Source: Oceanospirillaceae bacterium (GTDB lineage: Bacteria; Pseudomonadota; Gammaproteobacteria; Pseudomonadales; Balneatricaceae). From it: a stretch of 45,484 nt of DNA. The notes under the pieces are model-generated. The model worked only from the letters and a program-made list of their open reading frames with translations, was not told the origin of the DNA and made no database searches. Both the position numbers and the translations under genes were made by a program. Where the stretch lies: NCBI GenBank assembly GCA_013215375.1, contig JABSRB010000044.1, positions 1 to 45,484 of the forward strand, given 5' to 3'. This document shows, one piece after another, positions 1-45,484 of this stretch (its first letter is position 1; every line of letters begins with the position of its first letter).

Positions 1-50
1 CCGATGGTAGTGTGGGGTCTCCCCATGTGAGAGTAGGTCATCGCCAAGCT
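1..50 (+). rRNA. rrf: 5S ribosomal RNA, 3' end (partial)
   Basis: The window opens inside a 5S rRNA. The run beginning CCGATGGTAGTGTGGGG, then CTCCCCATGTGAGAGTAGG, matches the conserved 3' third of gammaproteobacterial 5S rRNA. Only the last ~50 bases are present; the 16S and 23S genes presumably lie upstream. The exact 3' end is not certain and is placed near CATCGCCAAGC. A strong intrinsic terminator follows at once, as expected at the end of an rrn operon. Confidence 0.93.
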
Positions 51-61
51 TTAATACCGAT

Positions 62-95
62 AAACCCCCAAGTGCTACGCACTTGGGGGTTTTTT
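62..95 (+). terminator. Intrinsic terminator of the rRNA operon
   Basis: A 14-bp perfect stem (AAACCCCCAAGTGC / GCACTTGGGGGTTT) with a TAC loop runs into a T-tract. It lies 12 bases after the 5S rRNA 3' end. Degenerate versions of its 3' arm and T-tract recur at about 320, 562 and 883. Confidence 0.95.
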
Positions 96-1045
96 CGTTA
101 TTAAAGCTTAAAGGCGATGACCAACTCTCACATGGGAGGTAAAGAGCGCAACTTGTTGCTGCGAGTACCATGTGATAGTAGGGGGTATTTTCGAGGGTCT
201 TAAAGCGAAGCTTTAATCGAAAATCCCGTAGCTGCGCTTGCGCATTCCTCTAAGGTTTACCACGCCAAGCTTTAGTCCAGCAGTACAATGCATCTACTTC
301 ATGCTGCTCTCTAATTCTACTTGGTTTTTTTGTTATTAAAGCTAAAAAGCGCTGCCCGTACTCTCACATAGATGTGTACCCATAGAGAGGGGCATACCAA
401 TAGTAGGGGGCATTTTCGAGTCACTTAAAGCACAGCTTTAATCGGCTCTTTATTCGCTGAAGACTCTACCGTAGTTGCGCTTGCGGACTCCATTAATATT
501 ACCACGGCAAACTTTAGCTGCGAGGTTCCACATATCTACTTTATGCAGTTCTCTATTTCTACTTGGGCTTTTTTTCGTTTAAAGCTTAAAGGCGATGACC
601 TACTCTCACATGGGAGGTAAAGAGCGCAACTCGTTGCTCCGAATACCATGTAATAGTAGGGGGAAATCAGGCACGTTTTAAAAGCGAAGCTTTTGTGTCT
701 GGTTTCGGGTAGTGCTTGCGCGTTCATTTATTCAGTGATGCTTTAGAAGCGCAGCTTCGTATCACTTTTGATTAGCTGAAGGCTCTACCGTAGCGGTACT
801 TGCGCACTCCCTTAAGGTTTACCACGCCAAGCTTTAGCTGCGAAGTACCATTTATCTACTTTATGCAGCTCTTTCATTCCACTAGGGACTTTTTTGTTCC
901 AGCTGAACCAAAGCAACATCTGTAGTCTCATATAGATGTGTACCCATAAAGAGGGGATACTCATAGGAGAGAGAAAGTAGTCACGCTTTAGATGCGCAAC
1001 TTTTGTGCCTGGTTTCGAGTAGCGCTTGCGCATCTAGTTAACGCC
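96..1045. repeat. Degenerate tandem array derived from 5S rRNA 3' ends and the rrn terminator
   Basis: About 950 bases carry no credible gene. Three kinds of block recur. Forward 5S-tail-like blocks (ACCACGCCAAGCTTTAG and variants) start near 258, 499 and 820. Eroded terminator remnants (CTTGG or CTAGG followed by T6-8 and GTT) lie near 320, 562 and 883. Inverted 5S-tail blocks lie near 108 and 584 (GGCGATGACC then ACTCTCACATGGGAGG), with more diverged versions near 350 and 911. Short palindromes of the type TTAAAGC-GAA-GCTTTAA sit between. Terminator-to-terminator spacing is about 237, 242 and 320 bases. The pattern fits local amplification of the rrn tail followed by decay. The minus-strand ORFs here are products of the repeats. 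Confidence 0.75.
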
Positions 1046-1280
1046 GTTCTCTTATTCCAAATCAGACTATTTTATCCGCTTACATTTACATCAAGGCTGG
1101 TTATATTATAAGTACCTACAGTTTAGCTTTAGTTTCTGGATTTTAACCGTTCGGCCAAATATTTAGCGACAGTATTTTTATTTCTGGATTTGACATACAT
1201 CGAAAAATTCTCCAATAATTAAGTTATTTTCTATAAGCGTATGAGTAATTAAAAATTCCATATAAACATATATTTAAAAT

Positions 1281-1298
1281 AATGTTAGCGCTAACATT
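1281..1298. promoter_or_regulatory. LacI/GalR-family-type operator palindrome
   Basis: AATGTTAGCGCTAACATT is a perfect 18-bp palindrome with a central CG step. This is the classic form of binding sites for LacI/GalR-family repressors, which control sugar-catabolism genes. It lies about 330 bases before the SDR start and about 60 bases before a possible 35-residue ORF. No LacI-family gene is present in the window, so the regulator must be encoded elsewhere. A TATAAA box at 1307-1312 would place the operator in the promoter core. Confidence 0.7.
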
Positions 1299-1357
1299 GA
1301 AAATTGTATAAAGTTGTAACTACAGTCTCTGAGAAATGAATTATACAAGGGGATAAA

Positions 1358-1465
1358 TTGAGCAAGTTCGACAAACTTGTTAAGAGTGCTTCCTTTGCCA
1401 GGGTCGGCCGCTTTAAGCGTCGCTGTGGTGTTTCTATTACGGAAAGTAAACTCTATGTTGCCTAG
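1358..1465 (+). CDS. Possible 35-residue basic protein, TTG start
   Basis: A TTG codon five bases after a good ribosome site (AAGGGG) opens a 35-codon frame ending in TAG. The product starts MSKFDKLVKS and is Lys/Arg-rich in its first half, including RFKRR. It lies directly downstream of the LacI-type palindrome and upstream of the SDR gene on the same strand, so it could be a leader peptide or small regulator of that locus, or the surviving start of a lost gene. I do not recognise a family. Support is only the ribosome site and the position. Confidence 0.25.
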   Translation: MSKFDKLVKSASFARVGRFKRRCGVSITESKLYVA

Positions 1466-1626
1466 CAGTAAAGAGGAAGCAGTCCCTAGCTAAATTATAT
1501 TTTTAATACAGCGACTAAGCTTTCTTTCGCTGTGCGATGACTTACCACTATTTATAACACTACCGGCCTTTTGTAGGCCAATATCAACAGCCAACTTATT
1601 TATATCATTGTAGAGGGTTAATTTTA

Positions 1627-2391
1627 ATGGGATCTTTAGTCAATAAAAAAGCGTTTATCACTGGTGCATCACAAGGTATCGGAAGGGCAATTGCCGAGAA
1701 CCTAATTGATGCAGGTTGTGACGTGTTCATCCACTGCTTTTCGAATGAAGAGGGGCCGAAAGCATTAGTCGCACGCGCACATGCAAGGGGTCAAAAGGCG
1801 GCATACGCTAAAGCCGATTTAACTTGTGAGAGCCAAACACAACAGTGCTTAGCCAAAGCGGGTGAATTCCTCGGCTGTATCGATGTACTCATTAACAATG
1901 CTGGCGGTATTATCGGTCGTAAATACCTTGGTGAAATAGATCTTAAATTCTGGCAGAGCGTGATTGATGTGAATATGACAACGATGCTGAATGTTACACA
2001 AGCGGCGCTGCCGTTGCTGGAAAAAGCGACACAAGGGGCAAGTATCGTCAATGTAGCATCGCTAGCTGGTCGTAGCGGCGGCCACAGTGGCTCATTGGCA
2101 TATTCGACGACTAAAGGAGCAGTCTTGACCTGGACGCGCTCACTTGCCGCTGAACTGGGTGAAAAAGGTATTCGGGTGAATGCGGTAGCCCCTGGCTTAA
2201 TTCTAGGTACACGTTTTCACGACGTTCATACGACGCAGGCATCATCCGATGCAACTGTTGCACAAATCCCCCTGGGCCGCGCTGGTTGCTCGGATGATGT
2301 TGCACGTGCGATTACATTCCTAGCTTCTGAATATGATGGTTTTATCTCTGGCGCTACACTTGATATTAATGGCGGAGTGTACCGCGCCTAA
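1627..2391 (+). CDS. SDR-family NAD(P)-dependent oxidoreductase
   Basis: A 254-residue classical short-chain dehydrogenase/reductase, predicted cytosolic. Visible motifs are the cofactor-binding TGASQGIG (12-19), NNAG (90-93), the Asn of DVNMTT (near 116), catalytic Ser145, and the YxxxK pair Tyr159/Lys163, followed by the PG motif at 189-190. The C-terminus (SGATLDINGG) is typical of FabG-like and sugar dehydrogenases. The next gene on the strand encodes an RbsD/FucU mutarotase, and a LacI-type operator lies upstream. This suggests a sugar or sugar-acid dehydrogenase, for example an aldose dehydrogenase, rather than a housekeeping FabG. The substrate cannot be read from the sequence. Start ATG is supported by AGAGGG upstream. 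Confidence 0.88.
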   Translation: MGSLVNKKAFITGASQGIGRAIAENLIDAGCDVFIHCFSNEEGPKALVARAHARGQKAAYAKADLTCESQTQQCLAKAGEFLGCIDVLINNAGGIIGRKYLGEIDLKFWQSVIDVNMTTMLNVTQAALPLLEKATQGASIVNVASLAGRSGGHSGSLAYSTTKGAVLTWTRSLAAELGEKGIRVNAVAPGLILGTRFHDVHTTQASSDATVAQIPLGRAGCSDDVARAITFLASEYDGFISGATLDINGGVYRA

Positions 2392-2481
2392 TACATCCTT
2401 TTCCCTCTCAAAAAATCAATGCTATTAGGCGTTGGTTTTTTAAGTTACTCACATGTCTTTAGTACTTACAAAGGTGAAGCT

Positions 2482-2916
2482 ATGCTTAAAACAGCTGTAA
2501 TACATCCTACCATTATGGAAGCGCTTGGCCGTTCTGGTCATTTTTCTCAAGTGGTCATCGCAGATGGTAATCTACCCGTAGGGGCGATTACCGGGCCGAA
2601 TTCTACCACTGTACACCTTAACTTTCGCCCAGGTTTATTGGATGCATTAACGGTGCTTGAGGGGATTCTTGAGGTTTGCCCAATTCAAGGGGCTATAGTT
2701 ATGCAAAAGCCAGCGCAAGCGAGCGCTGAGATTCATGGTGCCTACCAAAAATTATTGGGTGATGTGAGTTGGGAGGAGATGGAGCGCTGGGCCTTCTACG
2801 ATAAAATTCGGGAACCAGCTACTGTGTTGATTATCCAAACAGGGGAGCAGTGTCGTTTTGCCAACATCATACTAACTGTAGGAGTAGTGAAAATGGCTGA
2901 GGAAAGTGATTTTTAA
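2482..2916 (+). CDS. RbsD/FucU-family sugar mutarotase
   Basis: The 144-residue product starting MLKTAVIHP matches the length and layout of the RbsD (ribose pyranase) / FucU (fucose mutarotase) family. These enzymes interconvert sugar anomers so that the form released by import or hydrolysis can be used. The conserved N-terminal segment GRSGHFSQVVIADGNLP carries the catalytic-type His and the Asp of the ADxNLP motif. The open frame extends upstream to 2419, but the ATG at 2482 has a ribosome site (AAAGGTG) and begins where the family begins. It lies 90 bases after the SDR gene and is probably co-transcribed. FucU versus RbsD specificity is not resolved. No fucose or ribose kinase, isomerase or transporter is next to it. 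Confidence 0.85.
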   Translation: MLKTAVIHPTIMEALGRSGHFSQVVIADGNLPVGAITGPNSTTVHLNFRPGLLDALTVLEGILEVCPIQGAIVMQKPAQASAEIHGAYQKLLGDVSWEEMERWAFYDKIREPATVLIIQTGEQCRFANIILTVGVVKMAEESDF

Positions 2917-3416
2917 ATTTTATATTAATGGCAATTATTGAATATCTATTTCACATCGTCGAAGAGAGAATACTGTTTCTTGATGGAAAAAATATTTACC
3001 TTTCCTTCAGAAACTAGCTCGTGTTCAAGTCGCGCCGCGAGACGACCGCAGTAGACGTCTGTTTCTGGAGGGGCGTTAGCTAATTGGCCCCCCCTTATCT
3101 ATCGCGAACGAAGAAGTGAAGTCATCTAATATCTTGGGTCTGGACACTATACTGCCTATATTTTCAGAGGGTAGGGTCTTAAACAAATATGAAAAAAACA
3201 TCAAGAAAAATGGATCAGTAAATATACAGCTACGGCATGTTTCCGCAAGTTCTAATATTCAGATCCTGGCAGAGTTATTGCCGATCCATTAATATCAAGT
3301 TTATTATTAGTCATTCTAGCCGATAAATGTTGATATTGTTCATTTTGTGTTAATATTTAGTTTTATCAATATTAAGACCAGACACAGATGGCTGTTTTTT
3401 GGTTAGGAGGCTCAGG
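2917..3416. other. Gene-free region upstream of the repeat protein
   Basis: About 500 bases lack a supported gene. An imperfect GC-rich inverted repeat near 3070-3093 (GGGGC / GCCCC) is a weak terminator candidate for the FucU gene. The last 90 bases are AT-rich and contain the TTAATATT/AATATTAA inverted repeat, which probably belongs to the promoter of the repeat protein. Confidence 0.4.
3350..3375. promoter_or_regulatory. Inverted repeat in the promoter region of the repeat protein
   Basis: Arms TTAATATT (3350-3357) and AATATTAA (3368-3375) are perfect complements separated by 10 bases, ending about 40 bases before the start codon. A TTGATA at 3330 could be a -35 element. The arrangement suits an operator, but an AT-rich palindrome of this size can also arise by chance. 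Confidence 0.3.
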
Positions 3417-4130
3417 ATGAATAATCCATTTCTACGCAAAGCAGATAGTTTACAACCTTCATTTGTTTCTTCCGAGGATGGCGAGGGGAAAATATTTACC
3501 AGAGTCACTTATCACGACCTAGACATATCCTCTGGCCCAGATAATGCTCCTTCAGACTTGAAAAATTTGGCAGGGAATAACCCAGATAATAGCATTCCAG
3601 AAATATCAGTTAATCCTGCTGTGCCTACTCCTTTTACACCAGAAGCACCAGTCAATCCAGCCTGGCCGACTCCTGATCTTCCAGTGATATCTGTCAATCC
3701 AGCTTGGCCGATTCCTGATCTTCCAGTGATATCTGTCAATCCAGCTTGGCCGATTCCTGATCTTCCAGTGATATCTGTCAATCCAGCTTGGCCCACTCCT
3801 ATCAACCCAATCGATGATGCTGGGAATCCCAATGCTCAAATGGATCCTGCTGGTAATCCTAATATCCCAGAGGTGATTTCTAACCCATCTTCAGCATTTG
3901 GCCCTGATCCACTCTCTATAATTTCAGGTTCTAATTATCTGTTTATTGGTGATATTTTGGATGACGGTCAGGATATGATGACGGGGTTTTTAGCTAATCT
4001 ATCAAGTGAAGCCTATGAAATTCCTGAAATAGATGCAGTGGCTAGTGTTGATAATGAAAAGATGATTGATTTAAATTCACAGCCTAGTGTTGATCCTCTG
4101 GTTGAGGATATAGTCTATATTGACTCGTAA
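3417..4130 (+). CDS. Acidic protein with five 14-residue Pro/Trp repeats, unknown function
   Basis: The 237-residue product starts at the ATG six bases after a perfect AGGAGG; an in-frame TTG at 3399 lies upstream of that site and is unlikely to be used. There is no signal peptide, lipobox or membrane segment, so the protein is predicted cytosolic. Residues 1-64 are polar and acidic. Residues 65-134 are five tandem 14-residue units of the type VNPAWPIPDLPVIS; the first has Val in place of Trp. After the repeats come two looser NPN/GNP motifs and an acidic tail with no Cys. The family is unknown to me. It lies 67 bases before a ferritin-like diiron protein on the same strand, so the two are probably an operon. 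A multi-core modified-peptide substrate or a structural partner of the diiron protein are both possible, but this is inference. Confidence 0.75.
   Translation: MNNPFLRKADSLQPSFVSSEDGEGKIFTRVTYHDLDISSGPDNAPSDLKNLAGNNPDNSIPEISVNPAVPTPFTPEAPVNPAWPTPDLPVISVNPAWPIPDLPVISVNPAWPIPDLPVISVNPAWPTPINPIDDAGNPNAQMDPAGNPNIPEVISNPSSAFGPDPLSIISGSNYLFIGDILDDGQDMMTGFLANLSSEAYEIPEIDAVASVDNEKMIDLNSQPSVDPLVEDIVYIDS
3609..3818 (+). repeat. 42-bp in-frame tandem repeat, five units
   Basis: The unit boundary GT(C/T)AATCC occurs at 3609, 3651, 3693, 3735 and 3777, an exact 42-base period. Units 2-4 are nearly identical at DNA level (GTCAATCCAGC(T/C)TGGCC...). Units 1 and 5 are diverged, as expected when an array expands from its centre. 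Because 42 is a multiple of three, copy-number changes would keep the reading frame. Confidence 0.95.
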
Positions 4131-4197
4131 CATTGGCGGATAAAGAGTGTTGGACTATTATTATCCATGATAACTATACTTGGTTGCTGAGGTATAA

Positions 4198-4860
4198 ATG
4201 CAAAGAGTTCAACACTATTGGTACAACCAGGCGATTGCCGAATACACATCAGCGGCACGCACTGTCGAACTCAGCCACTGGATGCAACGTCTTGCATTTA
4301 GCCCTGATTTAATACGCGATGCTATTCGTATCTCAGATGATGAGATGGTGCACGCCCAAATGTGTTTTGACTTGGCAAAATTAGCGGGCAGCGAAAAAAA
4401 CTTACCTTTAAATAATATGCAATTAATACTTCCTCAAGAGTATCCATTACTGGGAAAATCGCTATTAATCGTTCTAGTACAATCCTATTGTTTTGGTGAA
4501 ACCGCGGCTGTACCACTTTTTGCCGCTATGCGAAAATCAGCCTCTAAAGATTCAGTACTCGCTGCTTACGATAGAATTCTTCAGGACGAACCTAGGCATG
4601 CAAAATTTGGTTGGGTCGCCTTAGCTTGGTGTTGTGAAAATTGGCCACAGGCAAGAGAGTGGCTAGTTGAAATAACTCCTATTGCACTGGGCAGGATGCG
4701 CAAGGCATATTGTGACCATCCGGCGTTTGATCCTCAATTAAGCCAAAACGAAATTGACTGGGGCGTTTTCCCTAGGGAACTCTATGGAGAGATTCTGGAG
4801 AGGACAATAGCGACGACTTATAGCCAGAGACTAGCGTATTACGATATACCTCTCCTTTGA
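4198..4860 (+). CDS. Ferritin-like diiron domain protein
   Basis: This 220-residue predicted cytosolic protein carries a full set of carboxylate-bridged diiron ligands: Glu15, Glu49-x-x-His52 (DDEMVHAQMC), Glu101 (CFGETAAV) and Glu131-x-x-His134 (DEPRHAKFGW). This is the pattern of a four-helix ferritin-like bundle. It resembles the uncharacterised ferritin-like proteins common in myxobacteria (EHAS, DEIRHA, GETLAA and DEARHA motifs), known to me as oxidase-like domains without assigned substrate. The ATG has a GAGG ribosome site. It follows the Pro/Trp repeat protein by 67 bases and is probably co-transcribed. It could oxidise its neighbour or a small molecule, or store or sense iron; the sequence does not decide. 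Confidence 0.8.
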   Translation: MQRVQHYWYNQAIAEYTSAARTVELSHWMQRLAFSPDLIRDAIRISDDEMVHAQMCFDLAKLAGSEKNLPLNNMQLILPQEYPLLGKSLLIVLVQSYCFGETAAVPLFAAMRKSASKDSVLAAYDRILQDEPRHAKFGWVALAWCCENWPQAREWLVEITPIALGRMRKAYCDHPAFDPQLSQNEIDWGVFPRELYGEILERTIATTYSQRLAYYDIPLL

Positions 4861-4953
4861 ACTCAAAAAATTCATTATAAGCCAAGAATGACATGGTTTA
4901 ATCACACCTATAACGATTAACCTAGTCAAATATTTTATAGAACTTCGACATAG

Positions 4954-5175
4954 ACAGTGCAGAGTTTAGGTTTTAAGGTGAAAGTTAGGGCATTGGGAGA
5001 TAACCAGGGGCTTAAATATCCTATTTTTTTAGGAAGTAACTTGGTTGAAGATGGAGCTATGTTATCGGTTTCACCAACGGGACGACAATATAGCTGCGAC
5101 TAGATTCGCTCCGGGAATTTGGCAATGACTTCGGCGGAAAAAACCAGAGGATCGACCATTGTTTGGAAACCATAA
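4954..5175 (+). pseudogene. Relic of a periplasmic binding-protein-like gene
   Basis: One reading frame gives protein-like sequence broken by an in-frame TAG at 5101. Before the stop it reads KYPIFLGSNLVEDGAMLSVS followed by PTGRQ; after it, the frame ends in STIVWKP and TAA. The sequence before the stop resembles the C-terminal part of ABC-type substrate-binding proteins (ABC_sub_bind type: a pattern of pxFxxxxxLVxxGALlsxxP followed by GRQ). There is no start codon or ribosome site, and a stop at 4951 precedes it. I read it as the 3' remnant of a lost sensor or transport gene next to the chemoreceptor gene. The family link is tentative. Confidence 0.4.
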
Positions 5176-5214
5176 TATGATGGGTCATTATCCTTAAACC
5201 CCCTCCTGATGCTT

Positions 5215-7545
5215 TTAATTAAGTTTAAAATATTCCATTAACTGAGTAAGTTGTAATGCCTTGTCGTCTAGTTGAGCACTTGAGTGCGCTGTTTCATTGA
5301 CCAATGACGCATTTTGATTACTTAATTTTTCCAGTTGCGATATGGACAGTTGAACTGAGCGGATTTTATCAAATTGCTCAGTACTAGCATCACTGATGTC
5401 AGTAACTGCATTATTGGCTTCCTTTAGCGCAGTGTAAATATTGTCTAGGGAAGTGCCGGTGTTTTTTACCAGTTGACTACTACTTAGAATTTTCAGTGAA
5501 CTGTCAGTGATAAGATGTTTGACATCTTTTGCCGCTTGAGAGGTTTTGTTCGCCAATATACCCACTTCTTTTGCCACAACAGCAAAACCTTTACCTCCAT
5601 CTTGGGCCCGTGCAGCTTCCACGGTGGCGTTTAAAGCTAAAATACTAGTTTGAAAAGAAATGTTATTAATGACATTGATGATTTCTGAAATCTTATCACT
5701 AGATTTTTTCATGATGAGCATTGAATTTATCGCAGATTCAACGATATTTAAGCCTTCAGTCGCTTGCTTCAAGGAATTAGTGACTATTTTTTTAGCGTGC
5801 TGAGCGCTCTGTACATTTTCTTCCACACGCAGCGTTAATAGTTGCATAGTATCTGCCGTGCTACTGAGGGCTGATACTTGATTGGCAATCTGTTTGTCTA
5901 AGGTTTTCCCCCTGACAGCGATATCCCTAGCGCCATTTTGTACCTTATCAGCCATGTTATGCACGTTACCTACTGTTTGTTGCAGATTATCTAATGTGGT
6001 GCTTATTGCATTGAGAATTAATGCTAATTGGCCTTCAAAGTCATTGGAAATAACTTGCTTGAGCTGACCTTGACTCATTTCAGTAGAGACTCTGACTATT
6101 TCAATAACTGCAGCTTCTATGGTTTGCATGGATAAATTAATATTAAGTTTAAGTTGATCTAAATCACCGGAAACCTCGACGCTGACCCTCTGACTAAAGT
6201 CTCCTTTGGTGGCGCTGCTCATCACTGAACTAATGTTTGTAATGGCAGCGTCTAGGAGTTTCATTGTATTGTTAGCGCTCTGTGCTGAGGTTAGGAAACT
6301 ACCTTCTAAGCCGGTTAAATCAGCACTGTTTTTGAAATCACCCTGCTGTAAGCTGTCTAATACTTGCAAGATACTATTCATGCCTTTTTCAATATTGTCA
6401 CAACTGCGATTGACTGCTTTTTTTAAGTCGGCAAAATCGCCTTGAGCCCTCGTTTCTATTCGTGCATTGAAGTTACCATCGGCGAGCGCAGTAACGACTT
6501 TGGTAACTTCCTGTAAGGTGCTTTTTTGAACGCTGAGCAGTTGATTAATTGAATCTCCCACTTGACCAATTTCGTTATTAGGCATGCCTTCTATTCGATC
6601 ACCCAGCTTTCCAGTATTGGCAATATTTAACAAGCTGCGCCGCAGTGAAATAATAGGAATGGTGATAGAGCGGGAGACGTACAACAAAAAAAACAGTATT
6701 AGCACCATAAGAACCAAACTTATAGTTGTGGTAATGAATGTGTTTCTTGCAGAGAGAGCGCTGATCGTTGCACTAATGTGCTCCTCTAAGGTGTTAATTT
6801 GAGATTCTACATCATGTACGGCATCACGCATTTGCAGCCGCAAACCTAAGTTCTCGCTTAAGCCTTTGGTTTGGTATGCCTCTACCAGCATGTGAAAGTT
6901 AGTGACGTATGTTTCCAGAACATTTAACAGTGTGTTTTTAACTTCTCTGCTAAGAGACGAGAGGTGGGTATCTGATTTAAACTGGCTAACTCTTGTATCA
7001 AATTCTTTTAAATAAGCGGCATCGCTCCTGAGCATGAAATCCTTTTCGTGGCGCCTGAGCATAAGCATATCTATGGTTAATTGTTGAGCTAGGTGATTAC
7101 TCAGTAAAGCTTCAATCTGATGCACAGAGCTTCTCAGTTTACCGTATAAGCCCTGTTTCGAACTGAGACCTATTTTTTGCTGGATAGCTAGCATAGACGA
7201 AAACCGTTGATGGTATATATCTAGCTTTTTCTTAGCCGCCATTAGCACTTTTGTATCAATCTCGTTACCGCTGATCTCTTCGGCCAAGAGATTAGTTTGG
7301 CTGACAATGTTTGAAAAAGTACTTTCAAACTTATCGATATATTTAAGATTCTTGCGCGCAAAGAAATCTTTCTCGTGGCGCCTTAAACTTAGCATGCTGT
7401 TGCTAATCTTAAACAGCAGTATCTGTTGTTGGCTATGCTGATTGATGGTCATAGTGCTGTTTTGGTTGGTTCCTAATATCAGCAACACTGCACTAATGAC
7501 TAGTGCTATAAGGATATAAAATTGTTTTTTTATCGACATGGTCAA
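5215..7545 (-). CDS. Methyl-accepting chemotaxis protein with HBM-type sensor domain
   Basis: This 776-residue transmembrane chemoreceptor has a first membrane helix at about 9-25, then a long helical periplasmic sensor with two LRRHEKDF motifs, the hallmark of helical bimodular (HBM) ligand-binding domains. A second membrane helix follows at about 270-292, then a HAMP domain and further HAMP-like helical segments. The C-terminal cytoplasmic signalling domain includes the hairpin tip [13 protein letters not shown] and GFAVVAKEV, the site that contacts CheA/CheW. No C-terminal NWETF-like CheR-docking pentapeptide is present. HBM receptors elsewhere sense organic acids such as TCA intermediates; the ligand here is unknown. 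The gene is monocistronic, between two decayed genes. Confidence 0.93.
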
Positions 7546-7969
7546 TTCTCTAGAAAAAGGACTTTCTCACGAATTTTAAGTGTAGTTGAAAATTGACGTT
7601 TTGAAGGGAAAGATTATCTATTGTAAATATAAGTTTTTGCATTGCCGACTTCTCTTTTAAAAATCATGAGATTAGCAACCCTATCCTAGGAGTATGCGCA
7701 GCTCTATTTGATAGTAGTGCTCCCCCTCGCCTAAAGAACTTTACAGCCATCAAACATGCTTTTATCGTCATCGCCGTATAATTCCTATCCCTCATAAAAG
7801 CATGCATGCGCTAAACTCTTATTTCAATTATCCAGCAGGCTTCATTCGTTCTGCATCAGGCACAAGTGGGGCTCGTTTCTGCAAAACCGTTATTAGCTTT
7901 GAGCTGATCTCAGCAGTATGGGTCAAAGTATCGCTGTCCTTATCACTAAATAAAGCATATGAGTTTTAA
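7546..7969. other. Intergenic region upstream of the chemoreceptor
   Basis: About 420 bases hold no supported gene. The minus-strand promoter of the chemoreceptor should lie here. The only structure seen is the 11-bp inverted repeat at 7755-7804. The rest may be the eroded 5' part of the response-regulator relic that follows. Confidence 0.4.
7755..7804. repeat. 11-bp inverted repeat
   Basis: CATGCTTTTAT (7755-7765) and ATAAAAGCATG (7794-7804) are perfect complements separated by 28 bases. There is no T-tract, so this is not an obvious terminator. It could be an operator or the remains of a mobile element end. Confidence 0.5.
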
Positions 7970-8356
7970 TGCTTACAGGCCTCGTTACTGGCTAACGGCA
8001 TTATTGCTCAGCAGCGCATTCTCAATGAACAGCCGGATTTAGGGATTTTAGATTTAATGCTGCCAGGATGGCTAGAGATGATTATTTGTCGACAAGTAAG
8101 AGGCAATGACAGTGGCTATATTTTAAAGTTAACCGCCAAAGAGGACTAGATCGATCAGATAATAGGTCTGGTGATAGGCCTGGTGATAGGCGTCGATGAT
8201 TATTTAATCAAACCGGTAAAGCCGCGTTTGTTACTGGCAAAAGTTAAATCATTTTTGCGTAAAAAAGAGACTTTTGCTCAGCAAGATAACGCTATTATTA
8301 AACATGGGAGTTTACAGATAGACATGCCACAGCGGCTAGTGCTTTTGACTATATGA
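7970..8356 (+). pseudogene. Decayed RstA-like response regulator (OmpR family)
   Basis: The frame encodes a damaged receiver domain. It reads QPDLGILDLMLPG (phosphoacceptor Asp in LDLMLP), then CRQVR, LTAKED, an in-frame TAG at 8147, then GVDDYLIKPVKPRLLLAKVK. The last stretch matches the beta5-alpha5 region of RstA-type regulators (GADDYIVKPVEPRVLLARI). A 12-base duplication near 8163-8190 has turned GLxxG into GLVIGLVIG. The MDG after the phosphoacceptor is lost. The frame stops shortly after the receiver, and no DNA-binding domain or sensor kinase follows. The segment from 8171 remains open but is not a credible gene. Confidence 0.8.
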
Positions 8357-8435
8357 TTCGCCAACCAAAAATTGCCTCACAAGCGGCCTAATAACCTAGG
8401 GCAATCTAAGCGGTGGTCACAAGCATGGCCACTGT

Positions 8436-9425
8436 TTAGCTAGAACTATTAGCTGTGGAGAAATAGTGGCTAATACGTTGCTCTAACCAATATTGAGGCT
8501 GGAATAAATTACCGCTTATAAAACCTAAGTGGCCGCCGTTTTCAGGCGTTTCAATGCTGATGTTAGCAGGTAGCTGACTAGGATCTGGCAGTATCTTCCC
8601 GCTCATAAACGGGTCGTCTAGGGCCTGGATAATCAAGGTGTTTCCCTGGATCTGAGACAGATATTGTCTAGCGCTAGATTTTTGGTAATACTCTTGAGCA
8701 CCGCTGAAACCGTGAATTTTGGCGGTGTATAAATCATCAAATTGTTCGATACTGCTAATTTTTTTAAGCCCTCGCACACTCAAGCCTATTAACGAAGCGT
8801 AATCGTGCGAGCGAAATTTTTGCTGCAAAGATTTTTTCAAGGGCTTTAACAAGTAGCGTTGGTAGACCCTGGCAAATCCTTGTTGCATGGTGGTTGCGCA
8901 GTATTGCAATTGAACAGGTGCAGAGACTGAAACGGCGGCGCTAAGGGGTGATGAATCGCGATATTCGGCCAGCAGCTTAAGCAACATGTTACCGCCTAGG
9001 GAGTAACCTATGGCGAATAACGCACTCTCTGGGAAGCTCTTTTGCACATGGGTAATCCAAGCTTTGGCGTCTGCTGTATCTCCACTGTGGTAGGCTCTGG
9101 CGGTTCTGTTAGCGCGACCAGAGCAGCCTCTGAAATGCATCAATACGCTAGCGTAGCCCTTTTTATGCAAGTGTTGCATGATCCCTTGGATATAAGGAGA
9201 GCGAAAAGATCCTGCTAGACCGTGAAACAGGATAACAATCGGCTGTTTGCTGTCCTGGACTGGTTTTTGATACCAGTGGCAATCGACAAAATCGCCATCG
9301 GCTAATTCAAATTGTTGTACCTCAAGGTCTATCGGTGGGCACTTGCGTAACAAGGTGGAATATAAGGTTTGTAAGTGTCTATTTTTAAGCCCTGTGGCCG
9401 CTTTAAAATTGTGCATCTGAGTCAT
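8436..9425 (-). CDS. yheT: YheT-family alpha/beta hydrolase
   Basis: The 329-residue predicted cytosolic hydrolase has the N-terminal NRHLQT signature of the YheT/ABHD family, the oxyanion segment LFHGLAGS, the nucleophile elbow GYSLGG (Ser142), an acid at Asp270/271 (LDDPFM) and the catalytic His299 in NGGHLGF. Length and motif spacing match E. coli YheT, a putative carboxylesterase whose physiological substrate is not established. It ends in a long gap toward the response-regulator relic and starts 111 bases downstream of the E2 gene on the same strand, so read-through from the dehydrogenase operon is possible. Confidence 0.9.
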   Translation of the reverse strand: MTQMHNFKAATGLKNRHLQTLYSTLLRKCPPIDLEVQQFELADGDFVDCHWYQKPVQDSKQPIVILFHGLAGSFRSPYIQGIMQHLHKKGYASVLMHFRGCSGRANRTARAYHSGDTADAKAWITHVQKSFPESALFAIGYSLGGNMLLKLLAEYRDSSPLSAAVSVSAPVQLQYCATTMQQGFARVYQRYLLKPLKKSLQQKFRSHDYASLIGLSVRGLKKISSIEQFDDLYTAKIHGFSGAQEYYQKSSARQYLSQIQGNTLIIQALDDPFMSGKILPDPSQLPANISIETPENGGHLGFISGNLFQPQYWLEQRISHYFSTANSSS

Positions 9426-9536
9426 CGGTAGAGGTAATAGCCTATGATAACAGAGGAAATACGCAATAATGTGCCTAGCTATGTGCTTTTATTATATTAA
9501 GCTTTATATCAAAACATAGGAGGTATTTCAGCCCGA

Positions 9537-10670
9537 CTAATCCTTTGCACTTAAATCCTCAATCAATGCCTGCATGAATCTGGCAGCTTCGGCACCAGTG
9601 GCGGCACGATGGTCAAAGGTTAATGACAGCGGTAATATGTTGTGCTCTTGTATCTCACCGTTATGCATCACTAAATTGCTAAAACTTCTGCCGGCACCAA
9701 TGATCGCGATGGTCGGGGGAACCACAATAGGGTTGGCGTATTTGCCACCGATAGAGCCAAAATTGGATAGGGTAATACTGTTACCGCGCAATTGATCTAC
9801 GGGGATTTTTCGATTACTCACTAAGCTTTTTATTTCGCTTATTTTTGCTCTTAATTGCGTGGGGTCGTACTGGGCCACATCTTTTATCACGGGCACAAAA
9901 AGTCCATCTTTTGTATCTACAGCAAGGCCTAAATGCACCTGTTGCAGTAAACGGCGACCTATAGAGTGGCTGTCATACCAAGCGTTTAGGCTAGGTTCTG
10001 TTTTACAGGCCAAGATAATAGCGCGCACTAATCTACCAGTGACATCGGTGCCTTTTGGCCACAAGTAGATGTCTGCATCATCTATGATGGTGACGGGTAC
10101 TACTTCGAGGTGGGCTTGGGCCATGGTTTTGGCCATCGCACGTCGCACGCCTTTAAGCGGTTGCAGTTGGCCTACCTGGGCATAAATTTTCACCACTCTT
10201 TCCACGTCACTGGCTTTAATGGTGCCATCGGGCCCTGAGGGGGTGATGACACTCAAATCTATGTCGTGGCGCTTGGCCAGAGCACGCACCGCTGGGGTGG
10301 CTTTAACCCCAATATGACTGTTACCACTACTTGCCTGGGGGCGCTCGTTAAGTTGCTTGCGATCAGTGGAAATTTCTCCCACCACGGAGTTAGATTCAGT
10401 ACTGGCACTACTTGGTGATGTATCTTGTGCTGTATCAGCTTGAGCAAACTCTAACAGCGGATCGCCAGTGTGGATAATATCGCCGACACTGCCGTAGAGT
10501 TTGCTGATAACGCCAGTACTAGGGCTGGGGATTTCTACGATTGCTTTGGCGGTTTCCATAGCGACTATTACTTGATCGCTGGTGACACTGTCACCTTCCT
10601 TGATAAACCATTCGACTATCTCTGCCTCTGGCAGACCTTCCCCTAAATCGGGTAGCTTAAATATATTCAT
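9537..10670 (-). CDS. 2-oxo acid dehydrogenase E2 component (lipoyl acyltransferase)
   Basis: The 377-residue protein has an N-terminal lipoyl domain with the lipoylated Lys42 in METAKA, a linker, a peripheral E1/E3-binding domain (TPAVRALAKRHDIDL at about 125-140) and a C-terminal acyltransferase domain. It transfers the acyl group from E1 to CoA. The catalytic motif normally reads DHRxxDG; here it is DHRAATG (His354 present, the Asp position is Thr358). I recall the same change in related gammaproteobacterial E2 proteins, so it need not mean inactivity. The start overlaps the E1beta stop as TAATG, giving translational coupling. No E3 gene is present, so a shared lipoamide dehydrogenase is expected elsewhere. 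Pyruvate versus branched-chain substrate is not settled; the thiolase nearby favours branched-chain or acyl-CoA metabolism. Confidence 0.92.
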   Translation of the reverse strand: MNIFKLPDLGEGLPEAEIVEWFIKEGDSVTSDQVIVAMETAKAIVEIPSPSTGVISKLYGSVGDIIHTGDPLLEFAQADTAQDTSPSSASTESNSVVGEISTDRKQLNERPQASSGNSHIGVKATPAVRALAKRHDIDLSVITPSGPDGTIKASDVERVVKIYAQVGQLQPLKGVRRAMAKTMAQAHLEVVPVTIIDDADIYLWPKGTDVTGRLVRAIILACKTEPSLNAWYDSHSIGRRLLQQVHLGLAVDTKDGLFVPVIKDVAQYDPTQLRAKISEIKSLVSNRKIPVDQLRGNSITLSNFGSIGGKYANPIVVPPTIAIIGAGRSFSNLVMHNGEIQEHNILPLSLTFDHRAATGAEAARFMQALIEDLSAKD

Positions 10671-11647
10671 TAGTACTCCATCACTTTTTTGGCAGCGGTT
10701 ATCACTTGTTCGACAGATGGCATGTATTGCTGCTCTAATTTGAAGAGTGGCATCACGGTATCGTGACCTGAAACACGTAGAATGGGGGCAAGTAGTGACG
10801 TCAGCCCTTCCTCGGCAATAATCGCCGAGATCTCAGCGGCGACTGAACCGCTTTTTGCCGCTTCACAAACGATCACACAGCGCCCGGTTTTTTCAACAGA
10901 ATCTAATATAGTGGATTTATCGATGGGTTTTATACTCGCCAGATCAATCACTTCCGCTTCAATGCCCTCTTCACTGAGCTTCTCGGCGGCAGCTAAAGTT
11001 TCCGTCAACATCGCGCCCCAGCTGATTAAGGTTAAGTTATGGCCTTGACGCAAGGTAAAACAAACATCTAATGGCAGTGCAATACCATTATTTTCGACCT
11101 GCTCAGACTGCGCGCGATAGATGCGCTTGGGCTCTAAAAATAGTACAGGATCAGGGTCGCGAATCGCCGCGAGTAACAGGCCATAAGCGCGGGCCGGAGA
11201 GGAGGGGATGACCACTCTGATGCCTGGCACATGAGCAAAAATAGCCTCGGTGCTCTCGCTGTGATGTTCAGGCGCATGTATGCCGCCGCCATAGGGTGCG
11301 CGTAATACCATCGGGCAGCTGAGTCTACCGCGGGTTCTGTTGCGCATGCGGCTCGCGTGGCATAAAAACTGGTCAAATGCGGCGTAGATAAAACCCATGA
11401 ATTGGATTTCCGCGATAGGTTTAAGGCCTTGTGCGGCTAAGCCAATGCTCATACCGCTGATCAGCGATTCTGCCAGTGGTGTATCTATCACCCGCAGCTC
11501 ACCGTATTTTTGCTGTAAATTGTCAGTGGCGCGAAACACGCCGCCGTTGGCGCCGACGTCTTCCCCTAATACAATGACATTGTCATCCACTGACATCTCG
11601 TAATCCATTGCGGCATTGACTGCCTCTATCAAAGTAAATTCAGGCAT
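10670..11647 (-). CDS. 2-oxo acid dehydrogenase E1 beta subunit
   Basis: The 325-residue beta subunit of the thiamine-diphosphate-dependent decarboxylase begins MPEFTLIEAVNAAMDYEM. The open frame extends to 11731, but the ATG at 11647 has an AGGAG ribosome site and matches the family start. Family signatures include VLGEDVGANGGVFRAT, DTPLAESLISGMSIG and GGIHAPEHHSES. With E1alpha it forms the heterotetramer that decarboxylates the 2-oxo acid and reductively acylates the E2 lipoyl group. It starts 10 bases after the E1alpha stop and overlaps E2 by one base. Confidence 0.94.
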   Translation of the reverse strand: MPEFTLIEAVNAAMDYEMSVDDNVIVLGEDVGANGGVFRATDNLQQKYGELRVIDTPLAESLISGMSIGLAAQGLKPIAEIQFMGFIYAAFDQFLCHASRMRNRTRGRLSCPMVLRAPYGGGIHAPEHHSESTEAIFAHVPGIRVVIPSSPARAYGLLLAAIRDPDPVLFLEPKRIYRAQSEQVENNGIALPLDVCFTLRQGHNLTLISWGAMLTETLAAAEKLSEEGIEAEVIDLASIKPIDKSTILDSVEKTGRCVIVCEAAKSGSVAAEISAIIAEEGLTSLLAPILRVSGHDTVMPLFKLEQQYMPSVEQVITAAKKVMEY

Positions 11648-11657
11648 AGCAGCACTC

Positions 11658-12734
11658 CTATTCTCGATGTGACGAAAGTTGTGATAATTGCTGTTGCAGT
11701 TGCTCGGGCATTTCCTGATACATATATTCAAACATAGCGCTGGTCGGTTGTGGGGGCATATCTAAGTACCGCTGGACACTTTCCTCTACCGCTTGAGTGC
11801 ATTGCGTTTGAACTTCTTTTAATTGCGACTCACTGGCATATTTTCGCTCTAACAAAAAATTAGCTAAGCGTTGGATAGGCTCTCTGGCCTGTGCTTGCTC
11901 CAACTCTTGAATAGGTCGGTAGCGGTTGGCATCGTCAGCCGTGGTGTGATCGCTAAGGCGATAGGTGATCGCTTCGATCAAATGTGGACCATTGCCAGCG
12001 CGAGCGCTAGCGATGGCTTTTTCTAATTGGATCTGAGTGGCAATGCAATCATTGCCATCGACTTGCTCACCACTAAAACCACCGGCAATGGCTTTTTGCG
12101 CTAAGGTTTCACAGCGTGATTGTTTATCTCTGGGGACAGAGATCGCCCACTGATTGTTAATCACTACAAACACAATAGGTAGCTGCCATACCCCCGCGGC
12201 ATTCAGCGCCTCGTAAAAATCACCTTCGGAGGTAGCCCCATCACCACAGACAACCACTGCTACTCTTGGTTGTTGACGAAGCTTAAAGGCGTAGGCCACC
12301 CCAATACTGTGTAAACATTGGCTGGCAATAGGGACGTTGAGAGGGAAGTCTTCACGGTTCACGCTATAGTCCATGCCGCGTTCATCACCACCCCAATAAA
12401 GTAGCAGTTCCTCCATTTTAGTACCGCGAATCAGCAGTGTTGAGACATCTCTATAATAGGGGATGAACACATCTTCACTGCGCATAGTGAGGCCAATGGC
12501 AGTACTGATAGCCTCCTGGCCTATGCAAGCAGGGTAAGTGCCTAATCGTCCGGTGCGTTGTAGCGCTATCGCCTTGGTATCAAAAGTGCGTGATAACAGC
12601 ATGTGTTTATAAAATATGAGTAGCGTATCGGCGTTGATACCGTGGCTGGCAAGCTGCTCTTCAGTGATTTTTAGGGTAGATTTGCTGTCTAGAAACTGGG
12701 AGTATTGGACACTAAATTCTGCAATTGTGGTCAT
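11658..12734 (-). CDS. 2-oxo acid dehydrogenase E1 alpha subunit
   Basis: The 358-residue E1alpha carries the thiamine-diphosphate/Mg motif GDGATSEGDFYEALN ending in NN (VINNQWAIS), the substrate-channel segment FIPYYRDVS and the phosphorylation-loop-like YRLSDHTTADDA. The subfamily shares features with both acetyl-transferring pyruvate and branched-chain dehydrogenases. It is the first gene of the E1alpha-E1beta-E2 operon. A 250-base divergent promoter region separates it from the thiolase gene, implying co-regulation. Confidence 0.93.
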   Translation of the reverse strand: MTTIAEFSVQYSQFLDSKSTLKITEEQLASHGINADTLLIFYKHMLLSRTFDTKAIALQRTGRLGTYPACIGQEAISTAIGLTMRSEDVFIPYYRDVSTLLIRGTKMEELLLYWGGDERGMDYSVNREDFPLNVPIASQCLHSIGVAYAFKLRQQPRVAVVVCGDGATSEGDFYEALNAAGVWQLPIVFVVINNQWAISVPRDKQSRCETLAQKAIAGGFSGEQVDGNDCIATQIQLEKAIASARAGNGPHLIEAITYRLSDHTTADDANRYRPIQELEQAQAREPIQRLANFLLERKYASESQLKEVQTQCTQAVEESVQRYLDMPPQPTSAMFEYMYQEMPEQLQQQLSQLSSHRE

Positions 12735-12804
12735 CGTTAGCCCCTTGTTTTAGAAGTAACTCAGATTTAGAAGATGTTAGTTATATTGATTACTTACTAC
12801 TCAC

Positions 12805-12846
12805 TATAGTCGTAAGTTTATAATTTAGACCCGTTTTATGACTATA
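12805..12846. promoter_or_regulatory. Inverted half-sites between the dehydrogenase operon and thiolase
   Basis: TATAGTCGTAA at 12805 and its inverted partner ending GACTATA at 12846 (reverse reading TATAGTCATAA) form two matching half-sites in the divergent promoter region. The perfect core arms are TATAGTC and GACTATA. This could be a site for a shared regulator, but the spacing is wide (28 bases) and no regulator gene is adjacent. Confidence 0.3.
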
Positions 12847-12987
12847 ATTCACCAATTTAGCGCGGTAGGCAATTCTCAGACCATAATTACAAAAAATGAT
12901 TAGTATGAAATTAAGCCTTTTTGTAGCAGGTTGCGGGAAAAGTCATTCGCTTAATATCACCATCAAACTTATATGTGAGGACATTTT

Positions 12988-14178
12988 ATGTCAGATAATC
13001 TTGATCCTATTGTGATCGTTGCAGCCACGCGTACCCCAGTGGGTGGATTAATGGGCCTGTTGAGTGAAACCAGCGCGCCACAATTAGGGGCTATTGCCAT
13101 AAAAGCTGCTATCGAGCGTGCCGCAATAGCAGCTGATGAGATAGATCAGGTCATCATGGGTTGTGTGTTAGCTGCCGGGTTAGGCCAAGCACCGGCGCGC
13201 CAAGCGTCACTGGGTGCAGGTCTGCCTTTGGCAGCAGGTTGTGTCACCATCAACAAAATGTGTGGCTCTGGCATGAAAGCGGTGATGGATGCCCACGATC
13301 AAATTAAGGCGGGCACTAGTGCTGTAATGGTGGCAGGGGGGATGGAAAACATGAGCCAGTCGCCTTATCTGCTACCTAAGGCGCGCAGCGGCATGCGTAT
13401 GGGTCATGGCCAAGTACTGGATTCGATGTTTTATGATGGCTTGGAAGATGCTTTTGAGGGTGGTTTGATGGGCACTTTTGCTCAAGCCACCGCCGATAGT
13501 TATGGCGTGAGCCGCGAGGGTATGGACGATTTCGCTATTGAATCTTTGCGCCGCGCCAACCAGGCTATTAGCCAAGGATGGTTTGATACCGAGATAGCAC
13601 CGGTCACTGTCAAAGCGAGAGGTAGGGAAGAGAGCATTATTAGTGTCGATGAGCAACCAGGTAAAGCTAATCCCGATAAAATCCCCAAGCTTCGCCCGGC
13701 CTTTAGTAAAGAGGGCACTATCACAGCAGCTAATGCCAGTTCTATCTCCGATGGCGGTGCCGCGTTGGTATTGATGCGTGAAAGTGATGCATTAACACGT
13801 GGCTTGCAACCACTTGCTCGTATCGTCGGCCATATGACACATGCACAGCAACCCGCTGAATTTTCGATCGCTCCTATTCAGGCAATCAAGAAACTAATGG
13901 AAAAAATTAGCTGGACTAAAGATGACGTCGATCTGTTTGAAATCAATGAAGCGTTTGCGGTCGTTACCATGTTGGCTACTCAAGAATTGGCGCTGGATCC
14001 GGCCAAAGTCAATATTCACGGCGGTGCCTGCGCACTTGGTCATCCCATTGGCTGCTCCGGTGCACGAATTTTGGTGACGCTGATATATGCGCTAAAGCGT
14101 TTAGGCAAGCAACGTGGCATTGCCTCTTTATGCATCGGCGGTGGTGAGGCCACGGCAATGGCGATCGAAATAGTCTAA
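12988..14178 (+). CDS. Acetyl-CoA C-acyltransferase (thiolase)
   Basis: The 396-residue type II thiolase has nucleophile Cys92 in NKMCGSGMKA, the NEAFAV motif, His352 in GHPIGCSGAR and the acid/base Cys382 in CIGGGEA. It catalyses reversible condensation of two acyl-CoAs or thiolysis of 3-ketoacyl-CoA. The length and the cytosolic acetoacetyl-CoA thiolase-like sequence suit ketone-body or branched-chain amino acid catabolism. It is transcribed divergently from the 2-oxo acid dehydrogenase operon, which would supply the acyl-CoA substrates. GAGG precedes the ATG. Confidence 0.94.
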   Translation: MSDNLDPIVIVAATRTPVGGLMGLLSETSAPQLGAIAIKAAIERAAIAADEIDQVIMGCVLAAGLGQAPARQASLGAGLPLAAGCVTINKMCGSGMKAVMDAHDQIKAGTSAVMVAGGMENMSQSPYLLPKARSGMRMGHGQVLDSMFYDGLEDAFEGGLMGTFAQATADSYGVSREGMDDFAIESLRRANQAISQGWFDTEIAPVTVKARGREESIISVDEQPGKANPDKIPKLRPAFSKEGTITAANASSISDGGAALVLMRESDALTRGLQPLARIVGHMTHAQQPAEFSIAPIQAIKKLMEKISWTKDDVDLFEINEAFAVVTMLATQELALDPAKVNIHGGACALGHPIGCSGARILVTLIYALKRLGKQRGIASLCIGGGEATAMAIEIV

Positions 14179-14185
14179 GGAAGCA

Positions 14186-14264
14186 GGAGAAAAATTCTCC
14201 AGTTAGCCTTTTCCGCAAAGACCTCCTAAAAAGATCAATATGATCTAGCCCTGTAAAGGGCTAG
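14186..14264 (+). terminator. Two hairpins after the thiolase gene (weak terminator)
   Basis: Hairpin one is GGAGAA-AAA-TTCTCC at 14186-14200. Hairpin two is CTAGCCC / GGGCTAG at 14245-14264 with a 6-base loop. Neither is followed by a clear T-tract, so termination may be inefficient or factor-dependent. The remaining ~310 bases to the alginate lyase gene show nothing more than a direct repeat TATGTTAG at 14491 and 14514, possibly regulatory. Confidence 0.45.
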
Positions 14265-14575
14265 TTGTGCTGCGCATCTTATCCCTTTAAAGCAACGTGA
14301 TTAGAAATATATAGCCAAATTTGTGCTGTTATTTTCCTATGATTTTTTGTTGTTACTCCCTGATTTATTAGCCATTCTCTTCCTAAATATCACACTATCG
14401 TTAATCCTAAACTATCTGTTTAAGGGGCAGCAATCTCCTTGATTGAACTATAAAAAAGCATGCTGATATGGATCCTTAGGGAATAACTAGTATGTTAGTT
14501 GTTTGTAATCTGATATGTTAGATTTTGTCAGGTTCAATCTAAGCTGTAAAAAAATAATAAATCTTAGGAGGATTA

Positions 14576-16855
14576 ATGAATAAACTATCCATATCTGCGT
14601 CGTTAGCATTACTGCTGTGCTCGGGTGCTGTCAGTGCGAACAATGCATGCGATGCAAACACACCACTGACTATTATCTCTGCTACGGATGATGGCCTGTT
14701 TGAAGAAACTCACGGTCCAGATAAGCTCATTGACGGGAAATTAGAGGCTGACTCGCGCTGGTCTAACCAATCCCAAGGCGATCCTAAAATAGTGTTGTTT
14801 GATTTAGGCGCAGTGCAGACACTAAAATCATTCAGTATCGCGTGGCATAAAGGCGATAGCCGCTGGTCGGAATTTTCATTGGAAGCCTCTGTTGATGGTA
14901 AAGAATATAAAGAGATAGTCGCCCGTAAAAAGTCTTCAGGGGCAACACTCGAGCTAGAAAAACATGATTTTTCTGCGCTACCAGCACAGTTTATTAAACT
15001 GGTTGGCAACGGTAATGAAAGTAATGATTGGAACAGTATCGTTGAAGTCGTTGCTAAGGGGTGTGGAGTTCCTGTCGAAAAGCCCGCTGCAGCGGTAGTG
15101 ACAGAGCGCAAAGGCACAGGTATCTTTGGATTACATACGGATCGCCCGCCCAGTGAAAACTTTGATTTAAGCGGCTGGTATGTCACTACACCTGCCGATG
15201 ATAATGGCGATGGTAAGTCAGACAGTGTATACGAGAATGAACTAGCTGCTGGGTGGACTGATTCACGTTTCTTTTACACTGACCCTGCCACTGGAGGAAT
15301 GGTTTTTCGCTCGACCCCGGCTGGCGCTAAAACTTCTAAAAATACTAAGTATACCCGTACTGAATTACGCGGCATGTTGCGCAAAGGTAATGAAAGTATT
15401 GCAACACGCCTAGAGGGTGGTGTTCCGAACAAGAATAATTGGGTTTTCTCCTCTGCACCTAAATCTGCTCAACTGCAAGCGGGGGGTGTTGATGGGGTAC
15501 TAAAAGCCACGCTAGCTGTTAACCAAGTCACTCGGCTCGGTAAAGCTTACCAAGTAGGGCGCGTTATTATCGGCCAGATTCACGGTAAAGATGATGAGCC
15601 AATCCGCCTCTATTATCGCAAGTTACCGAAGAATAAATTTGGTTCTATTTACTTTGCTCACGAGCCAGCGACAGGTAAAGAAAAGTGGATAGAAATCATT
15701 GGCGGGCGCAGTGATAGATTAGCGAACCCTGCAGATGGTATCGCCATAGACGAGCTGTTTAGCTACGAAATTGAAGTAAAAGGTAAACCTGAAGGCGACA
15801 AGATTATTCCCATGTTGCACGTGAAAATCATTCGCGATGATGGCTCAGAAGTAAGTGCTGAACCCTATGATATGCGCGCCAGTGGTTTCAACGTGGAAAA
15901 TGAATTCATGTTTTTTAAAGCCGGTGCTTATTCGCAAAATAACACTAGCCCAGAGCCTGAAACAGACTTTGATAAGGTCATCTTTTACAAACTAGATTAC
16001 TCACATTCACCAGTGGTTGCAGGCGAAATGGCTGTTAGCTCATCGACCAAAGCTATTGCGGTACCTGTCAATCAGGCTGCAGTGGCACCCGCGGTGACAG
16101 GGGTTGTGTTTGATGATAGCTTTAATGATGGCGGCCGTGATGATGGCGCTGATAAAATGGATAGCAACTGGTGGACAACCACTAACAGTAGCGCGTTAGA
16201 AATAGCTAAAGGCTCTTTAGGACTAGTGTCTGGAGGCTCTGGCCGCGGTATTCGTACGACGTTCCCTGCGCAAAATTTAACGGTAGGCCAGACTTTAAAT
16301 GCGACCTTTACCTTCACTACGCCTGCGACGATTGGCAGCAAACGTGACTCTGCATTTCGTATAGCACTGTATGACAAATTAGGTCGTGCAGCGCTAGAAA
16401 GCGATCAATCGGCATCCTCTAAAAAGCCAAATATGGCATACGATGGTTTGCCTGGTTACATGATCGATTTTGATGTGGCACTTAAAGATCCCTCTAAAGC
16501 GAACATTAATATCCGTAAACACAAGGATACTAACCAAGGGCGTTTATTGGGTACCACTAAAGGCTATAAAGAGCTGGCCGCTGGTGGCAGTGGTTACGAG
16601 ATACTAGCCCAGACAACTTATACCGGTAGTATTGCGTTGAAGAAATTGACGAATGGTATCCAGGTATCTGGCTCGTTGAGGCAGGGGGGGAAGCTAGTGA
16701 CTGAGTTTAGCCATGTTGATGCAGGCAGTGTGGTAAATAATTTTGGCATGTTAGCTTTTCATGTGAACAGTAAGACGTTCGGCTCTTCTAAAAAGAAAGA
16801 TACGCCAGATAATGGTATTGATTTCTCTAACGTGAAAGTTGAAATTCTAAAGTAA
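14576..16855 (+). CDS. Secreted polysaccharide lyase family 7 alginate lyase with F5/8-type CBM
   Basis: The 759-residue secreted enzyme has a signal peptide at 1-21 (cleavage after AVSA). Residues 30-165 form an F5/8 type C (CBM32-like) domain bounded by Cys25 and Cys163. Residues ~190-480 are the PL7 catalytic domain with its three signatures: RTELRG at 261-266, QIH at 334-336 (Gln334, His336) and FFKAGAYSQN at 446-455 (catalytic-type Tyr452). After a Pro/Ala/Val linker, residues ~511-759 form a C-terminal beta-sandwich-like module that I do not recognise. PL7 enzymes cleave alginate by beta-elimination. The start has an AGGAGG ribosome site. No other alginate-use genes are adjacent, so this is a stand-alone lyase. 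Confidence 0.92.
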   Translation: MNKLSISASLALLLCSGAVSANNACDANTPLTIISATDDGLFEETHGPDKLIDGKLEADSRWSNQSQGDPKIVLFDLGAVQTLKSFSIAWHKGDSRWSEFSLEASVDGKEYKEIVARKKSSGATLELEKHDFSALPAQFIKLVGNGNESNDWNSIVEVVAKGCGVPVEKPAAAVVTERKGTGIFGLHTDRPPSENFDLSGWYVTTPADDNGDGKSDSVYENELAAGWTDSRFFYTDPATGGMVFRSTPAGAKTSKNTKYTRTELRGMLRKGNESIATRLEGGVPNKNNWVFSSAPKSAQLQAGGVDGVLKATLAVNQVTRLGKAYQVGRVIIGQIHGKDDEPIRLYYRKLPKNKFGSIYFAHEPATGKEKWIEIIGGRSDRLANPADGIAIDELFSYEIEVKGKPEGDKIIPMLHVKIIRDDGSEVSAEPYDMRASGFNVENEFMFFKAGAYSQNNTSPEPETDFDKVIFYKLDYSHSPVVAGEMAVSSSTKAIAVPVNQAAVAPAVTGVVFDDSFNDGGRDDGADKMDSNWWTTTNSSALEIAKGSLGLVSGGSGRGIRTTFPAQNLTVGQTLNATFTFTTPATIGSKRDSAFRIALYDKLGRAALESDQSASSKKPNMAYDGLPGYMIDFDVALKDPSKANINIRKHKDTNQGRLLGTTKGYKELAAGGSGYEILAQTTYTGSIALKKLTNGIQVSGSLRQGGKLVTEFSHVDAGSVVNNFGMLAFHVNSKTFGSSKKKDTPDNGIDFSNVKVEILK

Positions 16856-16872
16856 GTAAGACGATAACGAAC

Positions 16873-16899
16873 AAGTGTCCGCTTTGCGGGCACTTTTTT
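16873..16899 (+). terminator. Intrinsic terminator of the alginate lyase gene
   Basis: The stem AAGTGTCCGC / GCGGGCACTT (one G-T wobble) with a TTT loop is followed by TTTTTT. It ends 44 bases after the stop codon. Confidence 0.93.
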
Positions 16900-16901
16900 C
16901 A

Positions 16902-16927
16902 CTTGATCTGCAAATATGCAGATCAAG
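16902..16927. repeat. Perfect 11-bp hairpin
   Basis: CTTGATCTGCA and TGCAGATCAAG are perfect complements around an AATA loop. The hairpin sits right after the lyase terminator and overlaps the stop codon of the small minus-strand ORF, so it may act as that ORF's terminator, although no T-tract follows. Confidence 0.7.
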
Positions 16928-17072
16928 AAAATTCCCCTCTTTGGTCCAAAAAGTCACTCGCCAGTTTGTTAACACACATCTCGTCTTCAGCATCTGATGC
17001 TACCCATTCCAAGTAGGGATCGTTTAGATTTTTAAATGTGACCTCTTTATTATTTTTGAAACTATGTGCCAT
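16923..17072 (-). CDS. Possible 49-residue acidic protein
   Basis: An ATG-initiated frame of 49 codons ends in TGA. The product begins MAHSFKNNKE, contains NDPYLEWVASDAEDEM and is acidic, with one Cys and no membrane segment. An AGAAGGG lies about 12 bases before the ATG, rather far for a ribosome site. The composition is protein-like and the frame ends in a strong hairpin. I do not recognise a family. Placement is convergent with the alginate lyase. Confidence 0.35.
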   Translation of the reverse strand: MAHSFKNNKEVTFKNLNDPYLEWVASDAEDEMCVNKLASDFLDQRGEFS

Positions 17073-17565
17073 TCAACAGCAGCCCTTCTGCCTGAATCAT
17101 GATGCACCTACCGATTAAAAGTTAAAATGCGTTCGCATTGTAGGGTGTAGCTCTTGATGATTAATGGGAGATGCATTTATTTAAGCGTTCAATATTTGCA
17201 GAACTGGTTATTCAACATTCGCTCATCACTACTAACAATATTCAGTGTTTAGGGCAATTAAAGCTGGGTGTACTCTGAGATAGTTAGGCGCTGGAATGTA
17301 AAAAAGGAAGCTATTAATGTATCTATGACGAGAACAAAACAAAACTCGTACTTAGCAAGGTTAAATCTGCTAAATTACTGTTGGAAAACATTAGAAACAA
17401 AGCTATCACAGCACATTCAATGAAGAAAGCAGGTCATTTAAAGACATAAAATGACAAAATATTAATCATAGTAGAAACGAAAAGGGCTGCAGGGGGCTAC
17501 AAAAATTAGCTCTCTAATGACACATCAGCCATGTGGTTTGTTAAAAAGGAGCTAAAATATTTAGC
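17073..17565. other. Gene-free region upstream of a small lipoprotein
   Basis: AT-rich, about 490 bases. I see a short palindrome AATGCG-TT-CGCATT near 17127 and a 32-codon ATG frame at about 17326-17424 without a good ribosome site, which I do not call. Nothing else is supported. Confidence 0.35.
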
Positions 17566-17925
17566 ATGCTTAGAATATTAGTTATTTTATCGTTAGTAAC
17601 GCTTTATGGCTGTGCTGAGATGTTAATGCTCGGTCCGACCAATAACACCTATCAGGATATGCTGTCTCACTGGGATGGGAGAGGGATAGTTGAGCTGGTC
17701 GCTGTCTATGGAATCCCTCAAGAAAAAGGGCGGATGGAAGGTTTTGACCTGCTTATTTATAAGCATTCAGAGCATACTGTGGGTGGTTCTCAATATTGTA
17801 AGGCCGTTTTCAGCGTAGATGAGGATGGCGTGGTCTTCAATGCAAGCTTAGCAGCTCCTAACGCTGAAGAAATTCCAAACATAGACCCCTGTTATAAGCT
17901 GATAAAGACTCCTTTTTTATTCTGA
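17566..17925 (+). CDS. Small putative lipoprotein, unknown function
   Basis: The 119-residue product has a short hydrophobic N-terminus and a lipobox-like LYGC with Cys16, so it is predicted to be lipid-anchored in the cell envelope. The mature part has two further Cys (QYCKAVF and DPCYKL) and the sequence VELVAVYGIPQEKG, resembling the SmpA/BamE-like layout of small lipoproteins in which a short helix precedes a conserved G-x-P turn; this resemblance is weak. The ribosome site AAGGAG lies farther than usual from the ATG. It stands alone, with no clear operon partner. Confidence 0.65.
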   Translation: MLRILVILSLVTLYGCAEMLMLGPTNNTYQDMLSHWDGRGIVELVAVYGIPQEKGRMEGFDLLIYKHSEHTVGGSQYCKAVFSVDEDGVVFNASLAAPNAEEIPNIDPCYKLIKTPFLF

Positions 17926-18081
17926 AAAAGAATGAATAATTAACGGTAGTTTTACGTGTTTGCTGTTTATTTTAAACGGGGCATCCTGTTTATCTGAAAC
18001 TATTAATAGCGGTAAATTCATTACAGGTGCCAGATAAATTAACTGATATCAGCACCTTCATCAGTCTATAAGTACATCCTA

Positions 18082-18687
18082 CTAAGCTAAAAATAGCATA
18101 GGCAATGTGAGTAATAATAAGAAACTCATGCTCCAGTTAAAACGCTGATTGAATTTTGGCTCAACCAATTTTTTTGATACCAGTTTACCAATAGTAATCC
18201 ACATAAAAGTGCCGGGTAGAGTGGCTAAGTTAAACAACAGCAGCCCAAGTATTGCCGACGGCCAGAACAACTCATTTTCCAAGGTGAAAACCGAACTGGC
18301 CGTTAACAGCATCGCCCAAGATTTTGGGTTAATCAGCTGGAAACTAGCGGCTTGCATAAACCCCATAGGGCTACCTTTTTGGTTATCACTAGGAGGTTTG
18401 TTAAAGGCTATTTTAAGCGCAATATAAATAATGTAAGTACAGGCGAGTACGCTTAGGAATTGCTGTAAATTTGGCCAAAGTAGAAATAATTCACCTAAGC
18501 CCAAAAGAATGGTTAAGTGCAGTGCTGTCATACCAAAGCGTATACCCAATACGTGCGGTAACGTTTTTCTGATGCCGAAGTGGGCACCAGAGTGGGCCAG
18601 TAATATGTTATTGGGTCCGGGAGTTAACGTCGTTACCATGCAAAATAATGCCAATGTAGGAGCTAGATCGAGCAGTGCGCTATTCAA
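18082..18687 (-). CDS. LysE/RhtB-family amino acid exporter
   Basis: The 201-residue inner-membrane protein has about six hydrophobic segments and the family signature TPGPNNILLAHSGAHFG near the N-terminus. LysE/RhtB proteins export amino acids or related compounds. The open frame reaches an ATG at 18723, but that codon lies inside the operator palindrome. The TTG at 18685-18687 has a GAGGA ribosome site seven bases upstream and gives the usual family length, so I prefer it. It is transcribed divergently from a MocR-type regulator that probably controls it. Confidence 0.87.
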   Translation of the reverse strand: MNSALLDLAPTLALFCMVTTLTPGPNNILLAHSGAHFGIRKTLPHVLGIRFGMTALHLTILLGLGELFLLWPNLQQFLSVLACTYIIYIALKIAFNKPPSDNQKGSPMGFMQAASFQLINPKSWAMLLTASSVFTLENELFWPSAILGLLLFNLATLPGTFMWITIGKLVSKKLVEPKFNQRFNWSMSFLLLLTLPMLFLA

Positions 18688-18712
18688 GGTGCTTTCCTCT
18701 TGAAATAAAATT

Positions 18713-18745
18713 ATTGTATGCATACAATACTTGTATGTGTATTGA
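18713..18745. promoter_or_regulatory. MocR-type operator between exporter and regulator
   Basis: ATTGTATG-CATACAAT at 18713-18728 is a perfect 16-bp palindrome. A second copy of TTGTATG follows at 18731, 17 bases after the first, and runs into TGTATTG. Paired direct and inverted ATTGTAT/ATACAAT half-sites are typical of MocR (GntR-aminotransferase) regulators, and one such gene starts 27 bases downstream. The site lies between the two start codons and could control both. Confidence 0.75.
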
Positions 18746-18771
18746 TGCGTAATTTGTCACACCTCACTTAA

Positions 18772-20178
18772 ATGAGCAATGGTTTTATTGTTATGGGTAC
18801 AATTTGGAAAGTAGATAATCAAGCTTTTATTAAAGACAGTGAGAGCGAACCGAAATATAAAGTGCTGGCGGGCTATATTGAAGCGGCGATAGTATCTGGC
18901 GAGTTGTTAGATCAGCAAAAATTACCCGCTCAGCGTTGGTTAGCGGATCAACTTAATGTGACTCACGGTACAGTTACGCGTGCCTATGCCCTCGCTGAAA
19001 AAAGGGGCGTAGTCGTGGCTAAACTGGGCGCGGGTACTTACGTGAATTCGCGGTTGTTGGTACGAGATGATAATCAATGCATCGATTTCGCTGCTAGTAT
19101 GCAGCCGATGCTTGGTCAGCAAAATATATTGGCCCAGGCGATGCATGAACTGGCAAATGACCCTAAAGCGCTGTTACAAATGATGGCTTATGCTGTAGAG
19201 GGAATAAGTAGGCATAAACAGATTTTTAGTCAGTGGTTAAATACCAAAGGTATTGACAACAACCCTCAAGAACTGATCTTCACCCAAGGCGCGCAGCAGG
19301 GGATTTATACGGTGCTGCAAGTATTAGCTCAGCCTGGGGATTTAGTGGTACACGAGCAGCTAAGTTATCCGGGGCTGTATAAAGCGGCGCAGGCTGCGGG
19401 TCTGGAAACTCAGGGGGTAACACTGACAGATGAAGGAATAGATGTAGAAAAACTTGAAGACATCTGTCGCGAAAACAAGGTTAAAATCTTATATATAACG
19501 CCTAACATGCAAAATCCGACCAATGTTCAATACAGCCATGAAGTATTGCAGAAATTGTTAGTGTTAAGTAAAAAATATGATTTTTATATTATTGAGGATG
19601 ACGTTAATTACTGTCCTAGTACGCAATGGCGCCGGCCTTTTCAGCTACAGGCGCCCGATCGTGTTATTTACCTCTCTAGCTTATCCAAATATTTTGCCGG
19701 TGGTTTGCGCGTTGGTTATATGTTGGCGCCAACAGCTGTGCAAGCGCAAATAAAACAGCATATCCACGGCCAGTGTTGGATGGTCTCAAGCATGAATTTC
19801 GAGCTGGCTTGTCGCTTTATAGAAAGTGAAAGTTATGAGAAAAACCAGCAGCTATTAGAAAAGGAGCTTAAATACCGCCAGCAAGCATTCATCGAAATGT
19901 TAGCAAAATTTAATATCACCCCCCGTAGTGGTGGCTTAAATTTGTGGCTGGAGTTACCTGATCACATCAACATGCACCAATTAAGCGGTTCGTTACTGGC
20001 GAAAAATGTGAAAGTGCGCACCGCCGATGTATTTACCGCCTCCAATACTCAATTGCGCAGTAATGCGTTGCGGATAGCGATTGGTGGACCTGATACACGC
20101 GAGTTATTTGAGCGTGGGGTAGTGATTTTTTCTCAAGTGTTAGAAAAGCTTAACGCAGATACTGATGTGGTAATTTGA
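18772..20178 (+). CDS. MocR-family transcriptional regulator (GntR HTH plus aminotransferase-like domain)
   Basis: The 468-residue protein fuses an N-terminal GntR winged helix (about 25-95; LPAQRWLADQLNVTHGTVTRAY) to a fold-type I PLP-binding domain. The PLP domain shows NPTN-type (MQNPTN), the Asp of IIEDDVNY and the Schiff-base Lys in SSLSKYFAGGLRVGY. MocR regulators use PLP or an amino-acid adduct as effector. It is divergent from a LysE-type exporter with a shared operator, suggesting it senses an amino acid and controls its export. The start is uncertain: neither the ATG at 18772 nor the one at 18793 has a good ribosome site. Confidence 0.92.
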   Translation: MSNGFIVMGTIWKVDNQAFIKDSESEPKYKVLAGYIEAAIVSGELLDQQKLPAQRWLADQLNVTHGTVTRAYALAEKRGVVVAKLGAGTYVNSRLLVRDDNQCIDFAASMQPMLGQQNILAQAMHELANDPKALLQMMAYAVEGISRHKQIFSQWLNTKGIDNNPQELIFTQGAQQGIYTVLQVLAQPGDLVVHEQLSYPGLYKAAQAAGLETQGVTLTDEGIDVEKLEDICRENKVKILYITPNMQNPTNVQYSHEVLQKLLVLSKKYDFYIIEDDVNYCPSTQWRRPFQLQAPDRVIYLSSLSKYFAGGLRVGYMLAPTAVQAQIKQHIHGQCWMVSSMNFELACRFIESESYEKNQQLLEKELKYRQQAFIEMLAKFNITPRSGGLNLWLELPDHINMHQLSGSLLAKNVKVRTADVFTASNTQLRSNALRIAIGGPDTRELFERGVVIFSQVLEKLNADTDVVI

Positions 20179-20275
20179 GGGCATGTTGTGATTGAAACGA
20201 TATATGAGCGGGAGCCATAATTATTAAGGAGCCCCGCTGCGTTAATTTCGAGTGTAGCGAGTAATGTGGTGTGCT

Positions 20276-21175
20276 TCAGTCTTCAGCGGTTTTAGTTAAT
20301 AGATAGCCACTGATTAAAATAACGGCAGCTCCCAATATTGTGACATAACTAAAAGCCATGCCAAAAAATAGATGGTCTATTACTAAGGCGAAAATTATCC
20401 AGCTATAACCCACTGGGGCAACGATGGATAACCCTGCCAATTGATAACCTCGGATATTGCAGTATTGGCCTAAAATAGCCAATGGGCCAAGTAGACAGAG
20501 CAGCAGCTTAATATCAATGTTGGTGGCATCCCAAATACTAATGGCCGGGATAGCAAAAAGCAGTGTGCCAAATAGGTTGACTTGTAATAGCACTAAGATG
20601 ATATCTTCACCTGTCGCCAAAGCTCGAATTAGCACGCTCTCTAGGGCTAAAAAAATAGCCCCACATAATGCGACTAAAGCGGGGAATCCTAATGATGAAG
20701 TCCCTTGGAATGCGCCTCTATCGGATAACACGATCAATGCGCCAATCAAACAACCGGTAATCGCATACCAGCGCTTGGTTCCAATAAACTCACCGAATAT
20801 GAAAATCCCTAAGACGACGGCAATTACACTATCTAATAATCCTATTGCCGCAGCATCTGCCACCGGCATGTTTGCTGCAGCATAAATAGCGGCATAGCCT
20901 CCTGCACCGCCGACTAAAGCGCGCGATAAATGCAGAGACCACCTAGGGCTAAGCTCAATTTTAACTCTCTTAAACTTAGCGATGACAAGCATCAAAAACA
21001 AACCAGAGAGATAGCGGAAAAATATTATTTGCCAAACCCACTCAGCTCCGCCTAAAAATTTTCCCGAGGCAAAAATTATTGAAAATATACCGGTGCCAGC
21101 TAATACCCAAAGCACTGCTTGAGAGTTAAGCTTTGTTGCAGTTTCGATGGTTGTTTTATTGAGATCTAAATCCAT
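20276..21175 (-). CDS. EamA/DMT-superfamily transporter
   Basis: The 299-residue inner-membrane protein has about ten hydrophobic helices arranged as two EamA repeats. Features include the GYAAIYAAANMPVADAAAIG segment in the first repeat and the GxY loop near the second. DMT transporters export metabolites, amino acids or nucleotides; the substrate is unknown. It is convergent with the MocR gene. A 9-bp inverted repeat lies just upstream of the start codon and may regulate it. Confidence 0.87.
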   Translation of the reverse strand: MDLDLNKTTIETATKLNSQAVLWVLAGTGIFSIIFASGKFLGGAEWVWQIIFFRYLSGLFLMLVIAKFKRVKIELSPRWSLHLSRALVGGAGGYAAIYAAANMPVADAAAIGLLDSVIAVVLGIFIFGEFIGTKRWYAITGCLIGALIVLSDRGAFQGTSSLGFPALVALCGAIFLALESVLIRALATGEDIILVLLQVNLFGTLLFAIPAISIWDATNIDIKLLLCLLGPLAILGQYCNIRGYQLAGLSIVAPVGYSWIIFALVIDHLFFGMAFSYVTILGAAVILISGYLLTKTAED

Positions 21176-21192
21176 TTTGATCCTTTATAACT

Positions 21193-21221
21193 AGTATGAC
21201 GTTTTATAAATTCGTCATACT
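21193..21221. promoter_or_regulatory. Inverted repeat upstream of the DMT transporter
   Basis: AGTATGACG (21193-21201) and CGTCATACT (21213-21221) are perfect complements with an 11-base AT-rich loop, 17 bases before the DMT start codon. It may be an operator or a 5'-UTR hairpin. On the plus strand it is followed by TCTCTTTTT, but there is no plus-strand gene to terminate. Confidence 0.45.
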
Positions 21222-21426
21222 CTCTTTTTATTGAGCTTTGTTCAAGTTAATTTAGTATTTATATCGCAGTAATTAGCCTGTGTTTATTTGCAAACACTGG
21301 GAGTGAACACTGGTAAGTACGGCTAACAAAATTTTTATAAATATATATTTTATCGTCGCGCAAACGTGGGATAATCGCGCCCTTATTTTGCGCTCAGCGC
21401 AGTCATTATTTTAAATAGAGAAACAC

Positions 21427-21759
21427 ATGCACGATTTATATTACAAAGGTCGCATCCATACTCGGCTTAACCATGTTAAGGGCGGATATAACACTAATCG
21501 TGATATACGATTGGGTACAGTAGCGCGTCCTTTAACATTAACGGTTAAAGATGAGAATAGAAAAACGGCAATAACGCTGTTAATGAGCGAACATCAGCTG
21601 GTGGCCAACATTATTATTGATGCTGCGGTTGATGAAAATATTGTTGAATTGACCACGATTATTAATAAGTCTAGCCCTACGACGTTAGAGAAAACGCCTG
21701 GGCGCAATGATCCTTGCTCATGTGACAGTGGCAAAAAATATAAAAAATGTTGTGGCTAA
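21427..21759 (+). CDS. PBPRA1643-family SWIM/SEC-C metal-binding protein
   Basis: The 110-residue product ends in a SEC-C zinc motif, [19 protein letters not shown] (CxCx8CC-type). The N-terminal part ([19 protein letters not shown]) matches my recollection of the small PBPRA1643 family of marine gammaproteobacteria. SEC-C motifs bind zinc and often mediate contact with SecB or the ribosome, but this family has no assigned role. It lies alone, 134 bases before the TPR protein. Confidence 0.82.
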
Positions 21760-21892
21760 GAAGGTAACAAATTAGCAGTTTTGAGCTATAGATTAAGCGC
21801 AAAGGTTCACACTGCGACAAAATTTTCACGGCACATTATAAATGTTTATTTCCCCGTTAAATCATGATTTACGACGCCAATAGGTACCCCCA

Positions 21893-22315
21893 ATGATGAA
21901 TACCAAAATATATAAAGCTGTGCATGACTTGGCAGAAAAGTTAATGCAGGCTGCCAGTAAAGAGGATAGAGAGACGTTCGATGCCCTCTATAATGAGTTA
22001 AAAGCTATTTGTATCGACAACGATAATACTGATAAAGACCATCCTGTGCAGTGGGAAACGCTCGCTGATTTTACAGAAGAACTTGAAGATGCCTTAGCGG
22101 TTTATGCTAAAGCTTTAGAGAAATCAAAGGTGATAAATTCCAAAGATCATTTATCCTCCATCGCTTTCTCCATGGCTACTTTGCAAATTGAACTAGGGCA
22201 GAACGATGCCGCTATCCAGAACCTTCAAGATGCCAAAATAAGCGCCAACAAAATTGAAGATAAAGCCTTCAAAATTGAAATAGATAAGCTGCTGACTAAA
22301 ATGTTAGAAGCTTAG
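21893..22315 (+). CDS. Small TPR-like helical protein, unknown function
   Basis: The 140-residue product is almost entirely helical and acidic, with TPR-like repeats: the segment ALAVYAKALEKSK, and LATLQIELGQNDAAIQNLQ-type spacing further on. There is no signal peptide or membrane helix, so it is predicted cytosolic. The start may be the first or second ATG (MMNTK); no clear ribosome site distinguishes them. Similar small TPR proteins occur in Shewanella and Vibrio without an assigned function, as far as I recall. Confidence 0.7.
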   Translation: MMNTKIYKAVHDLAEKLMQAASKEDRETFDALYNELKAICIDNDNTDKDHPVQWETLADFTEELEDALAVYAKALEKSKVINSKDHLSSIAFSMATLQIELGQNDAAIQNLQDAKISANKIEDKAFKIEIDKLLTKMLEA

Positions 22316-22339
22316 TCTGATTGGCGTCACTAAAATAAT

Positions 22340-22361
22340 GAGGGTTTCGTTCTAAACCCTC
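22340..22361 (+). terminator. Hairpin after the TPR gene
   Basis: GAGGGTTT and AAACCCTC pair around a 6-base loop, followed by TTAATCT. The stem is good but the T-tract is poor. It lies 25 bases after the stop codon. Confidence 0.6.
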
Positions 22362-22416
22362 TTAATCTCAAAAAATTAATTACTCGCAGCTACCACTGTA
22401 AATACAGGAGTTTTAC

Positions 22417-23658
22417 ATGCAGGTTTTGTTGGTCTCACTCGCTGTGATCGCTTTTTTAGCCATAGTACTAGAAGAAGTGATTCACGTTAATAAAGCCAAA
22501 ACCACGCTTTTTCTAGGTACATTATCTTGGATCTTGTTGTTTTTATTTCCGCAACACGGCCTAAGTCGCGACGAAATTCAGCTGGCACTGAATGAAAACT
22601 TATTAGAGATAGCGACTCTCTGGTTGTTCTTAATGGCCGCCATGACTTTTGTCGCCTATTTAAATCATCAGGGCTTAATTGAGTCGATGATTTACAAGTT
22701 ATTACCGGCCAGGATTAGTGAGAAGTCACTGTTATTTTTAGTGGCGGTGTTTTCTTTTGTCTTTTCTTCACTATCCGATAATATCACTGCCACTTTGGTC
22801 TCTATAACGTTGGTGCTCTCGCTTAATCTGGAGCCGAAAAAGACTCTGAAATTCGCAGTTCTGGTGGTCTTTTCAGTGAACTCAGGTGGTGTTGCTCTGA
22901 TCACTGGTGATGTGACTACGCTAATGATTTTCCTCGACAACAAAGTGGCTATTGAAGATCTACTCTGGCTCGCATTACCCTCCTTTTTCAGCGTGATGTT
23001 ATTAAGCTTGATGTTCTCTTTTTCGCTCAGCGGAGAGGTTCATATTGAGGACAAGAGTAGACGAGAAGACTTGGTCGGCAAGCGTATTGCCGCCATATTC
23101 TTAGGCACTATTATTGCGACTATTATGCTCAATGTGTACGCGCAAATACCGCCAGTGCTGACGTTCTTGTTTGGCCTCTCTATCATGTTTCTGGTAGGCC
23201 GTATTTTTTATCGCGGTGATAAAAGAGACAACATGTTGGATTACCTAAGAGTTATTGAATACGATACTCTACTGTTTTTCTTAGGGATATTGTTGTTGGT
23301 CGGCATGTTGAAAGAAATTGGCGTATTAGATTCGTTAGTACAGTTATATCAGTATATGCCTATCGAATACGCTAACTTTTCAATGGGACTTATCTCCTCG
23401 CTGGTCGATAACGTACCGCTTACAGCCGCTGTGCTTAAATCTAACATTGAAATGAGTCCTCAAAGTTGGTTGTCACTCACTTACGGTGTAGGTGTTGGCG
23501 GCTCGTTACTAGTGATAGGATCAGCCGCGGGAATCGTTGCTATGAGTAAAATCCCTGCGATGAATTTCTTTTCCTATATGCGCTACTTTGCCTATCTGTT
23601 GATTGCCTATAGCGCAGGTTACGCCGGTAGTTTAGTGGTAGGCCAAATGCTTTATTAG
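22417..23658 (+). CDS. nhaD: NhaD-type Na+/H+ antiporter
   Basis: The 413-residue polytopic inner-membrane protein belongs to the NhaD/ion-transporter superfamily. The conserved blocks SSLSDNITATLVS, NSGGVALITGDVTTLMIF and SLVDNVPLTAAV contain the Asp/Asn residues implicated in Na+ and Li+ transport. NhaD antiporters occur in marine and halophilic bacteria and help expel sodium. An AGGAG ribosome site precedes the ATG. It is a single gene with a hairpin on each side. Confidence 0.92.
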   Translation: MQVLLVSLAVIAFLAIVLEEVIHVNKAKTTLFLGTLSWILLFLFPQHGLSRDEIQLALNENLLEIATLWLFLMAAMTFVAYLNHQGLIESMIYKLLPARISEKSLLFLVAVFSFVFSSLSDNITATLVSITLVLSLNLEPKKTLKFAVLVVFSVNSGGVALITGDVTTLMIFLDNKVAIEDLLWLALPSFFSVMLLSLMFSFSLSGEVHIEDKSRREDLVGKRIAAIFLGTIIATIMLNVYAQIPPVLTFLFGLSIMFLVGRIFYRGDKRDNMLDYLRVIEYDTLLFFLGILLLVGMLKEIGVLDSLVQLYQYMPIEYANFSMGLISSLVDNVPLTAAVLKSNIEMSPQSWLSLTYGVGVGGSLLVIGSAAGIVAMSKIPAMNFFSYMRYFAYLLIAYSAGYAGSLVVGQMLY

Positions 23659-23670
23659 ATAATCACCGGT

Positions 23671-23763
23671 TATGGCTGTTTAAAACGGCCATACCGCTGG
23701 CAAAAACAAAGCATAGGATAATGGTAAGAATGAGTGCCTATAGCCTTGAACAAAGGTTATAGG
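23671..23763. terminator. Two hairpins between nhaD and the convergent GlsB-like gene
   Basis: Hairpin one pairs TATGGC with GCCATA (23671-23693) with an inner AAA/TTT helix. Hairpin two pairs CCTATAGCCTT with AAGGTTATAGG (23737-23763; one G-T wobble) around GAACA. The genes converge here, so these probably end transcription from both sides. Neither has a strong T-tract. Confidence 0.5.
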
Positions 23764-23790
23764 TGCCTAAAAGCTTACAGAAGAGTATGT

Positions 23791-24051
23791 CTACTCTCTG
23801 TGTTGACCAGAAAATATGTCGGCCAGGTAGAGCAGTAAAAAAGCACCGCCGGTAGCGGCCACTAAACTTTGCCAGTTTAATCCTGGTGCTTGTTCAAAGC
23901 CAAAATGGTTGGCGATAAAGCGACCAAGAAACGCTCCCGCCACACCCAATAATAAAGTCAGAATTAACCCTCCTCCATGATTTCCTGGCATCAGCCATTT
24001 CGCTATTATCCCGGCTGCTAAACCAAGAATGATAAAGGATAAGCTATCCAC
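23791..24051 (-). CDS. GlsB/YeaQ/YmgE-family membrane protein
   Basis: The 86-residue protein has three hydrophobic segments and the Gly-rich family pattern: ILGLAAGIIAKWLMPG, then GGLILTLLLGVAGAFLGR. Such small inner-membrane proteins are often linked to general stress. The start is GTG at 24051 with a GGGG ribosome site six bases upstream; an overlapping ATG is out of frame. Confidence 0.88.
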   Translation of the reverse strand: MDSLSFIILGLAAGIIAKWLMPGNHGGGLILTLLLGVAGAFLGRFIANHFGFEQAPGLNWQSLVAATGGAFLLLYLADIFSGQHRE

Positions 24052-24538
24052 ATATTACCCCGACAAATGAACTGAAAATGAACATTAGTGATAATGTCAT
24101 TTGTTTGTTCTCGTGTAAATATGCTAAGTAGCCGTTTTTTAGTAGATATTGTGCCGTAATGCTTTGGGAATCATGTGTGAAACTTTATGAAAGGAAAAAA
24201 AATAGCTGTTCAAAGAGTGCTGTATTTGTTGGAGGTAAGTCGTTTCATGACCTGTGGGCGGGGGCTTGGTTATTTTGAAAGCTGTTTTAATTATTTTAAA
24301 TCATCGCTGGTCATTAACTCGTTAGAAGTGATTAAAAGTATCAGGTTAGAAAATAGGATTTAACCTAACATCTTAATCTCTGTAAAAGTCAGGTGGCCAT
24401 CAACTTATCTCAAATTTTCCTGTGATAGGTGCCTAGAGTGTTAATAGATGTTATTTAGGGATGTGCTGAAGTGGGAAGAATTAAGCCCCTTCGATCAATC
24501 AATGGGGCGATAGGAAAGGCGTACGTTGATTAGCAAAA
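24052..24538. other. Intergenic region with a doubtful 58-codon ORF
   Basis: A plus-strand ATG frame at 24187-24363 encodes 58 residues (starting MKGKKIAVQR), but there is no ribosome site and no recognised family, so I do not call it a gene. Near 24485-24509, GCCCC and GGGGC arms form a weak hairpin that may terminate the minus-strand gene ending at 24539. Confidence 0.3.
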
Positions 24539-25054
24539 TTAGTCGGGAATGGGTGATCCTAAATTACTACTATCGGCTATAAATTGTGCCTTAGGGTGGT
24601 TGTTCATGATTGATTCAACTTTTTGTAACTGGCTTTTTGCCACATCGATAATGATAACGACCTCGCCATCATTTAAGCGCTGGCGAAACATTTGCAAAAA
24701 GTAACTATCAAAAGATTTAGCCATTTTTGAAAAGACCCAAATCAGTAGAGGCACCAATACAACGCCTATGAGTAACAGTGGGTGTGTATCTAAAATAACG
24801 AAAAAATCAGTGAAGAAATACACCAGAGCAGCGATGATCGCTGGGATGATAAACATCATTGCCGAGCGCTCACCTGCGGCGATAATGTGGGTTTTTTCTA
24901 ATCGAGGAGAACCGTGTAAATGATGAGTTTTTAGCCCATTTTCATCACGGCTTATAACATAAAAATGGTGATCATCGACGCCTGCCGCATGGACTTCATC
25001 AGAAATCTCTTCAGCATCATCTAGATCATTGGTTACAAAAAATAATCTTTTCAT
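24539..25054 (-). CDS. Membrane protein with a YflT-like N-terminal stress domain
   Basis: The 171-residue product starts MKRLFFVTNDLDDAEEISDE at the ATG of 25054, which has a GGGGG ribosome site; the open frame continues to 25126 without one. The first ~65 residues resemble the general-stress (YflT/17M-type) alpha/beta domain, which recognises the first strand and a helix. Two membrane helices follow (about 75-115), then a C-terminal soluble part. Similar Pseudomonas proteins are annotated only as hypothetical. A role in envelope stress is a guess. A hairpin at 24485-24509 may terminate it. Confidence 0.65.
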   Translation of the reverse strand: MKRLFFVTNDLDDAEEISDEVHAAGVDDHHFYVISRDENGLKTHHLHGSPRLEKTHIIAAGERSAMMFIIPAIIAALVYFFTDFFVILDTHPLLLIGVVLVPLLIWVFSKMAKSFDSYFLQMFRQRLNDGEVVIIIDVAKSQLQKVESIMNNHPKAQFIADSSNLGSPIPD

Positions 25055-25441
25055 AGAACCCCCAAGGATTGCAGTTTTAATTATTCGATTACATTGTTTC
25101 CTTAAGATCAGTACAGTTCTGCTCAATAGAGATGAATTAGGCGGAGCCTAAATCAGCAAAGGCAGATTTACCGTCCCTTGGGGCGTGAACTTGTTACACT
25201 CAAAGTAACTAGATATAACCCGCATCCGTCAGTGAAGGCTCGCGAAGCGAGAGGGCTTGCCCCGTGGATCTCTATTTTCAGTTTAGTGGTCTTTGGCTCG
25301 AATGTAAAATAATCAGCAAATTGAAGGGTAAAGGAGCAGTTTGAGGGGGGATGGGGGTTTTGAGGTGAATAGCGAGAAGAGATGTGAGGGGATTAGCTAG
25401 CAGAGGGCTTTGCTACTCAGAAGGCTGCGAGAACTACGAAA
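25055..25441. other. Gene-free intergenic region
   Basis: No gene is supported. A short hairpin CTCGC-GAA-GCGAG lies near 25233. Promoters for the minus-strand gene starting at 25054 should lie here. Confidence 0.4.
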
Positions 25442-25933
25442 CTAACGAGTGCTGTATTTTGTGGTGATTAGGCAGATAGAGCCATCTATAGCATTGCTTA
25501 AATAGGCTAATTTATCGGGCTGTTTTTTGCTACTAAGCACCATGGTTGCCGCGTTAAGCTGACCAAAAAAGGTCCATTTCTTAAACACTTCTTCACGCGC
25601 TGTGATGCAGGGGTGCGGTACTACAAAAGTTTCAGTGATGGTGCTTTCACAATGTCCATCTGCTTGGGCGTTAGTAGTGATGTTTAAGTGGCTATTGCGA
25701 TCGCGATATTCTACAACGCCTATCGCGCTAAACTGCTCTCGATCTAGGTCTGCTTTAGGTCGATGAAAGCGATGTTTATTGGTTTTTACCACTTGTTGCG
25801 CAATAGTGGATATGCTTTTTTGGCAGTGATCCACTTGTTGCTGTGCTAACAGTTTATCAATAGAAGTACTCGCCATGGCGCTACTGGCAGAAATTACGAT
25901 GCTTACTACTGACAAACTCATTAGCTTTTTCAC
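25442..25933 (-). CDS. Secreted protein of unknown function downstream of cyoE
   Basis: The 163-residue product has a clear signal peptide (MKKLMSLSVVSIVISASSAM, cleavage near 20-22), so it is predicted periplasmic. The mature part has four Cys (DHCQKS, GHCEST, HPCITA, SICLIT), which could form two disulfides, and few charged clusters. It starts 22 bases after the cyoE stop on the same strand, so it may be the last gene of the cyo operon. I do not recognise a domain. Confidence 0.7.
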   Translation of the reverse strand: MKKLMSLSVVSIVISASSAMASTSIDKLLAQQQVDHCQKSISTIAQQVVKTNKHRFHRPKADLDREQFSAIGVVEYRDRNSHLNITTNAQADGHCESTITETFVVPHPCITAREEVFKKWTFFGQLNAATMVLSSKKQPDKLAYLSNAIDGSICLITTKYSTR

Positions 25934-25955
25934 TTGGGCCTACTTTATTTCAATA

Positions 25956-26834
25956 TTACAGAGATGCGAGCATAGGTATTACCCGTACAAAATCTACGGA
26001 TATTAAAATACTAAAACAGGTGATAGTGACAATAGAGAAAACAAATAAATCTTTACCCCATTGTTGCTGATCAGTTTCAGAGTATTTTGCCACGGCAATA
26101 TATAGCCAGTAAAGGCCTAAAGCAGAGACGGCAACGGCATAAAACATGCCCATATGATTCTGTTGCGTCAACAGTAGCGCGACGATAACAAAGGCAATGA
26201 TGTAGGCAATAATATGATTACGCGCTGCTTTAATACCATCAGTCACGGGTAGTACTGGGATTTTAGCGGCTTTGTAATCATTAAAGCGATAAATCGCAAT
26301 CGCGTAAGAGTGTGGTATTTGCCAAAGGCAGAATATAGCCAATAGGATTAAGGCACCACTATCAAACTGGTTGGACGCCGCACAGTAACCGATCACCGGA
26401 GGGCAAGCACCGGATAAACTACCTATGACAGTGCCGTAGACTGATTTCCGTTTGAAGTACATGCTGTAGAGGCCAACATAGACGACAAAGCCCAACACAC
26501 CTAAACCAAAGGTTAATAGGTTGGTATATTCAAGCAGCAGCCCAAAACCTGCCAAGCCCAATATACTGGCGTAGACTAGTGCAAAATTAATCGGCACTAG
26601 CTTTTTAACCAGTACTCGGTTTTGCGTGCGCTGCATCAAGCAATCAATATCGCGATCGATGAAATTGTTGAAGACACAACCTGAAGCGATAATCAGTGTT
26701 ATGCCCAGCATAGTCACCAAAAATAGCATCCATTCGATATCGCCTTTGGCCGCCATAAAGAAACCGGCAGAGCCCGCTATTAAATTACCAAAGATAATAC
26801 CGGGTTTAGTCAGCCCTAAATAATGCTTGAACAT
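25956..26834 (-). CDS. cyoE: Heme O synthase (protoheme IX farnesyltransferase)
   Basis: The 292-residue UbiA-family polytopic membrane enzyme adds a farnesyl group to heme B to make heme O for the quinol oxidase. The allylic diphosphate-binding motif [15 protein letters not shown] is present, as is the second Asp-rich loop. Its ATG directly follows the cyoD TAG with no gap, so it is co-translated within cyoABCDE. Confidence 0.95.
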
Positions 26835-27203
26835 CTAGTGGCCTATCATCATATTGTGATTTAAATGGCTCATAATCCACACTGAACCAACGATCAAAAT
26901 AGCGACAATAATGATGATAAATGCGGCTGAAGTGGTGTTCCAAATCTGCTCTGAAGATGTATTCATATGCAGGAAGAACACTAGCTGTACCATTACTTGC
27001 GCAACGGCAGTCGCCAATATAACGACTAAGGTCAGCGCGGGAGATACCACTTCAAACATCACCACGTAAAACGCGATGCCAGTCAGTATAATAGAGATTA
27101 ACAAACCTAATACGTACTCTTTAACAGAGCCGTGGGCTGCGCCGCCAGGGCCGTGAGTATCACTGCTATGACCATCCGCTGTGCTGTTATTTTGCGTACT
27201 CAT
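26835..27203 (-). CDS. cyoD: Cytochrome bo3 quinol oxidase subunit IV
   Basis: The 122-residue protein has three membrane helices after a polar His/Gly-rich N-terminus, matching CyoD. The helix segment VAQVMVQLVFFLHMN is characteristic. This small subunit assists assembly of subunit I. Its start overlaps the cyoC stop by one base. Confidence 0.94.
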   Translation of the reverse strand: MSTQNNSTADGHSSDTHGPGGAAHGSVKEYVLGLLISIILTGIAFYVVMFEVVSPALTLVVILATAVAQVMVQLVFFLHMNTSSEQIWNTTSAAFIIIIVAILIVGSVWIMSHLNHNMMIGH

Positions 27204-27811
27204 TACATTACCCCCATTAAATAGACGACACTAAATACACAGATCCAGATAACATCTAAGAAATGCCAGAACAAACTTAGGCACGCCAGACGCACCATAT
27301 TTGCATCACTAAAGCCATCGCGCTTAAAGTGAGCAAAAAGTATTAACATCCAGATTAGACCACCGGTAACGTGTAAGCCGTGGGTCGCTACTAGGCCGTA
27401 AAACGCCGACCAGTAACCACTGGTTTGTGGGGTCGCACCTTCATGGCTAAAGTGATAGAACTCAAACAGCTCCATCCCTAAAAAGCCCAAGCCTAAAGCA
27501 AAGGTAATGAGCAGCCAGGTAATCATGCCGCGCATACTTTTCTTGTGAGCGTACAGCATCGCCATACCAAAGGTGAAACTACTAAACAGTAGCAGTGCTG
27601 TTTCGCCTAATACAAAGTTTAAATCGAACAGTTCTTTAGGCGTGATTTGCCCGGCAAAGCTACCACTCATTACTGCATAAGTTGCGAACAAGGTCGCGAA
27701 CAATATGCAGTCACTCATTATATAAATCCAAAAACCAAAGACGGTGTCCCCACCACTATCGTGGTGGTGTTCGTCTTGGTCATGCACTTGAAGATCAGCG
27801 CTGGTTGTCAT
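27203..27811 (-). CDS. cyoC: Cytochrome bo3 quinol oxidase subunit III
   Basis: The 202-residue protein has five membrane helices. Family segments include FGFWIYIMSDCILFATLFA, HEGATPQTSGYWSAFYGLVA and the C-terminal FWHFLDVIWICVFSVVYL of heme-copper oxidase subunit III. It starts 17 bases after the cyoB stop. Confidence 0.95.
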   Translation of the reverse strand: MTTSADLQVHDQDEHHHDSGGDTVFGFWIYIMSDCILFATLFATYAVMSGSFAGQITPKELFDLNFVLGETALLLFSSFTFGMAMLYAHKKSMRGMITWLLITFALGLGFLGMELFEFYHFSHEGATPQTSGYWSAFYGLVATHGLHVTGGLIWMLILFAHFKRDGFSDANMVRLACLSLFWHFLDVIWICVFSVVYLMGVM

Positions 27812-27828
27812 TCAAAATACTCCTAAAC

Positions 27829-29889
27829 TTAAGCTTCTAAGCTGCTTTTTTTATCTTGCATAGCACGCAACCCAGTAGGGTTAGCATGAACTAAATGTGC
27901 TTCTTCAAGCGGCTCAATTACATCAACTTGCACGTAGTAATCTTTATCGCGCTCAAATGAATAGATGATCAGTGAAGCGAAGATCCCGACGAAGCCGACA
28001 ATAGCCATCCACCAGATATGCCATACCATGGCAAAGCCCATCATCAGTGCAAAACCACTCATGACAATGCCACACCAAGTGTTTTTAGGCATATGGATAG
28101 GGGTATAGTTTTCAGGTACTTCGTAAGCCATGCCGTGATCTTTTTTGTATTGATGCTCATCGCGATCATGAATCTTTGGCATTTTCGCAAAGTTATAGAA
28201 CGGTGGCGGTGAAGATGTTGCCCACTCTAAAGTACGTCCATTCCATGGGTCTCCGGTTAAGTCGCGGTTTTGATCGCGATCACGAATACTCACGTAACCC
28301 ATCCATAACTGCACCGTAATACCGGCGAGTACGATAATCGCACCAAAGGCTGCTACCCAAAGCAACATGGTCCACTCAGGGTTGTCGTAGTAGTTCAAAC
28401 GACGTGTCATACCATTGAAACCCAGTATGTATAGCGGCATGAAAGCAACGAAGAAACCAACGGTCCAAAGTGCACAAGAGATCTTGCCCAGCTTTTCATC
28501 TAGCATGAAGCCAGTTGCTTTAGGGAACCAGTAGGTAAGACCTGCAAAGTAGCCAAATACCGCGCCACCGATGATCACGTTGTGAAAATGGGCGATGAGG
28601 AACAAGCTGTTGTGCAGTACAAAGTCAGCGGCGGGGATCGCCAGCATTACGCCAGTCATACCACCAATGGTAAAGGTGAATAAGAACGAGATGGTCCACC
28701 ACATGGAGGCTGAAAATTCGACGCGGCCCTTATACATAGTGAACAGCCAGTTGAATATTTTCACCCCGGTAGGCACCGATATTATCATGGTCGCGATACC
28801 GAAGAACGCGTTGACGCTGGCGCCAGAACCCATGGTAAAGAAGTGGTGCAGCCAGACGACAAATGACAATACCATGATCACTAAGGTTGCCCATATCAGT
28901 GAAGTATAACCAAACAGGCGCTTGCGCGAGAAAGTCGCGGTGACTTCTGAGAACACACCAAAGGCAGGCAAGATTAAGATATAAACTTCTGGATGACCCC
29001 AAGCCCAAATCAGATTGACGTACATCATCTGATTGCCACCTAAGTCATTGGTAAAGAAATGGGTGCCTATATATCTATCTAAAGTAAGCAGCGTGATTGT
29101 TACTGTTAAAATAGGGAAGGAGATAACGATCAGAATGTTGGCACATAGCGATGTCCAAGTAAAAACTGGCATCTGCATCAGTCTCATACCAGGCGCGCGC
29201 ATCTTCATAATAGTCACGAAGAAGTTAACACCGGTTAGCAAAGTACCTATGCCCGATATCTGCAGTGCCCATAGCCAATAATCTACGCCGACCCAGGGAC
29301 TGTATTCAATACCTGATAGTGGCGGATAAGCCAACCAACCTGTCGCGGCAAATTCACCGACGAACAATGAAATATTAACCAGTAATGCACCAACCACAAA
29401 CAGCCAGAAACTCAAAGAGTTAAGGAAGGGGAACGCAACATCGCGCGCGCCTATTTGCAGTGGTACCACCACGTTCATTAGACCAATTACCAGTGGCATC
29501 GCCACAAAGAAGATCATAATGGTACCGTGTGCGGTAAAGATTTGGTCGTAGTGTTCGGGAGGTAAGAAACCTGCTCCCACTTCGTCCGCGGTGGCGAATG
29601 CCTGTTGTGCTCGCATCATCAATGCATCAGAGAAACCTCTGACTAACATGACAATAGCGACAATTATATACATGACACCTATGCGTTTATGGTCGACAGA
29701 AGTCAGCCACTCATTCCACAGGTAGCCCCATTTTCCCATTTTTGTGATTAGGGCAAATAATCCTATACCGCCCAACATACAAGCTATCATTACCGGTAAA
29801 ATAACCGGGTCTGTAAAAGGGATAACATCTAAGGTGAGTTTGCCAAAAATGATATCTGGCTCCGTCACTATGGTTGCCTTACTCGACAT
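27829..29889 (-). CDS. cyoB: Cytochrome bo3 quinol oxidase subunit I
   Basis: The catalytic subunit of 686 residues (starting MSSKATIV at 29889) contains the low-spin heme and heme O-CuB center. His ligands are visible in [25 protein letters not shown] (the His-Tyr crosslink site), VWLHHFF and [13 protein letters not shown]. It also has the N- and C-terminal extensions of quinol oxidases. A GGAG ribosome site precedes the ATG at 29889, which overlaps the end of cyoA by 11 bases; an in-frame upstream start at 29901 is less likely. It oxidises ubiquinol, reduces O2 to water and pumps protons. Confidence 0.96.
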
Positions 29890-30763
29890 TTTGCGCTCCA
29901 CTATATTTTTCTATAAGTTGTTCAAACTGTTGGCCATCCACTGTTGAGAAGTACTCAACAGGATGGTCTTTTGTCTTTTGCTGTAATTGCGGCAATGTTT
30001 CGCTGTCGAGGATCTTTGGCGAAGCTTTTACTTTAGCCACCCAAGCATCAAATCCCTGTTGGTCTGTGGCATGTACTTTAAATTTCATGCCAGAGAAACC
30101 AAAACCACTGTAGTTAGCAGATACGCCTCTAAAAGTACCTGGCTCACTCGCCATTAGATGAAGGCGATTTTCCATGCCTGCCATCGCATATATTTGACTG
30201 CCTAATCTAGGAATAAAGAAGGAGTTCATCACGGTGTCTGAGGTGATTCTAAATTCAACCGGTCTGTCGACAGGGATACTGATCTCATTGACCGTCGCAA
30301 TGCCCTGTTCTGGATAGATGAATAACCATTTCCAATCCATCGCAACCACTTGGATAACGAGCTGATTATCAGCATCGCCCAGAGGCTTACGCGGGTCTAA
30401 TGAGTGCGAAGTAACATAAGTGACATAAGACAAGGCGATGACGATTAACGTCGGAACTGTCCAAACCACGATCTCAATTTTTGTTGAGTGCTCCCAGTTA
30501 GGCTTGTATTCCGCGTTTTTATTGCCCTTACGGTACTTGTAGGGGAAGTACACAATCATCATCAACACAGGGATGATAATAATTAACATCAGCGCTACAG
30601 ATATAATGATGAGGGATTTAGCCTCTTCAGCCACAGGCCCTTTAGGGTCAAACAGTGCAAGATTGCAACCGCTGAGAAACAGCGTAGGTAAAAGCACTAA
30701 AATACATTTGAGGACGTTCTTTATCATTTGATAAATTCTCATAAACTCCACTAACTCCTGCAT
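29879..30763 (-). CDS. cyoA: Cytochrome bo3 quinol oxidase subunit II
   Basis: The 294-residue lipoprotein has a signal/lipobox LSGC followed by [19 protein letters not shown], matching CyoA. Two membrane helices lead to a periplasmic cupredoxin domain that lacks the CuA ligands, as in quinol oxidases. The segments [21 protein letters not shown] and [15 protein letters not shown] are typical. It is the first gene of the operon. The start is uncertain: the ATG at 30763 follows GGAGAA, but the ATG at residue 8 (MRIYQM) or MIKNVL would give the usual CyoA signal peptide length. Confidence 0.94.
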
Positions 30764-30838
30764 TTCTCCGTTTTTCTTAGATGAATAAGAAAGCAGCTAG
30801 AAACACAAAAGGCTAGTTATATGCGGGTGTATTGGTTA

Positions 30839-30863
30839 AATGATAACCAAGAGTGTTATCATT
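30839..30863. promoter_or_regulatory. Inverted repeat upstream of cyoA
   Basis: AATGATAAC (30839-30847) and GTTATCATT (30855-30863) are perfect complements with a 7-base spacer, 76 bases before the cyoA ATG. The TGATAAC half-sites resemble iron- or redox-regulator boxes, but the spacing does not match the Fur 19-mer. A site controlling the oxidase operon in response to oxygen, nitric oxide or iron is possible. Confidence 0.45.
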
Positions 30864-31214
30864 ATTATTTGCAAGTGGATTTTAGTGTCTTTTGCTAGAA
30901 AAAGCGAATTATTTTGTACTGTATTCGTACTATAAGGCAGGTAATACGGCAGCTTAGCGGTATAAGTTGCAGGAGCATTTTATCTTAGGAGAGCTGCTCT
31001 TAAAACGTGATGTTCAAAATGGCCAGCTAAGCGTTGTTGAAGTACTTATTCGGTTAAATTTCGCACAAAATAACCTTGTAAAATAAGGGGCTATAAGCGA
31101 AAAGGGCTGCTTTTGTACCGCAGGGGAGTATACACGAACGAGGTGCTACCGCGAGCCCGAATAGCAACATAGGGTCATTATATTAATTGAGTGTCTAAAG
31201 CGGGTCTGAGAATA

Positions 31215-31253
31215 TTGCAAATCCAGGTTTAGTCACTCAACCAGGATTTGCAA
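31215..31253 (-). terminator. Strong hairpin after the fabH-like gene
   Basis: TTGCAAATCCAGGTT and AACCAGGATTTGCAA pair over 15 bp with one mismatch around a 9-base loop. The hairpin starts 11 bases after the stop of the minus-strand synthase. No T-tract follows on that strand. Confidence 0.55.
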
Positions 31254-31263
31254 AAAGTGAGAA

Positions 31264-32397
31264 TTAACGTTTGCGTAGTACTAAGCTACCAATAGAATAA
31301 CCAGCGCCGAAGGAGCAAATAACCCCTAAATCTCCTGATTGCAAGTCAGTGTGATGCAAATTAAAGGCGATCAGTGATCCTGCAGAAGCTGTGTTGGCAT
31401 ATTGATCTAAAACGATAGGTGCCTCGTCACTGGTTGCCGCACGGCCAAGTAAGCGTTTACCAATTAATACATTCATATTGATATTGGCCTGATGCAACCA
31501 CCAACGTTTTACCTCGGCGTTTTCAATGCCTAAGCCTTGCAGTTGGCTGGTGAGGTGCTCAGCAGCCATCGGGCAAACTTCTTTAAAGACTTTGCGGCCA
31601 TTTTGAATGAAGAACTTGTCTTCGCCGTAAGGATCGGTGTCATCAGCGTACGAGAGGTAACCAAAGTTTGAACGAATATTGTTAGAATAACTGGTGACCG
31701 CTTTAGTGCTCAATATTTCGTAGCTGTGCTCTGCACTGCAAGTTGCTGCGCTTTCCATGATCGTGGCGGTGGCAACATCGCCAAAAATGAAGTGACTGTC
31801 GCGGTCTCTCCAGTTGTTTTGTGGTGAGGTTAATTCGGGGTTAACTACCAATACGCAGCGAGCAGTGCCCGCCTTGACCATTTCATAGGCACGTTGCAGG
31901 GCAAAGGTCGCAGCTGAGCAAGCGACCAACATATCAAAGCCAAAGCCTGCAATGCCCAATTGGTCTTGTATCTCAATGGCAATCGCTGGATAAGAGCGCT
32001 GGGTATAAGCGCAAGCGACAATGACTACATCAATATCTGCTGCTTTTTTGTTGGCTGCAGCCATGGCTTTGCGCGCCGCATTTAAGCCCATCTCGGCTTG
32101 TTGTGAGACCTCATCATTACTACGTGCGGGAATAAAAGGTCGCATGCGGTCAATGTCGAGAATGCCTTCTTTGGCGAAAACGTAACGGCTTTTAATCCCA
32201 GAAGCTTTGGTAATAAATTCGGCGCTGGACAGTGGCTTTGCCGTAATCTCTCCAGACTCAATTTCGTTGGCGTGCTCGCGGTTAAACTTTTCAGCGTAAC
32301 CGTTATATGCCTCGACTAGCTCTTCGTTGCTGACGCTGTGTTCAGGTGTCCAGAGACCGGCGCCGCTAATTACTATTGGGTTATCAGAGGTTGTCAT
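31264..32397 (-). CDS. Beta-ketoacyl-ACP synthase III family protein (PA3286-like)
   Basis: The 377-residue thiolase-fold synthase has the KAS III triad: Cys160 (LVACSAATFA), His302 (WWLHQANINMN) and Asn335 (ANTASAGS). Its length and an insertion at about 40-95 set it apart from housekeeping FabH (~317 residues) and match the Pseudomonas PA3286 group, which draws octanoyl-CoA from beta-oxidation into fatty acid synthesis. Predicted cytosolic. It is a single gene with a hairpin at its 3' end. Confidence 0.88.
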   Translation of the reverse strand: MTTSDNPIVISGAGLWTPEHSVSNEELVEAYNGYAEKFNREHANEIESGEITAKPLSSAEFITKASGIKSRYVFAKEGILDIDRMRPFIPARSNDEVSQQAEMGLNAARKAMAAANKKAADIDVVIVACAYTQRSYPAIAIEIQDQLGIAGFGFDMLVACSAATFALQRAYEMVKAGTARCVLVVNPELTSPQNNWRDRDSHFIFGDVATATIMESAATCSAEHSYEILSTKAVTSYSNNIRSNFGYLSYADDTDPYGEDKFFIQNGRKVFKEVCPMAAEHLTSQLQGLGIENAEVKRWWLHQANINMNVLIGKRLLGRAATSDEAPIVLDQYANTASAGSLIAFNLHHTDLQSGDLGVICSFGAGYSIGSLVLRKR

Positions 32398-32863
32398 AGA
32401 TCGTAGATTCCTGAAAATAGGTTGTTTTTATGGTTAGGCTAATGACATTATCGTTTTTAGTACAAAAAAGGAAGGCAGGGCCTGATACCGGCACAATCAA
32501 AAGCTGAAACGATTAGAGATTGTGACTCAAGTACTTTTTATCGTCCAGTAAATTGATGCTTTGTGGGTAATAAAGTGGGTTAAAATCGGCGAACTCGCAA
32601 TAATCATTCATGAAAAACACTACAGAGAACAGAGGGCTAAATTTTTCTGAGTTAACTTGTTGCTAAATTAGTCACCATTTATTGTTTGTATTAAAAGCGA
32701 CAGAATAATCCGTTATGCAACACGAAGGCTGTTAACAACTGCTCTAGATAGCGCTTAATTTGTCTTTAAGTACAAAATAAGAAGGAAAATGTTACAGTCG
32801 ATTTTTGCTACCTTTCTAAATGATTTTATAACTATTAATTTTAATAATATTAGAGGGCTACAT
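32398..32863. other. Intergenic region between the FabH-like gene and the ABM gene
   Basis: AT-rich, with no strong structure. A minus-strand ATG frame at 32513-32611 encodes 32 residues (MNDYCEFADFNPLYYPQ...) but has no ribosome site; it may be a gene remnant. Confidence 0.35.
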
Positions 32864-33169
32864 ATGATTAATGTCATCGCTTCCATTAAAGTAAAACCTG
32901 AGCAGTTAACCCGCTTTATTGCCATATTTAAAGCAAATACACCCAAGGTCTTAGAGGAGGAGGGGTGTATTGAATACGCGGCCACAGTAGATTATAAAAC
33001 GCCGATCCCTATACAGGAAATAGACCCTTGTATAGTGACTATTATAGAAAAATGGCAGTCTCTCGATCACTTGAATGCACATCTAGAGGCTCCGCACATG
33101 CTGGAATATAAAGTTGAGGTAACGGACATGGTAGAAGCGGTTTCGTTAAAGATCCTGCAGGACGCTTAG
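32864..33169 (+). CDS. ABM-domain monooxygenase (YgiN-like)
   Basis: The 101-residue product, starting MINVIASIKVKPEQLTRF, is an antibiotic-biosynthesis-monooxygenase fold protein: a beta-strand start, then TPKVLEEEGCIEYA, EKWQSLDHLNAHLEAPHM with the typical W and H, and a C-terminal strand. Such ~100-residue dimers oxidise quinols or aromatic compounds without cofactors. The open frame reaches 32789, but ATG 32864 follows AGAGG and fits the family. It lies alone; an inverted repeat CATCAC/GTGATG downstream (33245-33271) may end its transcript. Confidence 0.85.
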   Translation: MINVIASIKVKPEQLTRFIAIFKANTPKVLEEEGCIEYAATVDYKTPIPIQEIDPCIVTIIEKWQSLDHLNAHLEAPHMLEYKVEVTDMVEAVSLKILQDA

Positions 33170-33388
33170 TCATACAAAGACCGCATGTATCGCAACTATT
33201 TAACGGTTGTTGATGCAACTGCGTCTTTAGAGAAAAGCAAAGCACATCACTATAACCTACCTATGGTGATGCGTAATTATCGAGCATAGAGGAGGTAATA
33301 GTTCTTCAGGGCAGCACTATTATGTTATTAAAAAAAGTAGCAGTGTTATACTCAGCTCCTCTCCTTTATAACTATTTTTTGAGCCCCT

Positions 33389-34633
33389 ATGTCATTTTCA
33401 AAACTTGGATTGTCTGATCCTATTTTACAAGCCATAAAAGAGCTTGGGTATAACACAGCCACCCCTATTCAAAAACAAGCAATTCCCGTTATTCTTTCCG
33501 GTAAAGACTTAATTGCCACCGCGCAAACTGGCACTGGTAAAACAGCCGCTTTTGTCTTGCCAATACTCGAGAAATTTAATCAAGAGCGTAAGCTTCGTGG
33601 CAAGCGCATTCGTGCGTTGATCATCACCCCAACCCGTGAGCTTGCCACGCAAATTGAAGCTAACGTTAATGCCTACAGCAAAAATTTAAACCTGAGTTGT
33701 ATGGCGGTTTATGGTGGGGTGGATACCGAGCAACAAAAGCTGCGTTTAATTGAAGGCATAGACATTTTAGTGGCTACACCAGGCAGGCTGATCGATTTAG
33801 CGTATCAACGTGCGCTGCATTTTGATGAGCTTGAATTTTTGGTACTAGATGAAGCCGACAGAATGGCGGATATGGGCTTTATTAGCGACATAGAAAAAAT
33901 CATAGAGCGTTTACCAGCTTCGCGTCAAAATTTACTGTTCTCGGCGACGATGAGTACCGATGTGCGCACTTTAGCGGATAGTTTCTCTGATAGCTCTGCA
34001 CAAAGCATTGCCGATGACTCTCCTTATAAAGGTGCTGCAAAAAAGGCCAGCAATAGCATTGTTGAAGTGACTATCAGTGCCAATAAAAAAGCGGCACCGA
34101 CCATTAAACAGTGGCTAATTACCGTTGATAAAGATACTAAATCAGCACTGCTAAGCCATTTGATTAATGATCAGCAATGGGATCAGGCGCTGATTTTTAT
34201 CGAAAAGAAACACGGTGCCGCTAAGCTGGTGAGCCAGCTTGCCAAGCGTGGCATTAGTGCAGATGCCATTCATGGGGACAGAAGCCAGGCGATGCGCGAA
34301 AAAATCTTGGCTGATTTTAAATCCGGTGAGCTAAAATACTTAGTGGCCACAGGTGTTGCTGCTCGTGGCCTAGATATAGGTAAGCTGAGCCGTGTGGTCA
34401 ATTACGATTTGCCATTCAAACCTGAAGAGTACATTCATCGTATAGGCCGTACTGGCCGTGCAGGGATGAGTGGTGAGGCTATCTCTTTTGTCGCCATGGG
34501 CGACTTTAAAAACCTCTGCGCCATCGAAAGTCGCTTAGATCATGTGATTGATCGAAAGGAAATTGAAGGCTTCCCCGTGCGTAAAACTGTTCCAGTTTCA
34601 ATCTTGAATTATGTGCCTAAAAATAAGCGCTAA
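33389..34633 (+). CDS. rhlE: DEAD-box RNA helicase, RhlE type
   Basis: The 414-residue ATP-dependent RNA helicase has the Q motif (ATPIQKQAIP), Walker A AQTGTGKT (45-52), PTRELA, DEAD (154-157), SAT (185-187) and the C-terminal motifs VATGVAARGLDIG and HRIGRTGRAG. These define the DEAD-box family; the short basic tail fits the RhlE branch, which acts in ribosome assembly and RNA turnover. The helicase-C linker has an inserted Ser/Ala-rich stretch at about 200-222. A strong terminator follows at 34694. Confidence 0.92.
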   Translation: MSFSKLGLSDPILQAIKELGYNTATPIQKQAIPVILSGKDLIATAQTGTGKTAAFVLPILEKFNQERKLRGKRIRALIITPTRELATQIEANVNAYSKNLNLSCMAVYGGVDTEQQKLRLIEGIDILVATPGRLIDLAYQRALHFDELEFLVLDEADRMADMGFISDIEKIIERLPASRQNLLFSATMSTDVRTLADSFSDSSAQSIADDSPYKGAAKKASNSIVEVTISANKKAAPTIKQWLITVDKDTKSALLSHLINDQQWDQALIFIEKKHGAAKLVSQLAKRGISADAIHGDRSQAMREKILADFKSGELKYLVATGVAARGLDIGKLSRVVNYDLPFKPEEYIHRIGRTGRAGMSGEAISFVAMGDFKNLCAIESRLDHVIDRKEIEGFPVRKTVPVSILNYVPKNKR

Positions 34634-34693
34634 TTTTATGCGAATATCCTATAAAGAATAGTCTCTTCTAAAAGACCAAGTTTTCTTTTCCAG

Positions 34694-34728
34694 AAGCCTC
34701 CAAACATCGAGTTTAGGAGGCTTTTTTT
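34694..34728 (+). terminator. Intrinsic terminator of the helicase gene
   Basis: AAGCCTCC and GGAGGCTT form the outer stem, AAAC/GTTT extends it, and TTTTTTT follows. It lies 60 bases after the stop codon. Confidence 0.92.
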
Positions 34729-35297
34729 GCATTAATTCTCAAGGATTCTACCTATATAAGATTTCTTCGCATATCTCTATGTATTCGATTAGGTAAACTG
34801 CTTCGGTTTTAAAAGGTTAGAAAGTAGCAGTACGTTTTTAAAATCGTTTATATAGGCAGCGAGAGTAATTTACCATTTATTTGAATGGTAGGTGAGTGCT
34901 GTTATAAGTATAGACCTTATGACTATTTCTAACCAAGCCACAAGCCGTCCCAAATAACTATTTAAAAATCCTCATCTATAGCTCTCTCATTAAGTTGGTA
35001 ATTAACTTATAAAGACCAAGTTGTCTTTGTTTAGGGGGAAGGAGTTTGGGTGTAAGACAGAAAACTGGTATTGAAAATTAGCCGTATTATTACCGTAATT
35101 AGGATGTGTCATAAGCATTGCAGTCTTTATGAAATGGTCAGTGAAATAGCAAGGCTATTAGCTGGATGGGCTGTATATGCATTGGGTGAAACTATCTGGT
35201 TAACCGTTAAACATAGATAGGTTTAATTTATAGGTTGTGTTTTAATACGGCGCGTATGTGTTTGATAATAATAAATCTTTTTAAAAGGACTTGATTG
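34729..35297. other. Gene-free region upstream of the large lipoprotein
   Basis: About 570 bases, AT-rich. Two small inverted repeats sit together: TAAGTT/AACTTA at 34991-35009 and AAAGAC/GTCTTT at 35011-35028. They may be regulatory for the lipoprotein gene. Its ribosome site AAAAGGA lies at 35283-35289. Confidence 0.4.
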
Positions 35298-37334
35298 ATG
35301 AAGGTAAAAAAAATAATTTTAATGACAGCTGTCGCAACTGTGCTAGCAGCTTGTGGCGGAGGTTCAGGTAGTACAGAGGAATCTGCAGGCACTGTCAGTG
35401 TATTAGGAACACCTACTAAAGGTGTTATGTACAATGCAAAAGTGACAGCTAGACAATTAGTTGGTGGTGTATTTGTTAACTTTACGCCTTCGTTATCGAC
35501 TCAAACGGATGATAGTACTGGCGCTTATAGTTTAGCAATACCCGCTGATTATACCGGTGTTGTTAAAATCACTACTGAGTCTGTCGCTGCTACTCAAATG
35601 CTTTGCGATTTTACGGGTTGCGGTGGTAACTTTGGTGATCGAGTCAGCTTAAGTGCTGGTTTTACCATGAATGCAATTGTACCTAATGTCTCAGGCCAAA
35701 CGGTCACTGTAAACCCTAATATATTGACGCATTTGGCGGCAGCTGAAGTTGAAAACTCCACCATTACCCCAGAAAGTGTCACTACTGCCTCGCAAAAGCT
35801 GGCTAGAACCTACGGTATAACAGGCGATCTGGCGAGTATTGCCAGTGTCGATATAACCTCTGCGGCTAAAGTGAATAGTGCTGATAAGAATGCCGTTTTA
35901 GTCAATATGTTATCTGCTGCGATGATGGCGACAGTTTTTAGTCAAAATAATACGGGTTCTTTAAATGATGCGTTGCAAGTATTAACCACAGACTTCGCCA
36001 CTAACAATGGTACTTTATTAGAGAAAGATACCACATCTTCAAAAGCAGTTAGTCGAAATGATATCAATGTCGCTATGACACAGCTGTTAAGCGATATGAG
36101 TTCTAAGGCAACGGTAGACGGACTAACCATCAATAAGGTTGCTGAAATCAACTTAGAGTTAACACAGGAAAAATCTAAGCTTGATCTTATATTAGCTTCA
36201 GATTCTGTTAGAGAAACCATTCCAGATGCAGATCCCCTCGCTCAAGCAACAGCTTTAGTTAAATCCAAAGCAATGGTAGATGAGCTTAGATTATTAGGCA
36301 ATTCTATCCAGCTAGGTACATCTGATAAATTTAATCATTTAGAACTCGGTATAAAATCATTTGCGGATGAGATAGATAGCATTGCTATTACAAAGGCTGA
36401 CTTCGAGGCTGACTTAGAATTTATAGCACTGGCATTAGAAGAATCTATTCGAACCTTAGCGACTGGTTACGAAAATGATCCTACACTAGATAGCTATATA
36501 GTCAGCGCAACTAACGCAGCAGGCACTGTTAGTGATTTATCTGTTTATAAATTTAGTGAGTGGCAAGAGCAAAGTGCTAATGCTCCATTAATACGCTCTG
36601 CCGGGATAACAGGAACAGTTACTACAGCTAGTGGATTAACACTAACAATTGAAGATAACAGTGCTATTCAGTACGATCTTGTAGATTATTCAGATTCGTC
36701 TATTACGTTTATATATGTTGAACAAGCTCAATTGTTATTGACTGCCAGCTTGGAAACAGCAACAGCTCGGTTCTCTGGTGAATTTAAAATCTTCTTTCGA
36801 GATACTTTAGTTCAAGATGACTACTACGATGAAAATTACATTTCTGAGTTCGGCTCTGCCAATATTTATTTAGGAGGGGTATTTGAAACTAATATAGATA
36901 CGGATTCTCCTTCGGGAATGTACGCAGCTCTTATGACTTACCTGATAGGAGACAAAGTTACTGACCAGGAAGCTACAGAGGCGAGTGTCAATAATTATGT
37001 AGTAGGAGGTGCTGCACTTGAATTTGCAACCTCGATACCTGGTATCACAGGTGTCGATGAAGCATTTGTAAGGATATCGGGTGAAAATCATGATTTTGAT
37101 ACAGGCACTGTGACAGTCCAAATTGAATATGATACAACTCGTTTCATCTTTTCAGTGTCTAATGCAACCGATCAAGACGTGTTGACGGTCGTTAACCAAA
37201 ACGACGTTACATTGACCGTGACAGAAAATAGCAACGGTGATATTTCTGGACACATTAGTGTTAGCGGTATTAAAACCGCTAATATTGTTGATGGCATCAT
37301 CACCTTCACTGATGGTTATTTAGAATCTCTGTAG
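35298..37334 (+). CDS. Large putative lipoprotein, unknown function
   Basis: The 678-residue protein starts at ATG 35298 (MKVKKIILMTAVATVLAAC); the TTG three bases earlier is not needed. A lipobox LAAC at Cys20 followed by GGGSGS predicts an outer-membrane-directed lipoprotein. Residues ~33-110 look like a carboxypeptidase-regulatory or Ig-like beta domain (GTPTKGVMYNAKVTA). The middle ~150-400 is helical and Ala/Ser/Asp-rich. The C-terminal ~430-678 is beta-rich with many Thr, Asp and Tyr. The only Cys after the lipobox form a small loop (LCDFTGCGG). It lies 52 bases before a putative outer-membrane barrel protein, with a terminator between. I do not recognise a family; secretion or surface attachment is plausible. 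Confidence 0.8.
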   Translation: MKVKKIILMTAVATVLAACGGGSGSTEESAGTVSVLGTPTKGVMYNAKVTARQLVGGVFVNFTPSLSTQTDDSTGAYSLAIPADYTGVVKITTESVAATQMLCDFTGCGGNFGDRVSLSAGFTMNAIVPNVSGQTVTVNPNILTHLAAAEVENSTITPESVTTASQKLARTYGITGDLASIASVDITSAAKVNSADKNAVLVNMLSAAMMATVFSQNNTGSLNDALQVLTTDFATNNGTLLEKDTTSSKAVSRNDINVAMTQLLSDMSSKATVDGLTINKVAEINLELTQEKSKLDLILASDSVRETIPDADPLAQATALVKSKAMVDELRLLGNSIQLGTSDKFNHLELGIKSFADEIDSIAITKADFEADLEFIALALEESIRTLATGYENDPTLDSYIVSATNAAGTVSDLSVYKFSEWQEQSANAPLIRSAGITGTVTTASGLTLTIEDNSAIQYDLVDYSDSSITFIYVEQAQLLLTASLETATARFSGEFKIFFRDTLVQDDYYDENYISEFGSANIYLGGVFETNIDTDSPSGMYAALMTYLIGDKVTDQEATEASVNNYVVGGAALEFATSIPGITGVDEAFVRISGENHDFDTGTVTVQIEYDTTRFIFSVSNATDQDVLTVVNQNDVTLTVTENSNGDISGHISVSGIKTANIVDGIITFTDGYLESL

Positions 37335-37351
37335 AATAAAATAAGTTGTTT

Positions 37352-37377
37352 AAAGGCCTCATAAGAGGCCTTTTTTT
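37352..37377 (+). terminator. Intrinsic terminator between the lipoprotein and outer-membrane genes
   Basis: AAAGGCCTC and GAGGCCTTT pair around ATAA and run into TTTTTTT. It ends one base before the GGAG ribosome site of the next gene, whose ATG is at 37387. Confidence 0.95.
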
Positions 37378-37386
37378 GGAGCAAAT

Positions 37387-38454
37387 ATGTCGAAGAAATG
37401 GGCTGTGTGTACTGCGTTTTTCATTTTAAGTATGCCGCAACTGTCTAAAGCTAATGAAATAAGTTTAGAGTTTGATAGTTTAACTTATTCAGAACCTTAC
37501 ACAATTGATGGATTAATCAATGATTTACGAGGTGATTTGTCTAGCGGTAATACTGCATTTACTTTCAATGAGCTCAAACTAAGCTACCAAAAAAACAACT
37601 GGCATATTGCACTATTGAGCAGAGCCGATTATCTACTGAAATTCAACGCTGATACAGCGGAGCTGTTTTATCAAATAGAAAACGGTGTAGCTTTAGATAC
37701 CGATAGGAAATACCTCATTGATCTACAGGCAGAGCACATTATTGCCAAAGGTGTACAGTTTGGTTATCAATGGCAATTTGACAATGACTCTTGGTTAAGT
37801 ACGGATATCTCTTTGCTCAAAGCAAGTAAGTTAATGTCTGGTGAGCTATACGGCAGTTGGCAAGAAACCAGCACTGAGCAGCTAACAGACCTTTCCCTCG
37901 ATTATCACTACAGTAAAGATTTGCTCTTTAAAAGTCCCGTTAGTCACGCAACAGGAACGGGTATTGCCATCGATGTCGCTGGTTACTGGCAATATGATGA
38001 AAATTATTCCGCTGATTTTACAATCAAAGATTTATTTAGCCAAATTCACTGGTCTGATGCGTCTTATACTAGGGTTACCGCTAACTCAATTAGCAATGTG
38101 AGTATTGTTAATGGTCAACTTGACGTTAAACCGATACTTTCTGGATACACTGGAGAGGAGCGTTATAAACAAAAGTTACCTCAAAGATGGTTAGTAGGAG
38201 TAAATTATCGGCAGAGGAAACATAGTTTTCGCTCAGAGATCTTTTATGTTTCTGGATATGTTTTTCCTCGCTTAAAATATCAATATAGACCGACTCTTCA
38301 TGTTAAATATAGTACTGGTTATGATTTTAAATCAGAAGCTCTAAGCTTAGGGCTTAGTTACTACGGTTTGGACTTAAATCTTGCGACAGACAGCTTATCG
38401 AAGAAAAAAGCACACAGCTTAACTGTGACAGCTGCGTTGAAACTTGCCTTCTAA
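37387..38454 (+). CDS. Putative outer-membrane beta-barrel protein
   Basis: The 355-residue protein has a signal peptide (MSKKWAVCTAFFILSMPQLS, cleavage near KANE). The mature part is built of alternating aromatic and polar residues typical of membrane beta-strands and ends in TVTAALKLAF with a C-terminal Phe, the signal recognised by the BAM complex. No TonB box or plug domain is present, and the size suits a 12-16-strand barrel. GGAG lies eight bases before the ATG, directly after the upstream terminator. It may work with the lipoprotein encoded before it; this is inference from adjacency. Confidence 0.75.
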   Translation: MSKKWAVCTAFFILSMPQLSKANEISLEFDSLTYSEPYTIDGLINDLRGDLSSGNTAFTFNELKLSYQKNNWHIALLSRADYLLKFNADTAELFYQIENGVALDTDRKYLIDLQAEHIIAKGVQFGYQWQFDNDSWLSTDISLLKASKLMSGELYGSWQETSTEQLTDLSLDYHYSKDLLFKSPVSHATGTGIAIDVAGYWQYDENYSADFTIKDLFSQIHWSDASYTRVTANSISNVSIVNGQLDVKPILSGYTGEERYKQKLPQRWLVGVNYRQRKHSFRSEIFYVSGYVFPRLKYQYRPTLHVKYSTGYDFKSEALSLGLSYYGLDLNLATDSLSKKKAHSLTVTAALKLAF

Positions 38455-38551
38455 AAGGTGATTATCTCGCCAGTGAGTAACTAGTTGCAGGAAATGGTGA
38501 GAGATACAGATTAGTGCTTCAGCCAATACTAAATCGTAAATTCAATATGTC

Positions 38552-38574
38552 AGCCGCTGTTTAAGCGGCTTTTG
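38552..38574. terminator. Bidirectional terminator between convergent genes
   Basis: AGCCGCT and AGCGGCT pair around GTTTA and are followed by TTTT on the plus strand. The stem overlaps the last codons of the minus-strand ATPase gene, which ends at 38561. It serves at least the outer-membrane gene. Confidence 0.75.
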
Positions 38575-39376
38575 AACGTTTGTTAATACGAGTCCTAGCA
38601 ATGCTCATTGGAGTGTTGGCCTCTGGGTCTTTAATAACAATGGCATCAAAGTTAAACACCTCTGATAACATCGTCTCTGTAAACACAGTTTGCGGTGTGC
38701 CGATATCGATAATTTTCCCCTCTCGCATAATGACTAACTCATCTGCATACCGGCAAGCTTGATTTAAATCATGCATGACTAAAACGATGGTTTTCCCCGA
38801 GTCATTGAGCTGCTGCAATAACTCAAGCAGTTCAAATTGGTGGCAAATATCTAAATAGGTAGTGGGTTCGTCTAGCAGTAAAATATCGGTATCTTGGGCG
38901 AGTACTAAGGCAATCCACACTCGCTGTAATTGCCCGCCAGAGAGCTGATCTATATAACTATCTGCTAAATCACTGACCCCCGCTTGTTGCATTGCGAGTG
39001 CAATTTGACGATGATCGGCCGCTTTGAGCATGCCAAACTGGTTTAAATAAGGTGCGCGGCCAAAGGCCACTAAAGTGCTAACGGTAATCCCCTCTGGCGA
39101 TTGAGTGACTTGCGGTAATAACGCGAGTTGTTTGGCAATTTCTTTACTAGGGCATTTTAGGATATCCAGATCAGCGCCTAAAAATATACTGCCGGCACTA
39201 GGTTTTATTAATCGGCTAATGCTCTTTAATAAGGTCGATTTACCACAGCCGTTGGGACCTATTAACGCAGTGATCTTGCCCTTTTTGATGGCTAGATCAA
39301 GCTTGCCAATGATCTGTTTGTTGCCGTATTTAACATCTAATTGTTTGATGTTAATTGCCGGGGATGTTGTGCTCAT
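38561..39376 (-). CDS. Siderophore/heme ABC transporter ATP-binding protein
   Basis: The 271-residue ATPase of the FecE/FepC type has Walker A GPNGCGKST (40-48), the signature LSGGQLQRV (145-153), Walker B ILLLDEP (165-171) and the switch His in VMHDLNQA. It powers import of a ferric siderophore or heme through the two permeases. Its ATG overlaps the stop of a 60-codon chimeric ORF by four bases, ATGA. It is the last gene of the operon. Confidence 0.94.
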   Translation of the reverse strand: MSTTSPAINIKQLDVKYGNKQIIGKLDLAIKKGKITALIGPNGCGKSTLLKSISRLIKPSAGSIFLGADLDILKCPSKEIAKQLALLPQVTQSPEGITVSTLVAFGRAPYLNQFGMLKAADHRQIALAMQQAGVSDLADSYIDQLSGGQLQRVWIALVLAQDTDILLLDEPTTYLDICHQFELLELLQQLNDSGKTIVLVMHDLNQACRYADELVIMREGKIIDIGTPQTVFTETMLSEVFNFDAIVIKDPEANTPMSIARTRINKRSKAA

Positions 39377-39630
39377 GGGTTCACCAGTTTTTGTAGCGAC
39401 AAAGTAATAAAATAAGAGATAGAGAGGAGGGCGCCAATTAAGGCATCAATATTGCCATCTACTTCCGATAGGATTTGCTTGGCGTTAATAACTAGCGACC
39501 AATAATTAATATCTGATTGATTAATTGATGTTAAGGCCTTGGGTATTGTGCTCATTTTGTCACCAGTTTTTGTAACGACAAAGTAAGAAGATAAAGTAGG
39601 GGGCGCCGATAAACGCGGTTAAAATTCCCG
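39323..39630. repeat. Diverged tandem duplication of the permease/ATPase gene junction
   Basis: The junction sequence is present twice, about 179 bases apart. TTGTGCTCAT occurs at 39367-39376 and 39546-39555. TCACCAGTTTTTGTA(G/A)CGACAAAGTAA occurs at 39381 and 39560. Similarity then fades in both directions. The copies have diverged well beyond those at the other junction. The duplication spans the 3' end of the second permease and the 5' end of the ATPase. Confidence 0.75.
39373..39555 (-). CDS. 60-residue chimeric ORF: ATPase start fused to permease end
   Basis: The frame begins MSTIPKALTSINQ like the ATPase (MSTTSPAINIKQ) and ends ALIGALLSISYFITL like the second permease (TAFIGAPYFIFLL). 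It arises from a tandem duplication of the gene junction and contains one potential membrane helix. Stop and start codons interlock: its TGA overlaps the ATPase ATG, and its own start lies four bases after the permease stop. It may be a harmless scar. The sequence has drifted far from both parents, but the frame is still open. Confidence 0.45.
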   Translation of the reverse strand: MSTIPKALTSINQSDINYWSLVINAKQILSEVDGNIDALIGALLSISYFITLSLQKLVNP

Positions 39631-40540
39631 CTGGTAGTTCAATCGGCGGCATCAAAATACGCGCAAACAAGTCGGCACTGATCACTAAAATGGCACCGGT
39701 GATTGCCGTTGCTGGTATCAACAATAAATGCCGTTGGCCCAGTAATGAGCGCACTAAATGCGGTGATATTAAACCGACAAAACCGATACTGCCGCACACT
39801 GAGACCGCTGCACTGGCCAAGCTAATGGCTACTAAAATGCTCAATAGCCGCAATTTTTTAACATTGGTGCCTAAGCTGCTGGCAGTGTCATCACCTAAGG
39901 CTAATAAATCGAGACGATAGGCTAGCAACATTGCTATCGGCAATAACACCGCTAGCCAAGGAGCGATCAGAGGCAAGTGCTGCCAGTTACGCCCCCACAC
40001 AGAGCCGGTTAACCAGAGCATGGCGGTATTTATTTCCAGTGGATTAACCACTAGCAGATAGTCGATAGCGGCGCCAAAGGTGGCTGCTAGTGCAATGCCG
40101 ACTAAGGCAAAAGCGGCGGGGCGCTGCAATAGATGGCGGGCTAAAAATAGTAGTAGCGCAGTCGCACTAAAACCACCGATTAGAGCGGCAGCTGGTATAT
40201 AGCTAATGGGTGCATGTGGCCAGAATACCGCCAGTATTATCACCGCTAAACTGGCACCGCTAGTAACGCCTAATACATCGGGAGAGGCGAGCGGATTGCG
40301 AATCACTCCCTGAATCAATAACCCAGAGATAGCCAGTGCGGCACCAACTAACCCCGAGATCAATAATCGGGGTAAACGAAAATTATTGATAATAAAATGG
40401 TGTTCGCTATTCACAGATTGCAGTGCGCTAATAATCTCTGCGGGCGCTATATAGACCGCACCTGCGCCTATGTGCCAAACGCTGAAAGACAGCAGCAGAA
40501 AAATCAAGCAGGCAAAGACAGTAATAGGTTGAGCTTTCAT
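39560..40540 (-). CDS. FecCD-family iron-complex permease (second)
   Basis: The 326-residue protein has about ten hydrophobic helices of the FecCD/BtuC permease family. Signatures are RLPRLLISGLVGAALAISG, GVIRNPLASPDVLGVTSGA, the coupling-helix region and the C-terminal IGFVGLISPHLVR. With the other permease it forms the channel that imports ferric-siderophore or heme across the inner membrane. Its ATG overlaps the stop of the 77-codon chimeric ORF by four bases. Confidence 0.94.
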   Translation of the reverse strand: MKAQPITVFACLIFLLLSFSVWHIGAGAVYIAPAEIISALQSVNSEHHFIINNFRLPRLLISGLVGAALAISGLLIQGVIRNPLASPDVLGVTSGASLAVIILAVFWPHAPISYIPAAALIGGFSATALLLFLARHLLQRPAAFALVGIALAATFGAAIDYLLVVNPLEINTAMLWLTGSVWGRNWQHLPLIAPWLAVLLPIAMLLAYRLDLLALGDDTASSLGTNVKKLRLLSILVAISLASAAVSVCGSIGFVGLISPHLVRSLLGQRHLLLIPATAITGAILVISADLFARILMPPIELPAGILTAFIGAPYFIFLLCRYKNW

Positions 40541-40905
40541 GACTGACGCCTCACTTGTCTCAGCGCTAAGGCGAGGAAAAATAATGCGCCGATTACGCTA
40601 GTGATGATGCCTATAGGGCTGTCATCGGGAAAGCGAATTACCTGCGAAGAAACATTGTCGGTTAACGTAAAGGTCGCTATATAAGCCGCGCCTGTGTTTA
40701 GGTGCCAAATGCTGAAAGACAGCAGCAGAAAAATCAAGCAGGTAAAGATAGTTATTGGTTGAGCTTTCATGACTGGCGCCTCACTTGTCTCAGCGCTAGA
40801 GCGAGGAAAAATAATGCACCGATCACACTAGTAATGATGCCTATAGGGCTGTCATCGGGAAAGCGAATCACCCGTGAGAAAATATCAGCGGTTAACATCA
40901 AAGTC
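40446..40905. repeat. 230-bp tandem duplication of the permease/permease gene junction
   Basis: Two copies, 40446-40675 and 40676-40905, align without any insertion or deletion. My hand count is 31 differences in 230 bases (about 87% identity). The right end of each copy is GTTAAC followed by AAGGTC or AAAGTC then GC, suggesting a short homology at the breakpoint. The duplication spans the 3' end of the first permease gene and the 5' end of the second. Confidence 0.93.
40537..40770 (-). CDS. 77-residue chimeric ORF: second-permease start fused to first-permease end
   Basis: The frame starts MKAQPITIFTCLIFLLLSFS, like the second permease, and ends in 34 residues (VIRFPDDSPIGIITSV ... RQVRRQS) identical to the first permease's C-terminus. 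Two membrane helices are predicted. Over those 34 codons the copies differ at 8 nucleotides, all synonymous. Over the N-terminal half, 7 mostly conservative residue changes are seen. The ORF overlaps both neighbours by ATGA, so it can be translated by coupling. Intact frame, no indels and silent changes suggest selection or gene conversion. It might be a small accessory subunit of the importer; this is inference. Confidence 0.6.
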   Translation of the reverse strand: MKAQPITIFTCLIFLLLSFSIWHLNTGAAYIATFTLTDNVSSQVIRFPDDSPIGIITSVIGALFFLALALRQVRRQS

Positions 40906-41813
40906 GCACCCAATAAAGCGCACAACGGTACTAACCAACGGTAGTCTTGACCTATCATCGCCCTGGCGATGTGTGGGATCATCAGCCCGATAAAACCTAC
41001 CGGCCCTGCAACACTCACCGCACTGGCAATGAGTAATATCACCGCAATACTGGCGAGGATTCTGATCTTTTTGGCGTTACCGCCCAAGCTATTCATCATC
41101 TCCTCGCCAATGTGCATTAAATTTAATTGGTGGGCTAATAGCACTGCCAAAACTAGGCCAATACTGGTGCCCGGTAAGATAGTGTAAACATCTGCCATAC
41201 TGGTGTTGGATACACTGCCAATCAACCAATGTAGTACTCCATAGGCGTTTTCATCGGCAAAAATAACCGCTGCACGAGTCATTGAAATACATAAGTAATT
41301 TAAAGCAACTCCCGCCAGCACTACCCGAATGGGATTGACTTGAGCAAGGTGTAGGCCTCCTAGAAAAAATACCAGTACTCCGCAAATTAATGCGCCCGCC
41401 ATGGTGATAAATAACACGGGAATGTGTGTCAGCCAGGGGATTAATCCGGTAGAGGCGAAAGCAAAGGCAAAAGCGGCTCCTGCGCTAACGCCAAAAACTG
41501 AGGGGGAGGCGAGCGGATTACGCGTGATACCCTGCATTAACAACCCGGCGATAGCCATCGCTATACCCACTAAAATAGCTACCAAGGTACGAGGAAGACG
41601 TAATCCCATAATAATTTGTTGATTAATATCACTGGCGTTGAAATTGAATATAACATTGAGCAGGTCACTAGCTTGTAGCGAGAATTGCGAGAAGGCAGTG
41701 AGCGAAAAAAATAAACTGATGAAAAAGGCGATGCCCAGAACAGTAAAAATTAGCGTGCGTTGAACTTGTTGATTTAGCGTGGCGGTGGCTGGCAGAACAA
41801 AAGTGTTGGACAT
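40767..41813 (-). CDS. FecCD-family iron-complex permease (first)
   Basis: The 348-residue protein starts MSNTFVLPATA; the open frame extends to a GTG at 41840 but the ATG at 41813 is preferred, although no ribosome site is strong. Family signatures are GLRLPRTLVAILVGIAMAIA, GITRNPLASPSVFGVSAGA and GFIGLMIPHIARA. It has about ten helices and pairs with the second permease in the FecCD/BtuC-type channel. It lies 73 bases after the binding-protein gene. Confidence 0.93.
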   Translation of the reverse strand: MSNTFVLPATATLNQQVQRTLIFTVLGIAFFISLFFSLTAFSQFSLQASDLLNVIFNFNASDINQQIIMGLRLPRTLVAILVGIAMAIAGLLMQGITRNPLASPSVFGVSAGAAFAFAFASTGLIPWLTHIPVLFITMAGALICGVLVFFLGGLHLAQVNPIRVVLAGVALNYLCISMTRAAVIFADENAYGVLHWLIGSVSNTSMADVYTILPGTSIGLVLAVLLAHQLNLMHIGEEMMNSLGGNAKKIRILASIAVILLIASAVSVAGPVGFIGLMIPHIARAMIGQDYRWLVPLCALLGATLMLTADIFSRVIRFPDDSPIGIITSVIGALFFLALALRQVRRQS

Positions 41814-41886
41814 GTTTACGTTATCAAATAATAGCCACACTATTGATTAGCGTGGCTTTGAGGGTTGTGCGAATTGAAGCTAGGCT

Positions 41887-42765
41887 CTATTTCACAATAG
41901 ATTGTAGCTCTTTTGCCATTATCTCAGCGGCGATCATGCCGCGATTTAAAGACCAAAGCTTAGGATTAGTTTCAACGTAGGTGTTGTTTTTAACCGAGCT
42001 GATCAAGTTCCACAACGGATTTTTCTTGAAGTCATCTACGACGGTTTCATCGCCGTACTCACCGACTAATAAATAATCAGGGTTAGCTTTTACTAGACGC
42101 TCCAAGGTGCTGCTGATATAAGCCTTTTCTGTTTCTTCTGCAATAGCACTGCTCAGGCCGAGACGTTCCATTACCCCACCGGCATAGGCTTTTGGTGAGT
42201 GCATATATAAACCGCGGGTGCTGGATACAGCAAATAGGAACGTTTTATCACTATTGATCCTTTTGGCAAAAGCATCCATACGCTCGTTGTGGCCTGCAAT
42301 CAACTGCTGCATTTTCTCTTCTTGATCAAGCACAGTGCCAATTTTTGCCACGGCACTTAGGTTATCTTTATAAGATTCACCACGACTCTTGAGAATAAGC
42401 GTTGGTGCTATTTTTTTAAGGTCTTCGTAGATAGTCGCATGACGTTCCATATCAGCGATGATCATGTCTGGTTTTAGCGAGGCGATAATCTCTAGATTAG
42501 GTGTTGACCTGCTACCGACTGAAGTCCATGCCTCAATTTTGTCACTAATCGCCGGAATAACACGAGTGGCATCACCATCATCGGCTACGCCAACAGGAGA
42601 CACGCCTAAGCTTGCCAGTGCATCGACAAACGAAAACTCTAACACTATGATACGTTTAGGTGTTTGATCAATAGAAAACTCGCCCATTTCATCATGGACA
42701 TGGGTGGCTGCAATCAAGTTAAAACTCAGCAGGGCGAAGGCGCAAGCAATAAGACGTTTGAACAT
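41887..42765 (-). CDS. Iron-complex ABC transporter substrate-binding protein
   Basis: The 292-residue periplasmic protein has a signal peptide (MFKRLIACAFALLSFNLIA) and a FecB/FhuD/BtuF-type fold. The sequence TPKRIIVLEFSFVDALASLG, then GSRSTPNLEIIASLKPDMII, is typical of class III binding proteins for ferric siderophores. It delivers the ligand to the two permeases. The AGGAG ribosome site and the Fur-like box 27 bases upstream support it as the first gene of an iron-repressed operon. No TonB-dependent receptor is present in the window. Confidence 0.93.
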   Translation of the reverse strand: MFKRLIACAFALLSFNLIAATHVHDEMGEFSIDQTPKRIIVLEFSFVDALASLGVSPVGVADDGDATRVIPAISDKIEAWTSVGSRSTPNLEIIASLKPDMIIADMERHATIYEDLKKIAPTLILKSRGESYKDNLSAVAKIGTVLDQEEKMQQLIAGHNERMDAFAKRINSDKTFLFAVSSTRGLYMHSPKAYAGGVMERLGLSSAIAEETEKAYISSTLERLVKANPDYLLVGEYGDETVVDDFKKNPLWNLISSVKNNTYVETNPKLWSLNRGMIAAEIMAKELQSIVK

Positions 42766-42791
42766 TTATAACTCCTAGTGATAAGGCTGTT

Positions 42792-42810
42792 GATAATTGT
42801 TCGTATTATC
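42792..42810. promoter_or_regulatory. Fur-like box upstream of the iron importer operon
   Basis: GATAATTGTTCGTATTATC is 19 bases long, with perfect GATAAT/ATTATC outer arms as in the Fur consensus (GATAATGATAATCATTATC). It lies 27-45 bases before the binding-protein ATG, where it would cover the promoter. Fur would repress the operon when iron is plentiful. Confidence 0.8.
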
Positions 42811-43234
42811 TATTAGGAATTGGCTAAATACAATAGTTATGAGATGCGAGTTGTTAGCTAAAAGCTCAACAAGACCTCCAAGATAGCTTCCAATTAAATA
42901 TATTATTAAGCAGTGTAGGTATAAGTGTGGTCGATCATCGCGCAGCTTTGTCTCCATAACCTGAATCAGTGACTCCACTGCACCGCTTAGCGCAAGTTCT
43001 TGATTCCACAACGGTTCGAAAAATACCCACAGAACCTAAGGGTTTTATGCATGGATGCATTTATTTAGCGAATGCAGGACGCATAGGAGCTTGCAGCTAA
43101 GATTTTTCGATTTCATTGTAAAACCAATACCTTATACTTTGCATCCACTTTGAAGTCACGGATTCAGGTACGAGGCAGTAACCACCACAAAACTACTTAC
43201 TCTAATTATTAAACACTTTTAAATAAGGCGGATT
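42811..43234. other. Intergenic region with an inverted repeat pair
   Basis: No gene is called. A 78-codon minus-strand frame (42775-43011) overlaps the Fur-like box and lacks a ribosome site, although part of it (SGAVESLIQVMETKLRDD) looks protein-like and may be a remnant. A short direct repeat ATGCAT-GG-ATGCAT lies at 43047-43060. Confidence 0.4.
42959..43169. repeat. Imperfect 18-bp inverted repeats 211 bases end to end
   Basis: ACCTGAATCAGTGACTCC (42959-42976) matches the reverse complement of GAAGTCACGGATTCAGGT (43152-43169) at 16 of 18 bases. The size and spacing resemble an old MITE, but no target duplication was found. Confidence 0.45.
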
Positions 43235-43621
43235 ATGCAGGATTTTTATTGGTTTATTATTTTTATAGCGGCAAACAGTGCACTTTTATTGCTGCTGGGC
43301 GTTAATGTTTCACGGTTGCGCATTAAAAAGAAAATCGCTTGGGGGGATGGAGAGGACAAGGATCTGATGAAAGCGATCAGGACTCATGCTAATGGTACTG
43401 AACAAGTGCCAATATACGCGTTGATTATCCTGGCGCTCTGTTTTATTAAAGCATCTACTATAGTGCTGTCTGCCCTGGTGGTTGTATTCACATTATCAAG
43501 AGTTATTCAGGCTGTTGGCATGTTATTTAAGCAACCGCTATTAAGGCAAGTTGGAGCAGGTCTTACCTTCGCATCGCAAGGTTTCGCTGTGTTAGCATTA
43601 CAGGTCAGTTTGGTGTTATAG
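43235..43621 (+). CDS. MAPEG-family membrane protein
   Basis: The 128-residue protein has four hydrophobic helices and the family motif RTHANGTEQVPIYAL. MAPEG proteins (microsomal glutathione transferase-like) act in glutathione-dependent detoxification or lipid metabolism in bacteria. Predicted inner membrane. It is convergent with the reductase gene that follows. Confidence 0.9.
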   Translation: MQDFYWFIIFIAANSALLLLLGVNVSRLRIKKKIAWGDGEDKDLMKAIRTHANGTEQVPIYALIILALCFIKASTIVLSALVVVFTLSRVIQAVGMLFKQPLLRQVGAGLTFASQGFAVLALQVSLVL

Positions 43622-43693
43622 CTGCTACGGGCACAACTAGCGAATGTACGAATCGTAATGCACAGTCGCTAGCTTTTATATCAATTATCTCTA

Positions 43694-44704
43694 CTAAAAA
43701 CCTTCTAGTACCAGCTTACCGCGTGAGGTATGCGACTCTAAAATTTGGTGCGCCTTAAAGATGTTTTCAGGGGTGATCTTGCCTAAGTGTTGGCCCAAGG
43801 TAGTGGTTAATACACCTTGATCTACCAGTGCAGATACTTCGTTAAGTAGCTTGTGTTGCTCTATCATGTCATCGGTCTGGAACAGTGAGCGGGTAAACAT
43901 TAGCTCCCAGTGTAGTGAAATACTTTTACGTTTGAGTGCCAAAATATCAAAGCTGCTTGGGTCGTCGATGATGGCCAACTTGCCCTGAGGGGTGATGACC
44001 TTGATGATTTCAGCTAAGTGCTGGTCGGTATGGGTAAGGCTGATCACGTAGTCAAAGGTCGGCATCTGTTTGGCAGCAACTTGCTCAGACAGCGATTTAC
44101 TGTGATCGAGCACAGCATCTGCGCCCAACTTAAGTAACCAGTCGACACTCTCCGTGCGTGCTGCGGTGCCGACCACAGTGAGGCCGGTGAGCTTTTTAGC
44201 CAGCTGAGTCAAGATAGAGCCAACCCCGCCTGCTGCGCCAATGATTAACAATGACTTACCACTTTTGGTGGTTTGCTTAGGGATACACAGACGATCAAAC
44301 AGTAATTCCCAGGCAGTGATGGAGGTTAGTGGCAGTGCGGCAGCTTGTGCATCGCTCAACGACACGGGTGCTTTACCAACAATGCGCTCATCGACTAGTT
44401 GAAACTCGGCATTACTGCCATCGCGGCTGATATCGCCTGCGTAAAACACCCGATCGCCGATGGCAAATAAGCTGGCTTTGTCACCGACCGATTTTACAAT
44501 ACCGACTGCATCCCAACCGAGAATTTTAAAATCAGCAGCCGGTGCTACGCCGGCTCTTATTTTAGTATCCACTGGATTGACGGAGATCGCTTTTACTTCA
44601 ATTAACAAATCGTGGCCTGTAGCCTCAGGAGTTGTTAGCTGGGTAGTCGTTAAAGATTGCTCGGTGAGGATTTTACTGGGGGTGGTGTAACCTATCGCTT
44701 TCAT
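43694..44704 (-). CDS. Zinc-independent alcohol dehydrogenase / quinone oxidoreductase (MDR family)
   Basis: The 336-residue protein belongs to the medium-chain dehydrogenase/reductase family. It shows the N-terminal GroES-like fold (SVNPVDTKIRAG, WDAVGIVKSVG), then the NAD(P)-binding Rossmann motif IIGAAGGVGSILTQLAK and the helix ADAVLDHSKSL. The Cys ligands of structural zinc are absent, as in ZADH/quinone-reductase-type enzymes. It probably uses NADPH to reduce quinones or enals. It is divergent from a disrupted lysR gene that may have regulated it. Confidence 0.9.
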   Translation of the reverse strand: MKAIGYTTPSKILTEQSLTTTQLTTPEATGHDLLIEVKAISVNPVDTKIRAGVAPAADFKILGWDAVGIVKSVGDKASLFAIGDRVFYAGDISRDGSNAEFQLVDERIVGKAPVSLSDAQAAALPLTSITAWELLFDRLCIPKQTTKSGKSLLIIGAAGGVGSILTQLAKKLTGLTVVGTAARTESVDWLLKLGADAVLDHSKSLSEQVAAKQMPTFDYVISLTHTDQHLAEIIKVITPQGKLAIIDDPSSFDILALKRKSISLHWELMFTRSLFQTDDMIEQHKLLNEVSALVDQGVLTTTLGQHLGKITPENIFKAHQILESHTSRGKLVLEGF

Positions 44705-44998
44705 GTTGAATCCTGATGTTAACGGGTGAATAACAATACTGAGACCTCTGCATATCTACTGCACTCGATCATGCGGCGTTAAAAACCAGCTCAACATGCT
44801 CATTTACACCAGTAAACTCCGCTATTTGGCCGATTTTTGCCTTGCCTTATCTTCGTTCGCTACGTTATGCAGAGGTCTCATATTATAAAGGCTTTGAGAA
44901 GGTTTGAGTTGTAATTATAATTAAAGGATTGTTAAATAAAATTTAATAATGATGGTTTAGAAATCGCTTAGATCATCACGTTTTAACAAAGGTTTATT
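44705..44998. other. Divergent promoter region carrying a MITE
   Basis: The 294-base gap between the reductase and the lysR relic is mostly filled by the 141-bp element at 44740-44880. The remainder is AT-rich. The LysR binding site (often T-N11-A) cannot be picked out with confidence. Confidence 0.5.
44740..44880. mobile_element. MITE with 14-bp perfect terminal inverted repeats
   Basis: TGAGACCTCTGCAT (44740-44753) and ATGCAGAGGTCTCA (44867-44880) are perfect complements bounding 141 bases without a coding frame. GAGACCT(T/C)TGCA-type ends are found on elements in other marine gammaproteobacteria, as I recall, possibly mobilised by an IS5-like transposase. No clear target duplication was seen. 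It sits in the promoter region of the reductase. Confidence 0.85.
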
Positions 44999-45484
44999 AT
45001 GCACTCACTACAAGACATACACACATTCATAGGTGTTGCGAAACATGGCAGCATTTCTGAAGTGGCTAGGAGGCTGTCCGAGAACTGCGATCGTCGCGAG
45101 GGCAAGATTATTTGAGGAAAAATTAGCGGTCATTTGAGGCAAATAGCGTGCTATTTAACACTAATCTGACTGGATCAGATTTGCACAGCTTTAGCTGCTC
45201 GAAGAGTGAAATATAGGACATATTTCATACATAATGAGCGTTAATTTTAACCAAATAGGCTTGGTCGCAGTAGATAAGTCTGTTCTCGGACAGCCTCCTA
45301 GAGTGCAGCTTAAAACACCGGCGGCGATTAGCTCTGCTATTAAGCGATTAGAGCGAGAGCTTAATACGGTGTTGTTTATCCGCTCGACCCGCAGTGTACG
45401 TTTAACCGCTGAGGGTGAGCATTTTTTTGAGTACGCGCAAAGCGCCATGTTGACTCTACAGCCGGGAATCAGTGGCTTACATCA
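44999..45484 (+). pseudogene. LysR-family regulator, interrupted by a MITE and cut by the window end
   Basis: Residues 1-23 are read from the ATG at 44999 (MHSLQDIHTFIGVAKHGSIS then EVA), a LysR-type helix-turn-helix start. The frame breaks at 45067 at an inserted element and resumes at 45301 as RVQLKTPAAISSAIKRLERE. The residues after that (FIRSTRSVRLTAEG) are also typical of LysR N-termini. Removing the element with one TA rejoins GTGGC-TA-GAGTGCAG in one frame. The rest of the gene lies beyond the window. Confidence 0.9.
45069..45298. mobile_element. 230-bp MITE with 17-bp inverted repeats and TA target duplication
   Basis: GGAGGCTGTCCGAGAAC (45069-45085) and GTTCTCGGACAGCCTCC (45282-45298) are perfect complements. 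TA flanks both ends (45067-45068 and 45299-45300), the signature of IS630/Tc1-mariner-type transposition. The interior has no transposase frame, so the element is non-autonomous. It is inserted in the N-terminal DNA-binding part of a lysR gene. Confidence 0.93.

Follow-up and report, generated by a model that had tools for sequence, protein, structure and literature searches.

Among the described systems that lie closest to the gene pair reported here are the bufferins and other RiPPs of the MNIO (DUF692) type. According to the available text of PMC12452194, Sec signal peptides are common among bufferin-type MNIO precursors and rare among other RiPPs, and preliminary results make the bufferin-type Sec signal peptide part of the recognition sequence. 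In the microviridin system AMdnA/AMdnC, one enzyme handles several core peptides in one precursor, as described in the accessible part of PMC5934393. The available portion of a review (PMC13108848) describes roles in ribosomal peptide modification for the scaffold of the heme oxygenase-like diiron oxidases (HDOs) and sets these enzymes structurally apart from the ferritin-like diiron oxygenases; the diiron sites of the two types are compared in the accessible text of PMC13185094. Searches of open-access literature by title and abstract opening, with most subscription papers outside their scope, turned up no case in which a ferritin-like diiron enzyme acts on a precursor of ribosomal origin. 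Where ferritin-like diiron and ribosomal wording coincide, in the accessible part of PMC9867215, the subject is encapsulin cargo.

The pair considered here lies on the + strand of a 45,484-nucleotide stretch of Oceanospirillaceae DNA (the window), with a repeat-protein gene at 3417–4130 followed after 67 bases by a diiron-protein gene at 4198–4860. An AGGAGG ribosome-binding site (3405–3410) is located six bases 5' of the first ATG, and GAGG (4189–4192), a probable ribosome-binding site, five bases 5' of the second. The arrangement described in the sequence-only reading, two same-strand genes with a 67-base gap and good ribosome sites, was thus recovered. About 500 bases upstream of the repeat-protein gene are an SDR gene and an RbsD/FucU gene (by Pfam), and downstream of the pair is a convergent gene that on reading is chemotaxis-receptor-like; the pair stands alone among its neighbours. 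In the roughly 500 bases that separate the repeat-protein gene from FucU (2917–3416) there is no clear gene and no Rfam match, and no Rfam match at gathering score was obtained over 2900–5300. Fur-box-like matches in the window were at chance level (5 against 4.56 expected) and none was near the pair, so that Fur control of the pair was rejected for the window locus. Neither the number of predicted promoter sites (11, with a shuffle mean of 5.8, sd 2.8) nor that of terminator-like sites (2 against 1.8) was informative. Elsewhere in the window, a 230-base tandem duplication (40445–40872; 1.9 copies, 89% matches) sits where two FecCD-like permease genes meet, within a minus-strand cluster (38561–42765) that was named by reading as a ferric-siderophore-type ABC importer.

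The first gene encodes a 237-residue VNPxxP-repeat protein, here called the partner and proposed to be either a substrate or a docking partner of the diiron protein, a related partner being found directly upstream of all five diiron genes. It is acidic (34 D/E against 6 K/R), contains no Cys and lacks a hydrophobic stretch near its N-terminus (over the first 39 residues the highest 15-residue Kyte-Doolittle mean is −0.07), in agreement with its earlier description as lacking Cys and a signal peptide, with an acidic leader-like segment and an acidic tail. Its conserved N-terminus, MNNPFLRKADSLQPSFV (3417–3467, + strand), is a proposed leader or recognition segment, based on N-terminal identity among the five partners. 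Five 42-base units follow at 3609–3818, defined by TRF and unit comparison and translating as VNPAVPTPFTPEAP, VNPAWPTPDLPVIS, VNPAWPIPDLPVIS twice and VNPAWPTPINPIDD. TRF itself reports a tandem array at 3651–3800 with a period of 42 and 96% matches, and the VNP of the five units starts at residues 65, 79, 93, 107 and 121, a constant interval of 14. At the DNA level, units 3 and 4 match fully (42/42) and differ from unit 2 by two of 42 bases, while unit 1 has 25/42 and unit 5 27/42 bases in common with units 2–4. The five units with a spacing of 14 reported before are therefore a real array, but the description of them as exact holds for units 3 and 4 only. Trp is present in four of the five units, its place in the first being taken by Val. 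The rest of the protein (3819–4127, + strand) is a linker and an acidic C-terminal tail, with little conservation among partners.

The second gene encodes a ferritin-like diiron protein of 220 residues, a proposed oxygenase. Its candidate iron ligands are Glu15 (codon at 4240–4242), Glu49 and His52 in an E-x-x-H at codons 49–52 (4342–4353), Glu101 (4498–4500), and Glu131 and His134 in a second E-x-x-H at codons 131–134 (4588–4599), all on the + strand. This is the ligand set that had been picked out from the window sequence, and all six residues are identical in the five homologs, giving the pattern E..ExxH..E..ExxH with four Glu and two His; the nearby Glu24 is not invariant, being His in two of the five. 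The spacings E15–E49 (34) and E101–E131 (30) are ones that we take to resemble those of known diiron carboxylate enzymes. Against Pfam and other curated family models, the window protein stays below every cut-off: DUF455 scores 15.6 of the 34.3 bits needed (at best 16.2 among the homologs), and Rubrerythrin at best 18 of 22.8 bits among the homologs. When a profile of the five homologs was aligned by hhalign with a Paraburkholderia protein (L032, 2629–3603), a single pairwise comparison rather than a database search, the match had a probability of 96.4 and an E-value of 1.1e-9, with both ExxH motifs in register. The Paraburkholderia protein in turn scores 23.8 bits against the Pfam Rubrerythrin cut-off of 22.8, and matches AurF at 2.6e-6, below the cut-off. 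Two AlphaFold models, built from a two-sequence alignment, were all-helical and poor (pLDDT 45 and 46), and Foldseek with the first of these pLDDT-poor models gave no match at E ≤ 0.001; the best match in a profile search of the PDB was a de novo designed diiron protein (E 0.037). Judged from the profile matches, the window protein is a remote ferritin-like protein. Comparison with the paralog in the same genome gives pN 0.22 and pS 0.81, with synonymous sites saturated, by which measure the enzyme is under purifying selection.

Five copies of the diiron gene, the only ones known, were found in four genomes: two in the source genome (that of the window and a paralog), one in G001 (CAKZOD010000051.1, an uncultured Oceanospirillaceae of the same genus), and one each in G1112 and G1177, both from another order of the class. 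Three of the five thus come from one genus. Pairwise identity among the enzymes is 39.5% or higher. The sequence-only reading had proposed a search for conserved adjacency in genomes, and in all five copies a partner gene lies directly upstream on the same strand, separated by 67 (window), 102–123 (paralog), 60 (G001), 33–54 (G1112) and 9 bases (G1177), the ranges reflecting the choice of start codon. The next gene upstream is different each time: FucU (by Pfam) and, named by reading, an EamA-like transporter, a hydantoinase-like gene, UreF and MoaC. Because the neighbouring upstream genes differ at every locus, the pair itself is the conserved unit. Reading of the ORF lists revealed no protease, exporter or additional tailoring enzyme common to the loci, the flanks in G001 and G1177 being short or cut by contig ends.

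The paralog enzyme (65% identity to that of the window) lies at a contig end. The open frame directly upstream of it continues past the contig edge and contains the NPAPP unit twice, once as part of PEISVNPAPP. What appears to be the first half of this partner begins MSNPYTREA and was located at the terminus of a different contig (95% match over 57 bases); we infer that the two contig-end halves belong to one gene. A PepSY_TM membrane protein gene (L020, 12455–13837) is convergent to the paralog; PepSY_TM proteins are often linked to iron uptake. In G001, the enzyme is 70% identical and the partner has 425 residues, starts with MDNPYIREA and carries seven VNPMPP and two further VNP motifs. The G1112 enzyme is 41% identical, and its small partner starts with MNNPYKAKV (the second or third possible start) and has the motifs IAVNPAGP and ISVNPAPP. 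The G1177 enzyme is 54% identical, and its 96-residue partner starts with MSNPYKRKA and has just two sites, CNPAPI and VNPAPV, neither of which is a full VNPxxP.

The partners are otherwise diverged, but all five keep M, N3, P4, an aromatic residue at position 5 and F16 (M-x-N-P-[FY] ... F16), and every one contains V-N-P, mostly as V-N-P-x-x-P, with two to nine motifs per partner. The string ISVNPAPP is exact in the paralog's partner and in that of G1112, that is, across orders. Trp had been named as one target of oxidation in the sequence-only reading; the Trp of VNPAWP is found in the units of this window only, other partners having Pro or Gly there, while V-N-P recurs. Trp is consequently a disfavoured target, and its oxidation as the conserved reaction was rejected. 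Over residues 2–17, the five partners have 73 pair identities, compared to a shuffle mean of 11.7, and 42/96 identities between the two taxonomic groups, compared to a mean of 7.0; neither value was reached in 20,000 shuffles.

Because the patterns were chosen after the partners had been viewed, the counts of shuffles, those for the N-terminus included, and of ORFs with a pattern are descriptive and inflated. The five motifs of the window partner compare with a mean of 0.144 in composition shuffles; the motif count was reached in 0/5000 shuffles for the window, for G001 and for both halves of the paralog's partner, in 4/5000 for G1112 and in 7/5000 for G1177; NPAP, VNPxxP or NPxPP occurs in seven of the 242 ORFs of at least 80 residues at 14 loci, six of which belong to the five partners (one partner being split in two); and M.NP[FY] occurs in five of the same 242, all of them partners. 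The sole non-partner ORF with an NP pattern is in L032 (start 442), a single match lying over 1 kb away from the ferritin-like gene there. A degenerate pattern for the N-terminus, run against seven genomes, had one match in G000 and one in G001, the remaining five giving none.

The partner N-termini fall at different levels of hydrophobicity. As judged from Kyte-Doolittle means rather than a dedicated predictor, those of G1112 and G1177 have hydrophobic segments (best 15-residue means 1.89 and 1.83) and look like Sec signal peptides, while the best means in the genus of the window are −0.07, 0.02 and 0.92. The earlier description of the repeat protein as cytosolic suits the window partner, but the two out-group partners have these signal-like N-termini. 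Since the N-terminus is conserved even in partners that lack the hydrophobic segment, it is best read as a probable recognition site, and the diiron enzyme is proposed as the reader because it is the only candidate that always adjoins the partner N-terminus. Two partners (L005, 4663–4974, and L022, 17549–17863) have a Lys/Trp-containing region of the K-AW-KWKKLI type between the N-terminus and the motifs. About 80 residues following the N-terminus are common to two partners, with 39% identity over 105 columns including the N-terminus. The sequence shared in this part of the proteins, the Lys/Trp-containing region included, has no Pfam match and is absent from the window partner.

The enzyme was found in two of 144 genomes, both among the seven listed genomes of the window's genus. 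Of the larger sets, which overlap one another, that of the order had 2/390 genomes with a match (the source genome and one chance-like match), that of the phylum 2/398 (the source genome and one remote match) and that of the class 6/369 (the source genome, G1112 and four weak matches). Among relatives of G1112 there were 2/280, and within its family 2/63, the same 63 genomes representing its order. The contig scan, built on short patterns from a single protein, is sensitive to close relatives only. Occurrence in two of seven listed genomes of the window's genus and two of 63 in the second family points to a patchily held, accessory trait. With tblastn, the window enzyme had no match in plasmids or phages, nor had the G001 partner in plasmids or the G1112 partner in phages, and two viral-contig scans gave no relative. 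The G1112 and G1177 enzymes shared one weak plasmid match, from Paraburkholderia (E 9e-3 and 9e-2), and on these searches a phage or plasmid origin was rejected. This Paraburkholderia plasmid record (L032, 1.09 Mb) has two adjacent ferritin-like genes at 2629–4566, one of them with Rubrerythrin/AurF similarity, although the record carries no gene annotation for that interval. The weak matches L009 and L027 were put down to chance on reading; L028 was left out of the inspection of weak matches, and L025 was included in the ORF-pattern scan alone.

Diiron homologs occurring widely without a repeat neighbour had been named beforehand as one observation that would speak against a link between the two proteins. 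Within the family proper none was found (5/5 paired), and a functional pairing is supported for this reason, but four remote ferritin-like proteins (L011 and L032, so called from sub-threshold or marginal Pfam scores, and L024 and L026, by reading) have no adjacent ORF of at least 80 residues with the partner pattern. The pairing, the N-terminus, the motif and the ligands are conserved, which suggests an undescribed system of enzyme and substrate or of enzyme and docking partner.

We put the probability at about one half that the two genes form a rare cassette, the ferritin-like diiron oxygenase or oxidase being guided by the N-terminus of a dedicated multi-site protein substrate, whose motifs it oxidises. 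The enzyme would load two irons through E15, E49/H52, E101 and E131/H134, and would recognise the partner by M-x-N-P-[FY] ... F16. It would then activate O2 and oxidise the exposed VNPxxP-type motifs one after another, most likely by C–H hydroxylation (or desaturation) at Asn or Pro. In the out-group, the N-terminus could double as a Sec signal peptide, leading to export of the modified protein, while in the window's genus the modified partner would stay cytosolic or leave by another route. The variation in motif number, from two to nine, and the DNA identity of two of the window's units resemble what is seen in multi-core precursors and fit a multi-core-like mode of working.

Several observations count against the partner being a substrate: no family cut-off is reached and the AlphaFold models are poor, the loci have no protease, exporter or tailoring enzyme in common, the two sites of the G1177 partner are incomplete, the region of about 80 residues is missing from the window partner, and only five copies are known. 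Moreover, conserved docking motifs would yield the same pattern without any chemistry. The VNPxxP motifs might be repeated short binding sites by which an unmodified partner gathers several diiron proteins, the latter acting on a small molecule, or storing or detoxifying iron or peroxide. Free variation in motif number and spacing, together with the Pro-rich composition of the partners, is typical of multivalent linear motifs, and the pairing in all five copies fits as well. A permanent scaffold is disfavoured, however, because the putative export of the G1112 and G1177 partners would take them out of the compartment of an enzyme whose own N-terminus, by reading, lacks a signal-like segment. 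We regard docking as the main rival, though distinctly less likely than the substrate reading.

The signal-like N-termini of two of the five partners, together with the PepSY_TM gene beside the paralog, would also suit a periplasmic or secreted carrier of metal or peptide, the diiron protein being an independent, co-regulated stress protein. Plain secretion would have no need for N-terminal residues that are conserved even where there is no hydrophobic segment, and the chance-level Fur-box count, from the window locus, speaks against this reading as well; we regard it as improbable. Pro-rich repeats arise easily, and with five known copies, three from a single genus, a low-complexity Pro-rich protein might have come to lie beside a ferritin-like one by accident. 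This is already contradicted by the copies in G1112 and G1177, and pairing without exception across two orders, the common ISVNPAPP string and N-terminal identity beyond all 20,000 shuffles make coincidence very improbable.

The reading of the pair as enzyme and multi-site substrate can be set against the known systems. Of the marks of a RiPP, a conserved leader and a core region are seen at the sequence level as N-terminal identity and a recurring motif. The 5/5 adjacency places a putative precursor gene next to that of an enzyme which may modify its product. A RiPP-associated protease or exporter, common but not required, is not shared by the loci in their ORF lists. By analogy, the bufferin-type MNIO system is the nearest: in bufferins and other MNIO RiPPs, too, the gene of an iron-dependent oxidative enzyme lies behind that of the precursor. 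The enzymes belong to another protein family, however, no MNIO/DUF692 domain being among the Pfam families listed at E 0.1 for the five enzymes here, and most MNIO precursors have Cys motifs, while among the motifs here CNPAPI in G1177 alone contains a Cys. The ferritin-like diiron oxygenases of the AurF, rubrerythrin-like and DUF455 families have the E, ExxH, E, ExxH ligands and a weak profile similarity in common with the diiron protein, which nevertheless falls below every curated cut-off. HDOs likewise have a diiron scaffold, but the weak profile matches point to the ferritin-like side. The enzyme of the microviridin system is an ATP-grasp ligase that makes macrolactones, unlike the diiron enzyme, Pro-rich motifs and mostly longer proteins found here.

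An enzyme with a dedicated precursor is a known arrangement, and there is a real chance, if somewhat short of even, that the pair represents a new class of ribosomal protein modification. A ferritin-like diiron oxygenase would oxidise repeated V-N-P-x-x-P motifs under the direction of the N-terminus, which in some lineages would be a Sec signal peptide, and the product might be, for example, a hydroxylated Asn or Pro or an Asn-derived metal-binding group. If so, the ferritin-like diiron fold would be added to those known to modify peptides or proteins of ribosomal origin, acting on a mostly Cys-free motif in a compact two-gene form, and another case would stand beside the bufferins in which a signal peptide serves as the recognition sequence of the enzyme.
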